Shown here in pieces: positions 1-64,000 of a DNA stretch of 64,000 bases. The first letter of the stretch is position 1. Each line of letters starts with the position of its first letter. The stretch spans positions 1 through 64,000 of the forward strand of contig JAKFWO010000034.1 of NCBI GenBank assembly GCA_021731815.1, read 5' to 3'. This stretch comes from Hyphomonadaceae bacterium (lineage in GTDB: Bacteria > Pseudomonadota > Alphaproteobacteria > Caulobacterales > Aquidulcibacteraceae). The position numbers were made by a program, and so were the translations under genes. Under the pieces are notes generated by a model. That model was not told the DNA's origin and ran no database searches. It saw only the letters and a list, made by a program, of their open reading frames with translations.

Positions 1-15
1 GAAACGAGCCCCCGC

Positions 16-1299
16 ATGAATCCGGCACATCCAGAATCCTCCCTGTCGGCCGAATCGATCTCAGCCGAGGCCGGTGACGATCCCCATTTGCAGCCGGTGA
101 CGCTCGCCGAGATCGAGGAAGCGGCGCTCCGCATCAAGGGCCTGATCGAGCGGACGCCGCTGCGCCGCTCGCGCACGCTGTCGGACATCACCGGGGCCGA
201 TGTCTGGCTGAAATTCGAGAATCTGCAATTCACCGCGAGCTTCAAGGAACGCGGCGCGCTCAACAAATTGCTGCAATTGACCCAGGCCGAGCGTGAGGCC
301 GGCGTGCTGGCAGTGTCGGCCGGCAATCATGCCCAGGGCGTGGCCTATCACGCCGCGCGGCTGAAAATTCCGGCCACCATCGTCATGCCGATGGGCACGC
401 CCTTTGTGAAGATCCAGCGCACCCGCAATCACGGCGCGCGCGTGCTGCTGGCGGGCGAGAATTTTTCCGACGCTACCGACCACGCGTTTGCCCTTCAGGC
501 CAAGGAGGGGCTGACCTTCGTCCATCCCTATGACGACCGGGCGATCATTGCGGGCCAGGGCACGCTGGCGCTGGAAATGCTGGATGACGGCCCGGAATTC
601 GACATCCTCGCCATTCCGGTGGGGGGCGGCGGGCTGATTTCGGGCATCGCCACGGCCGCGAAAGCCCGCCAGCCGGGCATTTCGGTGATCGGGGTGGAGG
701 CGCGGATGTATCCCTCGCTCTATTCCGAGTTGCGGGGCGAGGAATCCCATTGCGGCGGTGCAACCATCGCCGAGGGCATCGCCGTCAAGCGCATCGGGCG
801 TCTGCCGCTCGCCATCGCCCGGCGGCTGGTCGATGACACGCTGCTGGTGGACGAGCCCGATCTCGAACGCGCGGTGAGCCTGCTCGTCAATGTCGAGAAA
901 ACGGTGGCCGAGGGTGCGGGCGCGGCGGGGCTGGCGGCCCTGCTCGCCCATCCCGGCAGGTTCCAGGGCCGCCGGGTGGGGCTGGTTTTGTGCGGAGGCA
1001 ATATTGACAGCCGGCTGCTCGCCTCCGTTCTCATGCGCGAGCTGGTGCGCGAGAACCGCATCGTTCTCCTGAAAATGGTGGGCGATGACCGGCCCGGAAT
1101 GCTGGCCAAAATCGCGGCGATCATCGGCCAGTGCGAGGGCAATATCATCGAGGTCGCCCATAACCGCCTCGCGCTCGACGTGCCGGCCAAGGGGGCGGAA
1201 TTCGACATCCTTGTCGAGACCCGCGACGCCCAGCACACCCAGGAGATCACCGACCGCCTGCGCGAGGCCGGCTATCCGCCCCGCCGCGGGCATATGTAG
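16..1299 (+). CDS. ilvA: Threonine ammonia-lyase with ACT domain
   Basis: PLP-dependent enzyme that converts threonine to 2-oxobutanoate and ammonia, the entry step to isoleucine. The PLP lysine is K77 in the block SFKERGALN, the substrate loop SAGNHAQG is at 101-108, and the glycine-rich phosphate loop PVGGGGLISG is at 201-210. Residues about 345-420 form one ACT-type regulatory domain (KMVGDDRPGMLAKIA). At 427 residues it belongs to the shorter single-ACT class, not the roughly 510-residue E. coli IlvA type, so a catabolic TdcB-like role is possible. The first 25 residues are acidic and match no domain I know. The ATG lies 15 bases from the window edge, so an upstream start cannot be checked. 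Confidence 0.93.
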   Translation: MNPAHPESSLSAESISAEAGDDPHLQPVTLAEIEEAALRIKGLIERTPLRRSRTLSDITGADVWLKFENLQFTASFKERGALNKLLQLTQAEREAGVLAVSAGNHAQGVAYHAARLKIPATIVMPMGTPFVKIQRTRNHGARVLLAGENFSDATDHAFALQAKEGLTFVHPYDDRAIIAGQGTLALEMLDDGPEFDILAIPVGGGGLISGIATAAKARQPGISVIGVEARMYPSLYSELRGEESHCGGATIAEGIAVKRIGRLPLAIARRLVDDTLLVDEPDLERAVSLLVNVEKTVAEGAGAAGLAALLAHPGRFQGRRVGLVLCGGNIDSRLLASVLMRELVRENRIVLLKMVGDDRPGMLAKIAAIIGQCEGNIIEVAHNRLALDVPAKGAEFDILVETRDAQHTQEITDRLREAGYPPRRGHM

Positions 1300-1420
1300 G
1301 ATCCGGTTACAGGGTCCGGGTGCGCGATTGGGCGCGCCTTGCCCGGCTGAGATCCCGACGGCATTTTGCACGGGCGAAGCGGGCTTTCGGCGGGTCCCGA
1401 TCACGGCTAGAATCGCCCGG

Positions 1421-1504
1421 TCTTTTCAGATCGGCCTTTTCAGATCGGGCTTTTCAAATCAGGCTTTTCAAATCAGGCTTTTCAAATCAGGCTTTTCAAA
1501 TCAG
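1421..1504. repeat. 14-bp tandem array (6 units) upstream of MAPEG gene
   Basis: Six head-to-tail 14-bp units. Four are identical (gcttttcaaatcag, 1449-1504) and are preceded by two diverged units (1421-1448). The last unit ends at 1504, directly before the ribosome-binding stretch GGGGGGA and the ATG at 1513. The array is therefore the leader of the MAPEG gene, and a change in copy number would move any upstream promoter in 14-bp steps. Confidence 0.95.
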
Positions 1505-1512
1505 GGGGGAAC

Positions 1513-1950
1513 ATGAACCAGGCCTATGTCTATCTCGGTCTCAGCGGCGTGCTGACCGCTTTGTTGTGGCTGCCTTATGTGGCCGCCCGCCTCTTCACCT
1601 GGGGGCTGCCGGCGCTGCTCAAAAACTACACCGGCGATTTTCCCGCCAGCGAGCCCAGGGCCCCGCTTTGGGCCGAGCGCGCCAAACGCGCCCATCTCAA
1701 TATGGTCGAGACCATGCCCGCTTTCATCGCGGTGGTGGCGACGGCCGGCTTTTATACCGATGAACTCGTCGGCAATCAGGTCGGTCACTGGGCGATGATC
1801 TTCTTTTTTGCCCGCGTGGCGCATGCCGTTATTTACTGGTTTGGCATCCCCTTTCTGCGCACGCCGGCCTATCTGGTGTCGTGGGTGTCGATCCTGGTGA
1901 TCGGCTGGCTCGCGCTCAAGCCGGCGCTCCTCGAGCAGGGCTTGTTCTGA
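1513..1950 (+). CDS. MAPEG family membrane protein
   Basis: Small integral membrane protein of 145 residues with about four hydrophobic segments (roughly 5-28, 68-84, 92-112 and 118-138). The segment ERAKRAHLNMVETMPAF and the later RVAHAVIYWFGIPFLRT are typical of the bacterial MAPEG family, which is related to microsomal glutathione transferases and eicosanoid enzymes. The substrate of bacterial members is mostly unknown. The start is supported by a purine-rich GGGGGGA two bases upstream of the ATG, formed at the edge of the 14-bp array. It is monocistronic and convergent with the exporter gene at 2034. Confidence 0.85.
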   Translation: MNQAYVYLGLSGVLTALLWLPYVAARLFTWGLPALLKNYTGDFPASEPRAPLWAERAKRAHLNMVETMPAFIAVVATAGFYTDELVGNQVGHWAMIFFFARVAHAVIYWFGIPFLRTPAYLVSWVSILVIGWLALKPALLEQGLF

Positions 1951-1966
1951 GGGTATTCAGTCCGGG

Positions 1967-2005
1967 AAGCCCGGTTTTGAAAAACTGGATTTCAAAACCG
2001 GGCTT
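1967..2005. terminator. Perfect 16-bp stem hairpin between convergent genes
   Basis: Arms aagcccggttttgaaa (1967-1982) and tttcaaaaccgggctt (1990-2005) are exactly complementary around a 7-base loop. The hairpin lies 16 bases after the MAPEG stop and 28 bases beyond the stop of the convergent TauE/SafE gene. Each arm ends in an A or T run, so it can act as a bidirectional intrinsic terminator. The function is inferred from position and shape. Confidence 0.75.
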
Positions 2006-2033
2006 CACGCCCGCCCGCTCATTTCCCACCCGG

Positions 2034-2858
2034 TCACCCCCCATTTTGGCGCCAAAGGATGGCGATCGCAGTCAGGGCAAGGAACAGCCCGAACGCCCGG
2101 CGCAAGAGCAGGCGGTGCATGCGGTGGGCGAGCCGCGCACCAAAAGGTGCCGTGAGCGCGGCCAGCACACCCATCAGCACCAGTCCCGGCAGATTGACAA
2201 AGCCGAGCGACCCCCATGGTCGGCCGGACAAGCCCCAGCCGAACAGGGCAAAGCCCGCCGCCGCCGGCAGGCCGATCGCCATGCCGAAGCCAGCGGCCGT
2301 CGCGATCGCCTGATGGATCGGCCGCCCGCACAGGGTCATGAGCATGGAGCCCATGGCCCCCCCGCCCACGCCCATCAGCGCCGAGAGCGCGCCGATCAGC
2401 CCGCCGGTCAGCCAGCGCGCAAAGCCTTTCGGCAGATCGGCCGCAATGCGCCAATTCTCCCCGCCCAGCATGAAGGTCAGCGACACCGCGCCGGCGGCCA
2501 GCGCATAGATCCATGCGAGGCCGTGATCGCTGGCAAAGCCCGCAGCGATTGCCCCCAGCGCCGCCCCGCTGGCGACGATCGGGGTCCAGGCCCTGAGCAC
2601 TTCCTCATCCACCGCCTTATGGGCACGGTGGGCGGCGAGCGAGCGCCAGGCGGTCGCCGCGATGATCGCAAGCGACGTGCCGATGGCGGTATGGAGATTG
2701 CCCGCCGCATCTGGTGCCAGGGTCTCGAAGGCGAAGAACAATGCCGGCACGATGACCGTGCCGCCGCCGATCCCGAACAGGCCGGCCGCCAGACCAGAGG
2801 CGAGCCCCGCCGCGGCGAGCATGGCCGCCAGTGTCAGGAATGGCGTGATCTGGTCCAA
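2034..2858 (-). CDS. TauE/SafE family sulfite/anion exporter
   Basis: Polytopic membrane protein of 274 residues with about eight hydrophobic segments. The two glycine-rich signature loops of the TauE/SafE (DUF81) family are present: GLFGIGGGTVIVPALFF near residue 26 and GVGGGAMGSMLMTL near 163. Members export sulfite, sulfoacetate or other small organic anions; the substrate here is unknown. The reading frame opens with TTG at 2858, preceded by GAGGAGAGG, and the first ATG is codon 13, so the exact start is uncertain. It sits directly downstream of pheS, where pheT would be expected. Confidence 0.85.
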   Translation of the reverse strand: MDQITPFLTLAAMLAAAGLASGLAAGLFGIGGGTVIVPALFFAFETLAPDAAGNLHTAIGTSLAIIAATAWRSLAAHRAHKAVDEEVLRAWTPIVASGAALGAIAAGFASDHGLAWIYALAAGAVSLTFMLGGENWRIAADLPKGFARWLTGGLIGALSALMGVGGGAMGSMLMTLCGRPIHQAIATAAGFGMAIGLPAAAGFALFGWGLSGRPWGSLGFVNLPGLVLMGVLAALTAPFGARLAHRMHRLLLRRAFGLFLALTAIAILWRQNGG

Positions 2859-2918
2859 TCGGGCTCGCCTCTCCTCATCGCGCAGGCCATCCGCCCGTCC
2901 GGGGCCGGAATTGCTTCC

Positions 2919-4001
2919 TCAACTCAGGCCCGAGGCGAGGCTCGCCGGGAAAAAGGGCGAGAAGCCATAATGCCGGATCCAGCGCGGGTCACCGGCGAAA
3001 AAATCCCGCAGATCGGACATGCCATATTTCAGCATGGCGAGCCGGTCGATCCCGATGCCGAAGGCAAAGCCCTGCCAGATCTCCGGATCGATACCGCAAT
3101 TGCGCAGCACATTGGCATGGACCATGCCCGAGCCGAGGATTTCCAGCCAATCCTCCCCCTCGCCGATGCGGATCTGTCCGCCCGAGCGGTCGCAGCCGAT
3201 ATCCATCTCGGCCGAGGGTTCGGTGAAGGGGAAATAATGCGGCCGGAAGCGGACGCGAACGTCATCCACCTCGAAAAAGGCGCGGCAGAAATCCATCAGA
3301 CAGCCCTTGAGATGCCCCATATGGGTCTCACGGTCGATGACCAGCCCCTCGATCTGATGGAACATCGGGGTGTGGGTCTGGTCGCTGTCGCAGCGATAGG
3401 TCCGGCCCATGGCAATGATCCGGATCGGCGGTTCTTGCGCCAGCATGGTCCGCACCTGCACCGGGCTCGTATGGGTGCGCAGCAATTTGCGCGTGCCATC
3501 CGGCCCCGGCGGGAAGAAAAACGTGTCGTGCATTTCCCGCGCCGGATGGCCTTCGGGGAAATTCAGCGCGGTGAAATTGTTGAAATCCGTTTCGATATCC
3601 GGTCCTTCGGCGAGGACGAAGCCCATCTCGGCAAAGATGGCGGCCGCTTCCTCCATCACCTGGGAGACCGGATGCACTGCCCCGCGGCGCGAAGGCGCGG
3701 CCGGCAGAGTGAGGTCGAGCCGCTCGCTCGCCAGACGTGCATCGAGCGCGGCCTCGTGAAAGGCCTCGCGGCGCGCGGCGATGCTGGCAGCGACCTCGTC
3801 CTTCAGGGCATTGAGCGCGGGGCCCATCACCTGACGCTCGGCCGGGTTCATCGCGCCCAGCCCGCGCATCAGAAGCGAGATGGAGCCGGTCTTGCCGAGC
3901 ACAGCCACGCGCACGGCCTCGAGCCCCGCTTCATCGGGTGCCGCCGCAATCTCCGCCAGCACGCGGGTCTTCAACGCTTGCGCTTCCGCCGCCGCCTGCA
4001 T
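2919..4001 (-). CDS. pheS: Phenylalanine-tRNA ligase alpha subunit
   Basis: Catalytic alpha subunit of the alpha2-beta2 phenylalanyl-tRNA synthetase, 360 residues. An N-terminal coiled-coil arm (about 1-85) precedes the class II core, with motif 2 ([17 protein letters not shown]) and motif 3 ([17 protein letters not shown]). The start is set at ATG 4001: the upstream extension would run into rplT, and from this codon the protein has the family's usual length. It follows rplT by 22 bases in an rpmI-rplT-pheS operon. The gene for its obligate partner, pheT, does not follow; the next gene encodes an exporter. Confidence 0.95.
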
Positions 4002-4023
4002 GGGTGTGCCGATCCGTTCAAAC

Positions 4024-4386
4024 TCAGGCGAGCGCCGTCCGGGCCCGTGCCACCAGGGCGGCAAAGGAGGCGGGCGTATTGATCGCCATTTCGGCCATCA
4101 CCTTGCGGTCGAGCGTCACGCCCGCCTTGACCAGCCCGCCGATGAAGCGGGAATAGGTCAGGCTGTCATCGACCATGCGCACGGCGGCATTGATCCGCTG
4201 GATCCACAAGGCGCGGAAATTGCGCTTCTTCTGCCGACGGTCGCGATAGGCATAAAGCCCGGCGCGCTCCACCGCGGCATTGGCGGTGCGGAAGGTGTTC
4301 TTCCGGCGCCCGTAATAGCCCTTGGCGAGCTTCAAAACCTTTTTGTGCCGCGCGCGCGCGGTCACGCCCCGTTTGATCCGAGCCAT
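4024..4386 (-). CDS. rplT: 50S ribosomal protein L20
   Basis: Full-length 120-residue L20, a 23S rRNA-binding protein needed early in large-subunit assembly. The N-terminal basic helix ([19 protein letters not shown]) and the block [17 protein letters not shown] are diagnostic. It lies between rpmI (21 bases upstream) and pheS (22 bases downstream). In many bacteria L20 represses its own operon by binding the leader mRNA. I did not find a clear operator here. Confidence 0.98.
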
Positions 4387-4407
4387 GTGTTATCTCCGCC
4401 TGTTCGC

Positions 4408-4611
4408 TTAATCGAGGCCATAGGGGGCCCAACGCTTGACCTTGTCAGCGTCGGGCTTGGCCAGTTCGGATGTACCCCGGTTCTGGCGGATATATTTGGC
4501 ATTGTGGCTCATGAGCCGGTGGCGTTTGCCCGCCACCCCATGCATCACCTTGCCCGTCGCCGTGATCTTGAACCGCTTGGCGACGGATTTTTTCGTCTTC
4601 AGCTTCGGCAT
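4408..4611 (-). CDS. rpmI: 50S ribosomal protein L35
   Basis: A 67-residue, highly basic protein starting [20 protein letters not shown], the standard L35 N-terminus. The ATG at 4611 has a good ribosome-binding site (AAAGGA, 5 bases spacer), so the longer in-frame opening to 4794 is not used. First gene of rpmI-rplT-pheS. infC, often upstream of rpmI in other bacteria, is about 29 kb away at 33347-33883. Confidence 0.97.
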
Positions 4612-4805
4612 TTCGATCCTTTCGGGGGCGCGCCCCTCATCCGGGGTCCTGCCCCATTCATCGTGCATCAACCGCCAGAGGCATGCCTTGGGCCCGGCGA
4701 TCGGAGCGCACGAAAAACCACATCCCGCTGTGAAAAGCAAGGCAGCAAATGCAAGCCGGGCGCGGGTTCCCCGCAAATGCCGCACCCCGGCCATCCCCGG
4801 CGAAG

Positions 4806-7622
4806 TCAGGAGCCGATCTCCTTGAGCCTGTACAACAGGGCCAGTGCCTCTTTCGGGGTCAGCGAATCGGGATCGATGACGAACAGCGCTTCGCGGAGCG
4901 GATCGGGCACCGGCGCTGGTTCCGCGCTCTCCCGCTCTGTCTCCCGGTCCGGGGGGCCGGAAGGAAGGTGCCCGGAAAAAAGGGGCAAAGGCGCGAGCAA
5001 TTCCACCTTGCCGCTCGATTCGAGATCCGCAAGGATGTTGCGCGCGCGCAACAATGTGCTCTTCGGCATACCTGCGCGGCGGGCGGCCTCCACCCCATAG
5101 GAACGATCGGCCGGGCCCTTCTGGACTTCATGGAGGAACACCAGTTCCCCCTTCCATTCCCGGGCCTTGAGGCTGGCATTGGCCAGGGCCGGGAACCCTG
5201 CCGGGAAACCCGCAGCGGACCCGGCCGGCGCCCCCGCGCGCGCAATGTCCCCCGCCCCCGCCAGCGCCGTCAGCTCGTGATAATGTGTCGCAAAAATCCC
5301 GCGGCAGCGGTTGGTTTCATAGAGATGCTCGAGCACCGCCCAGGCGATGGCGAGCCCGTCATAGGTCGCCGTGCCGCGCCCCACTTCGTCGAGAATGACA
5401 AAAGAGCGCGGCCCCGCCTGTTGCAGGATGGCCGCCGTCTCCACCATCTCCACCATGAAGGTCGAACGCCCACCCGCGAGGTCATCGGCCGCCCCCACGC
5501 GCGAAAACACCCGGTCGACGAGGCCCGCGCGCATGGATTTGGCCGGAACAAAGGCCCCGGACTGCGCAAGAATGGCCAGAAGCGCGTTTTGTCGCAGAAA
5601 GGTCGATTTCCCGGCCATATTGGGGCCGGTGACGATCAACAAACGCGGATGGGCCTCGCCCGCCCCGTCAAGCGCGCAATCATTGGGCGTGAAACCGGTT
5701 CCCGAACGTCCCAAAGCGGCGGCAACCACCGGATGGCGCCCAGCCTCGATTTCCCACAGGGTGGAATCATCGAGCACCGGACGGATGCCATTCATCTCCT
5801 CGGCCCATTCCGCGAGCCCGCCGATGAAATCGACCAGCGCCATGGCATCGGCAGCGCCGGCCAGCTTTATTTCCTCGGCGCTCACCGCTGCGGTGAATTC
5901 CGCAAACAGATGGATTTCCCTCGCCAGCGCCTCGCCTTCGGCCCGCGCGATCGCCCGGTCGAGTTCGGCGAGTTCCGCGGTCGAGAACCGCACGCCCGAT
6001 CCCATGGTCTGGCGGTGGAAGAAGCGCGCCGTGAAGGGTGCAGCCAGCAATGTTTCCGCCTGGCGGGCGCTGACCTCGATATAATAGCCGAGCACGGAAT
6101 TATGCCGGATCTTCAGCGATGACAGCGCTGTCTCGGCACAATAGCGCGTATTGAGTTCAGCGATCACCCGGCGCGAATCGTCGCGCAAGGCCAGATGGGA
6201 ATCGAGCGCGGGATCATAGCCCTTCTGGATGAAGCCACCCTCGCGCGCCAGAAAGGGTGGTTCGGGATGGATGGCGGCCGCCAGTTCCTGGGCGAGGCGT
6301 CCAAGCCCCGGATTGCGCGCGAATGAGAGCGCTCGCGCACATTTGGCGAGCACATCGGGCACGAGGTCGAGCCCCTCTTCCAGCAACAGGGCCGCCAGCA
6401 CGTCTCCCGATGTCAAAGCCCGCTGAAGCGTGAGGAGATCGCGCGGCCCCCCTCGCCCGAGCGCCAGCCGCATGCGGGCGCGGGTCAGGTCAGGCGCGGC
6501 CTTCAATGCGCGGACGAGATCGGCGCGCAGACCGGGCCGCTCCAGAAGAAAGCCCACGCCATCATGGCGCTCGCGGATTTCCGCCAGATCCATCAGCGGC
6601 CGGCCGAGCGCCCGGCCGAGCAGCCGCGCCCCGGCGGCCGTCACCGTGCGATCGACCGCATGGATCAGCGAGCCCTTGCGCTCGCCGCGCAGATTGCGGT
6701 CGATTTCCAGAGATGCGCGTGTGGCGGCATCGATCGCCATGAACGAACCGTCGCGCCGCCGCCGCGGCGGGGTCAGGCGGGGCGTCATCCCGGCCTGGGT
6801 CAGCGCGATGTAATCGACGAGCATTCCAAGCGCCGCAAGCTCCGCCTTGCCGAAATCGCCAAATGCGCCCAGCGTTCCCGCCTCGAACAGATCGAGCAGA
6901 CGGCGCTCCCCCGCCCGCGGATTGGCCTTGGCCGCCGAAAGCGGCACCAGCGCCGTCTGGCGCGCCGCGAGCAGGCGAAGGATCTCCTGCATCCCGGGCC
7001 GCGCGGACTCATTTTCGGCATAGAGTGCTTCCGACGGCGCAAAGGCCATGATCTCATGCATGAGATCCCCGGGTGCGAGCGCAATGCTTTCCAGCGCACC
7101 GGTGGAAATATCGGCCGCCGCGATCGCGACCTCCTTGCCGACAAAAGCGAAGGCCAGCAGCCAATTATGGGTGCGCGGTTCGAGCAGCGCATCCTCGGTC
7201 AGCGTGCCGGGGGTCACGATACGCACGACACCGCGCCGCACAATGCTCTTGGCTCCGCGCTTGCGGGCCTCGGCCGGGTCTTCCAATTGCTCGCACACCG
7301 CGATGCGGAAATCGGCGCGGATCAGGCGGGCGAGATAGGCATCGGCGGCATGAAAGGGCACGCCACACATCGGGATGGGTGCGCCGCGATATTCACCGCG
7401 CGCGGTCAGCGCGATGTCGAGCGCTGCCGCGGCTTTCTTCGCATCGTCAAAAAACAATTCGTAGAAATCGCCCATCCGGAAGAACAACAGGCAATCGGGA
7501 TGCTTTTCCTTTTCAGCGAGATATTGCACCATCAGCGGCGATGGCGGGCTGGCACCCGCATGACCGGCTTCGGCCTCAATGGTCCCGGAAGTCAGGGCCG
7601 AGGATTCATTTTGTTCCCGCAT
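4806..7622 (-). CDS. mutS: DNA mismatch repair protein MutS
   Basis: Mismatch-recognition ATPase of 938 residues. The mismatch-contacting Phe-x-Glu is F53-Y54-E55 in MGDFYELFF. The ABC-type ATPase has Walker [11 protein letters not shown] near residue 667, Walker [13 protein letters not shown] near 744 and the H-loop ATHYHEL. It is somewhat longer than E. coli MutS (853), with an N-terminal extension of about 20 residues and alanine/proline-rich insertions near the C-terminal helix-turn-helix. It is a single gene in the same orientation as dciA, 87 bases upstream, and shows no sign of damage. Confidence 0.97.
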
Positions 7623-7709
7623 GGACCCTGATTAACCGAGATCGCAGGCTTTTGCAGCCCCGGTTTCAGCCGGTCTCAGGACAATCGACCTTCGGGGTCA
7701 CATCACCGC

Positions 7710-8258
7710 TCAGCCACGCGCCTGCCCGCCCGGAGCCGACAGCACCGCCTGGCCAAGCCTGTCCAGCGCCTCGCGCAGCACCGGATTGTCGACGGTGGCG
7801 AGCAATGCCGAAAGCCGCGCCCGCTCGGCGGCATTGATTGCAGGATTCGCCAGTGCCGGTTTCGGGGCATTCCCCGCGATCTGGCGCAGGCTCTTTTGGG
7901 CAAACGCGATTTTGGCGATGCTCCCGGTCCCCGCGAACAGATTGATGCGCTCGAGCAAGCGCGCGCTCTGATGCTGCAAGACCAAAGCTGCTGGCCCGGC
8001 CGCGGCCAGATGCAGCGTGCGGGCCCCCTTCTCGCCCGTGAGTTTTTCCGGCGCGCACAGGGTGGCAAGCTCGGGGCCCACGATCTCACGCCAGGCGGCG
8101 GCCAGTTCCGGAAGCTGAATCCCGCCTTTGGCCCGCTGCTCGCGCAGAACCGGTGCGAGGGCGGCCGCCGCCCGTCTTGCACCATAGCGCACCGCGCGGC
8201 CGCGATTTTCCGCGAGAATCGACAACGCTTCTGCCGCGGCAGAGGAAAAATAACGCAT
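7710..8258 (-). CDS. dciA: DUF721 protein, probable replicative helicase loader DciA
   Basis: About 182 residues from the ATG at 8258, which has GGGGG six bases upstream; an in-frame ATG at 8312 is less likely. The block ELAAAWREIVGPELATLCAPEKL and the following LHLAAAGPAALVLQH match the DUF721/DciA fold. DciA loads or assists the DnaB helicase in bacteria without DnaC. Divergence from mutY is a common alphaproteobacterial arrangement and supports the call. The C-terminal half is alanine-rich and likely less structured. Confidence 0.8.
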   Translation of the reverse strand: MRYFSSAAAEALSILAENRGRAVRYGARRAAAALAPVLREQRAKGGIQLPELAAAWREIVGPELATLCAPEKLTGEKGARTLHLAAAGPAALVLQHQSARLLERINLFAGTGSIAKIAFAQKSLRQIAGNAPKPALANPAINAAERARLSALLATVDNPVLREALDRLGQAVLSAPGGQARG

Positions 8259-8418
8259 CTTCAGCCCCCAAGGCCCGGTGTCATTTGCCCCCGGGCGCGG
8301 CCATTCAGGCATGCTTCCGGAAGCCGGGTTTAAAAAATATTTGCAATCAACGACTTGTAGTGACCCCGCTGCCGTTCATGTGCCAGCGGGGCGACACTTC
8401 CATCCCGCCTCAGCGGGC

Positions 8419-8433
8419 TTAAGATCGGGTTAA
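8419..8433. promoter_or_regulatory. Candidate CtrA box TTAA-N7-TTAA
   Basis: The string TTAAGATCGGGTTAA has the exact TTAA-N7-TTAA spacing of the alphaproteobacterial CtrA box. Its last base is the A of the mutY ATG, and it lies between the divergent dciA and mutY starts. The match is to the short consensus only, so chance occurrence is possible. Binding is an inference. Confidence 0.35.
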
Positions 8434-9605
8434 TGAGCGCCAATGATTCGCCCCAGCCCCTTCCCGCGATTTTCCACAAGATGTTGCGGTGGTATGACGG
8501 GAATGCCCGAGATCTGGTGTGGAGAACCTCTCCCGCCGCGCGGCGCGCCGGTCAGCGCCCGGATCCTTTCCGGGTGTGGATGTCGGAGATCATGCTCCAG
8601 CAGACCGGCGTGACCGTGGTCGGCCCGCGCTTTGCCCGGTTCCTGGCGCGTTTTCCGACGATCCACGCGCTGGCGGCCGCGCCACGCGATGACGTGGCCG
8701 CCGAATGGGCGGGGCTTGGATATTATGCGCGACTGCGCAATCTCCATGATTGCGCGCGAATCCTCGTTCGCGAGCGGGACGGGAATTTTCCTGAAGCCGT
8801 GCCGGAACTTCAGGCCCTGCCAGGCATCGGGCCCTATACGGCGCGCGCCATTGCAGCGATCGCCTTCGACGCGAAAGTGGTCCCCGCCGATGGCAATATT
8901 GCGCGGATCGTGGCGCGGCTTCAGGCCATTCGGGCGCAAACCCCCGCCGCGCGCCAGGCCCTGCTGCGTTGCGCCGAACAGCTCGCGCCCGGGCCCCGGC
9001 CGGGCGATTTCGCGCAGGGTCTGATGGATCTGGGGGCCGGGATCTGCACGCCGCGATCACCCGATTGCCAGGCCTGCCCGATCGCGGATGCATGCGCGGG
9101 CCGGCGGAGTGGCCGACCGGAGGATTTTCCTGGCCCCCTCCACCGCCCGAAAAAACCGCGACGCTTTGGCGCCTGTTTCATCATCCGGTGGTCGGAATAC
9201 GGGAAGGAAATGCTTCTGCTGCGCCGACGCCCCGACAAGGGCCTGTTGGGCGGATTATGGACGGCTCCACTGACCGATTTCATGCCGGAATTCGAGCCGG
9301 ATTCTCCGCCGGACTGGACAATGCTCGCGCCCATTCCGGCCATGTGGCAGGCCCACGGAAGCGTGCGCCATTCCTTCACCCATTTCGATCTTGAACTGGC
9401 GGTGTTCGAGGCCCGGCTGAGCACCCTCATCCCAGGCATCCCCGCCGGCGATGTCTGGATCAACGCCGGGGAGCTGGCTTCCATCGCCATGCCGCGCCTG
9501 ATGCTGAAGGCGCTGGCTTTGGCCGGGCCGCCAGAGCCCGGAGATTCAGGGGCCCGGGGCCTCAGGCGGCGAGGACGCGCTCGACCTCGGCCACCAGATC
9601 CTTGA
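8433..9605 (+). CDS. mutY: A/G-specific adenine glycosylase MutY
   Basis: Base-excision enzyme that removes adenine opposite 8-oxoguanine, 390 residues. Visible features are the catalytic E52 in MSEIMLQQTGV, a helix-hairpin-helix LPGIGPYTARAI (129-140), catalytic D153 in PADGNIARI, and a [4Fe-4S] cluster site C205-x6-C212-x2-C215-x5-C221. A C-terminal Nudix-like domain (about 240-365) recognises 8-oxoG. The ATG directly abuts a TTAA-N7-TTAA motif and has no strong Shine-Dalgarno. The last 44 bases overlap the 3' end of the convergent cpdR. Confidence 0.95.
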   Translation: MSANDSPQPLPAIFHKMLRWYDGNARDLVWRTSPAARRAGQRPDPFRVWMSEIMLQQTGVTVVGPRFARFLARFPTIHALAAAPRDDVAAEWAGLGYYARLRNLHDCARILVRERDGNFPEAVPELQALPGIGPYTARAIAAIAFDAKVVPADGNIARIVARLQAIRAQTPAARQALLRCAEQLAPGPRPGDFAQGLMDLGAGICTPRSPDCQACPIADACAGRRSGRPEDFPGPLHRPKKPRRFGACFIIRWSEYGKEMLLLRRRPDKGLLGGLWTAPLTDFMPEFEPDSPPDWTMLAPIPAMWQAHGSVRHSFTHFDLELAVFEARLSTLIPGIPAGDVWINAGELASIAMPRLMLKALALAGPPEPGDSGARGLRRRGRARPRPPDP

Positions 9606-9924
9606 GGTGAAAGGGTTTGGACAATACCTTGGCGCTGCGCGGCGCGGGACTGCCCGAGGCCAGCGCCACCGCCGCAAATCCGGTGATGAACATGATCTTG
9701 ACGGCGGGGTCGAGCTCGGCAGCGCGGCGGGCAAGCTCGATGCCATCGGTTCCGGGCATGACGATATCGGTGAGCACGAGGTCATAGGGCATACGCTGGA
9801 GCGCCTCGACCGCCTCATCGCCATCGCCGAAAGCATCGACCACATGGCCCGCCCGTTTCAGGGCATTGGTGAGAAACATCCGCAGACTCGGATCGTCCTC
9901 GGCAAGAAGAATGCGCACTTTCAT
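9562..9924 (-). CDS. cpdR: Single-domain response regulator CpdR
   Basis: A 120-residue receiver with no output domain. The acidic pocket is E9-D10-D11 (LLAEDDPS), the phospho-acceptor is D53 in LTDIVMPGTDG, and the conserved lysine lies in VLSKPFHLKDL. FITGFAAVAL and LSKPFHLKDLV are close to Caulobacter CpdR. Unphosphorylated CpdR directs ClpXP to degrade CtrA and other targets; CckA through ChpT phosphorylates it. cckA lies 50 kb away in this window. The start is set at ATG 9924 because the frame upstream adds 14 residues foreign to the receiver fold. The 3' end overlaps mutY by 44 bases. Confidence 0.88.
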   Translation of the reverse strand: MKVRILLAEDDPSLRMFLTNALKRAGHVVDAFGDGDEAVEALQRMPYDLVLTDIVMPGTDGIELARRAAELDPAVKIMFITGFAAVALASGSPAPRSAKVLSKPFHLKDLVAEVERVLAA

Positions 9925-10038
9925 GAGGATGCTCCGCCAGGTGCCGGTGCCGTCGAATGGCCGCACCGAATCCGTATCATATCCCTTATGGCCGCCAAAA
10001 GGGTGAGGAAAGACCTAACATGAAGAATAAATTCCTGC

Positions 10039-10686
10039 TCATCCGCGCCCGCGATAGGAAGGAACTCCCTGATCGGGTAACCACAGGCCGGGCGGCGGGG
10101 GGGCGGTCTGCCAGAACACATCGATGGGAATTCCCCCGCGTGGATACCAATAGCCACCGATCCGCAGCCAGGAGGGGTCGATCGCGGCGATGATCGCCTT
10201 GCCAATGTCAAGCGTGCATTCCTCGTGGAATGCGCCGTGATTACGAAAACTGCCGAGATAGAGCTTGAGGCTCTTGGATTCGACGATCCAGTCCCCGGGA
10301 ACATAATCTATCACGAGATGGGCGAAATCGGGCTGGGCGGTGACCGGACAGAGCGAAGTGAATTCCGGCGCGACGAAACGCACGAGATACAGCGCATCCC
10401 TGTGGGGATTGGGGACATGTTCAAGCAACGCATCCTGCGGACGTTCGGGGGCCCGCACGGCCCGGCCCAATTGCCCGAGGCCTGCGGGAGCCGCCGGCGA
10501 GGGCTGGGCAGGTTCCGGCGCGGCGATTTCAGGAACGGCTGGTTCCGGAACGGCTGGTTCCGGAACGGCTGGTTCCGGGAAAACCGCTGCCAAAATGACC
10601 CTTTCCTGAAACACCGGATCCAGCGCGGGCAGCCCGGTTTTCGGCGGCACCTCGGGCAATAACAGATCGGGTGGCATTGCCGCCAT
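10039..10686 (-). CDS. queF: NADPH-dependent 7-cyano-7-deazaguanine reductase QueF with repeat linker
   Basis: Reduces preQ0 to preQ1 in queuosine biosynthesis. The catalytic Cys is C113 in [13 protein letters not shown] with D120 nearby, and the QueF signature ESKSLK is at 136-141, followed by [10 protein letters not shown]. The core (about 72-215) has the size of the short, YkvM-type QueF. The first 70 residues are an unusual Pro/Ala/Glu-rich leader containing EPAVP repeated three times (37-52), encoded by the 15-bp array at 10532-10576. The start at 10686 is firm because AAGGAG lies 8 bases upstream, so this leader should be translated. The frame is open through the array. Confidence 0.92.
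10532..10576. repeat. 15-bp tandem array (3 units) inside queF
   Basis: Three identical copies of ggaacggctggttcc. The unit itself is nearly palindromic (GGAAC...GTTCC). On the minus strand it encodes the pentapeptide repeat of the QueF leader. The unit length keeps the frame. Confidence 0.95.
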
Positions 10687-10700
10687 TCCTGAACTCCTTC

Positions 10701-10770
10701 CTGATCCTGAACGCCTTGCTGATAATGGGTGTCTTGCTGATCCTGTACGCCTTGCTGATAATGGGTGACC
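10701..10770. repeat. 36-bp direct repeat (2 units) upstream of queF
   Basis: Two copies, the second slightly shortened, starting ctgatcctgaacgcc (10701) and ctgatcctgtacgcc (10737), each continuing with ttgctgataatgggtg. They fill the region just upstream of the queF Shine-Dalgarno. Read on the plus strand they encode a hydrophobic peptide repeat. Confidence 0.9.
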
Positions 10771-10892
10771 GATTCCATGTCACGCCCGCACGCAGCAGGA
10801 AGATGGCGGAAACGCCGCGAATGGGACACAGATCGCCGCAGATCGCCGCCTGAAATATCGCACCCTGAAATTCCGTTCCCGGACCAGCACGC

Positions 10893-11705
10893 ATGATTCC
10901 ATCGCCTCCCGCGCCGCCGCCTTTCGTCACCGCCGGCAATCTCCTTCGGCTCGCGCCCCGCATCCGGCATGGCTTTTTCGGCCGGGCCGGCGGGGTGAGC
11001 ACCGGAATCTGGTCCAGCCTGAACACCGGACCTGGTTCGAAGGATTGGTCCGAACATGTGGCGGAAAATCGCAGGCGGATCGCAATGGCGCTGGGTGCGC
11101 CGCCGGAACATCTTTTGTCGCTCCACCAGGTCCACTCTGCGCGCGCCGTGATCGTCACCGAACCCTTTGTGGTGATGGCCGGGCAAGCGCCCGCAGCCCG
11201 GCCCGAGGCGGATGGGATGGTGACACGGGTTCCGGGCCTCGTCATGACGGCGCTCGCGGCCGATTGCGCGCCCATCCTGCTCGCCGATGCGGCGGCGGGC
11301 GTTGTGGCAGCGCTCCATGCCGGCTGGCGCGGGGCACTTTCGGGCATCATCGCGGCGACCATCGCCGAAATGATCGCGGCCGGGGCCGGTCCCGCGCGCA
11401 TTTCCGCGGCCATCGGCCCCTGTATCGGGCCCGACAGCTATGAAGTCGGCCCGGAATTTCTGGCAACCTTCACCGGTGCCGATCCCGGCTTTGCGGGTTT
11501 TTTCAACCTCGAACGCCCGCGCCCGCATTTCGACCTCAAGGGCTTTTGCGCTGCGATGCTGGCGCGCGCGGGGGTCATGGATGTGGAGATCCTGCCCGCC
11601 GATACCTGTGCGCTCGAGGCGGATTATTTCTCCAACCGCCGCGCCTTCAAACACAGCGAGCCCGATTACGGACGCAATCTGTCGGCCATCCTGCTGACTT
11701 CATAA
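10893..11705 (+). CDS. pgeF: Peptidoglycan editing factor / laccase-domain protein
   Basis: A 270-residue YfiH/DUF152 protein. The metal-type triad of the family is H81 (HQVHS), C125 (AADCAPILL) and H142 (LHAGWRG), and the N-terminal HGFFGRAGGVSTG block is typical. E. coli YfiH (PgeF) removes wrongly incorporated amino acids from muropeptide precursors. Members were earlier called polyphenol oxidases or purine nucleoside-acting enzymes, so the substrate is not certain. Single gene, convergent with the CpxP-like gene and 5 bases from its stop. Confidence 0.9.
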   Translation: MIPSPPAPPPFVTAGNLLRLAPRIRHGFFGRAGGVSTGIWSSLNTGPGSKDWSEHVAENRRRIAMALGAPPEHLLSLHQVHSARAVIVTEPFVVMAGQAPAARPEADGMVTRVPGLVMTALAADCAPILLADAAAGVVAALHAGWRGALSGIIAATIAEMIAAGAGPARISAAIGPCIGPDSYEVGPEFLATFTGADPGFAGFFNLERPRPHFDLKGFCAAMLARAGVMDVEILPADTCALEADYFSNRRAFKHSEPDYGRNLSAILLTS

Positions 11706-11710
11706 ATGGA

Positions 11711-12412
11711 TCATTCGGGCGCAGGCCGGCTTTCGGGCAGGGTTTCGGTCCCCGAACCGGATCCAGGCGGCGAAGGAGCCGCGCCTTCGCCCCGGAATTC
11801 GCGCAGACGCCGCAGGAGCGAGCCATCGCCGGGCACGGACGGTCTTCCGTTGCCCGCATTGGCCCTGCCCGCTTTTGCGAGCGCGGCGGCACGTTCTTCA
11901 GCGCTCATGGTCGCCGCGATGTCGACCAGAAAAAGGTGGCTGAGGGCCAGCACCTCATCCTGCTTCGCGCGCCAGGCCGTGAGCGCGGCTTCGGCGGCGG
12001 CCGGATCGAAGGGATCGGCCCTGAGTGCCCCGATTGCCGCCATTCGCGCCGCACGGGCCTCATCGCCAAGCGCGCCATGGGTTGCGAGCGTGTCACGAAA
12101 TCCGGCGACCAAAGGCGCGCGCCGCTCGGGCGGCAAGGCGGCCAGCAACGCACGGGGCGAGAGCACGCCCGCGGGCAGTCTCGCCCGCTCCGATCCAGGC
12201 AGCGCGGCGATGTCAGGCCCTGCCCGTCGGTTCTTTTCCGCCCGCCCGCCGGATCCTGCTCCATCCGAATTCACCCCGGCGAGGACAAGGCCCAGCGCAA
12301 GGCCGGCGACCAGCAGATTGACCGCAAGCGAAGCCACCAGCGCCATCTTCAGGCGGTTTCCGCCCCCGGTCGAGCCGCGAGGTGGCATTGAAGGCGGTTC
12401 GGAAAGGCTCAC
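11711..12412 (-). CDS. Membrane-anchored periplasmic heavy-metal sensor (CpxP/Spy-like)
   Basis: A 233-residue protein with a cytoplasmic N-terminal tail, one membrane helix (about 21-45, MALVASLAVNLLVAGLALGL) and a helical periplasmic part. Segments such as LPPERRAPLVAGFRDTL and MSAEERAAALAKAG are of the LTPEQR type found in the Spy/CpxP/ZraP-like heavy-metal-resistance family. It starts at GTG 12412, overlapping the upstream gene's TGA as GTGA, which implies translational coupling. It is the last gene of the ECF sigma operon and probably acts as an envelope-stress chaperone or metal sensor. Confidence 0.75.
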   Translation of the reverse strand: MSLSEPPSMPPRGSTGGGNRLKMALVASLAVNLLVAGLALGLVLAGVNSDGAGSGGRAEKNRRAGPDIAALPGSERARLPAGVLSPRALLAALPPERRAPLVAGFRDTLATHGALGDEARAARMAAIGALRADPFDPAAAEAALTAWRAKQDEVLALSHLFLVDIAATMSAEERAAALAKAGRANAGNGRPSVPGDGSLLRRLREFRGEGAAPSPPGSGSGTETLPESRPAPE

Positions 12413-12981
12413 GTTTCATCCTCCGTCGCCAGGCCGCGCGATGCGGTGCCAATCAGTTCGCCGCCGCCATCCCATTCCTCGGCGAGCGCGAAGAATTCCG
12501 CCATCTGGTCGGATCCTGATTCCGGAGCGAGCCCGCCGGCCAGCGACCACCCACCCGCCATTCCGAGCGCCAGCAGGGCCAATGCCGCGGCCAGGCTTTG
12601 CCACATTTGGGTCCACGCCCCCGGCCAGATGCCGAACCCCGTTCTTCCGTCCCGGCGGGGCTGCAACGACCTGCGAAGACCTTCGCGACCAATTCCGGTT
12701 CCGGCCGGGAGGGCGGCGAGCAATGAGGCCGCAAGCGCTGCTTCCCGCTCGGGCGAGAGAAAATCATCCGGCGCGTCGTCTTCGGCAAGCACGCGATCCA
12801 TTTCCGCCGCCGCGGCCAAGAGTGCCTCGATGTCGGGATCAGTCCCCGCCGCCCGGAGCTTTTCGAGCAGCGCACGGGCCGCCCCGCGCTCGCGCGACGG
12901 CCAATGGAAGGGCTCGGCTCCATAGGTCTCGATCAATGCGATCAGGCGGTCGCGGGACAAGATCAGCGGATCATTCGGCAT
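12409..12981 (-). CDS. Probable anti-sigma factor, single-pass membrane protein
   Basis: A 190-residue protein from ATG 12981, whose coding region overlaps the end of the ECF sigma gene by 11 bases. It has a soluble N-terminal half (about 1-115, acidic, helical), one membrane helix near 133-153 (LAAALALLALGMAGG) and a short acidic C-terminal tail. Position directly after an ECF sigma gene and this topology suggest an anti-sigma factor. It has no cysteine at all, so it cannot be a classical zinc-binding ZAS anti-sigma. I recognise no family with certainty. It is coupled to the CpxP-like gene by a 4-base overlap. Confidence 0.6.
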   Translation of the reverse strand: MPNDPLILSRDRLIALIETYGAEPFHWPSRERGAARALLEKLRAAGTDPDIEALLAAAAEMDRVLAEDDAPDDFLSPEREAALAASLLAALPAGTGIGREGLRRSLQPRRDGRTGFGIWPGAWTQMWQSLAAALALLALGMAGGWSLAGGLAPESGSDQMAEFFALAEEWDGGGELIGTASRGLATEDET

Positions 12982-13600
12982 GATGCGGCTCCTCACCATA
13001 AAGATCGCGACCGAGATCGGCGAGCGTCCCACGCAAACCACGCCGCGCCCTTGCCAGAAGTGATTCCAGCGCATCCACACTGACCGACATCACAGCGGCC
13101 GCATCATTATTCGACATTTCCTGATAATGGCACAGGATCAAGGCCTCGCGCTGGCGCTCGGGCAATTGCGCCACCGCCTCGGCCACGCGATCGCGCCGCT
13201 GACGGGCGAGCAATTGTCCCGCCGGACCTTCCGCCGGATCCACGCGCTCGGGCGGGGCTTCATCAGACCAGCGTTTGCGCCGGCGCAAGCGGTCGAGACA
13301 GAGATTGCCCGCCACACGATAGAGCCAGGTCTCAAATTTCGCCTCTCCCGACCGCCAGTTCGGCGCGTTCTGCCAGGCCCGCAGAAATGTCTCCTGGGCC
13401 ACATCCTCGGCCTCGGCCCCGTCGCGTAGCATCCGGAAGGCATAAAGGGTGATGCGGCGCAGATGACGCCCGACCAGCAGCGATGCCGCCTGGTGATCGC
13501 CTTTGCCGGCGCGGAGGACCAGCGCGAGATCCGGGTCGGCACGGCCCGCATTCCCGTCTGTTCCGGTGTGACCGCCCGCATCTTCACTCGTCCGGGGCAT
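12971..13600 (-). CDS. ECF-family RNA polymerase sigma factor
   Basis: Extracytoplasmic-function sigma factor of about 209 residues. Region 2 is seen in LYAFRMLRDGAEAEDVAQETFLRAWQN and region 4 in LPERQREALILCHYQEMSNNDAAAVMSVSVDALESLLARAR, with a charged linker between them. The start is uncertain: adjacent ATGs at 13603 and 13600 were chosen because they open just before the sigma fold, but the frame stays open through a 9-bp array upstream and an ATG at 13645 is possible. It is followed by a probable anti-sigma gene and a CpxP-like gene, and preceded by an EF-hand protein gene. The group looks like one envelope-stress regulon. Confidence 0.88.
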   Translation of the reverse strand: MPRTSEDAGGHTGTDGNAGRADPDLALVLRAGKGDHQAASLLVGRHLRRITLYAFRMLRDGAEAEDVAQETFLRAWQNAPNWRSGEAKFETWLYRVAGNLCLDRLRRRKRWSDEAPPERVDPAEGPAGQLLARQRRDRVAEAVAQLPERQREALILCHYQEMSNNDAAAVMSVSVDALESLLARARRGLRGTLADLGRDLYGEEPHHAE

Positions 13601-13652
13601 CATTGCCGATCCCGTGCTGAACAGGGTTCCGCGCGCGCCCGGCATTCCGATC

Positions 13653-13688
13653 AAGGCCGGGAAGGCCGGGAAGGCCGGGAAGGCCGGA
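13653..13688. repeat. 9-bp tandem array (4 units) at the 5' side of the sigma gene
   Basis: Three units of aaggccggg and a fourth ending in a (13680-13688). On the minus strand the frame of the sigma gene runs through it as Phe-Pro-Ala repeats, so it is either translated leader or untranslated leader, depending on the true start. Confidence 0.9.
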
Positions 13689-13850
13689 TGACAGGGATGG
13701 CGTGATGCGATGGGCATCGTCAAGTCCGAAAAAGGGAACAGAAAAGAAGCAGAATTGGAACAATCGGTAACAGTACAGCCGGAAAGGGGGACGTCACGCC
13801 GGCCATTTTTGCAGCGCGGCGTGACGTCGGCTTTCATGACGGCGACCCTG

Positions 13851-14315
13851 TTACGGCTGGTTCGCTCCCTTGCGGAGCTTTCCCGCGCGGCCGCGGACGG
13901 CAGCGATCTCTTCCTTGCTGAGATTGCCGTCCTTGTTGGTGTCGGCAAAATCAAAGCCGGGGGTTGGTGCCCCGAGAAATTCGGCCTTGCTGACCTTGCC
14001 ATCACCATTGGAATCGAAACGGGCTGCCGCTCCGCCCGCCAATTCCCGGCCGCGGCTTCTTCCGGCAGCGGCCGGGGGGACGGCCGCTGCCCGTTCGGCC
14101 TCCGAAACAAAGCCGTCCTTGTCTGTATCCACGCGCGCATATTGCGCCTCGCGCGAGGCGGTGAGCTCGGCCTTTGACAGGGCACCGTCCTTGTTCGCAT
14201 CGGCTTCCTTCAGCAATTCACCGAGCCGCGCCCCGGGACCACCGGGGCCGCCTTGTGCAAAGGCCGGCGCAGCAAGGATCAGAGCCGATGCTGCAAGGAA
14301 AAGAGTGGTTTTCAT
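13851..14315 (-). CDS. Secreted four-EF-hand calcium-binding protein
   Basis: A 154-residue exported protein from ATG 14315 (GGAG 11 bases upstream). The signal peptide MKTTLFLAASALILAAPAFA ends in an AxA cleavage site. Four EF-hand loops follow: DANKDGALSKAE, DTDKDGFVSEAE, DSNGDGKVSKAE and DTNKDGNLSKEE, all with acidic residues at positions 1, 3, 5 and 12, so all four should bind calcium. It lies in the same direction as, and 250 bases upstream of, the ECF sigma gene. A role in sensing or buffering periplasmic calcium for that system is an inference from position. Confidence 0.88.
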   Translation of the reverse strand: MKTTLFLAASALILAAPAFAQGGPGGPGARLGELLKEADANKDGALSKAELTASREAQYARVDTDKDGFVSEAERAAAVPPAAAGRSRGRELAGGAAARFDSNGDGKVSKAEFLGAPTPGFDFADTNKDGNLSKEEIAAVRGRAGKLRKGANQP

Positions 14316-14667
14316 CGTAAATACTCCAGTGACCAAGGATGATATCGGATAATCCGGTTTCTGTGTCCCGGCTTATGCCGGGTTTCCGGCCAGCTTCTCT
14401 GCGAATGTTTCCGCCAGTGCCAGGTGGCCAGTGCTTTCACCTTTACACCAACGCAGCATCAGCCGATATCCGTCGCAAAGCGCAGCGCGCCTGTGCAGGG
14501 TCTGAGCATCCGCGAGGCACCGCGAGGCCAGCTGCGCCCTGCGGCATCACGGGCTTGCGCAATCAATGCTTTATCGAGTATCGCTAAGCTGCACCCACCA
14601 TCGCGAAATCAGTTCGGGTAAACGAAGCGATGATCCGGCTTCCGCAGGTGCAGGACAAGGACATATC
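14316..14667. other. Divergent intergenic region (EF-hand / MacA-like)
   Basis: About 350 bases between divergent genes, so it should carry both promoters; I could not pick out convincing -35/-10 pairs. One small hairpin is visible at 14367-14382 (cccggc, loop ttat, gccggg) followed by ttt. No open frame in it looks like a gene. Confidence 0.5.
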
Positions 14668-16311
14668 ATGACAGGGTTTTCAGGGTCTGCACGCGCCGGA
14701 ACGGGTTCCCGAATTGCGGCACTGGCATTCGCCATGATCCTCGCCGCCTGCTCGGCAAAAGCGAACAAGAGCGATGATTCCTATCGGATGGGCACTGTGG
14801 ATCGCGGCCGCGTGGTGCGCGCGGTGAGCGCAACCGGCGGGCTCGAACCCGTCATCACGGTCGATGTGGGCGCCTCGGTTTCGGGCCCCATCGAAAGTGT
14901 TGCAGTCGATTACAATGCCAAGGTCCGGATCAACCAGGAACTCGCGCGCATCGATTCCCAGAGCTTTTCCACCCGCGTCACCCAATTGCGCGCCGATGTG
15001 GAAAGCCAGCGCGCCGCACTTTCGGTGCAGGAAGCGCAGCTTCTTCAGGCCGAGGCCGATCTCAAAAGCGCGAAGCTCGAACTCGAGCGGGTGGAAAAGC
15101 TCGCCCCTTCGGGCTTTGCCTCCGAACAGGCCGTTCTGGTTCGCGCCACCGCCCATGAGCGGGCGATTGCGTCGGTGAAACTTGCCGAAGCCAATATCAA
15201 GGCCCAGCGGGCGCGGGTGCGCCAGTCCGAGGCCCAATTGGGCACGGCGGAGGTTGATCTTGCGCGCACCGTGATCCGTTCGCCGGTCAATGGGGTCGTG
15301 GTCGATCGCCGGGTCGATCCCGGCCAGTCAGTGGCCGCGAGCCTCCAGGCCCCGATCCTGTTCCAGATCGCCGAGGACCTGTCGCGGCTTCAGGCCAATA
15401 TCTCGGTCGACGAGGCCGATATCGGCGATGTCCGGGAAGGCCAGTCGGTCCGCTTCACGGTCGATGCCTTTCCGGGCGAGGATTTCGACGGCAGGGTGGC
15501 GCAGGTGCGTCTGCTCGGCGTGCAGAACCAGGGCGTGGTCTCCTATGTCGTGGTGGTCGAGGCCGATAATCCCCGGAACAAATTGCTGCCCGGGATGACG
15601 GCCAATGCGGAAATCCGCATCGAGGAGAAGGTCGACGTGCTGCGACTGCCGGTCGCCGCGATCCGCTTCCGTCCGGGGGATCCGAAAATTGCTGCGCTTG
15701 CGGAAAATCTTGCTGCAGCTCCGGCCGCAGCAAATAATGCACCCGGAAATGCGCAGGGCCCGGCACAGGGCCAAAACGGGGCCAGAGGTCAGGGCCAGAA
15801 TCAGGGCCAGAATCAGGGTCAGGGCCAGAATCAGGGCAGAGGGCCGGGTGGCGCCGGCCTTCAGGCGTTTGCCCAGAGCCTCGATCTCACGCCCGAGCAG
15901 ACCGCCAAGCTCCAGTCGGCCTTCCAGAGCGCCTTTGCCTCAACCGCCGGCCGGCCGGGGCCCGAATCGGCCCCCGCTGAACGTCAGGCCTTTTTCCGGC
16001 GCGTCCGGGACAACGCCTTTCGCGCGCTGGAGCCGGATTTAAACCCGGCGCAATTGGCAAAGCTGAAGGAATTGCGCTCGGCCCGCGAAGGACAAAGCGA
16101 ACGCATGGCGACCATCTGGGTCATGCGCAAGGATGCGCCCGCCCCCATCCAGGTGCGGCTGGGGCTGACCGATGATTCCTTTGCCGAAATCCTCGGAGGC
16201 GAGCTCAAGGAGAAGGACGGGGTCATTATCGGTGGCGGCCCCCGACCCAAAAACCAGGGTGCGACCAGCGTCACGCCGGGCGGGGCCCAGGTCCGGATCC
16301 GGGGCGGCTGA
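14668..16311 (+). CDS. MacA-like periplasmic adaptor lipoprotein of an ABC efflux system
   Basis: A 547-residue adaptor linking the inner-membrane ABC exporter to the outer membrane. The start ATG 14668 follows AAGGA. The signal sequence ends with a lipobox (ILAAC), so it is a lipoprotein. Next come the lipoyl/barrel-sandwich half-motif, a long coiled coil (about 95-200), the second half ending IRSPVNGVVVDRRVDPGQSV, and a beta-barrel domain. An unusual insertion follows: a Gly/Gln/Asn-rich stretch from a 12-bp repeat (about 375-390), then a helical LTPEQTAKLQSAFQ segment, before the final domain (PVRLGLTDDSFAEILGG). The TGA overlaps the ATPase ATG by one base. Confidence 0.88.
   Translation: MTGFSGSARAGTGSRIAALAFAMILAACSAKANKSDDSYRMGTVDRGRVVRAVSATGGLEPVITVDVGASVSGPIESVAVDYNAKVRINQELARIDSQSFSTRVTQLRADVESQRAALSVQEAQLLQAEADLKSAKLELERVEKLAPSGFASEQAVLVRATAHERAIASVKLAEANIKAQRARVRQSEAQLGTAEVDLARTVIRSPVNGVVVDRRVDPGQSVAASLQAPILFQIAEDLSRLQANISVDEADIGDVREGQSVRFTVDAFPGEDFDGRVAQVRLLGVQNQGVVSYVVVVEADNPRNKLLPGMTANAEIRIEEKVDVLRLPVAAIRFRPGDPKIAALAENLAAAPAAANNAPGNAQGPAQGQNGARGQGQNQGQNQGQGQNQGRGPGGAGLQAFAQSLDLTPEQTAKLQSAFQSAFASTAGRPGPESAPAERQAFFRRVRDNAFRALEPDLNPAQLAKLKELRSAREGQSERMATIWVMRKDAPAPIQVRLGLTDDSFAEILGGELKEKDGVIIGGGPRPKNQGATSVTPGGAQVRIRGG
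15790..15837. repeat. 12-bp in-frame repeat inside the MacA-like gene
   Basis: Units cagggccagaat at 15790, 15802 and 15820, with a 6-base partial unit between the second and third. It encodes Gln-Gly-Gln-Asn repeats and preserves frame. Confidence 0.9.
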
Positions 16312-17003
16312 TGGCGGCGCTGATCACCGCCCGCATGCTCGCCAAGATCTATCGGATGGGCGAGGAGCGGGTCCGCGCACTCGATGGCGTGGATTTCGAC
16401 ATTGACGAAGGCGAATTCGCCGCGATCGTCGGTCCTTCGGGGTCGGGGAAATCGACGCTGATGAATTTGATCGGCGGGCTCGACCGCGCCAGCGATGGCG
16501 TGCTCACCATCGCTGGCGGCACGCTCGCCAAAATGAATGATGCGACACTTGCGGCCTTTCGGAACAAGAGAATCGGCTTCGTGTTCCAGTCCTTCAATCT
16601 TCTGCCCCGACTTTCGGCGCTGGAAAATGTCGAATTGCCAATGATCTATGCCGGTGTTCCGCCGGCCAAACGCCGCAAGCGGGCCGCCGAATTGCTGGCG
16701 CAGGTCGGGCTGGGCGAACGCGGCCGCCACCGGCCGACCCAGCTCTCGGGCGGCCAGCAACAGCGCGTGGCGATTGCGCGCGCCTTGTCCTGTTCGCCGA
16801 GCCTGTTGCTGGCCGACGAACCGACCGGTGCCCTCGATACAAAAACCGGGACGGAGATCCTCGGCCTGTTCAAGCAACTGAACCGCGATGGCGTGACGAT
16901 CGTCATCGTAACCCATGATCCGGGCGTCGCCGCCAATGCCCAAAGGGTCATCGAAATGCGCGACGGGCGGATCGTTGCCGATCGCCGAACGGAGACCCGC
17001 TGA
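16311..17003 (+). CDS. MacB-type ABC transporter ATP-binding protein
   Basis: A 230-residue nucleotide-binding protein with Walker A GPSGSGKST at 41-49, signature LSGGQQQRVA near 144 and Walker B LLLADEPTGALD near 165. It belongs to the LolD/FtsE/MacB group that powers mechanotransmission exporters. Start and stop overlap the flanking adaptor and permease genes by one base each, so the three genes form one translationally coupled operon. E. coli MacB fuses the ATPase and permease; here they are separate. Confidence 0.95.
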   Translation: MAALITARMLAKIYRMGEERVRALDGVDFDIDEGEFAAIVGPSGSGKSTLMNLIGGLDRASDGVLTIAGGTLAKMNDATLAAFRNKRIGFVFQSFNLLPRLSALENVELPMIYAGVPPAKRRKRAAELLAQVGLGERGRHRPTQLSGGQQQRVAIARALSCSPSLLLADEPTGALDTKTGTEILGLFKQLNRDGVTIVIVTHDPGVAANAQRVIEMRDGRIVADRRTETR

Positions 17004-18238
17004 TGATACGCCCGCAGGATCTGATCGATTCCGCCTTTCGCTCGCTGCGCATCAACCCGATGCGGTCGTTTCTGACGGCTTTGGGCGTGATCATCGGGGT
17101 GGCTTCGGTGATCGCCATGACCGCGCTTGGTGCGGGCGCGCAGGAGCAGACCCAGAACTCCATCCGTTCGCTCGGCTCCAATCTGTTGATCATCGTGCCG
17201 GGTGCCACGCGCGGTCAGGGCGTGGTGTTCACGCCGAGCTCCTTTTTCTCGCTGACCCTCGATGATGTGGAAGCCATCGCAAAGGAAATCCCCGGGGTGC
17301 AGGTCGCGGCACCTTCCCAGCGCGCGGGCGGGCAGATCGTCGCGGAAGGGACCAATTGGAACAGCCGGATCGAGGGCGTGACGCCCGATTATCTGATTGC
17401 CCGCGACTGGACCATCGGCAGCGGACGCATGTTCGACGATCGCGAGGCACGCCAGGGCAAGCCGATCGTCGTGCTCGGCCAGACCGTGGTCGACAATCTC
17501 TTTCCCAATGGCAATGCGGTGGGGCAAAAGATCCGCATCAATAATGGCCCCTATGAAGTGGTGGGCGTGCTGGGCAAAAAGGGCCAATCGGCGACCGGCA
17601 ACGATCAGGACGATATATTGATCGCCCCTTTCGCCGTGGTCAAACGGCGGATCTCCGGGCGGTTCGGCGGCCGCGCCGACACGGTCTCGACCATCTATGT
17701 CAAGACCGAACGCGCCGAGGATCTCGACCGGGTTCAGGAAGAGGTAACCAATCTCCTGCGCCAGCGCCACAAGATCCAGCCCGGTGCCATGGATGATTTC
17801 ACGGTGCAGAATCTGGCGTCCATCGCCGACACCTTCAAACAGGTAACCCAGACCTTCACCTGGCTGCTCGCCGCAATTTCTGGTGTGTCGCTGGTGGTGG
17901 GCGGGATCGGGATCATGAATATCATGCTGGTCTCGGTGACCGAGCGCACGCGCGAAATCGGGCTGCGCAAGGCGCTGGGGGCACGATCGGCCGATGTGCT
18001 CAACCAGTTCGGGCTGGAGGCCATTGCCCTTTCGAGCGCGGGAGGTGCGATCGGGCTCGTCTTCGGCATATTGATCGCCTGGGGGATCACGGCGCTGATC
18101 AAGTTCCCGCTGGTGGTTTCGCCGGCCTCGGCGCTGGTGGCCCTGCTGGTGTCGGCAGCGGTCGGGGTGCTGTTCGGTGCCTATCCGGCCTGGCGGGCGG
18201 CGCGGCTCGATCCCATCGAGGCCCTGCGCAGGGAATAA
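17003..18238 (+). CDS. MacB-type ABC transporter permease
   Basis: A 411-residue FtsX/MacB-type permease. It has one N-terminal membrane helix (about 23-43, LTALGVIIGVASVIAMTAL), a large periplasmic MacB_PCD-type domain (about 45-285) and three C-terminal helices, the first at about 290-312 and the last ending before AYPAWRAARLDPIEALRRE, the family's usual C-terminus. With the MacA-like adaptor and the ATPase it should form an exporter for a peptide, lipopeptide or drug; the substrate is unknown. No outer-membrane TolC gene follows. Confidence 0.93.
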   Translation: MIRPQDLIDSAFRSLRINPMRSFLTALGVIIGVASVIAMTALGAGAQEQTQNSIRSLGSNLLIIVPGATRGQGVVFTPSSFFSLTLDDVEAIAKEIPGVQVAAPSQRAGGQIVAEGTNWNSRIEGVTPDYLIARDWTIGSGRMFDDREARQGKPIVVLGQTVVDNLFPNGNAVGQKIRINNGPYEVVGVLGKKGQSATGNDQDDILIAPFAVVKRRISGRFGGRADTVSTIYVKTERAEDLDRVQEEVTNLLRQRHKIQPGAMDDFTVQNLASIADTFKQVTQTFTWLLAAISGVSLVVGGIGIMNIMLVSVTERTREIGLRKALGARSADVLNQFGLEAIALSSAGGAIGLVFGILIAWGITALIKFPLVVSPASALVALLVSAAVGVLFGAYPAWRAARLDPIEALRRE

Positions 18239-18360
18239 CCTGCCTGCAAAACACCCCTGTAGAATAGCCCTTCAGAACAGAGGGGGCTTGGCGGGGCCTG
18301 CGGCGGGGATTACCATCGCGGCTTATCACCGCTCATCGCGTTCCGCCCGGAGGGCTTCCC

Positions 18361-20220
18361 ATGCTGCACCAGAATTTTCCGCCCCAGGATTTTGACGTCA
18401 AAGGCGGGCCGGAATGGGGCCGCGCGGCATTGCCCGCGATCCGGACGCATATGCGCGAAATGAAGATCGACGGGCTCTATCTGCCCCATGACGACGAATA
18501 TCTGAACGAATATCTGCCCTCCCGCAATGAGCGCCTCGCCTTCGCCACCGGTTTTACCGGATCGGCGGGGGCGGCCTTTATCGGGCGCGAAGGTGCCGCA
18601 ATCTTCGTGGACGGGCGCTATACCTTGCAGGCCTCGGTGCAGACCGATCCCGGCCTGTTCGAGCGCGTGGCCATGGAAAATGACGGCACCAATCTGTGGC
18701 TGCGCGCCAATGTCAAAGCCGGAGAAACCATCGGCTATGATCCCTGGCTGATGAGCCCCGATGCCGTGGCCCGCATCGGCGCGGCTGTCGAGGGTGCCGG
18801 GGGGCATTGGCGGGCGCTTGCGGCCAATCCCGTCGATCTGGCCTGGGGCAATGCCCGCCCCGCCGAACCGCTTGGCCGGGCCATTCCCCATCCCGAGAAA
18901 TGGGCGGGCGAAGCTTTTGGCAAAAAATGCGCCCGCATCGGGGCGGAACTTGCCCGGTCGGGCGCCGATTGCGCGCTGCTGACCAGCCCGATTTCAGTGG
19001 CATGGCTGCTCAATCTGCGGGGTGAGGATATTGCGCGCACCCCCGTGCCATTATGCCGGGCCATTCTCCATGCCAACGGGAATGTCGATCTGTTCATGCA
19101 GGCCGACAAATTGACGCCGGAATTGCGCAAATCGCTCGGGCTCGACCGCCAGAGCGGCATCCCGGTCCGCCTGCATGCACCCGACACATTGTCGCGTGTT
19201 CTCGCGGAACTGAAGGGCCGGACCGTGAGTGTCGATCCCGGCCTTGCCGCGGCGGGATTTTTCGAGGCGCTTTCAGCCGCCGGGGCCCGTGTGCTGCGCC
19301 AGCCGGAGCCAACCGCGCTGCCCCGCGCCTGCAAGAACGCCACCGAGATTCGCGGGGCAAAGGCCGCCCATCTGCGCGACGGGGCGCTGCTCACGCAATT
19401 CCTGCATTGGCTGGCGCTGGAGGCCCCCAAAGGCGGGCTCGACGAAATCAGCGCAGCCGAAAAGCTGGAAAAATTGCGCAGGCAATCGCCCGAATTACGG
19501 GACCTGTCCTTTGACACGATTTCGGGGGCGGCCGCCAATGGAGCCTCGCCCCATTACCGGGTCAACCGCGACAGCAATCTGAAATTGCTGCCCGGTACGC
19601 TCTATCTTGTGGATTCGGGTGCGCAATATGGCGACGGCACCACCGATGTCACCCGCACTATTGCCATTGGCGCGCCGACATCCGAAATGCGCCGCCATTT
19701 CACGCTGGTGCTCAAGGGCCACATCGCGCTCTCGACCATCCGGTTTCCCAAAGGTGTGTCGGGGCTTGCGCTCGACGCGCTGGCGCGCGTGGCGCTGTGG
19801 AATGCCGGGCTCGATTACGACCATGGCACCGGCCACGGCGTGGGCTCCTTCCTCTCGGTGCATGAGGGGCCCCAGCGCATCGCCAAATTCGGCAGCCTCA
19901 TCCCGCTCGAACCGGGCATGATCATCTCGAACGAACCTGGATTCTATCTCGAAGGCCATTACGGCATCCGCATCGAGAATCTGCAATTCGTGACGCCGCC
20001 AGCGCCCGTTCCGGGCGGCGACCGCGAAATGATGGGATTCGAGACGCTGACGCTCGCGCCGCTCGACCGCTCTCTCATCGATCCGAAATTGCTGAGCCGC
20101 GAGGAGCGCCGCTGGGTCAATGCCTATCATGCGCGCGTGCGGCGGGCGCTGACAAAGCTCGTGCCGCCGGACACGGCCGCGTGGTTGCAAATGGCCACCG
20201 CGCCCATTCCAGCACGATGA
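18361..20220 (+). CDS. pepP: Xaa-Pro aminopeptidase (M24B)
   Basis: A 619-residue metallopeptidase that removes N-terminal residues ahead of proline. Two creatinase-like N-terminal domains precede the pita-bread catalytic domain (about 330-550). The metal-binding residues appear in order: Asp in LVDSGAQYGDGTTDVTRT (near 417-428), His in GTGHGVGSFL (near 491), Glu in IISNEPGFY (near 522) and Glu in GIRIENLQF (near 538). The C-terminal tail is that of the long, eukaryote-like APP1 subgroup. ATG 18361 is the first in-frame start. The DUF1801 gene follows after 13 bases. Confidence 0.93.
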   Translation: MLHQNFPPQDFDVKGGPEWGRAALPAIRTHMREMKIDGLYLPHDDEYLNEYLPSRNERLAFATGFTGSAGAAFIGREGAAIFVDGRYTLQASVQTDPGLFERVAMENDGTNLWLRANVKAGETIGYDPWLMSPDAVARIGAAVEGAGGHWRALAANPVDLAWGNARPAEPLGRAIPHPEKWAGEAFGKKCARIGAELARSGADCALLTSPISVAWLLNLRGEDIARTPVPLCRAILHANGNVDLFMQADKLTPELRKSLGLDRQSGIPVRLHAPDTLSRVLAELKGRTVSVDPGLAAAGFFEALSAAGARVLRQPEPTALPRACKNATEIRGAKAAHLRDGALLTQFLHWLALEAPKGGLDEISAAEKLEKLRRQSPELRDLSFDTISGAAANGASPHYRVNRDSNLKLLPGTLYLVDSGAQYGDGTTDVTRTIAIGAPTSEMRRHFTLVLKGHIALSTIRFPKGVSGLALDALARVALWNAGLDYDHGTGHGVGSFLSVHEGPQRIAKFGSLIPLEPGMIISNEPGFYLEGHYGIRIENLQFVTPPAPVPGGDREMMGFETLTLAPLDRSLIDPKLLSREERRWVNAYHARVRRALTKLVPPDTAAWLQMATAPIPAR

Positions 20221-20233
20221 TGGGCGCGTAGTG

Positions 20234-20662
20234 ATGGGCAATTACGAAGCCAAAACCAAACCTCATGCCGGATCGGTTGAGGAATTCGTGGCACGCGCCG
20301 AGCCGGAGATCCGCCGCGCCGAATCGGCGCAGCTCATCGCGATCCTGCGCCGGGTGACCGGCGAGGACCCCGTGATGTGGGGCCCTTCCATCATCGGTTT
20401 TGGAAAATATTCCTATCGCTACGACAGCGGCCATAGCGGCGCGGCCCCGCGAATCGGATTCTCCCCGCGCAAGGCAAAGCTTGTGGTCTATGTGATGCCA
20501 GGTCTCGAACGGTACAAAGCAGAGCTCGCACGCCTCGGCGCACATTCTACCGGCAAGAGCTGCCTCTACACGACGAGGCTCGCGGCGTGGGATGCGGACG
20601 TGCTGGAGGCCCTGCTCACCCGCGCTTTCGCCGATATGGCGGTGCTCTACCCCGAAGGATGA
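20234..20662 (+). CDS. DUF1801 domain protein
   Basis: A 142-residue cytoplasmic protein of the DUF1801 (YdhG/YjbR-like alpha/beta) family, shown by MWGPSIIGFGKYSYRYDSG and FSPRKAKLVVYVMPG. The function of the family is unknown. The ATG at 20234 is preferred to the adjacent GTG at 20231. It follows the aminopeptidase closely and may be cotranscribed with it. The tandem array attached to the SRP RNA begins 37 bases after its stop. Confidence 0.85.
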   Translation: MGNYEAKTKPHAGSVEEFVARAEPEIRRAESAQLIAILRRVTGEDPVMWGPSIIGFGKYSYRYDSGHSGAAPRIGFSPRKAKLVVYVMPGLERYKAELARLGAHSTGKSCLYTTRLAAWDADVLEALLTRAFADMAVLYPEG

Positions 20663-20698
20663 GGTCCGTTCAGCTCACGACCGGCTGAAATGATGGCA

Positions 20699-20810
20699 GG
20701 TGGAGACTGGTCAGGGTGGAGACTGGTCAGGGTGGAGACTGGTCAGGGTGGAGACTGGTCAGGGTGGAGACTGGTCAGGGTGGAGACTGGTCAGGGTGGA
20801 GACTGGCGAG
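20699..20810. repeat. 16-bp tandem array (7 units) at the 3' end of the SRP RNA gene
   Basis: Seven units of ggtggagactggtcag at 16-bp spacing. Six are identical and the seventh (20795-20810) differs at its end. The seventh unit carries the 3' strand of the closing stem of the SRP RNA (minus strand), and each other unit repeats the ggagactgg core of that strand. The array thus looks like an amplification of the RNA gene's 3' end. Confidence 0.95.
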
Positions 20811-20894
20811 CGACCCGAAGCGGGCTCGTTGCGGCTGCTTCCTTCCGGACCTGACCGGGTTGGCGAGGACTTCGTCCACCGCCAGCCTCCGGGT
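20798..20894 (-). ncRNA. ffs: Small signal recognition particle RNA (4.5S)
   Basis: Minus-strand reading contains the invariant SRP core: ggtcaggtccggaaggaagc with the following agcc, forming the Ffh-binding domain IV hairpin. The closing stem pairs ggaggctggcg (20890-20880) with cgccagtctcc (20808-20798), 11 pairs with one G-U. The length, about 97 bases, is normal for the small bacterial form. The RNA binds Ffh to target nascent membrane proteins. Ends are taken from the stem and are good to a few bases. Confidence 0.93.
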
Positions 20895-20895
20895 C

Positions 20896-22803
20896 CTATA
20901 TCGCGTGCAGAAGGGGATTTGGCAAGGGGCCCGGATTTTCCCCCCGAACCGAAGCGGGCGGTCCGGGGAGCGGCTCCTGCGCCTGGCGGCGCCAGAGCTC
21001 GGCATAAAGCCCATCGCGCGCGATGAGGCTGGCGTGATCGCCCTCCTCCGCCACGCGACCGCCCTCCAGCACCACGATCCTGTCGGCCCCGCGAATGGTC
21101 GACAGCCGATGGGCCACGACAAGTGTGGTGCGCCCGGCGGCGGCGCGTTCGAGGGCGGCCTGCACACTCTGCTCGGTCACCGAATCGAGCGCCGAGGTCG
21201 CTTCGTCGAGCACAAGGATTTTCGGGTCGCGCAGCAAAACGCGTGCGATGCCAAGCCGCTGCCGCTCCCCGCCCGATAATTTCAGTCCCCGTTCGCCGAC
21301 TTTGGTGGCGAATTCATCCGGCAATCTTTCGATGAAATCGAGTAATTGCGCGGCCTTTGCGGCCTCCCGCAACGCTTCGCGTGTGGCATCCGGCCGGCCA
21401 TAAAGCAGATTATATTCAATGGAATCATTGAACAATACGACCTCTTGCGGGACAAGGCCGAGCACCGCCCGCAGGCTCTTTTGCGTGCAGGAAGCAATAT
21501 CGGTCCCGTCGACCAGAATGCGTCCGGCCGAGGGGTCATAAAAACGGAACAATAGCCGTAACAGGGTGGATTTTCCCGATCCCGAAGGGCCGACAATAGC
21601 GGTCATCCGCCCGGCTTCCGCCGTAAAGCTGAGCCCCGACAGCCCGGCCAGCCGCCCGTCATGCGAAAAGCTGACAGCCTCGAACCGCACTTCGCCGGCT
21701 TCGGCCCGCAGCGGAACCGCCCCCGGCGGATCGGCGATTTCGGGGGCCTCGGCGAACAAGGCGTGCAGCTTTTCCATATCGACGGAGGATTGCTTGATCT
21801 CACGCCACGCGAAGCCGAGAATGTTCAGCGGCTGATAGATATTGATCATCACCAGAATGACCGCCGCGATATCGCCCGGCCCCATGCGCCCGGCCGCGGC
21901 CTCGCGCCCGGCCAGCAGCGCCATGGCCAACAATCCGAGGCTGGTGATCAGCGCCTGCACCCCGTTGAGCAAAGCCAGCGATGCCGTCGCCCTGGCCGAG
22001 GCCCGGGCATAGGCACCGAGCGCCTGGTCATAGCGGGCGGCCTCCATATCCTCGGCTGCGAAAGCCTTGACGGTCTCGAAATTGATCAGCCCGTCGGCCG
22101 CGCGTGCTGTGGCTTCCTGATCGTTCTCGTTCATCGCGCGGCGGAATTTCAACCGCCAGTCCGAAAGAACAATGGTCGCGGCCGCATAAAGGGCGATCGC
22201 CGCGGTCGCAATGGCCGAAAACTGCCAGCCATAAGCGAGGGTCAGCGCCGCTGCCGCCAGTGCGAGTTCAAACAGGGTCGGACCGATATTGAAGAAGATG
22301 AAGCGGAGCTGGAAATCGATGGCGCGCGCCCCGCGTTCGATCATCCGCTGCAAGGCACCGAGGCGACGCGTGTGATGAAAGGCCAGCGACAGCGTCTGGA
22401 CATGGGCAAACGCCTCGAATGCCGTGCGGCGCATGGCGGCTTCGGCAACCGGGGCAAAGATCGCATCGCGGAGAAAGGGGGCAACAGCCCCGAGAAAGCG
22501 GGTGAGCACCCACAATCCGGCAAATCCGGCGAAGCCGGCGGCCAAGGTGACCGCGAGCTGATTGGCCCCCGAAGCAGAATTTTCCGACAGGAGATTGATC
22601 CCCGCCGCCAGAGCGAGCGGCGAAAGCACGACAAACACCTTGGCCAACAGGGTCAGGCCGATTGCCGCGACGATCCGCCCCCGGGCCTGGGGGGCCTCGG
22701 CCCGCTGCAAGGCGCGCCACACAAAGCGCATCGAGCGGCCGATATCGGCACCCGCATCGGGATCGCCGGGACCGCTTCGTCTTTCGAGATGTTTCTCCCG
22801 CAT
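20896..22803 (-). CDS. Atm1-type ABC exporter (fused membrane and ATPase domains)
   Basis: Half-transporter of 635 residues. A six-helix exporter domain (about 40-330) is followed by an ATPase with Walker A GPSGSGKST, signature LSGGERQRLGIAR, Walker B ILVLDEATSALD and H-loop VVAHRLSTI. INFETVKAFAAE, LFNDSIEYNLLYGRPDAT and the overall order match bacterial homologues of mitochondrial Atm1 and HMT1, which export glutathione-linked sulfur, iron-sulfur precursors or heavy-metal conjugates as a homodimer. Its 3' end contains the promoter region of the SRP RNA gene. The first 25 residues are poorly conserved, so a slightly later start is possible. Confidence 0.92.
   Translation of the reverse strand: MREKHLERRSGPGDPDAGADIGRSMRFVWRALQRAEAPQARGRIVAAIGLTLLAKVFVVLSPLALAAGINLLSENSASGANQLAVTLAAGFAGFAGLWVLTRFLGAVAPFLRDAIFAPVAEAAMRRTAFEAFAHVQTLSLAFHHTRRLGALQRMIERGARAIDFQLRFIFFNIGPTLFELALAAAALTLAYGWQFSAIATAAIALYAAATIVLSDWRLKFRRAMNENDQEATARAADGLINFETVKAFAAEDMEAARYDQALGAYARASARATASLALLNGVQALITSLGLLAMALLAGREAAAGRMGPGDIAAVILVMINIYQPLNILGFAWREIKQSSVDMEKLHALFAEAPEIADPPGAVPLRAEAGEVRFEAVSFSHDGRLAGLSGLSFTAEAGRMTAIVGPSGSGKSTLLRLLFRFYDPSAGRILVDGTDIASCTQKSLRAVLGLVPQEVVLFNDSIEYNLLYGRPDATREALREAAKAAQLLDFIERLPDEFATKVGERGLKLSGGERQRLGIARVLLRDPKILVLDEATSALDSVTEQSVQAALERAAAGRTTLVVAHRLSTIRGADRIVVLEGGRVAEEGDHASLIARDGLYAELWRRQAQEPLPGPPASVRGENPGPLPNPLLHAI
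20897..20925 (-). promoter_or_regulatory. Putative promoter of the SRP RNA gene
   Basis: On the minus strand TTGCCA (20925-20920) and GATATA (20902-20897) are separated by 17 bases, and the predicted RNA begins a few bases downstream. The -10 match is weak and the -35 match is good. The promoter would lie inside the last codons of the ABC transporter gene, whose TAG is at 20898-20896. Confidence 0.45.
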
Positions 22804-22904
22804 TCGGGCGGCGTCCTGTCAGCCTGCGCGGTCAGGCGACCGCTGCGGGGATCATTGCAGGAAGCGCCGCGGCCGACAATGGCGGAAGGCGATTTCCCGC
22901 GCGC

Positions 22905-23177
22905 CTATTCCGTGCCAATGCGCGGCGCGCCGCCGGTAAAGGCGGTGGAACGGCCAAAGGCCTTGTCGAGCACCCGGGTCGAATCCTCGGCCAGCAGGAT
23001 CGCATCGGTGATATGGTTGAGCACGCGCATATTATTGGCCAGCACATGGCGGGCCTCCGGCCTTTCGTCGCTGGAAATCTTGAGGCAGCGCGTCATGATA
23101 TCGGCGCGCAGAACGCCCAGAATATCCTCGAGCTTGTAGCCGCCGGGATTATTGTCAGAAACGAGAAAGCGGGTCAT
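22905..23177 (-). CDS. Small conserved protein of unknown function
   Basis: A 90-residue soluble, helical protein starting MTRFLVSDNNPGGYKLEDIL. The ATG 23177 has AGAGGAGG nine bases upstream, so the 11-residue upstream extension is not used. I recall similar sequences across alphaproteobacteria, with a conserved DERPEARHVLANNMRVLNHI centre, but no assigned function. It lies 100 bases upstream of the Atm1-type gene in the same direction and may share its transcript. Confidence 0.7.
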   Translation of the reverse strand: MTRFLVSDNNPGGYKLEDILGVLRADIMTRCLKISSDERPEARHVLANNMRVLNHITDAILLAEDSTRVLDKAFGRSTAFTGGAPRIGTE

Positions 23178-23267
23178 GGCGAAGGCCTCCTCTGGAGCCT
23201 TCCTGACCATAGACCCGCTCTGTTAAGGCTTCTTTGAAAACCGCGCGCAAATTGTCGCCCGGATTTT

Positions 23268-23315
23268 CCGGAATACAGGCCGGAATACAGGCCGGAACAG
23301 AGGCCGGAATACACG
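23268..23315. repeat. 12-bp tandem array (4 units) behind the holin gene
   Basis: Units ccggaatacagg (23268, 23280), ccggaacagagg (23292) and ccggaatacacg (23304). The array ends 8 bases from the stop of the holin-like gene and is outside any gene. Confidence 0.9.
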
Positions 23316-23322
23316 CTTGTGC

Positions 23323-23829
23323 TCATTGTCTTGCGCGGCTGCGATCACCAAACCACCAAAGGGTCGCTGCGGTCGCGGCAAAGGTAATGGTCTCGACAAA
23401 GGATTGCGGCGCGCCTTGTGCCTTGTTCGTGCCAGCGAAAATCGCCAGCGCCACGCCCCACAACAGCACGGTGAGCGTCGGGCGGGTCAGCGCACGCACT
23501 GCATTCACCCATTTATAGCTGTCCCCGATCCGGGCCTCGGCCTCATAGGAGCCTTCCAGCGCCTGCCAGGCCCCTTGCGTATCGATCAGCCGATGCTCGG
23601 CTTCGGTTTCCGCCGCACGGGTCCTGGACTGCAATTCGAGCAGCGCCATTTCGTGGCTCCAGCGCGCGCGTTCCTGGGCAAAGGCCTGCCGGCGTTCAAA
23701 GAACCCGGCCACCCGGCCGGCCGCTGTCCCCAGCACGCCGAACAGGCCGCCCGACAATGCCGAGGCCCCCAGCCCGATCAGGCTGGCCTGCTCGCCGATC
23801 CGTGATCCGATTTGAGCCAGTTCTGCCAT
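23323..23829 (-). CDS. 3TM-type holin, GTA/phage family
   Basis: About 168 residues from ATG 23829. An amphipathic, alanine/glycine-rich N-terminus (MAELAQIGSRIGEQ) and a hydrophobic stretch near 20-40 precede a charged coiled-coil segment (about 45-100) and two C-terminal membrane helices near 123-138 and 146-160. YKWVNAVRALTRPTLTVLLW is typical of the three-TM holins associated with gene transfer agent release. Its start lies 52 bases inside the endolysin gene. The product would let the endolysin reach the cell wall. Confidence 0.72.
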   Translation of the reverse strand: MAELAQIGSRIGEQASLIGLGASALSGGLFGVLGTAAGRVAGFFERRQAFAQERARWSHEMALLELQSRTRAAETEAEHRLIDTQGAWQALEGSYEAEARIGDSYKWVNAVRALTRPTLTVLLWGVALAIFAGTNKAQGAPQSFVETITFAATAATLWWFGDRSRARQ

Positions 23830-24245
23830 AAATCCTCCGCTATCTTGCCGCCATACCACCGGCGCATCGGCCCGCGGTCGAGATGAATGAAACCTTGATA
23901 GAGTCCGCGCCCGGTAAAGCCGGCCGCCTGCGCCGCGTGGAACATCCGCACGGGATCGTGACCGGCGAGCGCGACATCGACGGCAATCTTCTTGTGCTGC
24001 GAGAGAGGTGCACCCCCGACATGGGCGTTCCACAAGGCGCAGCGATGACCGGAATTGACCCGCACGGGTCCACCCAGAGCGAGGCGCAGGGCCGACATTG
24101 CGTCAAGAAACCCGGGGTCGTGCCAATATTCCCCGGCGCAAAACCGCCCGTTGCAACGGCAAGCGAGCTCGCGCGGCGAAAAATGCGGCCAGCGCGCTTT
24201 GAACGCTGCCTCGTCCATTTCGCGCCAGGTAGAGATCAGACTCAT
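23778..24245 (-). CDS. Peptidase M15-type endolysin
   Basis: A 155-residue D-Ala-D-Ala carboxypeptidase-like wall hydrolase. Putative zinc ligands are H84 and D90 in VGGAPLSQHKKIAVDVAL and H121 in YQGFIHLDRGPMRRW, the order expected for peptidase M15A. The spacing H-x5-D is one residue shorter than the common HxxGxAxD form, so activity is likely but not certain. The N-terminal HFSPRELACRCNGRFC is the usual start of phage members. The ATG overlaps the upstream stop (ATGA), and the 3' end overlaps the holin gene. Confidence 0.82.
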   Translation of the reverse strand: MSLISTWREMDEAAFKARWPHFSPRELACRCNGRFCAGEYWHDPGFLDAMSALRLALGGPVRVNSGHRCALWNAHVGGAPLSQHKKIAVDVALAGHDPVRMFHAAQAAGFTGRGLYQGFIHLDRGPMRRWYGGKIAEDLWQNWLKSDHGSASRPA

Positions 24246-24757
24246 TGACCCGCCACCCCCAAAGCGCCCGCATCAAACGCCTCGGCGTCCTCGATGGTGT
24301 GCAGCCCGGCGATCGCGGTCTTGATCGCGCCAGAGCGTGCCTCGATGGCGAAGCTCGCCGCCCGCCATTGATCGCCCAAAGTCTTGACCAATGCGGCCAG
24401 GGCCTCCGGGCTTTCGCCGCGCGCCTGCGCCTCGGGCATCAATAATGCGAGCGCGTCCACATCGCCCGCAAGCGCACGAAGCGCGATCTGGTACTTCTCT
24501 GTGTAAACAGAGAGCTTCGTCGGGTCGCTCGTCCCTGCAATTGAGATACGCAATTGCTCTGCGGCGCGATCCACTTCACTGATCAGAACCTGTTTGGCCG
24601 CGTCCAGTGTCAGACCGGCAAAGCGCGACCACGGCGCAATTACGGTGCCGCTGGCGATCAGCGCTGCATAATCACTGTTCCCAGGGTCCACCGGGATGAA
24701 GCGGCCGGCATCATCCGCAATAGATGTGTGCTCTCGATTGCAAAACCTGAAATTCAT
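24242..24757 (-). CDS. Phage tail fibre assembly-like protein
   Basis: A 171-residue protein. The N-terminus carries short beta-type segments (FRFCNREHTSIADDAGRFIPVDPGNSDY), followed by a helical region LDAAKQVLISEVDRAAEQLRIS and a long helical C-terminus. This order (small N-terminal domain plus DUF4376-like helices) is seen in proteins encoded next to tail fibres. The identification relies on that pattern and on position, 3 bases after the DUF2793 tail gene. It overlaps the endolysin gene by 4 bases. Confidence 0.55.
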   Translation of the reverse strand: MNFRFCNREHTSIADDAGRFIPVDPGNSDYAALIASGTVIAPWSRFAGLTLDAAKQVLISEVDRAAEQLRISIAGTSDPTKLSVYTEKYQIALRALAGDVDALALLMPEAQARGESPEALAALVKTLGDQWRAASFAIEARSGAIKTAIAGLHTIEDAEAFDAGALGVAGQ

Positions 24758-24760
24758 GTG

Positions 24761-26266
24761 TCAAAGCTCCGCAGAGAGGCGCAGGTCAAACGTGAAAATT
24801 GTCACCACTGGCACACCCGGCGGGGACGGCGACTCCAGCGTAAAATCGAAATAGCCGCCAATCTCTGACAAAGATGCACTATCTATTGCACTCAGCCGAA
24901 TAAACGCGACGCGCGGGCGCACGGCGTTGACGGCACCCGGAGCTGAAAAAAACGTTGCGGTGGGCACTGCGCGCATCGGAACCGGCAGTAACACTGATAG
25001 AATGGCAAGGTTGCCTGTGGTTTCTGCCACGGTCCCGGACATTTGCACCGGCTTCTGGAAGTACCGCATACACAGCAATTGCTCGATCGACAGAGGGCGG
25101 AACTCGAAGAATTGTTCCGTGACCGTTCCAGGCGTCAGCATGACTTCGGAAAACGTCGCATTAGTTCCAGCGAGGCGCAATGCGGCGCCCTGATCGAGCG
25201 TCTCCGGCACGATGAATGTTACGCCCCGGCGACCGGAGCCCGGGGGAATGGTTCCTGACACGGATCCCGATCCGCCCTGCGACGCCTCAAGCGTGAAGGA
25301 AACCGGCGCAGCACTGGTTCCGCCAATGCTCACCGTTACGGATTGGCCAGCCAGCCCCCAATGGATATTTTCAACCGCCTGCCGGACTTCACCTGTCAGT
25401 GTGACCACAGGCGGGTTCCCGCCGTGAACGATCAGGTTTGTCCCAACTGAATTGGCGCGCCAGCGGTCCGGTCCAAACTCCCCATTTGCCAGCGCGCCGC
25501 CTGCAAATCTACGCTGATTGACCCGGAAATCGCCATTGATCAGGCGGTTGCGAAATCCGCTGAGCGGGCCGGAGTTCAGGGAGGCGACCTGCACCTGGCT
25601 TGCCACCAGCGCCCCGTCCGCGCGCCGCAGCCGCAAGGCCTCCCGAAACGCCGTGCCATCCACGCTGGTGCGCAGGGTCAGATCATCGTCGCCCACGAGA
25701 CCGATCTCGGCACGCGCCGAAAAGCCGCTTTGCAGCAGCAGTGACAGAACATTGCCCGCGGTCTCCTTGTTGAGGACATAGCGCAAATCGCCAGTACCGC
25801 CCTCGGCACGCATGCGGTTGGTCCATAATGCCGTATTAAGTTTCGCGGAAAAGGGATTGATTTCGTCGGCGCTGGTGCCAATGCCGAGACGCGTGAGATT
25901 CTGCAATTCGAGCGTCGGCCCCGAAAGGGTTCGCCAGCCCGTGCCGTCAAACACCATCAGCAGGGTCTCGTCGCGGATGAACGCGGTGAATCCGGCCTGC
26001 GGCGCAAAGGAACGCCACGCCCCGTCCTCGAACAATGCGAAATCACCAGGCGGGAGCCCTTGCCACACCGGACCGGTTGGGCCGGCCGGCAACAGCCATG
26101 CCTGACCGGCTTGTGGGGACGCCGGCTCAGCGGCAAGGTTACGACTTTCGGCGGTCAGCATGACGAGGCTGTCGAGCCGACGGAGGGCCTCGTTGATCGT
26201 CACATGTTTCTGGGCCTGGGCAGGGGCCAGAAAGGGCAGATCGAGCCGGGGCGAATTATCGGGCAT
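24761..26266 (-). CDS. DUF2793 phage/GTA tail fibre protein
   Basis: About 501 residues from ATG 26266; the open frame runs further upstream but loses sense. Residues 1-110 are a DUF2793 domain (SPRLDLPFLAPAQAQKHVTI, then AWLLPAGPTG and FDGTGWRTL), found in tail proteins of alphaproteobacterial phages and gene transfer agents. The middle resembles tail-fibre shafts, and the C-terminal part starts FRNRLINGDFRVNQR, a block common at the start of receptor-binding regions. Base composition by eye falls towards the 3' part (24760-25560), suggesting a mosaic gene. First gene of the cassette. Confidence 0.8.
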   Translation of the reverse strand: MPDNSPRLDLPFLAPAQAQKHVTINEALRRLDSLVMLTAESRNLAAEPASPQAGQAWLLPAGPTGPVWQGLPPGDFALFEDGAWRSFAPQAGFTAFIRDETLLMVFDGTGWRTLSGPTLELQNLTRLGIGTSADEINPFSAKLNTALWTNRMRAEGGTGDLRYVLNKETAGNVLSLLLQSGFSARAEIGLVGDDDLTLRTSVDGTAFREALRLRRADGALVASQVQVASLNSGPLSGFRNRLINGDFRVNQRRFAGGALANGEFGPDRWRANSVGTNLIVHGGNPPVVTLTGEVRQAVENIHWGLAGQSVTVSIGGTSAAPVSFTLEASQGGSGSVSGTIPPGSGRRGVTFIVPETLDQGAALRLAGTNATFSEVMLTPGTVTEQFFEFRPLSIEQLLCMRYFQKPVQMSGTVAETTGNLAILSVLLPVPMRAVPTATFFSAPGAVNAVRPRVAFIRLSAIDSASLSEIGGYFDFTLESPSPPGVPVVTIFTFDLRLSAEL

Positions 26267-26435
26267 GGATATTCTTTCGCAAGGCGGTCGGGACAAAACC
26301 GGGGCAGGAATTGAACGCCGCCAGTTTCGCCGGAACCGCCGCCGGTCGGATTGTTTCGGTGACGACGCGTTGCGAAGCCGCCAAAAACCCGCCATAGCCC
26401 CACGCAGATTCCACTGAATTGCCGGACAAGAGCCC

Positions 26436-27545
26436 ATGAATACGCCGATGCACCCGCTGGCCGGGGCGGATCTTGCCACGCTCGCGAAGGTGTTTCGGCG
26501 GGGTGGGGCCATCGCGCCCGCGCAACGCCAACGGGCGATGGCGATCTGGGCCGCGGCAATCGGCAGGCTGCCCTTCACGCTTGCCGAATGGCTGTGGTGC
26601 GCGGCGTCTCTTCCGAAGGCCGAAGCCTTGCCAGCCCCGGTGTTCATTCTGGGCCATTGGCGATCGGGCACCACGCATCTCTACCAGATTCTGGTGGAGG
26701 CCGGCTTCGGCTTCGTTCCGCCTGCCGCCACAGGCTTGCCATGGGATTTGCTGTTTCTTGCCCGCCTGACCGAAAAGCAGATCGAAAAAAGATTACCCGC
26801 AAAGCGCTATATCGACAATATTCCGGTCAGGCCCGACAGTCCCCAGGAAGATGAAATCGCGCTCGCCAATATGAGTGAATTATCATTCTATCACGGCATA
26901 TATTTCCCGCGCCGATTGAAGGATTGGATCGGCCAAGGTGTTTTTTTCGATGGGATCGCAGCGCGAGATATCACCAATTGGCAGCGGACTTTCGCCTTTT
27001 TCCTGCGCAAACTTCATGTCCAGCAGGACCGGAAACGGTTGCTGATCAAGAACCCGGTCTATACGGCGCGTGCCGCCATGCTCGCCGAAATGTTTCCGCA
27101 GGCGCGTTTCATTCATATCTACCGGAACCCGTTCGATGTCTTTCTGTCGATGCGGAATTTCTATACAAAGCTCATCGCAGAATTTGCGTTGCAGGATGAT
27201 CACCCCGTCGACATCGACGAAATCATTATTTCGACCTATGACCGGATGATGACGGCAATGATGGCCGATGCCGGCCATTTGCCGGCCGGGCGACTGGCGG
27301 TCCTGCGCTATGAGGATTTCGTCGCCGCCCCAATGGCGCATCTGGCAAATATCTGGGAGCAACTGGATTTTGCCGCCTTGCCCGATATCGGGCCCTTTGC
27401 GCGCCACGCAGAAAAATTCACAGCCTATCTCGACCGCGTGAAATCCTTCGAGAAGAACCGCTTTGTGAAAGATGAGGCGGCCGCGCGATTCGTGTCAGAA
27501 CGGCTCGGCCATTGGTGCGACCGCCTGGGCTATCCGCGGCCTTGA
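26436..27545 (+). CDS. Sulfotransferase family protein
   Basis: A 369-residue PAPS-dependent sulfotransferase-like enzyme. The 5'-phosphosulfate loop is GHWRSGTTHL (73-82), and the 3'-phosphate-binding region is RFIHIYRNPFDVFLS (about 224-238). The overall form fits the sulfotransferase_3 group found in many proteobacteria, whose acceptors (sugars, lipids or peptides) are mostly unknown. Divergent from the phage-like cassette. No PAPS synthesis or polysaccharide genes lie nearby. Confidence 0.85.
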   Translation: MNTPMHPLAGADLATLAKVFRRGGAIAPAQRQRAMAIWAAAIGRLPFTLAEWLWCAASLPKAEALPAPVFILGHWRSGTTHLYQILVEAGFGFVPPAATGLPWDLLFLARLTEKQIEKRLPAKRYIDNIPVRPDSPQEDEIALANMSELSFYHGIYFPRRLKDWIGQGVFFDGIAARDITNWQRTFAFFLRKLHVQQDRKRLLIKNPVYTARAAMLAEMFPQARFIHIYRNPFDVFLSMRNFYTKLIAEFALQDDHPVDIDEIIISTYDRMMTAMMADAGHLPAGRLAVLRYEDFVAAPMAHLANIWEQLDFAALPDIGPFARHAEKFTAYLDRVKSFEKNRFVKDEAAARFVSERLGHWCDRLGYPRP

Positions 27546-27747
27546 AGACGAAGGCACTTTGGACGACGGCCAAAGGATGATGGCATTGTGGTTGAGTAAT
27601 CGCGGTGCCAGGGCCCTCGCGCCAGTGGCCCCGACCTTGACTCAATGCGGGCGTGCTTTATCGTTTTCAGTAAAAGCATGAGCATGACGCCTCTAAAACT
27701 GCACTCTTACGTCTTTTCAGCGAAACCAAGACCGACGCAGGGGAAAC

Positions 27748-28869
27748 ATGGCCATTAATCTTCACCTTCGCCAGCAAATATTTGCGATCGGCATGTGGGT
27801 TGCCTCGCTGGTCTTTGCCGGGTTTCTGATTGGGCTTGGCGGGCTGGTCCTGCGCGATTTGCCGCGCGTCGACCGCTCGGTTCAGATCGAAGCTTTCGTC
27901 GATCCGCAGGCTCTGGACCGCCTGAGACGGGATGAGTCCGCATTGGTCACGCAAAAATCGGCAGTCGAAGGGCAATTGACCCTTGCGGTCGCAGCACGAC
28001 AGGCGGCCGACGGTGCCTATCGGGCGGAAAAAGCGCGCTTCGACAATTGGATCGCCGCGCGGACCGCCACTACCGACCCTGCCCAGGACCCGGAAGTTCT
28101 GGCGCGCACAAGAACCCTCGACGAACTCAAGGCAGCAGAAGAAGCCGCCGATCGGGCCGTTGCCCAGGACCGGGAGCGCCTCGACGCCATCGACCGAGCC
28201 GGGGCGACCAATGAAGGGAAGCGAAACGCGCTCTATGCTGCGGCCCGGCCGGCTTTTGAACGCGCGGAGTTTTTTCGCGAGGCCCGGGTCTTTGGATTTC
28301 GGCTGGCACTCACCTTGCCGCTTCTGGGGCTCGCGGGCTGGCTGCTCTGGCGACGGAAGGGCGATTACTGGCCGCTGACCCGCGGATTCGTAGTGTTCGC
28401 CGCCTATGTCTTCTTCATCGAGCTCATTCCCTATCTGCCCGATTATGGCTGGTATGTGCGCTTTGGCGTGGGTATCGCGCTGACTGCGGTGATCGTGCAT
28501 TTCGCGGCCCGATGGATGCGGGAGCAATCCGCGCTGCGCGCCGAATCCGCACGCGAGCTCAAATCCACGGCACCCGTCACGTCATCCGAAAACGCCCGAA
28601 CGGCCGCAATTCCCTCCAGAACCCCCGCTACCTCAAACGCGCGGGCACCGGGCGGTTCCTATGACGATCTCCTGAAGAGCCTTTCCACCCAATCCTGCCC
28701 GTCTTGCGCGCGACCCTTTGTCAGCGCAAAGGGCGAGCCGGCCGATTTTTGTGCCCATTGCGGTATTCGGCTGTTCGACCACTGCCATCAGTGCGAGACG
28801 CGCAAATTCGCCTTTCTGCACTTTTGTGTGAAATGCGGGTCGCCCGCCGCTCCGACGCCCACACCCTGA
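27748..28869 (+). CDS. Membrane protein with C-terminal double zinc ribbon
   Basis: A 373-residue protein with an N-terminal membrane helix (about 13-35), a periplasmic coiled-coil domain (about 50-165), three membrane helices (about 185-205, 212-232 and 238-258) and a cytoplasmic tail. The tail ends in two zinc ribbons: CPSC with CAHCG, and CHQC with CVKCG (about 318-365). The architecture suggests a membrane-anchored sensor or scaffold; I know no function. ATG 27748 follows CAGGGGAAAC. lipB starts 4 bases after its stop, so they are probably cotranscribed. Confidence 0.65.
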   Translation: MAINLHLRQQIFAIGMWVASLVFAGFLIGLGGLVLRDLPRVDRSVQIEAFVDPQALDRLRRDESALVTQKSAVEGQLTLAVAARQAADGAYRAEKARFDNWIAARTATTDPAQDPEVLARTRTLDELKAAEEAADRAVAQDRERLDAIDRAGATNEGKRNALYAAARPAFERAEFFREARVFGFRLALTLPLLGLAGWLLWRRKGDYWPLTRGFVVFAAYVFFIELIPYLPDYGWYVRFGVGIALTAVIVHFAARWMREQSALRAESARELKSTAPVTSSENARTAAIPSRTPATSNARAPGGSYDDLLKSLSTQSCPSCARPFVSAKGEPADFCAHCGIRLFDHCHQCETRKFAFLHFCVKCGSPAAPTPTP

Positions 28870-28872
28870 ATC

Positions 28873-29583
28873 ATGGCGGACGCATCCACCGCTTGCACTG
28901 TCAATTCGTTACTCTACCGCACCGAGCCGGTGGAATGGCGCGTGTCGCCCGGCCTTGTTCCCTATGACGAAGCCGCAGCCGGGATGGAAGCCCGGGTCGA
29001 GGCCATTCTGGCGGGAGAAGCCAGCGAACTGGTCTGGTTGCTGGAGCATCCGCCGCTTTATACCGCCGGGATCAGCGCAAGGCGCGAGGACCTGCTCGAT
29101 CCCGGACGCTTTCCGGTGTTCGATACACGGCGCGGCGGGCAATATACCTATCACGGGCCGGGCCAGCGCGTGGTCTATCTCATGCTCGATTTACGGGCGC
29201 GTGGCCGCGATATACGCTGCTTCGTGGCGGGGCTGGAGAACTGGCTGATCGATTCGCTGGCGGAACTCGGGGTCGAGGCCGGACGCCGGCCAGGCCGCGT
29301 CGGGCTGTGGGTGGCGGGCGAGTCAGGCGGAACCACGACCGAGCGCAAGATCGCCGCCATCGGCGTTCGGGTGAAGCGGTTCGTCACCTGCCACGGGATT
29401 GCGCTCAATGTGGTGCCAGACCTCTCCCATTTCGCCGGAATCGTGCCCTGCGGAATCTCCGAACACGGGGTGACGAGCCTCGCGGAACTGGGGGCTTCCC
29501 ACGATATGGCACTGGTTGATCGGACTCTGGCAGCGACCTTTGCCCGCCATTTCGGCCCCACGGGAATCGCGCTCTTTCCTTGA
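28873..29583 (+). CDS. lipB: Lipoyl(octanoyl) transferase
   Basis: Transfers octanoate from acyl carrier protein to lipoate-dependent apoenzymes, the first step of lipoate assembly. All blocks are present in 236 residues: [16 protein letters not shown], the [21 protein letters not shown] region, a lysine in [13 protein letters not shown] (near 158) and the catalytic cysteine in [14 protein letters not shown] (near 193). ATG 28873 lies 4 bases after the zinc-ribbon gene. LipA is not in the window. Confidence 0.96.
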
Positions 29584-29757
29584 AGACGAGTGGCCTTCAG
29601 AGCGATTGGCAAGGGGGATGACGGCTGCAGCCGCCCCCCGCCCCACAGCAAAACCTGTCACCGGCGGCGTTGAACAGCAATTGCGACATTTTCGCAACGC
29701 CTTGAAACTCCGACCACACGAACCGATGGCGTGTGTTGACAGGCCTGTGACAGGCGC

Positions 29758-29986
29758 ATGAAGCGGGATCAGCACCGTATTGATGGGCGCGGCCCTGTTC
29801 ATGTGTGCCGGCACAGCCATGGCGCAGGACGCCGCCAGCGACCAGGCCGAAGAAGAAACGGAACTGGTGGTCACCGGCTCGCGGATCAAGCAGCCAAATG
29901 CATTCTCCAATAGTCCGATTGCGCAAGTGTCGGCAGAGACACTGGACTTCGCCGGCCTCGTCAATGTGGAAGCCGTATTGAACCAG
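29758..29986 (+). pseudogene. TonB-dependent receptor remnant: frameshifted leader and truncated plug
   Basis: From 29780 the frame reads LMGAALFMCAGTAMAQ, a signal peptide, then ELVVTGSRIKQPNAFSNSP and TLDFAGLVNVEAVLNQ, the start of the plug domain of an outer-membrane receptor. The coding sense stops at 29986, where the 164-bp palindromic repeat begins. The rest of the plug and the whole barrel are missing. Removing one G from GGG at 29763-29765 joins an upstream ATG (29758) in frame to give MKRISTVLMGAALF, so the leader also appears frameshifted. The fragment is therefore non-functional. Confidence 0.8.
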
Positions 29987-30312
29987 TGGTTCGATTCAGA
30001 CATTTGCATCCCGCCTCCCCGAGACGATCGGCAAATGTCTGAATCATCAGAACCACTGGCAAGGTGTTGATTCGAGTGGAGCTGTTGAATTTGACATTTG
30101 AGCAGGCGCTTCGGGTGAGCGGGACTCAAATGTCAAATTCGCTCCACTAATGGTTCGATTCAGACATTTGCATCCCGCCTCCCCGAGACGTTCGGCAAAT
30201 GTCTGAATCATCAGAACCACTGGCAAGGTGTTGATTCGAGTGGAGCTGTTGAATTTGACATTTGTGCAGGCGCTTCGGGTGAGCGGGACTCAAATGTCAA
30301 ATTCGCTCCACC
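29987..30312. repeat. 164-bp tandem duplication of paired imperfect palindromes
   Basis: Two copies (29987-30150 and 30151-30312) differ at a few positions. Each holds two hairpin elements. Element A has arms attcagacatttgc and gcaaatgtctgaat. Element B has arms gaatttgacatttg and caaatgtcaaattc. Both share the core GACATTTG and have 23-26 base spacers. Outer bases extend the pairing (tggttc / gaacca; agtggagc / gctccact). A further B-type element occurs at 41261-41315, so this is a dispersed REP-like repeat. Confidence 0.93.
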
Positions 30313-30379
30313 AGGCAGCTTGCCTTGCATGCAGGCTCGCGCTAGGATCAGCGTTTCACCCTCATCGGAGAATGCCTGA

Positions 30380-30730
30380 ATGGCGCGGGTTACCGTCGAA
30401 GATTGTATCGAAAGAGTCCCCAACCGGTTTGCGCTGGTCATTCTCGCCTCGCACCGGGCGCGGGCGATTTCGGCTGGCGGCGCGCCCTTGGTCGATCGCG
30501 ACAATGACAAGGATCCGGTGGTCGCCTTGCGCGAGATCGCCGATCGCGCCGTCGGGGTCGATGATTTGCGCGACAGCTTCATTACCTCGCTCCAGGAAGT
30601 GAAGCCCACCGCCGATGCGGATGAAAAGGCCGATCTGCTGGCACTCCAGGCCCCGGTCGCGGTGACCGAGGATCAGGTGCTCGCCGCATTACAGGCCGAA
30701 CAACAGGCCCAGCGCGAAGACCGGTTCTGA
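30380..30730 (+). CDS. rpoZ: RNA polymerase omega subunit
   Basis: A 116-residue omega subunit with the conserved N-terminus [20 protein letters not shown] and the HRARAIS helix. It aids assembly of beta-prime and, in E. coli, forms part of ppGpp site 1. It is followed after 3 bases by the (p)ppGpp synthetase/hydrolase gene, a pairing widespread in proteobacteria. The C-terminal tail is long and Ala/Gln-rich. Confidence 0.96.
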
Positions 30731-30733
30731 GCC

Positions 30734-33205
30734 ATGGACGGCAGGGCGGAGCTCGCAGCGCGCATCCCGCCGGAAATCTCTCCGCTCAAGCCGCCGGTCG
30801 TGGGGGCGCTTCGCGGGCAGAATGGTGGTGCGCCGGTTCCGGGTTCTCCGGATGCGATTGCGCCCTCTGCCGCGGCCCCACACGGTGCTGCGTCGTCGGA
30901 AGCGCCCGGGAATTCCCCGCTCAAAAGCCCCGAAATGGAGCCCGCGCCCGGGCACTCTCCGCCAACGCGGCCCAGTGGCAAGGCGCGGGTGCTGCGTCAA
31001 TATGAATTGCTCGAGCGGATCAAGGCCTATGATCCGGGCGTGGATGAAGCACTCGTCAACCGCGCTTATGTGTTTGCCGTCAAGGCCCATGGCGCGCAGA
31101 CCCGCTATTCCGGCGACCCCTATTTTGCCCATCCCATTCAGGTAGCAGGGATTCTCACCGATCTGCGCCTTGATGCCGCCAGTATCGTATCGGGCCTGCT
31201 CCACGACGTGCTGGAAGACACGGACGCGACCGAACAGGATATCCGGGTCCAGTTTGGCGTCGATGTCGCGCGGATTGTCGAGGGCGTTACCAAGCTATCG
31301 CAAATCCCGCTTGTCACTGAAGAGGAAAAACAGGCCGAGAATTTACGTAAATTCTTTATGGCCACGTCGAACGATATCCGCGTATTGCTGGTCAAGCTTG
31401 CCGATCGGCTCCACAATATGCGGACCCTTGAATTTCACCCGAAAGCCCGGTCGCGGGCCCGCATCGCGCGCGAAACGCTGGAAATCTACGCGCCGCTCGC
31501 GCGCATGATCGGCCTCTATACCATCGCCGGCGAAATGGAAGACCTTGGCTTCGCCACGCTCAACCCGGCGGCGCGCGAGACAATCCTCGGCCGGATCGCG
31601 GATATGCGCGCGCGCCACAAGGAAAATGTGGCATTGTTATCCGCCGAGGTCGCACGCAAGCTCGAGGAAGCGGGCGTCGAATGCGAGATTTTTGGCCGCG
31701 AGAAAAAGCCCTATTCCATCTGGCGAAAGCTCGAACGCAAGGGCATTTCCTTCGAGGATCTGGCCGATGTCTACGCCTTCCGGGTTCTCGTGAATGTGCC
31801 CGATGATTGCTATCGCGCGCTCGGGATCATTCACCGGGCATGGCGCTGCATTCCTGAACGTTTTCACGATTTCATCTCGGTGCCCAAGCCCAATGGCTAT
31901 CGTTCGCTGCATACGACGATCGTGGGGGCAGGCAATGCGCGGGTCGAATTGCAGATCCGCACGCGCGAAATGGAACAGGTCGCCGAATATGGCCTTGCCG
32001 CCCATTGGCGCTACAAGGAAAAGCGCTATGCCGGTGACGACCATGCCGCCGAAACTTCCGGGCAGGATCCGGTCGCGGGCATCGCCAGCCTGATCGCCAT
32101 TCTCGAGGATGGCGGCGACGCCAGGGAATTCCTCGAAAACGCCAAATTGCAACTCTATCAGGGTCAGGTCTTCGCTTTCACGCCGAAAGGCCGGCTGATC
32201 GAATTGCCGCGCGGGGCGACCCCTCTGGATTTTGCCTATCACGTCCATACGGATCTGGGCGATCGCTGTGCGCGCGCGCGCGTCAACGGTGCGGAGCGTC
32301 CCCTGCGCACACCGCTCAAAAACGGTGATGTGGTAGAAATCCTCGCCGCGACCGAACCTTTGATTCATGCCGACTGGCCATCGCTTGCCATGACCGGACG
32401 GGCGCGCTCGGCGATCAAGCGGCTCATCCGCAGCAACCGGACCCAGCAATTCGATCGCACCGGCCGAAAACTGGCCGAGCATGCCTTTCATCAATTCGGC
32501 CGGTCGATCGACGACATCGCCTTTGCCGATTCATTGGCGCGCCTCGGCTTTGCCGACGAATCCGCCTTGTTTCAGGCAATTGGGGAAGGAAAATTGCCGG
32601 CCGTCGATCTCGTTGAATCGGTCTTTCCGGGCCTCACCCAGGAGATGCGGCGCGAAGCCGCACGTACCCGCATCTCGGGGCGGCGCATCGGGCTCTATGT
32701 GGTGGGCGAAGGACTTGCGCCCGGCGGAAGCCTCACGCTCGCGCCCTGCTGTACGCCCGTGCCGGGCGATCGCATCGTGGGCGTCATGACGCCGGGCCAG
32801 GGCCTCTTTATTCACTCCATTGGCTGCCATCGCCTGGCTACGGCCGAAGAATGGTCGTGGATCGACCTCCATTGGACGCCCGAGGCCGAGACTGACGGAC
32901 TGGCGATCGCACGTGTGCTGGTCTCGGCCGAAAACAGTCCTGGTGTTTTGGCGCGGCTCTGCGCCTATACCGCCGATGCGCATGGCAATATCGACAATGT
33001 CCGCGTCACCCGCCGGGCGCTCGACGCCTTCGACATCCTGTTCGATATCGAAGTGACGAGTGCCCGCGCACTGACGCAAATCCTTGTGGCCATGCGCGCC
33101 GATCGCGCGATCTTGAGCGCCGACCGCCTGCGCGGCCAGTTCGAGCCCGAAGACGACCCGGGCTCCCCTCCACTGCGTCCGATACTTCCGCCATCGAACG
33201 GTTAA
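30734..33205 (+). CDS. rsh: Bifunctional (p)ppGpp synthetase/hydrolase (Rsh)
   Basis: A RelA/SpoT homologue that makes and degrades (p)ppGpp, 823 residues from ATG 30734. Hydrolase residues are intact: H in YFAHPIQVAGI, HD in LLHDVLEDT (near 157) and D in LADRLHNMRTL (near 222). The synthetase domain contains YRSLHTTIVG (near 389), followed by TGS (VFAFTPKGRLIELPRGATP) and a C-terminal ACT domain (about 730-800). The first 85 residues are Pro/Ala-rich and atypical. GTG 30989, preceded by AAGG, would give a 738-residue protein of the usual alphaproteobacterial length, so the start is open. Confidence 0.95.
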   Translation: MDGRAELAARIPPEISPLKPPVVGALRGQNGGAPVPGSPDAIAPSAAAPHGAASSEAPGNSPLKSPEMEPAPGHSPPTRPSGKARVLRQYELLERIKAYDPGVDEALVNRAYVFAVKAHGAQTRYSGDPYFAHPIQVAGILTDLRLDAASIVSGLLHDVLEDTDATEQDIRVQFGVDVARIVEGVTKLSQIPLVTEEEKQAENLRKFFMATSNDIRVLLVKLADRLHNMRTLEFHPKARSRARIARETLEIYAPLARMIGLYTIAGEMEDLGFATLNPAARETILGRIADMRARHKENVALLSAEVARKLEEAGVECEIFGREKKPYSIWRKLERKGISFEDLADVYAFRVLVNVPDDCYRALGIIHRAWRCIPERFHDFISVPKPNGYRSLHTTIVGAGNARVELQIRTREMEQVAEYGLAAHWRYKEKRYAGDDHAAETSGQDPVAGIASLIAILEDGGDAREFLENAKLQLYQGQVFAFTPKGRLIELPRGATPLDFAYHVHTDLGDRCARARVNGAERPLRTPLKNGDVVEILAATEPLIHADWPSLAMTGRARSAIKRLIRSNRTQQFDRTGRKLAEHAFHQFGRSIDDIAFADSLARLGFADESALFQAIGEGKLPAVDLVESVFPGLTQEMRREAARTRISGRRIGLYVVGEGLAPGGSLTLAPCCTPVPGDRIVGVMTPGQGLFIHSIGCHRLATAEEWSWIDLHWTPEAETDGLAIARVLVSAENSPGVLARLCAYTADAHGNIDNVRVTRRALDAFDILFDIEVTSARALTQILVAMRADRAILSADRLRGQFEPEDDPGSPPLRPILPPSNG

Positions 33206-33346
33206 TCATTGGTCGCTTGATCCTGGGCCGGTGTCACCTGCCTGAACTGGCCGCTGGCCGCAAGAACCGGGCAGGCCGCGCAGGCGGAATCCGGTTCACA
33301 CCCCGGTACTCGGCCAATCTGCTCGCATCGGCTCCCCATGCCACGC

Positions 33347-33883
33347 TCAGCGCGGGGCGAGCACCATGATCATCTGCTTGCCCTCGAGTCGGGGCTCAAG
33401 CTCCACCTTCGCCACGCCGTCGAATTGCTTGCGCACGCGGTCGAGAACATCCATTCCCAGATGCGGATGCGCCATTTCGCGGCCCCGGAAGCGCAAGGTC
33501 AGCTTGACCTTGTCGCCTTCCTCGAAAAACCCGTTCATGGCGCGGGTCTTCACGTCGAGATCGTGATCGTCAATGCCCGGCCGGAGCTTGATTTCCTTGA
33601 TCTCCACCACTTTCTGGTTCTTTCGCGCTTCGGCCTTGCGCTTCTGTTCCTGATATTTGTATTTCCCGAAATCCATCACCTTGACGACGGGCGGCTGGGA
33701 ATTCGGTGCGACCTCGACGAGGTCGAGGCCTGCTTCCTGGGCTGCCTCCAAAGCAGCGGAAATCGGCATTTCGCCCTGTTTCTCGCCGTTTTCGTCGATG
33801 AGCAACACGCGGGGAACTTTGATCTCTTCATTGATCCGTGGCCCGTCTTTCGGCGCGGGCGGAGCGGCGAGGGGTCTGCGCAA
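33347..33883 (-). CDS. infC: Translation initiation factor IF-3
   Basis: A 178-residue IF-3 with N-domain ([19 protein letters not shown]), linker ([19 protein letters not shown]) and C-domain ([19 protein letters not shown]). The reading frame starts with TTG at 33883, and AGGAG lies 12 bases upstream; no ATG or GTG is available. The N-terminus [19 protein letters not shown] lines up with rhizobial IF-3. A rare start codon is known for infC in other bacteria, where it lets IF-3 repress its own translation. It is separate from rpmI-rplT. Confidence 0.96.
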
Positions 33884-34210
33884 GGTTCGATTTGTCTCCT
33901 GTCAGGGGCCAATCATCGTGGCCCAAGCGCCCGATATTGCCTTGAATGTAACGAAATCATCGCTCCGGAAAAAATTGGCGACCAGAAACCGGTCAACCAA
34001 TCCGCCTCCGAATCCTCTGATACGGAACGCCGGCGCGCCAAAGCCCGTCAGGGCATACACGACCGGCGAAAAATCTCCCGGATATTTCTGCGGCAGATTC
34101 GTCAGCTCCCGACTATGCCGGAAGCGCCTGCGCTATTCAAGCGGCGAGGCGCGTCACCAAAAACACGGGCACTTCCGGGATATTGGCAGACCAGTTCCCC
34201 GGAAGACATG
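33884..34210. other. Leader region upstream of infC
   Basis: About 330 bases between the MerR-type gene stop and the infC start, both on the minus strand. I see no gene with a recognisable product and no strong terminator. It should hold the infC promoter and leader. Confidence 0.4.
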
Positions 34211-34798
34211 CTAACGCGCTGATTCAGGTAGCGCGCGATGCGCTTCGAGCCGCGCGCGCAAGGCGGTAAGCGCATCAAGCGCCCGGCCGAGCCGGCGCTT
34301 TTCCTCCGGTGCGAGGCGGTGTTGGGTTCCGGTCTCGGTGCCAAATGCCCCGGCCTCAGCGGCGGCGGCCACAGCAGCCTGAAGGTCGCGAGGGCCAATA
34401 GCCGCCTCCGCTTTCCCCGCTTTGTGGGGTGAGGGTGCCGTCGGCTGTTTTGGCTTCGCCCGTGCGCGCGGCGAATCGGGCGCGCGTCTTCTTCCATTAC
34501 CGGCCGTTTCATTACCGGTTTTGATGACTGCATCTCCGAGCAAACGCTGGGCCCCGCGGATGGTGTATCCGTCTTTGTGCAGCAAGCCCTGCACCCGGCG
34601 CAGCAATTCCATGTCAGCCGGCCGATAGAGCCGCCGCCCGCCCCGCTGCTTCAGCGGCTGGAGAGCCGGAAATTTCGTTTCCCAGAACCGCAGCACATGG
34701 GGCTCGAGCCCCAATTCTCCCGCCGCCTCGCCAATCGTGCGCAATGCCTGTGGTCCCTTGGACAACCGCGACGGTGGCTCCTGCCCGTGATCACTCAT
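34211..34798 (-). CDS. MerR-family transcriptional regulator
   Basis: A 195-residue protein from ATG 34798, preceded by AGAGGGGGG. The N-terminal winged helix-turn-helix is clear: RTIGEAAGELGLEPHVLRFWETKF, then PLKQRGGRRLYRPADMELLRR and LLHKDGYTIRGAQRLL. The C-terminal half is Ala-rich with a final coiled coil and has no metal-binding cysteines. A MerR gene directly behind ihfA is a conserved alphaproteobacterial pair; its target is unknown. The gap to ihfA is 126 bases. Confidence 0.87.
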   Translation of the reverse strand: MSDHGQEPPSRLSKGPQALRTIGEAAGELGLEPHVLRFWETKFPALQPLKQRGGRRLYRPADMELLRRVQGLLHKDGYTIRGAQRLLGDAVIKTGNETAGNGRRRAPDSPRARAKPKQPTAPSPHKAGKAEAAIGPRDLQAAVAAAAEAGAFGTETGTQHRLAPEEKRRLGRALDALTALRARLEAHRALPESAR

Positions 34799-34910
34799 GC
34801 GCTGCCCCCCTCTGGCTGGTCGCTCCGGAATATTCTCGACATGAACCCTGTCGCCCCTCACCCGTCTCAACACAGACGGCAGCGATTTTCGCGTCAAAAC
34901 AAATCTCTCA

Positions 34911-34944
34911 CAGATTTCCCCGGATCACAGATTTCCCCGGATCA
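34911..34944. repeat. 17-bp tandem duplication across the ihfA stop
   Basis: Two copies of cagatttccccggatca (34911-34927 and 34928-34944). The ihfA stop codon lies at the end of the first copy (34925-34927), and the second copy encodes the last residues, so the duplication spans the gene's end. Confidence 0.9.
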
Positions 34945-35260
34945 CGGCTTCTTTCAGCAATGCAGAGGCCTTGAACGTCACCACCCGGCGGGCAGTGATC
35001 GTGGCTTCCTTCCCGGTTTTGGGGTTGCGGCCAATCCGTTCCTTCTTGCTGCGCACCGAGAAATTCCCGAAACGGGCGAGTTTCACCGCCTGCCCGGCCA
35101 CGACATTTTCCTCGATCACGCCCAGCAAATCATTCAGAAAGCGCGCGGAATCACCGCGGCTCAGGCCGACTTCGCGGATCATCGCCTCCACGAGCTCGGC
35201 GCGCGTTATGGTCGATCCGGTGGCAATTGGTCCGGTGGCAATTGATCCAGTGTCGCTCAC
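34925..35260 (-). CDS. ihfA: Integration host factor subunit alpha
   Basis: DNA-bending protein subunit of 111 residues. TITRAELVEAMIREVGLSRGDSARFLNDLL and the DNA-intercalating arm FSVRSKKERIGRNPKTGKE are typical of IHF-alpha, and the downstream MerR gene supports alpha over HU. The start is GTG 35260 with GGAG eight bases upstream. The N-terminus carries a short extension with IATGP/IATGS, encoded by a 15-bp duplication at 35216-35245 (tccggtggcaattgg). Acts in nucleoid structure, recombination and promoter architecture. Confidence 0.93.
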   Translation of the reverse strand: MSDTGSIATGPIATGSTITRAELVEAMIREVGLSRGDSARFLNDLLGVIEENVVAGQAVKLARFGNFSVRSKKERIGRNPKTGKEATITARRVVTFKASALLKEAVIRGNL

Positions 35261-35367
35261 GATTGAAACTCCGACCGGGGCAGATTTGATCCTGCGCGCA
35301 GCCTATCGCGAATCTCTTATAGGGTCAAAGGGATTGGGGGCGCGATCACGGGCTATTTCCGTGTGCT

Positions 35368-36216
35368 TCATCTCCGGGCGGTTCTGGCCCCTTCATAGAG
35401 AGCGATGGCAGCGGCACCCGCCACGTTCAGGCTCTCCATCTGCGCGGCGATCGGAATGCGCGCCAGCAGATCGCAGCTTTCGGCGACCAGCGGGCGCAGT
35501 CCCTTGCCCTCGGCGCCGAGTACCAGCGCCAGCGGCCCTGCCGGCGCAAGCGCTTCAGCGAGCGGCATTCCGCCCTCCGATGCCAGCCCGATTGCCCGAA
35601 AGCCCGCCTGCCGCAAAGCGAGGATGCTTTTGGCGATATTGACCACCCGTGTGAACGGGACCCGTTCGAGCCCGCCCGCCGCCGCCTTGGCGACAAAGCC
35701 GGTAAAGGGCGGCGATTTACGGTCCTGCAATACGATGAGGCGCACCTCGAACGCGGCCGCCGCCCGGAAGATCGCGCCGACATTTTGCGGATCGGTGATC
35801 TGGTCGAGCACCAGAACCATGCCCCGCCCTCCGGCGGCGGTATAGAGATCGGCCGGTGGAAGATCGTGCACATGGATGCCAAATCCCTGATGCACCGCCC
35901 CTTCGGGCAATTGCATGGCGATGTGACGTGGCTCGGCGATCTGGGGGGCCGGACGATCGGGCAGCGCCAGAACCTCTTCCGGCAATTCGGCCAGCGCATT
36001 GCGGGTGAGCAGGATCTGGTCGATCTGCCGGGCCGGATTGGCCAGTGCCGCCTGCACGGCATGGGCACCCCACAGCCAGCGCCATTCGCGGTCGAGAATA
36101 TCCTCCTCACCCCCCTCACGCGAAAAGCCGCCGCTTTTGCGGACCTTGCTGCGATCGGTTCGGGGATAAAAGGGTTTCCCGCCCTTTTGGCGATTGCGCT
36201 CATCAAACGGGGTCAC
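35368..36216 (-). CDS. rlmB: TrmH-family rRNA 2'-O-methyltransferase (RlmB-like)
   Basis: SPOUT-class methyltransferase of 282 residues. An N-terminal RNA-binding region (LWGAHAVQAALANPARQIDQ) precedes the knotted catalytic domain with motif 1 LDQITDPQNVGAIFRAA, motif 2 LVLGAEGKGLRPLV and motif 3 MESLNVAGAAAIALYE. The likely target is the 2'-OH of G2251 in 23S rRNA, but other TrmH-family substrates are possible. GTG 36216 is supported by TTGGAGG. The first 40 residues are basic and low-complexity. Confidence 0.88.
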   Translation of the reverse strand: MTPFDERNRQKGGKPFYPRTDRSKVRKSGGFSREGGEEDILDREWRWLWGAHAVQAALANPARQIDQILLTRNALAELPEEVLALPDRPAPQIAEPRHIAMQLPEGAVHQGFGIHVHDLPPADLYTAAGGRGMVLVLDQITDPQNVGAIFRAAAAFEVRLIVLQDRKSPPFTGFVAKAAAGGLERVPFTRVVNIAKSILALRQAGFRAIGLASEGGMPLAEALAPAGPLALVLGAEGKGLRPLVAESCDLLARIPIAAQMESLNVAGAAAIALYEGARTARR

Positions 36217-36332
36217 TATAAGACGGCCTCCAATTTCGCCGGGCGAATGCCGGTGGAAAGGTCGAGGGTCCTATCAGCCCGCCGCCGCTCTGACCAGTGC
36301 AGCGCTGACCAGATCCACCATCACCCGCGAAT

Positions 36333-36417
36333 GGAGGGATACCCAAGTGGCCAAAGGGATCTGACTGTAAATCAGACGGCTCCGCCTTCGCAGGTTCGAA
36401 TCCTGCTCCCTCCACCA
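36333..36417 (+). tRNA. tRNA-Tyr (anticodon GTA)
   Basis: An 85-base class II tRNA with acceptor arms ggaggga (36333-36339) and tccctcc (36407-36413), discriminator A and an encoded CCA (36415-36417). The anticodon stem-loop is ctgactGTAaatcag, the variable arm is long, and the T loop is ggttcgaatcc. GTA reads tyrosine codons. QueF in this window makes the precursor of the queuine that modifies position 34 of this tRNA. Confidence 0.97.
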
Positions 36418-36463
36418 TTCCGCGGACCCCTCATCCGCACCGCGCCTGTATCCACCGGAATTT

Positions 36464-39319
36464 GTGCGGCCGGAATTCGTCCCGCTTGTCATGGTCCGGC
36501 GCTTTTGCGACAAAAGGCGCATGGTTCGCGAATCCGCCGCCCGTTTGACCGCCGTGCTCGGCTCGACCAATACGGGCAAGACGCGGCTCGCCATCGAACG
36601 CATGCTCGGCCATTCCACGGGCACGATCGGCCTGCCGCTGCGGCTGCTGGCACGCGAGGTCTATGACCGGGTGGTCGAGGCCAAAGGCAAGCGCGCCGCC
36701 GCCCTCATCACCGGCGAGGAGCGGATCGCCCCCGACAGCGCCCGCTATTTCGTCTGCACCACCGAGGCCATGCCATTTGCCGCCCGCAAGCAGGAACCGG
36801 GACCGGCTGCGGAGCAAGTGGAATTTCTGGCACTCGACGAAATCCAGCTCGCCCGCGATCCCGATCGCGGCCATATCTTCACTGAGCGCCTGCTGGCGGC
36901 GCGCGGCCGCGCCGAGACCATGTGGCTCGGGTCCGAAAGCATGCGCCCGCTGGTGCGCGCGCTCTTTCCCGGAGCATTGATCGAAAAGCGGGAGCGCTTC
37001 TCGAAACTCTCTTATGCCGGGCCGATGAAACTGACGCGGCTGCCCAAACGCAGCGCCATCGTCGCCTTCTCGGCCGAGGAAGTCTATGCGATCGCCGAAC
37101 TCATCCGCCGCCATCGTGGCGGTGCGGCCGTGGTCATGGGAGCGCTGTCGCCGCGCACCCGCAATGCCCAGATTGCGCTCTATCAGAATGGCGAGGTCGA
37201 TTTCCTGATCGCCACCGACGCGATCGGCATGGGGCTGAACATGGATGTCGACCATGTCGCCTTCGCCAGCCGGGTCAAATTCGACGGCACCCGCCGCCGA
37301 AGGTTGAGCGCAGAGGAAACCGCCCAGATCGCGGGCCGTGCCGGCCGCTTCCGCAATGACGGGACTTTTGGCGAGACCGGGGACTGCCCCGTTTTCGATG
37401 AAGAACTGGTCGCACGCGTCGAATCCCACGAATTCGAACCCGCCGGCCATCTGGAATGGCGCAATCCGGAGCTCGATTTCAACTCGGTCGGGGCGCTGAT
37501 CGCCAGTCTCGACCGGCCCGCGCCGCATGGGCTGTTCCGCCGCACCTCACCCGCCAGCGACGAAATGGCGTTGCGCGCGCTGGCCGAGGACCACGATTTA
37601 TGTGCATATGCCCGCGGGCCCGGCATGACGCGCCGTCTATGGGCAGCCGCTCAATTGCCGGATTTCCGCAAATCGGGGGCCGAGCATCATTTCCGCCTGG
37701 TGCGGGCCATTGCCGGCCCCCTGCTTGTGCCGCCCTTCCGGATTTCCAACGCCTGGGCCATGGCGCAGATCCTGCCGCTCGACCGTATGGAGGGGGAGCT
37801 CGACGCCCTGCAGGCGCGGCTGGCCTTCATCCGGACCTGGGCCTATGTCGCCAATCGGGGCGATTGGGCGGAGGATCCCGAGACCCTGCGCGCCCGCACC
37901 CGCGATATCGAGGACCGCCTGTCGGACGCCCTGCATGAGCGCCTCGCGCAACGCTTTGTCGATCGCCGGACCGCGAGCCTGTTGCGCAGCCTCAAACGCG
38001 AGGACGCCCTTGCTGCGGAAGTGGATGCGGAAGGCGAAGTGCGGGTGGACGGGCATTTCGTGGGCCGCCTGACCGGGCTCACCTTCACGCTCGACCGGGC
38101 GGGACCGGGGCTCGAGGAACGCGCCTTGCGCAATGCTGCCGAGCGCGCCTTGCGCCCCGAGCTTCACCGGCGGCTGGGCGCGATCGCCGAAGCAGGCCAT
38201 GACGATTTCCGGATGACATCCGACGGACGGATCGTTTTTGCTGATGCGGAAATCGCCGCGTTGCGGCCGGGCCGCCCGCCTTTTTCGCCGCGTGTGGATC
38301 TTCGTGGGGCCGATTTTACCACTGGCCCGGCGCGGGAGCGGGCGCAAGCGCGGGTCGAGGCCTTCGTCCTCGCCGAAATCGAGAAACATCTCGCGCCGCT
38401 GCTCGCGCTGAAACGGGCGGTGGAGCCCGGCCCTCAATGCGAAGCGCTGACGGGACTCGCGCGCGGGCTGGCCTATCAGACATTCGCCGCCCATGGATGT
38501 ATCGCGCGCAAGGCGCTGACGATTGAACCCGCCCGGCTCAGCCAGAATGAAAAGCGGGCCTTGCGGGCGCTCGGCCTGCGTTTCGGGGTGGAATTTGTGT
38601 TTCTGCCGGCCTTGTTCCGTCCGGAGAAACTGGCGTTGATTGGTCTGCTGCTCGCGCTTCAGGCCGGAACCCAACCGGCCGGTCAGGTTTCGGGCGGGAG
38701 CGCGCCGCTGTCTTTCCCTGCACCCTCTGGTCGCCACGAAACAGGAACGGCCATGACCGGCCCGGCACCGCCCGGTTTCTGGATCCGCCTTGGATCGCGA
38801 TTGGTGCGGGGGGATGTGTATGAGCGTCTCGTTCGGCTGGTGCGCGACAAGGCGGAAGCGGCCGGCAAAGCGGGATTTGTCGCGGATCCCCATTGGCCGA
38901 GCGTGATCGGCGCGCGGGCGGCCGAGGCGGCGGACATCCTGCGCGGACTCGGTTTTGTACCGGCGAGCCCCCCGAACCCTGCATCACCCCCGCCGCCGGC
39001 ATCCAGCCCGGAAAATGAGCAATCGCCGGCCAACCGGCCAGACGAAAACCGGCCAGACGAAAACCGGCCAGACGAAAACCGGCCAGACGAAAACCGGACG
39101 GCAGAGATCCTGTGGCGGCCCGGCAATTCCCGGAATCAACTGCGCACAACAATACCGCATGAGACAAAATCCGCACCGCCTTCCGCCCCGGCCGGCACGT
39201 CACCCTTTGCGGAATCGCTGGCAGGACTGGCTCCATCCACGATCCAGCCCCGCCGAAGAGGCCGGAATCGGCGCAATGCCGCTTCCGGCAGACGCGCAGC
39301 CGAAAATCCCGCATCCTGA
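36464..39319 (+). CDS. Suv3-like RNA helicase with repeat-bearing tail
   Basis: A 951-residue superfamily 2 helicase similar to mitochondrial SUV3. Walker A is GSTNTGKTRL (about 33-42), motif II LALDEIQLA (near 122), motif III-like WLGSESMRPL, and the C-domain carries AIGMGLNMDVDHVAF and QIAGRAGRF (near 287). A SUV3-type C-terminal domain follows. The last ~130 residues are low-complexity and contain RPDEN repeats from a 15-bp array. The frame opens with GTG 36464; ATGs at 36491 and 36521 are alternatives. It probably works in RNA turnover. The usual follow-on genes (S4-domain protein, ferredoxin) are absent. Confidence 0.87.
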   Translation: MRPEFVPLVMVRRFCDKRRMVRESAARLTAVLGSTNTGKTRLAIERMLGHSTGTIGLPLRLLAREVYDRVVEAKGKRAAALITGEERIAPDSARYFVCTTEAMPFAARKQEPGPAAEQVEFLALDEIQLARDPDRGHIFTERLLAARGRAETMWLGSESMRPLVRALFPGALIEKRERFSKLSYAGPMKLTRLPKRSAIVAFSAEEVYAIAELIRRHRGGAAVVMGALSPRTRNAQIALYQNGEVDFLIATDAIGMGLNMDVDHVAFASRVKFDGTRRRRLSAEETAQIAGRAGRFRNDGTFGETGDCPVFDEELVARVESHEFEPAGHLEWRNPELDFNSVGALIASLDRPAPHGLFRRTSPASDEMALRALAEDHDLCAYARGPGMTRRLWAAAQLPDFRKSGAEHHFRLVRAIAGPLLVPPFRISNAWAMAQILPLDRMEGELDALQARLAFIRTWAYVANRGDWAEDPETLRARTRDIEDRLSDALHERLAQRFVDRRTASLLRSLKREDALAAEVDAEGEVRVDGHFVGRLTGLTFTLDRAGPGLEERALRNAAERALRPELHRRLGAIAEAGHDDFRMTSDGRIVFADAEIAALRPGRPPFSPRVDLRGADFTTGPARERAQARVEAFVLAEIEKHLAPLLALKRAVEPGPQCEALTGLARGLAYQTFAAHGCIARKALTIEPARLSQNEKRALRALGLRFGVEFVFLPALFRPEKLALIGLLLALQAGTQPAGQVSGGSAPLSFPAPSGRHETGTAMTGPAPPGFWIRLGSRLVRGDVYERLVRLVRDKAEAAGKAGFVADPHWPSVIGARAAEAADILRGLGFVPASPPNPASPPPPASSPENEQSPANRPDENRPDENRPDENRPDENRTAEILWRPGNSRNQLRTTIPHETKSAPPSAPAGTSPFAESLAGLAPSTIQPRRRGRNRRNAASGRRAAENPAS
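39033..39092. repeat. 15-bp tandem array (4 units) in the helicase gene
   Basis: Four identical units accggccagacgaaa, encoding RPDEN-type pentapeptide repeats in the C-terminal tail. The unit length keeps the frame. Confidence 0.95.
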
Positions 39320-39418
39320 GGGACCTGCATCCCGGGTGGCGGTACCATGCGACTCCGCCACCACCTTGCAGCTCTTGCGGCCGATTTCTGCGTCGGTAAT
39401 CCCCGGCGCGCCTGCCTG

Positions 39419-39982
39419 CTACCCGGCCGACAGTGCCTGCCATTGCGCGCGCGTGATGGCGTAAAGATCATGGATCCCGGCGGGCTGGAGCTCGAAAATC
39501 CCGGCCCGGACCTGTCCGATCGCGCGGGCCAGCGCCGCCGAGGGCCCGTTGTCGGGATGAATGACGGCAATCACCCGGTCCTCGCCCAGATGATCGAACA
39601 TGAAACCAAGTGCCGCGCGCGCCGCTTCCACCCCATAGCCGCGGCGCTGAAACTCTGTCGATATCGCCCAGCCGATCTCGAGCGCCGGCCGCCCTTCCGG
39701 CCGCAGAGGGCCGGCATAGCCGGCAAAATGGCCGCTCGCTTTGTCCTCGACCACGAACATGCCAAAGCCGCGCAACACCCAATGACCGATCACCGACGCC
39801 ATATTGCGCCAGGCGATCGCGCGGGTCTGGGGTCGTCCTTCGAGGGTGATCCAGCGCGCGACCTCCGGATCGGCCAACAAAGCGGCGAAGCCGTCGAAAT
39901 CCGTCTCGTGCCACCCACGCAGGATGAGACGATCCGTCTCGAGACGCGGAAAAGGCAGGGAAAACGCGGCTGTAAAGCTCAT
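39419..39982 (-). CDS. GNAT-family N-acetyltransferase (RimJ/RimL type)
   Basis: A 187-residue acetyltransferase with [22 protein letters not shown] at the N-terminus and the acetyl-CoA loop region [15 protein letters not shown]. It resembles the RimJ/RimL group that acetylates protein N-termini or small molecules; the substrate is unknown. The ATG overlaps the aroC stop (ATGA), so it is translationally coupled to chorismate synthase. Confidence 0.88.
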
Positions 39983-41118
39983 TCTGGATTTCCGAAATGG
40001 CCGAGCGGCCCGGACATCCCGGTCTGGGCACGGTGGCGCAAGGCGTGATCGACCAGCACCAGCGCCATCATGGCTTCCGCCACCGGAACCGCGCGAATGC
40101 CCACACAGGGATCATGCCGGCCGGTGGTGCGGATCATGGTCTCCGTGCCGTCTTGCGTGACCGAGCGGCGCGGGATGAGGATCGAGGAAGTCGGCTTCAC
40201 CGCGCAGCGGACGACAATGTCCTGACCGCTGGAAATCCCGCCCAGCACGCCGCCATTGTGGTTGGAACGGAAAACCGGTCCGCCGTCGGAGCCCATGCGC
40301 ATTTCGTCGGCCGCATCCTCGCCGCGCATTGCCGCCAGCGCAAAGCCCGACCCGATCTCGACGCCCTTGACCGCATTGATTCCCATCATGGCACCGGCGA
40401 GATCGGAATCGAGTTTGCCATAGAGCGGCGCGCCCAGTCCGGCGGGCACGCCCTCGGCCCGGATCTCCACCACGGCACCGAGTGACGAGCCCGCCTTGCG
40501 GGCGTCATCGAGCAGGCGCTCATAACGCAAGGCGGCGTCGCGATCGGGGCAGAAGAACGGATTTTCTCCGCAAGCCGCCCAATCCCAATTCGCACGATCG
40601 ATGGCATCACCGCCCATTGCGACCAGGGCACCGCGAATGCGCAGGCTTTCGCCGTATAACGCCGCGAGCGCGAGACGCGCCACGCCACCCGCCGCTACCC
40701 TTGCCGCGGTCTCGCGTGCAGAGGCCCGGCCCCCGCCGCGCGGGTCGCGAAAGCCATATTTGGCCCAATATGCATAATCGGCATGGCCGGGACGAAAGGC
40801 CGTCTTGATGGCATCATAATCGGCCGAGCGCTGATCTTCATTGGCGATCAGAAGCGCGATCGGCGTTCCGGTGGTCCGGGGTTTTTCTCCCGGATTTTCC
40901 GCACAGGTCCCCGAGAGGATCTGCACGCGATCGGCCTCGCGCCTCTGGGTGACGAAGCGGTTCTGGCCGGGCCGGCGGGTATCGAGCCAGGGCTGGAGAT
41001 CGCTTTCGTCGAGCGCAAGGCCCGGCGGGCACCCATCCACCACACAGCCCAAAGCCGGCCCATGGCTTTCGCCAAAGGTGGTGACGCGAAACAAATGTCC
41101 GAAACTGTTGTGGCTCAT
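39979..41118 (-). CDS. aroC: Chorismate synthase
   Basis: Last common step of aromatic biosynthesis, converting EPSP to chorismate with reduced FMN. The start is ATG 41118 ([20 protein letters not shown], the first family signature), giving 379 residues; the upstream 62 codons are not homologous. The other signatures [17 protein letters not shown] and the C-terminal [17 protein letters not shown] are intact. The gene overlaps the downstream GNAT gene by four bases. A B-type palindrome lies about 140 bases upstream. Confidence 0.96.
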
Positions 41119-41260
41119 GGCAAATCTCTGCCATTCCTGCATGGAGAAGGAAAGCCGAAGGTCGCAGATGGAACCCTGCGCGAGAATTCTTCGGTCACCT
41201 CCGTCGATCAGGATCTCCCGTTCTTGTCCCTGTTTTTTGACGGGACCCAGTGGGTCTTCT

Positions 41261-41315
41261 GAATTCGACATTTGCCGGCCCGCCTGATGTTGAACGGGAT
41301 GCAAATGTCAAATTC
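41261..41315. repeat. Single B-type palindromic repeat
   Basis: Arms gaattcgacatttgc (41261-41275) and gcaaatgtcaaattc (41301-41315) pair at 14 of 15 positions around a 25-base GC-rich spacer. It shares its arms with element B of the 29987-30312 duplication but has a different spacer. It lies between the divergent aroC and prepilin peptidase genes. Confidence 0.9.
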
Positions 41316-41393
41316 GATCCTCTGGCTTCGTGTTCGGGGAAGAATTCCATATGATGACCGCTGCACGCCTCAATCATTGAACGGTCGCATTCC

Positions 41394-42185
41394 GTGTCCC
41401 TCCATTCCTTCCTCGCTTCCCTGTCCGAAGCCCCCATCCTCGCCGACCCGTGGCGGCTGGCTGCGACCGGGCTCGGGCCCTTTATCGGGAGTTTCGCGGC
41501 CCTGGTCAGCGTGCGCCTGCCAATGGGCGAGCCGATCCTGCTCGGCCGTTCGCGCTGCCGGAATTGCCACAAGACCCTGTCGCCCGTGGAATTGGTGCCG
41601 ATCGCAAGCTGGCTTTTCCAGCGCGCGCGATGCAGGAAATGCTGCGCAGCAATTTCGGTGCGTTATCCGGCGATCGAGCTCGGTTTTCTGGCTGTCGGCC
41701 TTGCTTCAGCCGTTTTCTTTCCCGGACCGCTCGCGCTGGCCGGGGCCATTTTCGGCTGGCAATTGGTGTTGCTTGCGCTGCTCGATGCGGAGCATTTCTG
41801 GCTGCCGGACGGGCTCACCCTCACGCTCGGCCTGAGCGGGCTCGGCGCCGCACTGATCCTTGTCCCCGCGGAATTTCCCGATCGCGCCATTGGTGCAATT
41901 GCGGGTTTCCTCAGCCTGTTTTTGATCGCGATGCTCTACAAGCGGCTCCGCGGCCGGGAGGGCATGGGCGGCGGCGATCCAAAATTGCTGGCCGGGCTCG
42001 GTGCCTGGCTCGGCTGGCGCGAGCTGCCCGCTGTGCTGCTGCTGGCGGCAGTTCTGGGATTGGGCCTGGTCTTTTTCCAGCGCCTGCGCGGGCGCGCGAT
42101 TGATCCTGCCCGGCCACTGCCCTTCGGGACTTTTCTTGCGGCGGCCGGATTTATGCTGTTCCTGTTGTGGCCGGTCATGCCATAA
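41394..42185 (+). CDS. Prepilin peptidase (type IV, A24)
   Basis: Membrane aspartic protease of 263 residues that cleaves and methylates prepilins or pseudopilins. The cytoplasmic zinc site is C55-x2-C58 and C80-x2-C83, and the catalytic aspartates are D131 (LLDAEHFWLPD) and D195 (MGGGDPKLLAG). About seven membrane helices are present. It starts at GTG 41394. No pilus or type II secretion genes are nearby, so its substrates are encoded elsewhere. It is the full, methylating PilD/GspO form, not the short Flp-type CpaA. Confidence 0.93.
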   Translation: MSLHSFLASLSEAPILADPWRLAATGLGPFIGSFAALVSVRLPMGEPILLGRSRCRNCHKTLSPVELVPIASWLFQRARCRKCCAAISVRYPAIELGFLAVGLASAVFFPGPLALAGAIFGWQLVLLALLDAEHFWLPDGLTLTLGLSGLGAALILVPAEFPDRAIGAIAGFLSLFLIAMLYKRLRGREGMGGGDPKLLAGLGAWLGWRELPAVLLLAAVLGLGLVFFQRLRGRAIDPARPLPFGTFLAAAGFMLFLLWPVMP

Positions 42186-42265
42186 GGCAATCTCCGGCGC
42201 GAAATTCTGTCGCAGAGCATGTTTATGATCGCTCAGCTTTCGTTCCATACGCCCGAGGAAAATCC

Positions 42266-44083
42266 ATGGCCGCCGATCCGGAAAATTCACCCGAAATCTC
42301 CGCCCCCGAAAACCGGACAGAAAGCCGGACCGGGCTCAACCGCCGCGAGGCGCTGACGCGTGCGGGGCTCGGCTTCGGGGCGGCGGCCGCGCTCGCTGCC
42401 TGCCAGACCGCCGATCATGCAGGGGCCGAGACCGGGCGGGCGCTGGCCTTCGAACATGGCGTGGCCTCGGGCGATCCTTTGTCCGACCGGGTGATCCTGT
42501 GGTCGCGCGTGACCCCGCTCTCGGCCGGCGATCAGGCCCCGGTCAATGTCCATTGGCGCGTGGCACGCGATCCCGAAATGCGCCGGGTGGTAAAGAAGGG
42601 CGAGGTGATGACCTCGGCGGCGCGCGATTTCACCCTCAAGGTGGATGCGACGGGTCTCGAACCGGCGACCGAATATTTCTACCGTTTCAGCGTGGCCGGG
42701 GCGGAAAGCCCGGTCGGCCGCACAAGGACCCTGCCCAGGGCAGGTGCGCAGAAAGTCGTGTTTGCGGTGTGTTCGTGCTCGAACTACCCCGCCGGCTATT
42801 TCAACGCCTATCGGGCACTGGCGCGGATCAAGGGGCTCGATCTCGTACTCCACACCGGCGATTATATCTATGAATATGGTGCCGAGGGCTATGGGGGCGA
42901 AACCGGCGCGAAACTCGGCCGGGTGGTGAATCCGCGGACCGAGATCCTGAGCCTCGCCGATTACCGGACCCGTCACGCCCAGTACAAATCCGACCCCGAC
43001 CTTCAGGCCGCGCATGCAGCCGCGCCCTGGATCACCATCTGGGACGACCACGAAACCGCCAATGATACCTGGGCCGAGGGCGCGCAGAACCACAATCCCG
43101 AACGTGGCGAAGGCGAATGGTCGGCGCGGCGCAAGGTCGCGGTTCAGGCCTATTACGAATGGCTGCCGATCCGCGACCCGGAAGCGGGCCGTTCCTTCGA
43201 GGCGATCTATCGCAGCTTCGATTTTGGCGGGCTGGCGCGCTTCATCATGCTGGAAACCCGGATGACCGGACGCAGCAGGCAATTGGAATGGAATGCCGGC
43301 ATCGCCGCAGCCGCAAGCGCCATTCGCGGTGCGCCCGTGGCCCCCGCGGATATTCAAAATGCACCGGAATTTCTGCCCGCAATCCGGAAATTCATGGCCG
43401 AGACGCTCAACGATCCAGGCCGCGCCTTGCTCGGGCCCGAACAGGAAGCCTATGTTGCCGCGCAAATGAAGGACAGCGCCGCCAATGGAGGCGTGTGGCA
43501 GGTGATCGGCAATCAGGTGGTGATGGCGCGAACCAATACACCCGATTTCGCCGCGGCCTTGTCAGACGAGAACAAGGCCAAATTATCCACCGGCTCGGGC
43601 TTCATCCGCCGGCTGATCGCTTTTTCCAAATTGGGCCTGCCGTGGAATCTCGACGCCTGGGACGGCTATCCCGCCGCGCGCGACCGGCTCTATGCCGCCG
43701 CGCGGGAGGCAAAGGGCAATATGATCGTGGTGACCGGCGATACCCATACCGCCTGGGCCAACGAGCTCTATTCCGGCGACGGGGAGACCCGTATCGGCCT
43801 CGAATTTGCCGGCACCAGCATTTCCTCGCCCGGCCTCGGCGACACGGTGACACCCGATATGGCCGATGTCGGGAAATTATGGGCGGAGAAAAACAAGGAA
43901 GTCGTCTGGCATGATGCCGTCCACAAGGGCTTCCTGCTGGTGACTTTGACCAGGGAAGAAGCTATCGCCGAATATCATGTGGTCGATAATGTATTGTCGA
44001 CGGAATTCACGAGCCGGGTGGTCAAGGCCTTCCGCGCCAAACCGGGCCAGGGCACCGGCCCCGGCCCGCTCGAAGCCGTGTGA
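42266..44083 (+). CDS. phoD: Alkaline phosphatase D, Tat-exported
   Basis: Phosphodiesterase/phosphatase of 605 residues from ATG 42266 (CGAGGA upstream). The N-terminus has twin arginines (NRREALTRAG) and a hydrophobic segment ending LAAC, so it looks like a Tat-exported lipoprotein. An N-terminal PhoD domain (FEHGVASGDPLSDRVILWSR) precedes the metallophosphatase core with HTGDYIYEYG, TIWDDHETANDTW and VVTGDTHTAWANEL, which carry the calcium/iron ligands. It probably releases phosphate from external organic phosphates. No Pho box was recognised upstream. Confidence 0.92.
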   Translation: MAADPENSPEISAPENRTESRTGLNRREALTRAGLGFGAAAALAACQTADHAGAETGRALAFEHGVASGDPLSDRVILWSRVTPLSAGDQAPVNVHWRVARDPEMRRVVKKGEVMTSAARDFTLKVDATGLEPATEYFYRFSVAGAESPVGRTRTLPRAGAQKVVFAVCSCSNYPAGYFNAYRALARIKGLDLVLHTGDYIYEYGAEGYGGETGAKLGRVVNPRTEILSLADYRTRHAQYKSDPDLQAAHAAAPWITIWDDHETANDTWAEGAQNHNPERGEGEWSARRKVAVQAYYEWLPIRDPEAGRSFEAIYRSFDFGGLARFIMLETRMTGRSRQLEWNAGIAAAASAIRGAPVAPADIQNAPEFLPAIRKFMAETLNDPGRALLGPEQEAYVAAQMKDSAANGGVWQVIGNQVVMARTNTPDFAAALSDENKAKLSTGSGFIRRLIAFSKLGLPWNLDAWDGYPAARDRLYAAAREAKGNMIVVTGDTHTAWANELYSGDGETRIGLEFAGTSISSPGLGDTVTPDMADVGKLWAEKNKEVVWHDAVHKGFLLVTLTREEAIAEYHVVDNVLSTEFTSRVVKAFRAKPGQGTGPGPLEAV

Positions 44084-44687
44084 TGGATGGTGTGGGAGGC
44101 GGAGTGAGTGGCCCTGTCACGGCCGGGATGTGACGGCACGCTTCGCCGCAGGCGTTTTGTCCGGACCGGATTACTGCTGATCTTCGCAGGCGTTATCGCT
44201 GTCGCAAGAAGCTGATTGAACCGCCCCTGCAATTCCTCCAATCGACAGCAATATTGAGCACCCTGAGGATCAAAATTCGGCACGGAGTTGGGGTTTTACT
44301 GAAATTCAGATTGATTGCCCTATTCAATTTGTCCATGCCGTGGAGTGAAAAAGTAACCTTAAAGTTAAAATTAAATTTGAAGATATTCTCATTCTTCAAT
44401 CTTCGCTCGGATTTTTCCAGATCAAGCTATGAAGCTTACCCTTGTTGAATATGGTTACTTCGACAGCCCTCACCATAGATGTATGGATGAACAAGGAACC
44501 TGTTTTGATCCGAAGATTGAATAACCTCAGATCCAGTTCAGAAGAAAGCCCGGTTCCACCTTTCCTGAATACACGCCAGAGCGCGTTCAGAAAAAGTGGG
44601 ATCCGGTTTTCGCCTGAACGCGCTCTAAATCATTGAATCCGAGCATTTTTAATTCAGACATTCGGCTCGGATTTCCTTGAAAATACT
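44084..44687. other. Long gene-poor, AT-rich intergenic stretch
   Basis: About 600 bases between the convergent phoD and herA-like genes. The part 44190-44520 is visibly AT-rich compared with its surroundings, including ttaaagttaaaattaaattt at 44358. It contains only tiny frames; the best is a 31-codon frame at 44429-44524 starting MKLTLVEYGYFDSPHH, with no Shine-Dalgarno. The 3' part holds a dispersed palindrome (44578-44626) and a hairpin with arms aatccgagc (44636-44644) and gctcggatt (44665-44673), which may end herA transcription. Confidence 0.6.
44578..44626. repeat. Dispersed intergenic palindrome
   Basis: Arms agagcgcgttcag (44578-44590) and ctgaacgcgctct (44614-44626) are exactly complementary. 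The centre aaaaagtgggatccggtttt also has the form I recall from the abundant intergenic palindromes of Rhizobiales and other alphaproteobacteria. It lies outside genes. Confidence 0.85.
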
Positions 44688-46208
44688 CTAGCGCCGCCGG
44701 CGCCCGCCCAATACGCCGCGGGTGATTTCCCTTGTGATCTGGCTGCCGGCCTGGCGCAAGACGGATTTCATGAAGGTTTCGAACATGCCCTGACGGCGTG
44801 AGCCGCCATTGCTGCGTGTCCCGCCAGCTCCGCGCGATTTCGTACCCGTTTCCTTCCCGACTTTGGCGCGGACGGCTTCTTTGGCTGCGTGTTCGGCCTC
44901 CCGGTCCGCAGCGGCGTCCGCTTTTTCCTTGCGCTGCGACAGCTTTTCGTGGGCGCTTTCGCGATCCAGCATCGTGTCATATTTTCCGGCGACCGGGCTC
45001 TGCCGTTGAATGGCCACGCGTTCGGCCGCGCTGAGCGGGCCGAGCCGCGCCTCTGGCGGGCGAATTTTCGTGCGCTCGACAATGCCGGGTGTCCCCTTTT
45101 CGTCGAGTGTCGAGACCAGTGCCTCGCCGACTTCCAGCGTGGTGATCGCCGCCTCGGTGCTGAAGGCCGGATTGGGCCGGAACGAGGCCGCTGCAATCCT
45201 CACTGCTTTGGTTTCGGACGGCGTATAGGCGCGCAAGGCGTGCTGCACACGGTTCGACAATTGGGCGAGCACGGTTTCCGGCACATCCTGCGGATTCTGC
45301 GTGACGAAATAGATGCCGACGCCTTTGGAACGGATGAGCCGCACCACTTGCTCGATCTTGTCGAGCAGGGCCTTGGGCGCATCCTTGAACAGCAAATGCG
45401 CTTCGTCGAAGAAGAAGACGAGCTTCGGCTTGTCGGGATCGCCGATTTCAGGCAGGCGCTCGAACAATTCCGACATCAGCCACAACAGAAAAGTCGAATA
45501 TAGCCGCGGGCTTCCGATCAGTCGGTCGGCGGCCAACACATTGACGAATCCATGCCCATTGGCATCGGTGCGGATGAAATCGGCGAGATCGAGTGCCGGC
45601 TCGCCAAAGAATTGCGCGGCATCGCCCATGTCGAGCTGCAACAATTTCCGCTGGATGGCCGCTGCGGTGGTCGGTTGCACGAGGCCGTAGCGCTTTGACA
45701 CCTCCTGGGCGTTCTCGGCTACATGCCGGATCAGGGTCTTGAGGTCGTCGAAATTGAGGAGTTCCAGACCCTCGATGTCGGCAAGGTGGAAGGCGACATT
45801 GAGCACGCCCTCCTGGGCATCCGACAATTCCAGAATCCGCGCGAGCAGGACCGGGCCGAGATCCGACATCGTGGCCCGCAGGGGATGGCCCTGGGCACCA
45901 TAGAGGTCCCAGAACATCACCGGCGGCGCGCGACAGGCGTAATCGCTGATCCCGAGTTCCGTGGCGCGGGCAGTGAAACGCTCATGAAGCTTGCCTTTGG
46001 GATCGCCGGGAAGGGCAATCCCGGCAAGGTCGCCCCTCACATCGGCGGCAAAGACCGGAACCCCGGCGCGCGAAAAGGCTTCGGCCAGCACCTGCAGGGT
46101 GACCGTCTTGCCGGTGCCGGTCGCGCCCGCGATCAGGCCATGGCGATTGGCGCGCCGCAGCACGAGATGCTGCGGATTCGGACCGCCCAGAAAAATCGTG
46201 TCACTCAT
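44688..46208 (-). CDS. HerA/YjgR-like ATPase (DUF853)
   Basis: A 506-residue FtsK/HerA-type P-loop ATPase from ATG 46208 (GGAGGGG upstream). Walker A is AGATGTGKTVTLQ (near 27-39), and Walker B is LVFFFDEAHLLF. The C-terminal ~200 residues match DUF853: EQVVRLIRSKGVGIYFVTQNP, LAQLSNRVQHALRAYTP and GIVERTKIRPPEARLGPL. The last 90 residues are basic and Ala/Arg-rich. E. coli YjgR has no firm role; HerA relatives act in DNA end processing or phage defence. No NurA or defence gene adjoins it, so a housekeeping role is more likely. Confidence 0.88.
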   Translation of the reverse strand: MSDTIFLGGPNPQHLVLRRANRHGLIAGATGTGKTVTLQVLAEAFSRAGVPVFAADVRGDLAGIALPGDPKGKLHERFTARATELGISDYACRAPPVMFWDLYGAQGHPLRATMSDLGPVLLARILELSDAQEGVLNVAFHLADIEGLELLNFDDLKTLIRHVAENAQEVSKRYGLVQPTTAAAIQRKLLQLDMGDAAQFFGEPALDLADFIRTDANGHGFVNVLAADRLIGSPRLYSTFLLWLMSELFERLPEIGDPDKPKLVFFFDEAHLLFKDAPKALLDKIEQVVRLIRSKGVGIYFVTQNPQDVPETVLAQLSNRVQHALRAYTPSETKAVRIAAASFRPNPAFSTEAAITTLEVGEALVSTLDEKGTPGIVERTKIRPPEARLGPLSAAERVAIQRQSPVAGKYDTMLDRESAHEKLSQRKEKADAAADREAEHAAKEAVRAKVGKETGTKSRGAGGTRSNGGSRRQGMFETFMKSVLRQAGSQITREITRGVLGGRRRR

Positions 46209-46438
46209 GGTTTCCCCTCCGGGGTCTTTTCCCGTGGGCTTCCGGTCCGACGGAATTCGGAAGCACCGATTCGCAGGCCAACCTAGAGGCTTTTCCGATC
46301 GAATGGAATCATTCTTCGGGACAAAAGCGTCAGTCAGGAATCTCCCCGGCAGCGATCCCTCGCCACCCGGATTAACCGTCTCTTTACCGGATCGCCCGCT
46401 CCGTAAAGCCTGAATGAAAGATGACAGGAGCCGGAAAC

Positions 46439-47380
46439 GTGAGCGAAGCGGGCGGACCAATATCCGGTGCCCCGGGGTTCAGCGGCACGGTGACCGGCGG
46501 TAAACAGGCCACACCGGCGCGGTTGAGCCCGGAGCGCGCCGCGATCGAGACCGCCGCGCGGGAATCCGGCGTCGATTTCGGGCATTTGCTGCGCACCGCG
46601 GCTGCCGAGAGCGGGCTCGATGCCAAAGCGCGTAACCGGGGATCCACCGCCACCGGCCTGTTCCAGTTCATCGACCGGACCTGGCTCGACCTTGTCCGCC
46701 GGCACGGGGCTGAACTCGGGCTCGCGGCGCAGGCCAGCCAGATTCGCGATACCGCCCATGGGCCCGTCGTCCGCGATTCACGGGCAAAAGCCGCCATCCT
46801 CAATCTGCGCAAGGACCCGGCGATCGCCTCCGCCGCGGCGGCGATCTTTACCCGCGAAAATGCCGGTCATCTGTCGCGTGAGGGCGCATCCGTGAGCGGG
46901 GGCGCACTCTATGCCGCCCATCTGCTTGGGGCGGGGGGCGCGTCGCGGATCCTTGCTGCGGCCGAGGAAAATCCACATCAGCGCGCTGCCAGCCTGTTAC
47001 CCGCTGCCGCCCGCGGCAACCGCGCCTTGTTCTATGACGAGGGCCGGGCGCTGACCGTTCGCGAATTCGTCGATCGGCTGGAAGCCCGTTTCGGCACGGA
47101 ATCGGTGGCGGGCTTCGGCGCAGGGCCCGCGGATGATCCGCCCGACCAATCCCCGCCACATCTGCGTCAAACACACGATTTCGCGGCCTCTGAAGCCTTT
47201 GTCACGGCCAATCGCTTCGATATTCGCGCCACCCAATCCATTGCGCCCACGCTCGCTCTCCTCCTGCTGCAGGATGTGTCGCATGGCGATATCAACCGGC
47301 TTGGAACCTCGCCCGACGAATCCGCGCAGGATCCGACCCGCGGAATTCTGCACCGCCCGGCCAGCGAATATCAGGGCTGA
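46439..47380 (+). CDS. Lytic transglycosylase (SLT-type domain)
   Basis: A 313-residue protein with a lysozyme-like SLT domain at about 25-200. The catalytic glutamate is in TAAAESGLDAKARN, followed by the STATGLFQFIDRTWLDLV block. No signal peptide is evident, which suggests export through another route or a flagellar role. I set the start at GTG 46439, because AGGAG ends 9 bases upstream; the in-frame ATG at 46421 has no such site. The C-terminal 100 residues are unmatched. Confidence 0.82.
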   Translation: MSEAGGPISGAPGFSGTVTGGKQATPARLSPERAAIETAARESGVDFGHLLRTAAAESGLDAKARNRGSTATGLFQFIDRTWLDLVRRHGAELGLAAQASQIRDTAHGPVVRDSRAKAAILNLRKDPAIASAAAAIFTRENAGHLSREGASVSGGALYAAHLLGAGGASRILAAAEENPHQRAASLLPAAARGNRALFYDEGRALTVREFVDRLEARFGTESVAGFGAGPADDPPDQSPPHLRQTHDFAASEAFVTANRFDIRATQSIAPTLALLLLQDVSHGDINRLGTSPDESAQDPTRGILHRPASEYQG

Positions 47381-47524
47381 TACCGCTATCCCACCCGGCC
47401 GGACAGGCTTTAAAAAAGCTTTCCAAATCCAGGCAATTGCGCGTGATCACCTGCACGTGATCTTAAAACCGAATTGCTAAAGGTGCCCCTGCATTCTGCC
47501 CTAACAGAAGTCAGGAGCCCGGTG

Positions 47525-47824
47525 ATGGCGAAGAATTCCACATTCAAATTTCTCATGCTTGCCGCCGCAATGGCGAGCTTTGGCGCGACAGCTTTCGCCT
47601 CCGGCACCGTTTCGGGTGCCGGCGGTGCCGATGCCTATGCCCGCGGCAAGGCGGTGTTTGCGCGCAAGGTAACCTGCGCCGATTGCCCGCTCGCTTCCGG
47701 GGTCGAAACCCCCGAGGCCGCCAAATCGGCGCTGGCGCGTATCGATGCCGGCGAATTCGGCCTCGATGACGGCGAACGCAAGGCCGTCAAGGAATTCATG
47801 AATCGTCGCTTCAAGCTCGCCTGA
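47525..47824 (+). CDS. Small secreted protein of unknown function
   Basis: A 99-residue protein with a signal peptide (MAKNSTFKFLMLAAAMASFG, ending TAFA). The mature part holds a CADC motif (TCADCPLASGVETP) and a charged helical C-terminus. ATG 47525 is supported by AGGAG 7 bases upstream. It is not a haem c motif, since no CxxCH is present. I do not recognise the family. It precedes the outer-membrane protein gene by 203 bases in the same direction. Confidence 0.6.
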   Translation: MAKNSTFKFLMLAAAMASFGATAFASGTVSGAGGADAYARGKAVFARKVTCADCPLASGVETPEAAKSALARIDAGEFGLDDGERKAVKEFMNRRFKLA

Positions 47825-48027
47825 GATTTGGATCGAGAGGCCAGCCCGCTTCGGCACGACCGGATTCCGGCGTGCCCGGAGCGGGACTGGAAACGGGATG
47901 GATGCGTGTCTGACATTTCGGCCGGATTCCGGCCGGGGGCGGCATGCATGGGTGGTGGTGAGGCGGGTCGCGTGTGGCGGCTCTGAGCGCCATTTTTGCG
48001 CGCCTCGATCTTTCATGAGGGAAAACA

Positions 48028-48870
48028 ATGTCCATACGTTCACTTATGGTCGCCGCTCTGGCGATGTGCAGCTCGGTGCCGGCCTTTGCGACGGGCACTT
48101 CGCCCTGGCTTCCGGCACCGCGTGCCACCCATGTCCAGTTCGAATATTTCCGCCAGAGCGCGGATGAATTATTCGTGGGCGAGGTCCGGGTGGGGCTTCC
48201 CGGCGATCTCGAGCAAAATGCGTATTTTTTCAGCGCCGAACGGGGCATCACCGACAAATTCGCCATCGATGGCCGCATTGGATATTCGAGCACCCGCTTT
48301 GCGCCTTTCTTGTCCAGCCTGGGCGGTTCAGGACGCCAGGGGGTCACCGATTTCCATCTCGGCCTGCGCTATAATGTGGCCGATGAGGCGCTCGGGGCAC
48401 CTGCGACGCTGACCCTGCGCGCTGCCGGCATCATTTCCGGCATTTATGAGCCGGGCGTGATCGACGCGGTTGGCGATTCGGCATCGGGGGCAGAATTCGG
48501 CTTCCTGGTCGGCAAGATCCTTGGCGGCAAATTTTCGGTCGGTCTCAATGCATTGGCCCGGATCCGGGCCAATAATGTCCCTCCCGAGTTCGATCTTTCG
48601 GCCTATGGCGGTTATTCGGTGACCGAACGGATCACAGTGTTCGGCGGCCTGCAATTCGTGAACGCGTTCGCCAATCTCGACATTGGCGATCCCGATTTTA
48701 CGCCGGCGCGTTTTCCCGAAGTCGAAGAGGATTTCGCCGACTGGACGGCCGGCGCTTCCATCCGCCTGCCCAAAAAGGTCAATCTTTCCGGGTCGTTCGG
48801 ACAAAAGTTTGCGGGCTCCAACACGACGCGGAGCAATTTCTTCCGGATCGCGCTCGGCTATTCCTTCTGA
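48028..48870 (+). CDS. Outer-membrane beta-barrel protein
   Basis: A 280-residue exported protein: signal peptide MSIRSLMVAALAMCSSVPAFA, then alternating short hydrophobic and polar strands with frequent Gly and aromatic ends, finishing FFRIALGYSF with a terminal phenylalanine, the usual BAM-targeting signal. It is probably a 12-stranded barrel of the transporter or channel type. No substrate is evident. Confidence 0.7.
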   Translation: MSIRSLMVAALAMCSSVPAFATGTSPWLPAPRATHVQFEYFRQSADELFVGEVRVGLPGDLEQNAYFFSAERGITDKFAIDGRIGYSSTRFAPFLSSLGGSGRQGVTDFHLGLRYNVADEALGAPATLTLRAAGIISGIYEPGVIDAVGDSASGAEFGFLVGKILGGKFSVGLNALARIRANNVPPEFDLSAYGGYSVTERITVFGGLQFVNAFANLDIGDPDFTPARFPEVEEDFADWTAGASIRLPKKVNLSGSFGQKFAGSNTTRSNFFRIALGYSF

Positions 48871-48894
48871 GGTCGCAAAGAGTGATCGGCGGGA

Positions 48895-49191
48895 TCAGAT
48901 CTCGCCGATCACCGACAGATAAAGGTCGAGGATCGCTTCCTGCTCGGCCCGTTCGTCGCGGTCAAGCTTGCGCAGCCGGACAACCTGGCGGATTGCCTTG
49001 ACATCGAAGCCAAGCGATTTGGCCTCGCCATAGGTGTCCTTGATATCGGCGGCGACAGCAGCCTTGTCTTCCTCCAGCCTCTCGATCCGTGCAATGAATT
49101 GCTTGAGCTTTTCACGCGATGATTCCGTGAGATGCTGGGGGGCGGCGTCGACAGCATCTTCGACACCGGACGCAAAGGGGATGACGGCCAT
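48895..49191 (-). CDS. gapR: DUF2312 nucleoid-associated protein GapR
   Basis: A 98-residue coiled-coil protein. KLKQFIARIERLEEDKAAVAAD and GFDVKAIRQVVRLRKLDRDERAEQEAILDLYLS match DUF2312. In Caulobacter, GapR is an essential clamp that binds overtwisted, AT-rich DNA ahead of forks and RNA polymerase and stimulates type II topoisomerases. Single gene, convergent with the outer-membrane protein gene. Confidence 0.93.
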   Translation of the reverse strand: MAVIPFASGVEDAVDAAPQHLTESSREKLKQFIARIERLEEDKAAVAADIKDTYGEAKSLGFDVKAIRQVVRLRKLDRDERAEQEAILDLYLSVIGEI

Positions 49192-49364
49192 GGGAATCCT
49201 GATCCGGTGAAAGAAGGCGGGCAGGCGCGAATCGCCCCCGCATCGGGAACTCTAGAACCCATGGCAGCGGAAGTGGAGTCCGGTCTTTTACCCGGATAAG
49301 TCCCAAAGCATTGAATTCGGGGATGCCCGAAATCCGGTCCGGGCAGGATTCTGTTGAAAAATCC

Positions 49365-50294
49365 CTACAGGAAATTGACCAGCGACAATTCCTGGATCTG
49401 GCTGAACACCGACGCCGAGGCCTGAAACTGGGTCCGCGCCTGCGACAGGCGCGCGGCGACTTCGGCGAGATCGACTTCGGCGATCTCGCCGGCCACCCCG
49501 GTCAGCAAAGTGACGGAGGTGCGCTGGCTGACCTCCAGCCGACCAAGCCGCGCCTGCTGGATGCCGTTTTCGGCCTGGGCTGCACGCAGGCCATCGGCCG
49601 CATTTGACACCAGTGCGATTTCGGCGGTCAGGAAATCGCGCTGGGCTGGCGTCAGCGGGCGCCCGAGTGTCGGGTTGGTTTCGATGAATTGCTGCACGCG
49701 CTGGAAGGATAGGAAAAGATCGCGGCCGATCTCGCGTCCGAACGGCGCGGGCGTGATGGTGACCGCCTCATCCACCCGAATGGCCTGCAATTGATCGGCA
49801 TTGTCGAACAGGGTGTCGATATTGCCGAGTGCAGCCGGTGTGGTCAGATCCGACAATTGCGTTGCCAGAACCGGATCGATATCGGTCGAGGTGCCGTTGA
49901 ACAGGCTGCGGCCGGCATAACGCAGATTGAGCCCCTGACGCGCGGTCTCGAAGGAATCGAGCAGGGCATCGCCGACGAAACTGCCATCGTCGAGCGTCAG
50001 GGCTTCGGTCAATTGCTGTTGCAGTCCGGCAGCGGCACTGGTGGTGCGGTCAAGCGCCAGATCCTGCTGGGCCAGCCGGTTGGTGAGTTCCCGGCCGAGG
50101 TCGAGAAAACTCTGGGCGCGTGCCCGCAAATTATTGACGCCGATCAGGGTCTCCGACGTGCGGCCAAAGCCCTGAAGGTCATCGGCAATGGTTTGCTGCG
50201 CAGTCTGCCTCTGGGCCTCGACAAAGGCTGCCTGGGTGCGGGCAAGTCCCGACAGGGCCTGGCGGGCGAAGGTCTCGGTGGCGATGCGGGTCAT
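49365..50294 (-). CDS. flgL: Flagellar hook-associated protein 3
   Basis: A 309-residue hook-filament junction protein. The flagellin-like N-terminal helix (TRIATETFARQALSGLARTQ) and C-terminal helix (AARLSQARTQFQASASVFSQIQELSLVNFL) form the coiled-coil D0/D1 domains expected for FlgL. It is 50 bases downstream of flgK on the same strand, the normal order. Confidence 0.9.
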   Translation of the reverse strand: MTRIATETFARQALSGLARTQAAFVEAQRQTAQQTIADDLQGFGRTSETLIGVNNLRARAQSFLDLGRELTNRLAQQDLALDRTTSAAAGLQQQLTEALTLDDGSFVGDALLDSFETARQGLNLRYAGRSLFNGTSTDIDPVLATQLSDLTTPAALGNIDTLFDNADQLQAIRVDEAVTITPAPFGREIGRDLFLSFQRVQQFIETNPTLGRPLTPAQRDFLTAEIALVSNAADGLRAAQAENGIQQARLGRLEVSQRTSVTLLTGVAGEIAEVDLAEVAARLSQARTQFQASASVFSQIQELSLVNFL

Positions 50295-50344
50295 GGCATG
50301 TCCTTAATTCTGTTGGTCGTCAAACCGGCGCGATCCCGCCCCGG

Positions 50345-52438
50345 TCAGGCCCCGATCTGGAGCAGGGTCTGGAGAAGTTCGTCCGCCGCCTGGATAAGCC
50401 GCGCGGCTGCGGCAAAGGATTGCTGGAATTGTGTCAGGCGCACCAGTTCCTCGTCGAGATTGACGCCTTCGATAGAGGTGCGGCGCGAAATCGCCTCTTC
50501 CGACAATGCCAGCGCTCCGTCGCGATTGCGCTCGGCGGCGGCCGCGCGCTCCCCGGCCTCGCCCGCCAGCCGCGCGGCGAAATCGGCGATCGTGGACGTC
50601 GAGGCCGAAAAGCCCTCGGGGGAAAAGAGGCGGGAGGTTTCGAAGGCGGCGGCCAGCGCATTGGCACCGCTACCGTCGCCCGGCGTCAGGACCCGGTTTC
50701 CGGGCACGGCCCCGGTCAGGGCCGGCACCCCGGCAGCCAGCAGATTCCGGTTGGCCTGAATATCGGCGCGAACTTCAAGCCCGGATACACGTGTGTCGCG
50801 CGAGGCCCGCGACAGGCCGAAAAAGGAGGACAGGGTCAGCCCCGTATCGCCGCGCACGCTGGAATCGCTGGTCACCGCAAGCCGAAATCCGCTTTGCCCG
50901 GCCAGAGGCGTGGCCAGCACTTCGCCCTCGGCGCTCAGGCTGAACGCGAAACTGGAATTGAGCGCGGGATCGGCATTCAGCGCAGTGACAAATCCCTGCA
51001 CGGTCAATCCGGCCGGCGAGATCACGGTCGAACTGCGCACCGCCCCCTGCGCCGACCGCACTTCAAGCGCGAGCGTTCCCGATGTGACACCAAGGCTGTC
51101 GGTTCCCGCGGCACCCGTCTCGAAAAAGATCGGCGTGGAGCTCGAAACCAGATCATTCAATCCGAAAAACTGCGAGAAGCCCCGGCCCGCGCGATCAGAC
51201 ACCGGCGCGGTCGCATCGGCGACCACGATTCCATTTCCCGCCGCGCCGGCCGAAATTGTCAGCCGGCCATTGGCAAAGCTGGCGGTTGCGGCTCCGCCCA
51301 GAGCGGTGTTGATGGCCGTGACAGCGTCGTTGACATTGGCGAGGGTCGAGAGGTCGATATCGGCGCTCGCCACCAGATTTCCGGCATTGTTCACCACCGC
51401 GACGGTGGTCCGCCCGGTAAAACCCAGCGAATTGGTGGCAAGCAATCCGGTATTGCGCCCATTGAGCACCGCGGGCGGTGGCAAGCTTGCCGCGGAATTA
51501 TGGGCGGCGTTCAGCGCATCGGCGAGGCCAGCGGCGAGCTCCGACAGACCGGCGCGCAAAGCCGGCAATTCGCGGTCGCGCGCATCGATCAGCCCGCGCA
51601 ATTCGCCGCCCCCGATCGAGTTCTGCACCGGGCGGACGCTTGCCCCCTGCACATTGGGCGGAACGATTCCGATCTCGCCAAATTCCTGATTGGCATTGGC
51701 GGTTCCGCCGGCATAGACGAATTGCGCGGGCTCCTCGCCCAGCAGCAAAATGCCGTCCACGGTGCGGATTTCGACCCCGCCCAACCCCCGCGGCGTGGTG
51801 CGCAGATCGACGAGGCGCGACAATTCGTCGATCGCCAGACGCTGCTGGGTCTCGACGCCCGAGGCATCCTGGCCCGTCGCGGTGAAGCGGACGATCTCGC
51901 GGTTGAGATCGGCGATGCGGGTGAGCAAGCCATTGGCCCGGTTGACACCTGATACGAGGCGCGCATCGGCCTCCCGCGCCAGCGCATCGAGACTGCCCGA
52001 GACCGTGCGCAGATTGGCGAGGGTCTCCTGGAGATTATTGATCGCGGTCGCCCGGCGTGGGGCGCTCGCCGGATCGGCAGTGAGATCGGTGAAGGCCGTG
52101 AACAAGGCGTCGAGCCGGTTGAACACCGAGCCGGGCTGGGAGGGATCACCGAAATTGGCCTGGGCGCGGTTGAGAAATTCGGCCGCGGTCTCATTGGCCG
52201 AAGCCCCGGCCTGGGCGCGCAACACGCTGTTTTGCAAAAAGCGATCGGCCGTGCGCCGGATGCTACCGACATCCACCCCGCCAGTGCCGCCGGCCAGTAC
52301 CCGCGGTTCGAATACGGCGTCCTGACGCACATAGCCTGGCGATCCGACATTGGAGATGTTGGTCGAGGTGATCCGTAATGCTTCCTGATTGGCAAACAGC
52401 GCCGAGGTCGCATTGGAGAAAATGGACGAAATGGTCAT
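50345..52438 (-). CDS. flgK: Flagellar hook-associated protein 1
   Basis: A 697-residue protein that joins the hook to FlgL and the filament. The N-terminal rod-type motif is clear (ALFANQEALRITSTNISNVGSPGYVRQ), and the C-terminal helix EELVRLTQFQQSFAAAARLIQAADEL closes the D0 domain. It is longer than the enterobacterial protein (about 550) because of an expanded middle. First gene of flgK-flgL. Confidence 0.94.
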   Translation of the reverse strand: MTISSIFSNATSALFANQEALRITSTNISNVGSPGYVRQDAVFEPRVLAGGTGGVDVGSIRRTADRFLQNSVLRAQAGASANETAAEFLNRAQANFGDPSQPGSVFNRLDALFTAFTDLTADPASAPRRATAINNLQETLANLRTVSGSLDALAREADARLVSGVNRANGLLTRIADLNREIVRFTATGQDASGVETQQRLAIDELSRLVDLRTTPRGLGGVEIRTVDGILLLGEEPAQFVYAGGTANANQEFGEIGIVPPNVQGASVRPVQNSIGGGELRGLIDARDRELPALRAGLSELAAGLADALNAAHNSAASLPPPAVLNGRNTGLLATNSLGFTGRTTVAVVNNAGNLVASADIDLSTLANVNDAVTAINTALGGAATASFANGRLTISAGAAGNGIVVADATAPVSDRAGRGFSQFFGLNDLVSSSTPIFFETGAAGTDSLGVTSGTLALEVRSAQGAVRSSTVISPAGLTVQGFVTALNADPALNSSFAFSLSAEGEVLATPLAGQSGFRLAVTSDSSVRGDTGLTLSSFFGLSRASRDTRVSGLEVRADIQANRNLLAAGVPALTGAVPGNRVLTPGDGSGANALAAAFETSRLFSPEGFSASTSTIADFAARLAGEAGERAAAAERNRDGALALSEEAISRRTSIEGVNLDEELVRLTQFQQSFAAAARLIQAADELLQTLLQIGA

Positions 52439-52791
52439 GCGTGAATTCCGTCATCCACGACAGAGGCCCGGTGCCGATTAACCTTGCAGCGGGAGATTCC
52501 TGCCGCCATGCAGGCAAAATCTGCCGGGGCGCAGCCCCCGACAAACAGATCTGCTTTTGTGGTAAAATATTGAATTGTAGAACTTTGTTGAGAAAAAGAC
52601 ATCGCTCTGCTCCCTGGCTTTTGGGATAATCGGCGGAAGCTTCGCAATTTACGGACCACGGAAAAGAGAACGAACGGCACCTCGGACCGACTGGTTGCTC
52701 TGCCTTTGACTTCCCCGCCGGGCAAAGCAATCTTAATCAGGGACATGGCAAGATCGCCGGAACCAATGCTCTACCCACCGGGATTTCCGCC
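52439..52791. other. Divergent intergenic region upstream of flgK
   Basis: About 350 bases between flgK and the FliL-like gene. It contains an AT-rich block at 52540-52605 and otherwise nothing gene-like. I could not fit a sigma-54 or sigma-28 flagellar promoter with correct spacing. Confidence 0.45.
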
Positions 52792-53274
52792 ATGTCCGAA
52801 CCAATGTCCCCCAATGCCTTCCGGAATTTGATGTGGTTTCCGGCATTGGCTCTGGCGCTTGCATTTGCGCCTCTCGCGCATGCTTCCGGGGGCGGAAAGA
52901 AAGCGGCACCCGCCGCCAATCCGGTATCTCCGCAGCAAAAACGCATCACATCGAGCGAAAATTATGTGGCGGTGCCTGGCCTGATCGCCGCGATCGCCGT
53001 CAATTACCGGTTTTCTGGCCTGTTGCAGGTGGAAGCCGGGCTCGACATTCCAGATGCGAAAGCCCGCACGCGGGCCGGGCAATCCATGCCGCGGCTGCGC
53101 GATTCCATGCGCACGGCGGTCGCTGATTATGTCGGCAATTTCTATACCGCCGGGACGGCACCCGATCCCGCCCAGATCAAGCGGCGCCTGCAAAACGCGG
53201 TCGATGCCATATTGGGGCCGAAAATCGCAACCGTGACTTTGGCCGTGGTGATGATTCAACCCGGGCGCCAGTGA
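52792..53274 (+). CDS. Exported FliL-like / Tat-signal-type protein near flagellar genes
   Basis: A 160-residue protein with an N-terminal hydrophobic signal (LMWFPALALALAFAPLAHASGG) and a mature domain with alternating helix and strand (ENYVAVPGLIAAIAV, MPRLRDSMRTAVADYV, LQNAVDAILGPKIATVTLAVVMIQP). The last segment resembles the C-terminal part of FliL-like stator-associated proteins, and the gene is divergent from flgK. The family is not certain. Its likely place is the periplasm or inner membrane. Confidence 0.5.
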   Translation: MSEPMSPNAFRNLMWFPALALALAFAPLAHASGGGKKAAPAANPVSPQQKRITSSENYVAVPGLIAAIAVNYRFSGLLQVEAGLDIPDAKARTRAGQSMPRLRDSMRTAVADYVGNFYTAGTAPDPAQIKRRLQNAVDAILGPKIATVTLAVVMIQPGRQ

Positions 53275-53598
53275 GCGGCCGGGGCATTCGATCGAAAGCC
53301 TTTGCAAAGGAGAAATGCATCACCGACTTCGCCGCGAGCGTCGTCCTCGCCGGTCTCTGCATCGCTCACCACAAGGGTTTGTCGACATTTATCTCAACCA
53401 CAGGATCATTGCGGCGGAGAAGGCGGCTGATTCCAGTCCCCGCGCCTGCCCATTTGGCGGACCATCTGGTGCACCCGCGACCAGACGCACGCCGCCTGCG
53501 GCCGTGACAAGCCCCGCGACAAGGCCTGCCACGAGATGGGTGCGCGCCTGCTGCGCTTCGAGCGAGAGGGATTTGCCGACGGAGCGCCCCTTTCGGAA
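53275..53598. other. Intergenic region with an open stretch after the lactonase stop
   Basis: About 320 bases between convergent genes. On the minus strand, in the same frame as the lactonase and directly after its TGA, 70 codons stay open to a TAA at 53391-53389 (reading VGKSLSLEAQQARTHLVAG and on). There is no ATG start and no recognised domain. Confidence 0.4.
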
Positions 53599-54480
53599 TC
53601 AGCCCCCGCTCCCCCACAGATTTTCCGGCAGGCCGCGCACCCCGACCCGGAAGATGAACGCATGGCCGGCCTCGGGCTCCGCCGCGAGCGCCGATTCGGA
53701 CAGGCCATCGCGCGCGCTGGTGACGCAGAGCAGATCGAGATCCGGCCCGCCAAAGCTCACACAGGTCGGCTGGCTGGCAGGAACCGGCAGTTCCAGCAGC
53801 AATTGCCCGTCGGGCGCGAAGCGCGCAACCCGGCCCCCACCCCACAGCGCCACCCACAGGCAGCCATCGCTATCGACCGCCGCGCCATCGGGAAAGGCTC
53901 CCGGCGGGGTTTCGGCAAACAAGGTGCCGGGGCCGCTGAGCACCGAATCCTCGCGTGGATCGAAAAAGCGGATCTGGCGGGTCGGGCTGTCGGCGAAATA
54001 GAGCCGCGCACCATCCGGGCTGCTGCACAATCCGTTCGAGATGGCGATCCCTTCCCGCAAACAAGAGAGCGTGCCGTCGCCATCGAGGCGATACAGGGCG
54101 GCGCTGTTGTCACCGGCGCGGGCGGCATCCTCGACCATGGAGCCCGCCCAGAAGCGGCCCTGGGCATCGGTGCGGCCGTCATTGAGGCGCCGGCCCGAGC
54201 CCGCTTCTTCCACCCGGTGGAGCCAGATGATCCGTCCGCTTTCCGGCCAGAACCGGGCAAAGCCGGTTTCGAAGGCGCAGACCAGCCCGTCCTCGCCGGC
54301 GACAAAGCTGAAGGCCCCTAGCCGTTCGGGCAGGTCGAAATGGCCGATCGCGCAGGTCTCCGGTTGATAATGATACAGCCGGCGGCTCTGAATATCGGTC
54401 CACCAGAAGGCTTCGTCTGCCGGGTTCCAGCGCACGCCTTCGCCCAGAATGGCAGCGACGGGCACAACAGCAAATGGCAT
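53599..54480 (-). CDS. SMP-30/gluconolactonase-family sugar lactonase
   Basis: Six-bladed propeller lactonase of 293 residues from ATG 54480. The metal-site glutamate is in ILGEGVRWNP, with LNDGRTDAQGRFWAGSM, ISNGLCSSPDGARLYF and FPDGAAVDSDGCLWVALWGG supplying the other ligands and blade signatures. It lies last in the operon behind dgoK and dgoA, so its substrate is probably D-galactonolactone or a related aldonolactone. Other sugar lactones cannot be excluded. Confidence 0.87.
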   Translation of the reverse strand: MPFAVVPVAAILGEGVRWNPADEAFWWTDIQSRRLYHYQPETCAIGHFDLPERLGAFSFVAGEDGLVCAFETGFARFWPESGRIIWLHRVEEAGSGRRLNDGRTDAQGRFWAGSMVEDAARAGDNSAALYRLDGDGTLSCLREGIAISNGLCSSPDGARLYFADSPTRQIRFFDPREDSVLSGPGTLFAETPPGAFPDGAAVDSDGCLWVALWGGGRVARFAPDGQLLLELPVPASQPTCVSFGGPDLDLLCVTSARDGLSESALAAEPEAGHAFIFRVGVRGLPENLWGSGG

Positions 54481-54509
54481 GATTTTCAGGGACTTTCCTC
54501 CGATGGCGT

Positions 54510-55154
54510 TCAGGCGACCGCCCGCAAGGCACCTGTGAATTGCGCCGCGCGCCGGCCGGCATCGGCTGCGGAAACGCCCGGCCGCCAGAGTTCGCCACCG
54601 ATCCCGAAGCCTGCGGCTCCCGCCGCACGCCAGGCCGGGATGTCGGCCAGCCCCACCCCGCCGACCGCGAAGATCTGGACATCGGATGCGAGCACAGCGC
54701 GCAACGCTTTCAGATGGGCGGGGCCGTAACTTGCGGCGGGAAACAGTTTCAGCCGGCGCGCGCCGGAAGCGCAAGCGGTGAAAGCCTCGGTCGCCGTAGC
54801 AAATCCCGGCATGGCGACGAGTCCGGATTCGAGCGCGGCCGCAATGACCTCCGGCGCGACATTGGGGCTGACGACCAGCTTTCCGCCCACCCTGACCACA
54901 TCGGCGACTTCTTCGATTCTGAGCACGGTTCCCGCCCCGATCAGGCAGTGTTCGCCGAAGCGCTGCGCGAGGCGCGCCACGCTTTCGAACGGGTCGGGCG
55001 AGTTCAGGGGAACCTCCAGCACGCGAATGCCGGCGGCAATGATGGCAGCGGCGATGTCGACGACTTCTTCCGGCCTGATGCCGCGCAGGATGGCGACCAA
55101 AGGCAGGTCGTCGAGGGCAGATTCGGGCAAGGCGGAGCTCAATTTATCCCCCAT
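54510..55154 (-). CDS. dgoA: 2-dehydro-3-deoxy-6-phosphogalactonate aldolase
   Basis: Class I aldolase of 214 residues that splits 2-keto-3-deoxy-6-phosphogalactonate to pyruvate and glyceraldehyde 3-phosphate. The catalytic Glu is in IRVLEVPLNSP and the Schiff-base lysine in RRLKLFPAASYGP. The choice of the galactonate over the gluconate (Eda) form rests on VPLNSP and on the neighbouring kinase. Its start overlaps the end of dgoK by 16 bases. Confidence 0.9.
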   Translation of the reverse strand: MGDKLSSALPESALDDLPLVAILRGIRPEEVVDIAAAIIAAGIRVLEVPLNSPDPFESVARLAQRFGEHCLIGAGTVLRIEEVADVVRVGGKLVVSPNVAPEVIAAALESGLVAMPGFATATEAFTACASGARRLKLFPAASYGPAHLKALRAVLASDVQIFAVGGVGLADIPAWRAAGAAGFGIGGELWRPGVSAADAGRRAAQFTGALRAVA

Positions 55155-56074
55155 GGCAGTGCATCATGCAGCGCGCTCAGTCCGGCGAGTACCGATTGTG
55201 CGCCGTCATGGCAGACAGGTTCCACACCCTGGGCGCGCAGGCTGCGCGCATACAAGTCAGAAATGACCTGCGCGCCGATCACTCTCACCGGAATTTCGCG
55301 CAATTCCGGGTAGGAAGCGAGAGCGCCCGCGCTGTCGGACCCGATCAGCAGACCGGAAACGAGGCTCCGCGCGGTCGGAATGGACATGCCTTCGCGCAGG
55401 CGGCGGCTGCGTGCCTCAAACAGGGTGTGGACGAGTGACGCACAAGGCGCGCCGGCGCGGGCGAGGCCCACATCGAACGCATCCGCACCGGAATCCGGCG
55501 ATAATGCTCCACCGCGCAGAATCATGCTGTGGGCATCCAGCAGCGCGAAAAGTTCGCCGGTCATGCCGGTCAGAAAATTCTCGATCCGCCCCTCACTCAG
55601 ATGCACCCATTTGGTGTGGGTGCCGGGCAGGCAGAGCAGGTGCTGGCCAATGGCGAGGCCGGAATCGATCCGCATGGCACCGGCGATCTGGGTTTCCTCG
55701 CCCCGCAGCACATCGGGTGCCCCGCACGGATTGATACAGGCAAGCCCGGGGGCGATCGCGATCGAAAGCCCGCCTGCCTCGAAGCGCAGCACCCCTTTCG
55801 GGAATTCCCCGGGGCGCGACGGGCAGTCGAGATAGGGTACCTCGCGCCAGCCCAGATTGGAGCCGATCGCCCCGCACAGGGTGACCGAACCGATTTCATG
55901 CCCGGCCCGCCAGCCGGCGATCAGCGCCAGCAGGATGTCTCCCGGGTCGCGTCCATTGAGTGCGCCCACACCGGGTCCGTGGGCGTCGGCGAGGATTTCC
56001 CCGTCCCGGTACAGATACAGCCGCAAATGACTGTTACCCCAATCGCCGAGAATGATTGGCGCGAGAAGGGTCAT
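55139..56074 (-). CDS. dgoK: 2-dehydro-3-deoxygalactonokinase
   Basis: A 311-residue kinase that phosphorylates 2-keto-3-deoxygalactonate. The N-terminal phosphate loop ILGDWGNSHLRLYLY, the block LCGAIGSNLGWREVPYLDCP and CLPGTHTKWVHLSEGRI are typical of the DGOK family. ATG 56074 has GGAG five bases upstream. With dgoA and the lactonase it forms the lower part of a De Ley-Doudoroff galactose pathway; galactose dehydrogenase and galactonate dehydratase genes are not in the window. Confidence 0.92.
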   Translation of the reverse strand: MTLLAPIILGDWGNSHLRLYLYRDGEILADAHGPGVGALNGRDPGDILLALIAGWRAGHEIGSVTLCGAIGSNLGWREVPYLDCPSRPGEFPKGVLRFEAGGLSIAIAPGLACINPCGAPDVLRGEETQIAGAMRIDSGLAIGQHLLCLPGTHTKWVHLSEGRIENFLTGMTGELFALLDAHSMILRGGALSPDSGADAFDVGLARAGAPCASLVHTLFEARSRRLREGMSIPTARSLVSGLLIGSDSAGALASYPELREIPVRVIGAQVISDLYARSLRAQGVEPVCHDGAQSVLAGLSALHDALPWGIN

Positions 56075-56144
56075 GGCAGCTCCGGCCTGTGAATCGAGTC
56101 TGACATTCGGCGCTTTAAGGCGAAAGGGATGTTTTTCGCCGCCC

Positions 56145-58826
56145 TCATTTCTCCCGCAGGATTGCCGCCTGAGCGGCAGCCAATCTCGCAATCGGGACCC
56201 GGAAGGGCGAACAGCTCACATAATCGAGCCCGATTTCCTCGCAAAAACTGATGGTTGCCGGGTCGCCGCCATGTTCGCCGCAAATGCCGGTCTTGAGGAC
56301 GGGGCGCGCGGCCTTGCCGCGTTCGAGCGCGATGCGCATGAGATCGCCAACGCCGTCCTGATCGAGCGTCTGGAACGGGTCCTTGTCGTAAATACCGAGA
56401 TCGGCATAGATTTTGAGGAAGCGGGCATCGTCACGCGACATGCCCAGCGTCGTCTGGGTCAGATCATTGGTTCCAAAACTGAAGAACTCTGCGGCCAGCG
56501 CGATATCGCCGGCGCGCAGGGCCGCGCGCGGCAATTCGATCATGGTCCCGACGCTGAAGGGGATTTCCTGACCGGTCGCAACACGGCATTCATCGGCGAC
56601 CCGCGATACATTGGCCTTGAGAATGTCGAGTTCCTTTTTCGCGCTGACCAGCGGGATCATGATCTCGACATTGGGCATGAATCCCGTGCGGGCGGCGACG
56701 GCACCGGCGGCCTCGAAAATCGCGCGCGCCTGCATGTCGTAGATCTCGGGGAATGTGATCCCGAGCCGGCAGCCGCGATGACCCAGCATCGGGTTGGATT
56801 CATGCAATTCCCCCGCGCGCGCCATGAGCGCCGATGCCGGCAGGCCGGTCGCCTCGGCCACTGCGGCGATGTCCTTTTCGCCATGGGGCAGAAATTCATG
56901 CAAGGGCGGGTCGAGCAGCCGGATGGTTACCGGACGCGTGCCCATGATTTCGAACAGGGCCTCGAAATCCCCGCGCTGGACCGGCAGCAGCTTCGCGAGC
57001 GCCTTGTTGCGGTCGGCGAGGCTGTCGGCGAGGATCATTTCCCGCACAAAGGCCACGCGTTCATGGTCGAAAAACATGTGCTCCGTGCGGCACAGCCCGA
57101 TACCCTCGGCACCGAAATCGCGCGCCATGCGTGCATCGGCCGGGGTTTCGGCATTGGCGCGTACGCGCAGGCGGCGACGCTCATCCGCCCAGCCCATCAG
57201 CGCACCAAATGGGCCCGATAATTCCGGCTGCACCAGTTGAGCCGCGCCCGCCAGCACCTGGCCGGTCGATCCATCGACACTGATGATCTCGCCCTTGCGC
57301 ACCACGCGCCCGCCAATGGAGAACTGGCCGGCGGCCTCATCGATCCGCAGCCCGCTGGCCCCGCACACACAGGCCCTGCCCATGCCGCGCGCCACCACTG
57401 CGGCGTGGCTGGTCATGCCGCCCCGCGCCGTGACGATCGCCCGCGCCGCATGCATGCCATGGATGTCCTCGGGCGCCGTGTCGACGCGCACCAGAATGAC
57501 GGCCTTCCCGTCGGCAGCGAGGGTGGCGGCCTCATCGGGGTCGAACACCACTTCGCCGACGGCAGCGCCCGGCGAGGCGGGCAGCCCGATCGCCAGCACA
57601 TCGCGTTTGTAATTGGGCGAAATGGTCGGGTGAAGCATCTGGTCGAGCGCTTTGGCGTCGATGCGCAGAATGGCTTCGTCCCTGGTGATCAGACCCTCGC
57701 CGACCATGTCGACCGCAATACGCAAGGCGGCCGGCGTGGTCCGCTTGCCGTTACGGGTCTGGAGCATGAAGAGGGTTCCCTCCTCGATCGTGAACTCGAT
57801 ATCCTGCATGTCGCGATAATGGCGCTCGAGGCGCGCGGCGATCGCCGACAATTCAGCGAAAGCGACGGGCATCGCCTCTTCCATCGAGGGCTCCCGCCCG
57901 CCCAATTGGGCACGCGCGGCGCGCGAGATGGCATTGGGCGTGCGCAGGCCGGCAACGACATCCTCACCCTGGGCATTGATGAGGAATTCCCCGTAAATGG
58001 CGTTCTCACCGGTCGAGGGATTGCGCGTGAAGGCGACGCCGGTCGCAGATTTCAGCCCCATATTGCCGAACACCATGGCCTGGACCGTAACCGCCGTGCC
58101 CCAGCTTTCGGGAATATCGTGGAGCTTGCGATAGAAGATCGCGCGGTCATTCATCCAGGAGCGGAACACGGCCTCGATCGCGCCCCATAATTGGGTACGG
58201 GGATCCTGGGGGAAAGGCTGTCCGGTGCGGCGCAGCACGATATCCTGGAATTGCGCAACGATTTCAGTCCAATCCTCGTGTCCGAGATCGAGGTCATTGC
58301 GAAAATCGCGCTCGTCCTTGTAGACCTCCAGCGCGTGCTCAAAGGCATCATGCGAGACCCCCAACACGACATGGGAATACATCTGGATGAAGCGGCGATA
58401 GGAATCCCAAGCAAATCGCCGGTCGCCCGAACGCGCCGCCAGCCCCTCGACGCTCGCATCGCCGAGGCCGAGATTGAGCACCGTATCCATCATGCCGGGC
58501 ATGGAGGCCCTGGCACCCGAGCGCACGGAGACGAGCAGCGGATTGGAAGGGTCGCCAAATCGCTTTCCGGTCAGGGTCTCAAGTGCCTCCAGCGCCTTTC
58601 CGGCTTCCTCGGACAGGCCTTCGGGCATACGGCGCCCGGCCGCATAATAGTGATTGCAGGTTTCGGTGGTGATCGTGAAGCCTGGCGGCACCGGCAGGCC
58701 GAGCAGCGACATCTCGGCGAGATTGGCCCCCTTGCCGCCGAGAAGATTGCGCAGGCCCGAGGCGCCATCGGCCCGGCCACCGCCGAAGGAATAGGTTCTT
58801 TGCCGTTCGGCAATCATTTCGGACAT
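56145..58826 (-). CDS. ppdK: Pyruvate, phosphate dikinase
   Basis: An 893-residue enzyme interconverting pyruvate, ATP and Pi with PEP, AMP and PPi. The ATP-grasp domain starts LLGGKGANLAEMSLLGLPVPPGF, the swivelling phospho-histidine lies in ARGGMTSHAAVVARGMGRACV (near 474), and the C-terminal PEP-binding barrel carries the active cysteine in TGICGEHGGDP. ATG 58826 is supported by AGGA. The leader contains a 14-bp duplication (58971-58998, cgcacaggggcagg). It can supply PEP for gluconeogenesis from pyruvate released by the dgo operon next door. Confidence 0.96.
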   Translation of the reverse strand: MSEMIAERQRTYSFGGGRADGASGLRNLLGGKGANLAEMSLLGLPVPPGFTITTETCNHYYAAGRRMPEGLSEEAGKALEALETLTGKRFGDPSNPLLVSVRSGARASMPGMMDTVLNLGLGDASVEGLAARSGDRRFAWDSYRRFIQMYSHVVLGVSHDAFEHALEVYKDERDFRNDLDLGHEDWTEIVAQFQDIVLRRTGQPFPQDPRTQLWGAIEAVFRSWMNDRAIFYRKLHDIPESWGTAVTVQAMVFGNMGLKSATGVAFTRNPSTGENAIYGEFLINAQGEDVVAGLRTPNAISRAARAQLGGREPSMEEAMPVAFAELSAIAARLERHYRDMQDIEFTIEEGTLFMLQTRNGKRTTPAALRIAVDMVGEGLITRDEAILRIDAKALDQMLHPTISPNYKRDVLAIGLPASPGAAVGEVVFDPDEAATLAADGKAVILVRVDTAPEDIHGMHAARAIVTARGGMTSHAAVVARGMGRACVCGASGLRIDEAAGQFSIGGRVVRKGEIISVDGSTGQVLAGAAQLVQPELSGPFGALMGWADERRRLRVRANAETPADARMARDFGAEGIGLCRTEHMFFDHERVAFVREMILADSLADRNKALAKLLPVQRGDFEALFEIMGTRPVTIRLLDPPLHEFLPHGEKDIAAVAEATGLPASALMARAGELHESNPMLGHRGCRLGITFPEIYDMQARAIFEAAGAVAARTGFMPNVEIMIPLVSAKKELDILKANVSRVADECRVATGQEIPFSVGTMIELPRAALRAGDIALAAEFFSFGTNDLTQTTLGMSRDDARFLKIYADLGIYDKDPFQTLDQDGVGDLMRIALERGKAARPVLKTGICGEHGGDPATISFCEEIGLDYVSCSPFRVPIARLAAAQAAILREK

Positions 58827-59001
58827 GGGGAAATCCTGGTTGATTTCAGGCGACGTCGAGATCGCGCGGCACAACCATGATCCGGAACCCGGCGCTCTGC
58901 CCAAACAGTTGAACCCGCAGGTTCTGATAGCTTTGGTTTCACGCCAACGAAAGCCCCGCAATGCGGCAATCGCACAGGGGCAGGCGCACAGGGGCAGATC
59001 C

Positions 59002-61584
59002 TTAATGGATTGCTGCGCGCGCGGCCGCCAATTCGTCGCGCACACAGCTCGCCACCTGGGTGAGCGAAAATGGCTTGCGCAACAACGCCACGCGGCCGGA
59101 TTTTTCTGAGGCCAGCAGCGTCTCGAAATCGCGCTCGGTATAGCCGGTGATGAACAGAACGGGCATTTCAAGTCCGATAATGGGCCGGACATTTTCGAGG
59201 AATTTCGGACCATCCATTCCGGGCATGACAACGTCAGAAATGATGAGGTCGAATGCCGGTTCGCTCCTGATCAGATCGATGGCCTCGAACCCATCGGCGG
59301 CGGCAGTCATCTCATAGCCGCTGCGTTGCAGCAATTCACTGAGAATGATCCGCACATCGGGTTCGTCCTCGACGAGCAGAATGCGTCCGCGTCCCGCAAG
59401 GCTCTCAAGCTTCACCGGCTTGTCGGAATTGGCGCTGCGCGCGGCCGACGGGTCGGTCGGCATGGGCCCGTCATAGGCCGGAAGGAAGATCTTGAACGTT
59501 GTTCCTCTCCCGATCTGGCTGACGGGATAGATATAGCCGCCCGATTGCTTGACCACGCCCCAGACGGTCGACAGGCCGAGCCCGGTCCCCTTGCCGGCTT
59601 CCTTGGTGGTGAAAAAGGGTTCGAAAATCTTGCCCAGAATGTCGGGCGGGATCCCGGGCCCGCTATCGGCGACATCGATCAACAGATATTCGCCATCGAC
59701 CACATGCGAAAAGCCCTGTGCCTGGGCCTCGATTCCGGTGGCGCGGCGCGTGCGGATGACCAGTTTTCCGCCTCCGTTTTCCACCATGGCGTCGCGCGCA
59801 TTGACCGCGAGATTCATGATGGCGGTCAGAAGATGATTGCGGTCGGCCCGGACAAAGGGCAGGTCCCGGCCGTGATCGAGTTCGATGGTGACGCTTTCAT
59901 CCATCAATTGACGGAGCAGAATATTATAGCCGGAGAATATCTCGGAAATATCCAGCACTTCGCGCTCGAAAGTCTGTTTGCGCGAATAGGCCAGCATGGC
60001 CTGCACGACCTGGGCTGCCTCGTTGACGGTCTGGCTGATGCCATAAATATCCTCGAAAGAGGGGTCGTCCCGGGTATGGCGCCAGAACAATTTGTCGCAG
60101 CGCAAACGGATCGCCAGCAGCCAATTGTTGAATTCATGGGCAAGCGTCCCGGCCAATTGACCGATGGACTGGAGCTTCTCGCTCTGGAACAGCCGTGCTT
60201 CGAGCTTCTTCTTTTCGGTGAGGTCCACGAGATAGGCAATTGCCCCGCCTTTGGCAGCGGTGATCGACAGATGGACATTGCGGGGCTCATCGCCCGCCAA
60301 TTGCAATTCCTGTGGGCTGTCCATGGCATCGCGAATGGCCTGGGCAAGCGCATTGGGTCCGCTTTCGGCCAGGAATAATTCGGAAAACCGTTTGCCGATT
60401 ACCGCCCGCCCCGCCGAGATATGGAGCAGATTGGGATTGGCGTCCTCGATCAGGCTCTCGGCAGGATCCTCGCCGGTCAGCCGCGCCGCCCCGAACGGCA
60501 TGCTCTCGAACAGGGCATCGCCGGAAGCCCGCAGCGGCCGCAGGGAGGATTCCGCCACAAGGCGCTGGGCCATCGCGTGGGAATAGATGTTCGGGGTGAA
60601 CACCACCGAACGGGACAAGCCGTCGCCATCGGCCTCGTCGGGCCAGGAGGTGATGATGATCGCGGGGATCTCCACTCCGTCGCGCGGGCGCAACATCACC
60701 TCGGTGCGTTGGGCCGCCCGTTTCTCGCGCCGCAGGATGACGCCCGGATCGGCGCGCACAATATCCTTGAGACGCGGATTGGGGGAATCAGCCGAAAGCC
60801 CGAGCCAGGCACGCAATGTGGTGTTGAGATAGACGATGCGTCCGTCGCCCGCGGCCGAGAAAAAACCGATCGGCGCCTCATCGATATAATGACTGCGCGC
60901 GCTGCCCGGCTGCATCCCCGCACCCGAAAGCGCGCGCAGGCGCCACAGCGCCTTGCCATTGGGAAGTGCGGAAACGATGCCCTCGTACCGCTCCGGTCCC
61001 TCGGCGCGCTCTGGCCCGGCATCGAGCAAGGCCATCAGGGCAGGCAGGGTTTCGCTCGCCGCTTTACCGGCCTTGGCGGCGCGCGCCAGCCGAAACAGGG
61101 GGCCAGATCCCCCGGGATTGGCCCCAAACATCATGTCGAGGCTGGGCGGACGCTCATTGTCGCCCGATACGCGCAATTGTCCGGCAAGAGAATGCCACGC
61201 TTCATTGGCCGCCACAGGGACACCGCTGCGTTCACTTACCAATGCTGGCTCGGCCAGCGCCGCGAGAAATCCGAATTGTGCCCGTTGACTGGCATTGGCG
61301 AGGTTTTCGGCCGCCCCCTGTTCCGGATAGAGCCCGAGACGACGCCCACCCCCATGCATGATCCAGATCAGGAGCACGATGGCGGCCGCACCGACCCCGA
61401 TCAACAGCACCCGCCCCGAGGTTCCGAGCGCCGGCAACAATACCGCCGCCGCCGCAGTCGCAAAGGCACACAATGCCAGCCCAAGCCAGAATGTCAGCCG
61501 TCCGATGTCGAATTTTCCGGCCTTCGGTTCTCGCGAGCCCGTGGATCTGGTGTTCCCGGAAGCGGAACGGGTTTCGTCGGTCAT
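59002..61584 (-). CDS. cckA: Hybrid sensor histidine kinase CckA
   Basis: An 860-residue cell-cycle kinase. Two membrane helices (about 30-52 and 57-77), PAS-like regions, the phospho-acceptor helix [19 protein letters not shown] (His near 478), a HATPase domain ([34 protein letters not shown]) and a receiver domain with [14 protein letters not shown] (near 783) are visible. Caulobacter has HDFNNLLTAIQLR at the H-box, so Asp to Glu is a small change. CckA phosphorylates CtrA and CpdR through ChpT. The start is ATG 61584 rather than the in-frame TTG at 61611. It follows flhB by 138 bases. Confidence 0.92.
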
Positions 61585-61722
61585 TGGGAAATCCCGGAAG
61601 CTGTCGAACAAAAAACTCGATCGGCATCGTCCGCACGATCGTACACAGTGTGAACCGATTCGGACTTGCGCGTTTGCGTCCCCTCACCCGGTTCAGGTTA
61701 CCATTCCGTTCATCCCGATCAC

Positions 61723-62814
61723 TCATTCGGGCCTTCGGATCTGCCGGTTCCGGCTCTTTGCGGTTTCGAGATTCATGATGAAACCGATGATTTTGGCCAC
61801 CGCTTCGTAATGTTGCCGCGGAATTGGAGCGTCGATATCGGCGGTGGCGAACAGCGCGCGTGCGAGAGGTGGATCCTCGAGCACCGGAACCTTGTTCTCC
61901 TCGGCAATGGCGCGGATGCGGAGCGCCACCGCGTCCACCCCCTTGGCCACGCAAATCGGGGCGGGGGTCTCGGCCTCGACATAACGCAGGGCGACCGCAT
62001 AATGGGTCGGGTTGGTGACGATAACAGTGGCCGTCGGCACGGCCTGGATCATGCGGCGCTTCGAGCGCTCCTGCCGGATCTGGCGCAGCCGCGCTTTGAG
62101 CTGGGGATCGCCCTCGGATTCCTTCAGCTCCTCCAGCAATTCCTGGCGGCTCATCCGGTTGCGGCGGATATGGGAACGATATTGCAAAAAATAATCGAGC
62201 GCGGCGACCATTCCGATGACGATGAGCGAGGCGGTCAGCAATTGCCCTGCGAGATCGGCAAATAATTTCGGCAACGCGGCGGGGTCGAGCCCGGGATAAA
62301 GGTCGAATTCCTTCTGGCGCGGGCCGATCACCGACCATAGAGCGAAGCCGATTGCGGTCAGCTTGAGGACATCCTTGAGCCAGCGCGTCAGCGCATCGCG
62401 CCCGAACAGGCGCCCGAAGCCGGAAATCGGGTTGAGCCGGGACAGATCGGGTTTGAGCTTCGCCGCCGTGAACACCGGCTGGGCCTGGGCGAGCTGACCG
62501 ATCAGCGCGGCCAGAAACCCGACCAGAAACAGGATCCCCGCAGATCCCATCACCGCGCCGAAAATCTCCCAGGACAATCGCGTGAAGCCCGGCCCCGATA
62601 CCGGCATTTCGTGCGGGCGCTCCAGAAACGCGCGCAAGGGCCCGTTCAGACCCCGCGTCACACCGCCCATCAGGACGGCCATCACGGCAATGCCCAGAAA
62701 GCCGAACCAGATCGATACATCCTGCGATTTGACCAATTCGCCCCGCTTGCGCGCTTCCTCGAGCTTGCGCGGGGTGGGTTCCTCGGTTTTCTGGCTCTGG
62801 TCGGTGGATGACAT
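61723..62814 (-). CDS. flhB: Flagellar export switch protein FlhB
   Basis: A 363-residue inner-membrane component of the flagellar type III export gate. The N-terminus (EEPTPRKLEEARKRGELVKS) is diagnostic, four membrane helices follow, and the self-cleaving NPTH lies in TVIVTNPTHYAVALRY (near 265). Cleavage switches export from hook to filament substrates. It starts 6 bases after fliR. Confidence 0.97.
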   Translation of the reverse strand: MSSTDQSQKTEEPTPRKLEEARKRGELVKSQDVSIWFGFLGIAVMAVLMGGVTRGLNGPLRAFLERPHEMPVSGPGFTRLSWEIFGAVMGSAGILFLVGFLAALIGQLAQAQPVFTAAKLKPDLSRLNPISGFGRLFGRDALTRWLKDVLKLTAIGFALWSVIGPRQKEFDLYPGLDPAALPKLFADLAGQLLTASLIVIGMVAALDYFLQYRSHIRRNRMSRQELLEELKESEGDPQLKARLRQIRQERSKRRMIQAVPTATVIVTNPTHYAVALRYVEAETPAPICVAKGVDAVALRIRAIAEENKVPVLEDPPLARALFATADIDAPIPRQHYEAVAKIIGFIMNLETAKSRNRQIRRPE

Positions 62815-62820
62815 TTGGGC

Positions 62821-63573
62821 CTACAGGAATCCGCGGAAGAAGGTTTCGAGCCCGTCGGCAAATACCATCATCGCCGATCCGAGCGAAGCCATGAAGATGA
62901 ACAAGGCCAGTTCGATCGAGGGCCCGATGCCGATGAAGAATACCTGAATCTGGGGCGCGAGCCGCGAGAGGATGGCGAGTGCCGCATTGAACACCAGTCC
63001 GAACACCAGAAGCGGGGCTGACATTTGCATCCCCAGCCGGAACATCGTCGAGACCGCACTCACCACGAGTTCGAGCCCGTCGCCGAAGGGCGGCATGTCG
63101 CCGGCGGGGAAGCGGGCATAGGATTGCGCGGCCGCCAGCAGAAACATGTGATGAAAATCGCCGGCCATGACCACGGCGAGCGCCGTGACCCCCGCGAATA
63201 CGCCGAGTGTTGCGTTCGGAACCCCATTCGCCGGGTCGAAAAATTGTGCGAAGGCGAGGCCGCTCTGCAATGCCCCGATCTGGCCCATGACATGGACAGC
63301 GCCCATCAAGATCCGCCCGCAAGTGCCGATCAGCAGCCCCACCACGATTTCCGCGAACAGGATTTCAAGCACGCCCGGCAGATCGCCCGGCTGGGCCGGC
63401 AGAACGGGCCGCAAGGCGGGGGCCGCGGCCATCGCCGTCAGCAGCGCCACCACCAGCCGGAAACGACCGGGCACCGAATTCTCGCCGATTCCCGGGCTCA
63501 GCATCAGGATCGCACCCGCGCGAATGAACACGATGGTTCCCGCCCATAGATAGAGTGCGATCGTGTCCGCCAT
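62821..63573 (-). CDS. fliR: Flagellar export gate protein FliR
   Basis: A 250-residue polytopic export-gate protein with about six hydrophobic segments. GVTALAVVMAGDFHHMFLLAAAQSY and PLLVFGLVFNAALAILSRLAPQIQVFFIGI are typical of FliR. It lies between fliQ and flhB, the standard order. Confidence 0.95.
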   Translation of the reverse strand: MADTIALYLWAGTIVFIRAGAILMLSPGIGENSVPGRFRLVVALLTAMAAAPALRPVLPAQPGDLPGVLEILFAEIVVGLLIGTCGRILMGAVHVMGQIGALQSGLAFAQFFDPANGVPNATLGVFAGVTALAVVMAGDFHHMFLLAAAQSYARFPAGDMPPFGDGLELVVSAVSTMFRLGMQMSAPLLVFGLVFNAALAILSRLAPQIQVFFIGIGPSIELALFIFMASLGSAMMVFADGLETFFRGFL

Positions 63574-63603
63574 AGGCTGGGCCAGCTCCGAAAACGGGGA
63601 AAA

Positions 63604-63867
63604 TCAGAATTTGGCGATTTTTGCGAATAATTCCTGGGTGAATGCGCCCAGAAGCGCTCCCATCAGCGGCAGGCAGATCAGCAACATGAGAAAGGTCGCG
63701 ATGATCTTGGGCACGAAGACGAGGGTCTGTTCCTGAACCTGGGTCAGCGCCTGCAACAGGGCAATCACCCCACCGACGATCAGGCCCACCAGCATGACGG
63801 GCCCCGAGATGACGAGCGTCAGCCAGATCGCATCCCGGGCAATGTCGAGCACTTCTGCACTGGTCAT
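63604..63867 (-). CDS. fliQ: Flagellar export gate protein FliQ
   Basis: An 87-residue protein with two membrane helices. VLDIARDAIWLTLVISGPVML and QALTQVQEQTLVFVPKI are characteristic. ATG 63867 has AAGGA ten bases upstream, so the longer in-frame opening is not used. First gene of the fliQ-fliR-flhB-cckA block. Confidence 0.95.
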   Translation of the reverse strand: MTSAEVLDIARDAIWLTLVISGPVMLVGLIVGGVIALLQALTQVQEQTLVFVPKIIATFLMLLICLPLMGALLGAFTQELFAKIAKF

Positions 63868-63883
63868 GGCCGCTTTTCCTTCG

Positions 63884-63942
63884 TTAACCATCTGCGCAAG
63901 AGCTGGCACCAGAAGCTGGCGCTTTCAGCACGCAATGGTTAA
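63884..63942. promoter_or_regulatory. Two CtrA half-sites upstream of fliQ
   Basis: TTAACCAT occurs at 63884-63891 (plus) and again at 63942-63935 (minus), 17 and 68 bases upstream of the fliQ start. This octamer is the CtrA half-motif described for alphaproteobacteria. Control of this operon by CtrA would form a loop with CckA; binding is inferred. Confidence 0.5.
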
Positions 63943-63974
63943 GCTTGGCACCGAAGCCGTTAACGAAAGATGTC

Positions 63975-63997
63975 AACCCGGCAAAAATTGCCGGGTT
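63975..63997. terminator. Perfect 10-bp hairpin near the window end
   Basis: Arms aacccggcaa (63975-63984) and ttgccgggtt (63988-63997) pair fully around an aaa loop, about 110 bases upstream of fliQ. It may end the transcript of the gene beyond the window. The window stops 3 bases later, so a following T run cannot be checked. Confidence 0.5.
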
Positions 63998-64000
63998 CGG

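Follow-up and report, generated by a model that had tools for sequence, protein, structure and literature searches.

The single SRP RNA gene of this Hyphomonadaceae bacterium runs at its 3' end into a perfect tandem array, in which the 12-nt core CCAGTCTCCACC occurs seven times and the first copy is the 3' strand of the RNA's own closing stem. Probably the array is a recent, lineage-specific minisatellite that was seeded at the 3' end of the RNA gene and is tolerated as a trailer. The window, by which we mean the whole 64,000-nucleotide stretch of DNA that was analysed, contains the following features at this locus:

20231..20662, plus strand: gene for a DUF1801 protein, convergent to the SRP RNA, its end lying 36 nt away from the array's far edge.
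20692..20769, minus strand: best 78-nt rut-like stretch, with a C/G ratio of 4.44 and seven C at a spacing of 11-13 nt.
20699..20794, minus strand: six further units of 16 nt each (CTGA + CCAGTCTCCACC) without any difference between them, 96 nt in total (from TRF and the sequence).
20795..20806, minus strand: copy 1 of CCAGTCTCCACC, at once the native 3' strand of the closing stem and the first unit of the array (overlap of the RF00169 and TRF calls).
About 20892-20795, minus strand: SRP RNA gene of the bacterial small (4.5S-type) class, with the RF00169 match at 20888-20797 (cmscan and conserved stem strands).
20882..20890, minus strand: 5' strand of the closing stem, GGAGGCTGG, the partner of CCAGTCTCC in all copies (sequence and folding).
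20895..20926, minus strand: conserved SRP promoter, with CTTGC near -35 and GCGATAT near -10, found ahead of the SRP gene in many relatives too.
20896..22803, minus strand: ABC exporter gene (ABC_membrane + ABC_tran), upstream of the SRP RNA.

The RF00169 covariance model matched the SRP RNA gene over its full length (model positions 1-97) with 58.6 bits against a gathering score of 40, and the gene is present once in the 2.53-Mb, 48-contig assembly, which is estimated to be 99.8% complete. The conserved stem strands suggest that the RNA extends from about 20892 to 20795; its closing stem of 11 bp pairs the 5' strand GGAGGCUGGCG with the 3' strand CGCCAGUCUCC. SRP RNA is an essential molecule that is normally compact and conserved. 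The conserved promoter was missed by a scan for the sigma-70 consensus, and the ABC exporter gene has its stop codon within it, overlapping the -10 region. None of the genes next to the SRP RNA recurs at the SRP locus in the stretches of relatives that were compared, many of which carry a dnaX-like gene (LARKYRP motif) directly behind the SRP RNA, and a search for the ABC transporter in the named genomes returned distant homologues only, with at most 51% identity.

TRF delimited the array to 20699-20806, a length of 108 bp with a period of 16 and about 6.8 copies at 100% match, and found no mismatch. Read on the RNA strand it consists of seven copies of CCAGTCTCCACC joined by six identical CTGA spacers (7x12 + 6x4 = 108 bp), and it overlaps the RF00169 match at the 3' end of the RNA. 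The initial annotation had described seven 16-bp units following the SRP RNA; the seven copies are there, but one of them is the RNA's own and six follow it. Its identification of the first unit with the 3' strand of the closing stem is borne out by the overlap of the RF00169 and TRF calls and by the single copy found in relatives, and the pairing core that it saw repeated in every unit was found in each, CCAGUCUCC pairing with the 5' strand GGAGGCUGG of the RNA through eight Watson-Crick pairs and one G-U. The flanking CG that lengthens the native helix to 11 bp is present at copy 1 only. Allowing for up to two mismatches, a search for the unit elsewhere in the genome returned nothing but one isolated site. 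Identical 16-bp units that lie head to tail (16 bp x 6.75) fit what is understood by a minisatellite, with its several copies of a unit of about 10-100 bp. A CRISPR array was ruled out, the units measuring 16 bp (against repeats of about 23-50 bp) and all six spacers being CTGA instead of unique sequences. A protein-coding reading was likewise rejected because the period of 16 is not divisible by three; the local open reading frames run antisense over the SRP and ABC genes.

The epidemiology of the array was addressed across 150 alphaproteobacterial SRP loci, to which the added loci contribute mostly one per genus, by scanning the 300 bases behind the SRP core. In this region the longest exact direct self-overlap reaches 92 nt here; the 149 other loci have a median of 7 and none exceeds 16, and an array was present at just this one locus of the 150. 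In 60 relatives drawn from its family and order the SRP 3' end carries the closing-stem strand once, followed by unrelated DNA, and a pattern for a repeated CNGTCTSCAC-type end, run over 398 genomes of the order, matched beside the SRP gene in this genome only. The matches from a plasmid search were all partial, to SRP-like DNA of other genera, and in no case covered 80% of the query. Since it is absent from the SRP loci of the relatives compared, the array is lineage-specific. That it grew out of the 3' end of the SRP RNA, as had been proposed from the window itself, is supported at the level of sequence by the presence of the 12-nt core as a single copy in the SRP genes of relatives, where the array is absent.

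The SRP locus has parallels at other RNA genes of the same genome. We surveyed 150 nt on each side of 41 structural RNA genes, namely 38 tRNAs, RNase P RNA, tmRNA (alpha-type; RF01849, 219.7 bits) and SRP RNA, and obtained 12 repeat calls on the 3' side, three of which are alternative periods of one tRNA-Leu array, against three on the 5' side. No array overlapped an RNA 5' end among the 41 genes. Two tRNA genes carry long arrays at their 3' ends:

Contig C13, 65204-65310 (L313 1573-1679): tRNA-Trp array of GCCAGTTTTCCCATGG, 16 bp x 6.7.
Contig C17 (L345), directly behind tRNA-Leu 56728-56809: tRNA-Leu(UAG) array.

At tRNA-Trp the 16-bp unit starts with GCCA, the discriminator and CCA end of the tRNA, followed by 12 further nt, and is present in 6.7 exact copies or about 7.6 when imperfect ones are counted. 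The tRNA-Leu(UAG) array repeats the final 8 nt of the gene, CCGCACCA, about nine times, the spacers being ATTGG, GTTTTGG or GCCGG, and the combination CCGCACCA + ATTGG forms a unit of 13 bp x 8.5. The array units thus start with the RNA's own last 12 (SRP), 8 (tRNA-Leu) or 4 nt (tRNA-Trp). No such array was found behind tRNA-Trp in 29 loci of relatives, nor any 3'-side array at 42 tRNAs of relatives; the pattern made for tRNA-Leu(UAG) was too strict for use in relatives and matched its own genome only. Behind tRNA-Pro(CGG) there are two short arrays of 11 bp x 2.6 and 16 bp x 2.4, from which the tRNA end is excluded (L333 1587-1673). If the approximately 12 intergenic arrays of at least six copies were seeded uniformly, about 0.05 overlaps with the last 15 nt of one of the 41 RNA genes would be expected, compared to the three seen, although this estimate is rough and was made after the fact. 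The excess at RNA 3' ends may reflect tolerance, transcription-linked instability, or something more specific.

Tandem repeats of this kind are abundant in the genome as a whole. A scan for exact tandem copies with periods of 10-40 in an 864-kb sample identified 96 arrays of at least two copies (11 per 100 kb), 27 of which have at least three, while ten relatives of the family and order had five arrays (period at least 10) in 400 kb (1.3 per 100 kb) and none with at least three copies. This amounts to an approximately ninefold excess of exact 10-40-bp tandem repeats; by TRF the density is 12 arrays per 100 kb here compared to three in relatives. Periods of 12-17 dominate, and each array locus has its own unit. 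Coding arrays prefer periods of 12 and 15 whereas intergenic ones use 13, 14 and 16 as well, as expected from a filtering of duplications by the reading frame. Arrays are also enriched at the ends of protein genes, with 14 at 3' ends against 3.9 expected and eight at 5' ends against 4.5. The gene calls behind these figures are rough, and part of the enrichment stems from the relaxed constraint on intergenic DNA. Although array units contain GGCC and CCGG at about twice the expected frequency, one shared motif behind all arrays was rejected, the SRP unit containing neither. The repeats cannot be put down to a missing MutS, as a full-length mutS is located on the window's own contig.

The SRP array can be understood as part of this genome-wide burst of 12-17-bp tandem duplications, which would accumulate outside genes. 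Strand slippage, or repair that creates a short duplication, would have duplicated the terminal 12 nt of the SRP RNA gene together with a 4-nt spacer, and the resulting 16-bp unit would then have expanded to seven perfect copies, presumably recently. Growth of the array would be directed away from the SRP gene, so that the SRP hairpin is still closed by copy 1 and the integrity of the essential RNA is preserved, which is why the extra copies could be tolerated and may be nearly neutral. They would form a 3' trailer that is removed by ordinary 3' processing. The mature SRP RNA is expected to be normal, as an uninterrupted helix with the two additional C-G pairs is available to copy 1 only. One detail stands against this minisatellite scenario, in that the remainder left by one tandem duplication of little microhomology would be shorter than that of the array; as the array is composed of six units plus the whole 12-nt core, the first step must have needed a 12-nt match across 4 nt, or else there was a later deletion at the edge. 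In addition, three long arrays at the 3' ends of 41 RNA genes exceed what uniform intergenic seeding would give, so tolerance alone may not suffice.

The remarkable composition of the array raises the question of whether it does something for transcription. It could be a Rho-loading site which ends SRP transcription before the convergent DUF1801 gene, perhaps one that originated by chance and was then kept; judged from sequence, we consider this unlikely but worth attention. A rut site has been described as about 78 nt of C-rich, G-poor RNA with a C every 11-13 nt (PMC6407284). The C/G ratio of the best stretch here is equalled by only one of 184,883 other stretches of the genome, the excess of C over G across 108 nt at the array is above that of all 131,822 others, and the genome encodes Rho. 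An intrinsic terminator, i.e., a stem-loop directly followed by a U tract, was found neither at the SRP end nor just past the array; the bases that first follow the closing stem contain no TT, and the convergent gene lies 36 nt past the array. A pause site would be expected within 150 nt downstream of a rut site, and the DNA past the array folds into hairpins that may or may not provide one. However, the C-richness may be a by-product, since it arises automatically when a strand whose pairing partner is rich in G is repeated, and relatives do without such a stretch, their mean of C minus G being near 0. Nor is Rho loading a purpose common to the arrays, as the one at tRNA-Trp lacks this C-rich, G-poor composition. 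Even so, given how exceptionally C-rich and G-poor the extra RNA is, a gained Rho-loading site would be the most testable functional consequence of the array. The initial annotation had proposed another effect, that read-through transcripts could use the later copies as alternative closing stems and that this might alter how the 3' end of the SRP RNA is processed or how stable the RNA is. Every copy is able to pair with GGAGGCUGG, and in ViennaRNA the predicted probability of the native closing stem falls from 1.00 without extra units to 0.02 with six; in addition, CCUGACC from the spacer region of the unit is exactly complementary to the conserved GGUCAGG of the SRP core and is used in several of the predicted alternatives. 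Such stems are thus possible and nearly isoenergetic, but the energy gaps of 1-5 kcal/mol between them fall within model error, and equal disruption was produced by 52 of 200 shuffled tails and by 15 of 200 arrays of shuffled units. These probabilities moreover ignore co-transcriptional folding, which would favor copy 1, as the native hairpin is transcribed first and has two extra pairs there. The shuffled tails and co-transcriptional folding together mean that an effect on processing or stability is not distinctive of the array, and a disturbance of an essential RNA should be selected against; on this modeling we hold the proposed effect to be improbable.

The coincidence of three RNA genes with long arrays whose units open with the RNA's own terminal bases could also point to a directed process, e.g., RNA-templated or 3'-end-linked duplication, which adds copies of stable-RNA 3' ends in place of random slippage, and the restriction of the overlaps to 3' ends fits with it. 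But many similar arrays lie in protein genes and in intergenic DNA with no RNA end, so slippage explains them without new machinery, and three RNA-end arrays are a small count that was noticed post hoc; we regard a directed process as very improbable indeed. We would give only a slim chance to the broader proposal that in this lineage the SRP, tRNA-Trp and tRNA-Leu 3' ends are preferred sites whose terminal bases are multiplied in tandem, the process behind this being linked to RNA 3' ends or to transcription, and that the copies act on the RNA as decoy 3' ends or in Rho loading and are not random minisatellites.

By analogy, the nearest precedents of the SRP array would be the tyrT repeats of E. 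coli and the STRR sequences of cyanobacteria, the SRP case resembling tyrT with a much smaller unit. The tyrT repeats, which give rise to rtT RNA (RF00391), are units of about 178 bp containing 19 nt of tRNA-Tyr, in about three copies. In both systems tandem repeats lie directly downstream of a stable RNA gene and the unit holds the 3' terminal bases of the RNA, CCAGTCTCCACC being the conserved 3' strand of SRP RNA; the SRP array differs in its 16-bp units, its 12 nt of SRP RNA and its seven copies, and is not a member of that family, as RF00391 had no match in the 64-kb window. STRR sequences are heptanucleotide families common to several cyanobacterial loci. They were reportedly described in RNase P RNA genes by Vioque in 1997. 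They too are genome-wide short tandem repeats that landed in a structural RNA gene, but they reportedly lie within the RNA gene, whereas the SRP array extends outward and each locus here has its own unit. With bacterial minisatellites and VNTRs the array shares perfect, short head-to-tail units, an intergenic position and restriction to a lineage, and what sets it apart is that its seeding point coincides with the end of a structural RNA that is essential. The genomes of Beggiatoaceae are also rich in short intergenic direct repeats (abundant TAACTGA; PMC4679880), but a single 7-nt unit is shared there, whereas here every locus has a 12-17-nt unit of its own. In the open-access literature we found no papers on tandem copies of SRP RNA ends, and none on the tyrT repeats. 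The tails of SRP RNA, tRNA-Trp and tRNA-Leu constitute a natural test of how stable-RNA 3' ends are formed and of how far extra sequence is tolerated, while a genome with strongly raised 12-17-bp tandem duplication and an intact mutS should be useful for finding the responsible difference in repair or replication.

Some individual repeats warrant mention. The longest array in the 864-kb sample consists of 10 perfect copies of the 14-bp unit CCTGATTCCACGGC (L351 4144-4283) and is located just upstream of a gene resembling that for serine hydroxymethyltransferase (glyA). The window itself also carries a 14 bp x 6 array between divergent genes (1422-1505), a perfect in-frame array of 15 bp x 4.4 within an open reading frame (39032-39097), and a near-perfect tandem duplication of 164 bp in two copies with 98% identity (29987-30311).
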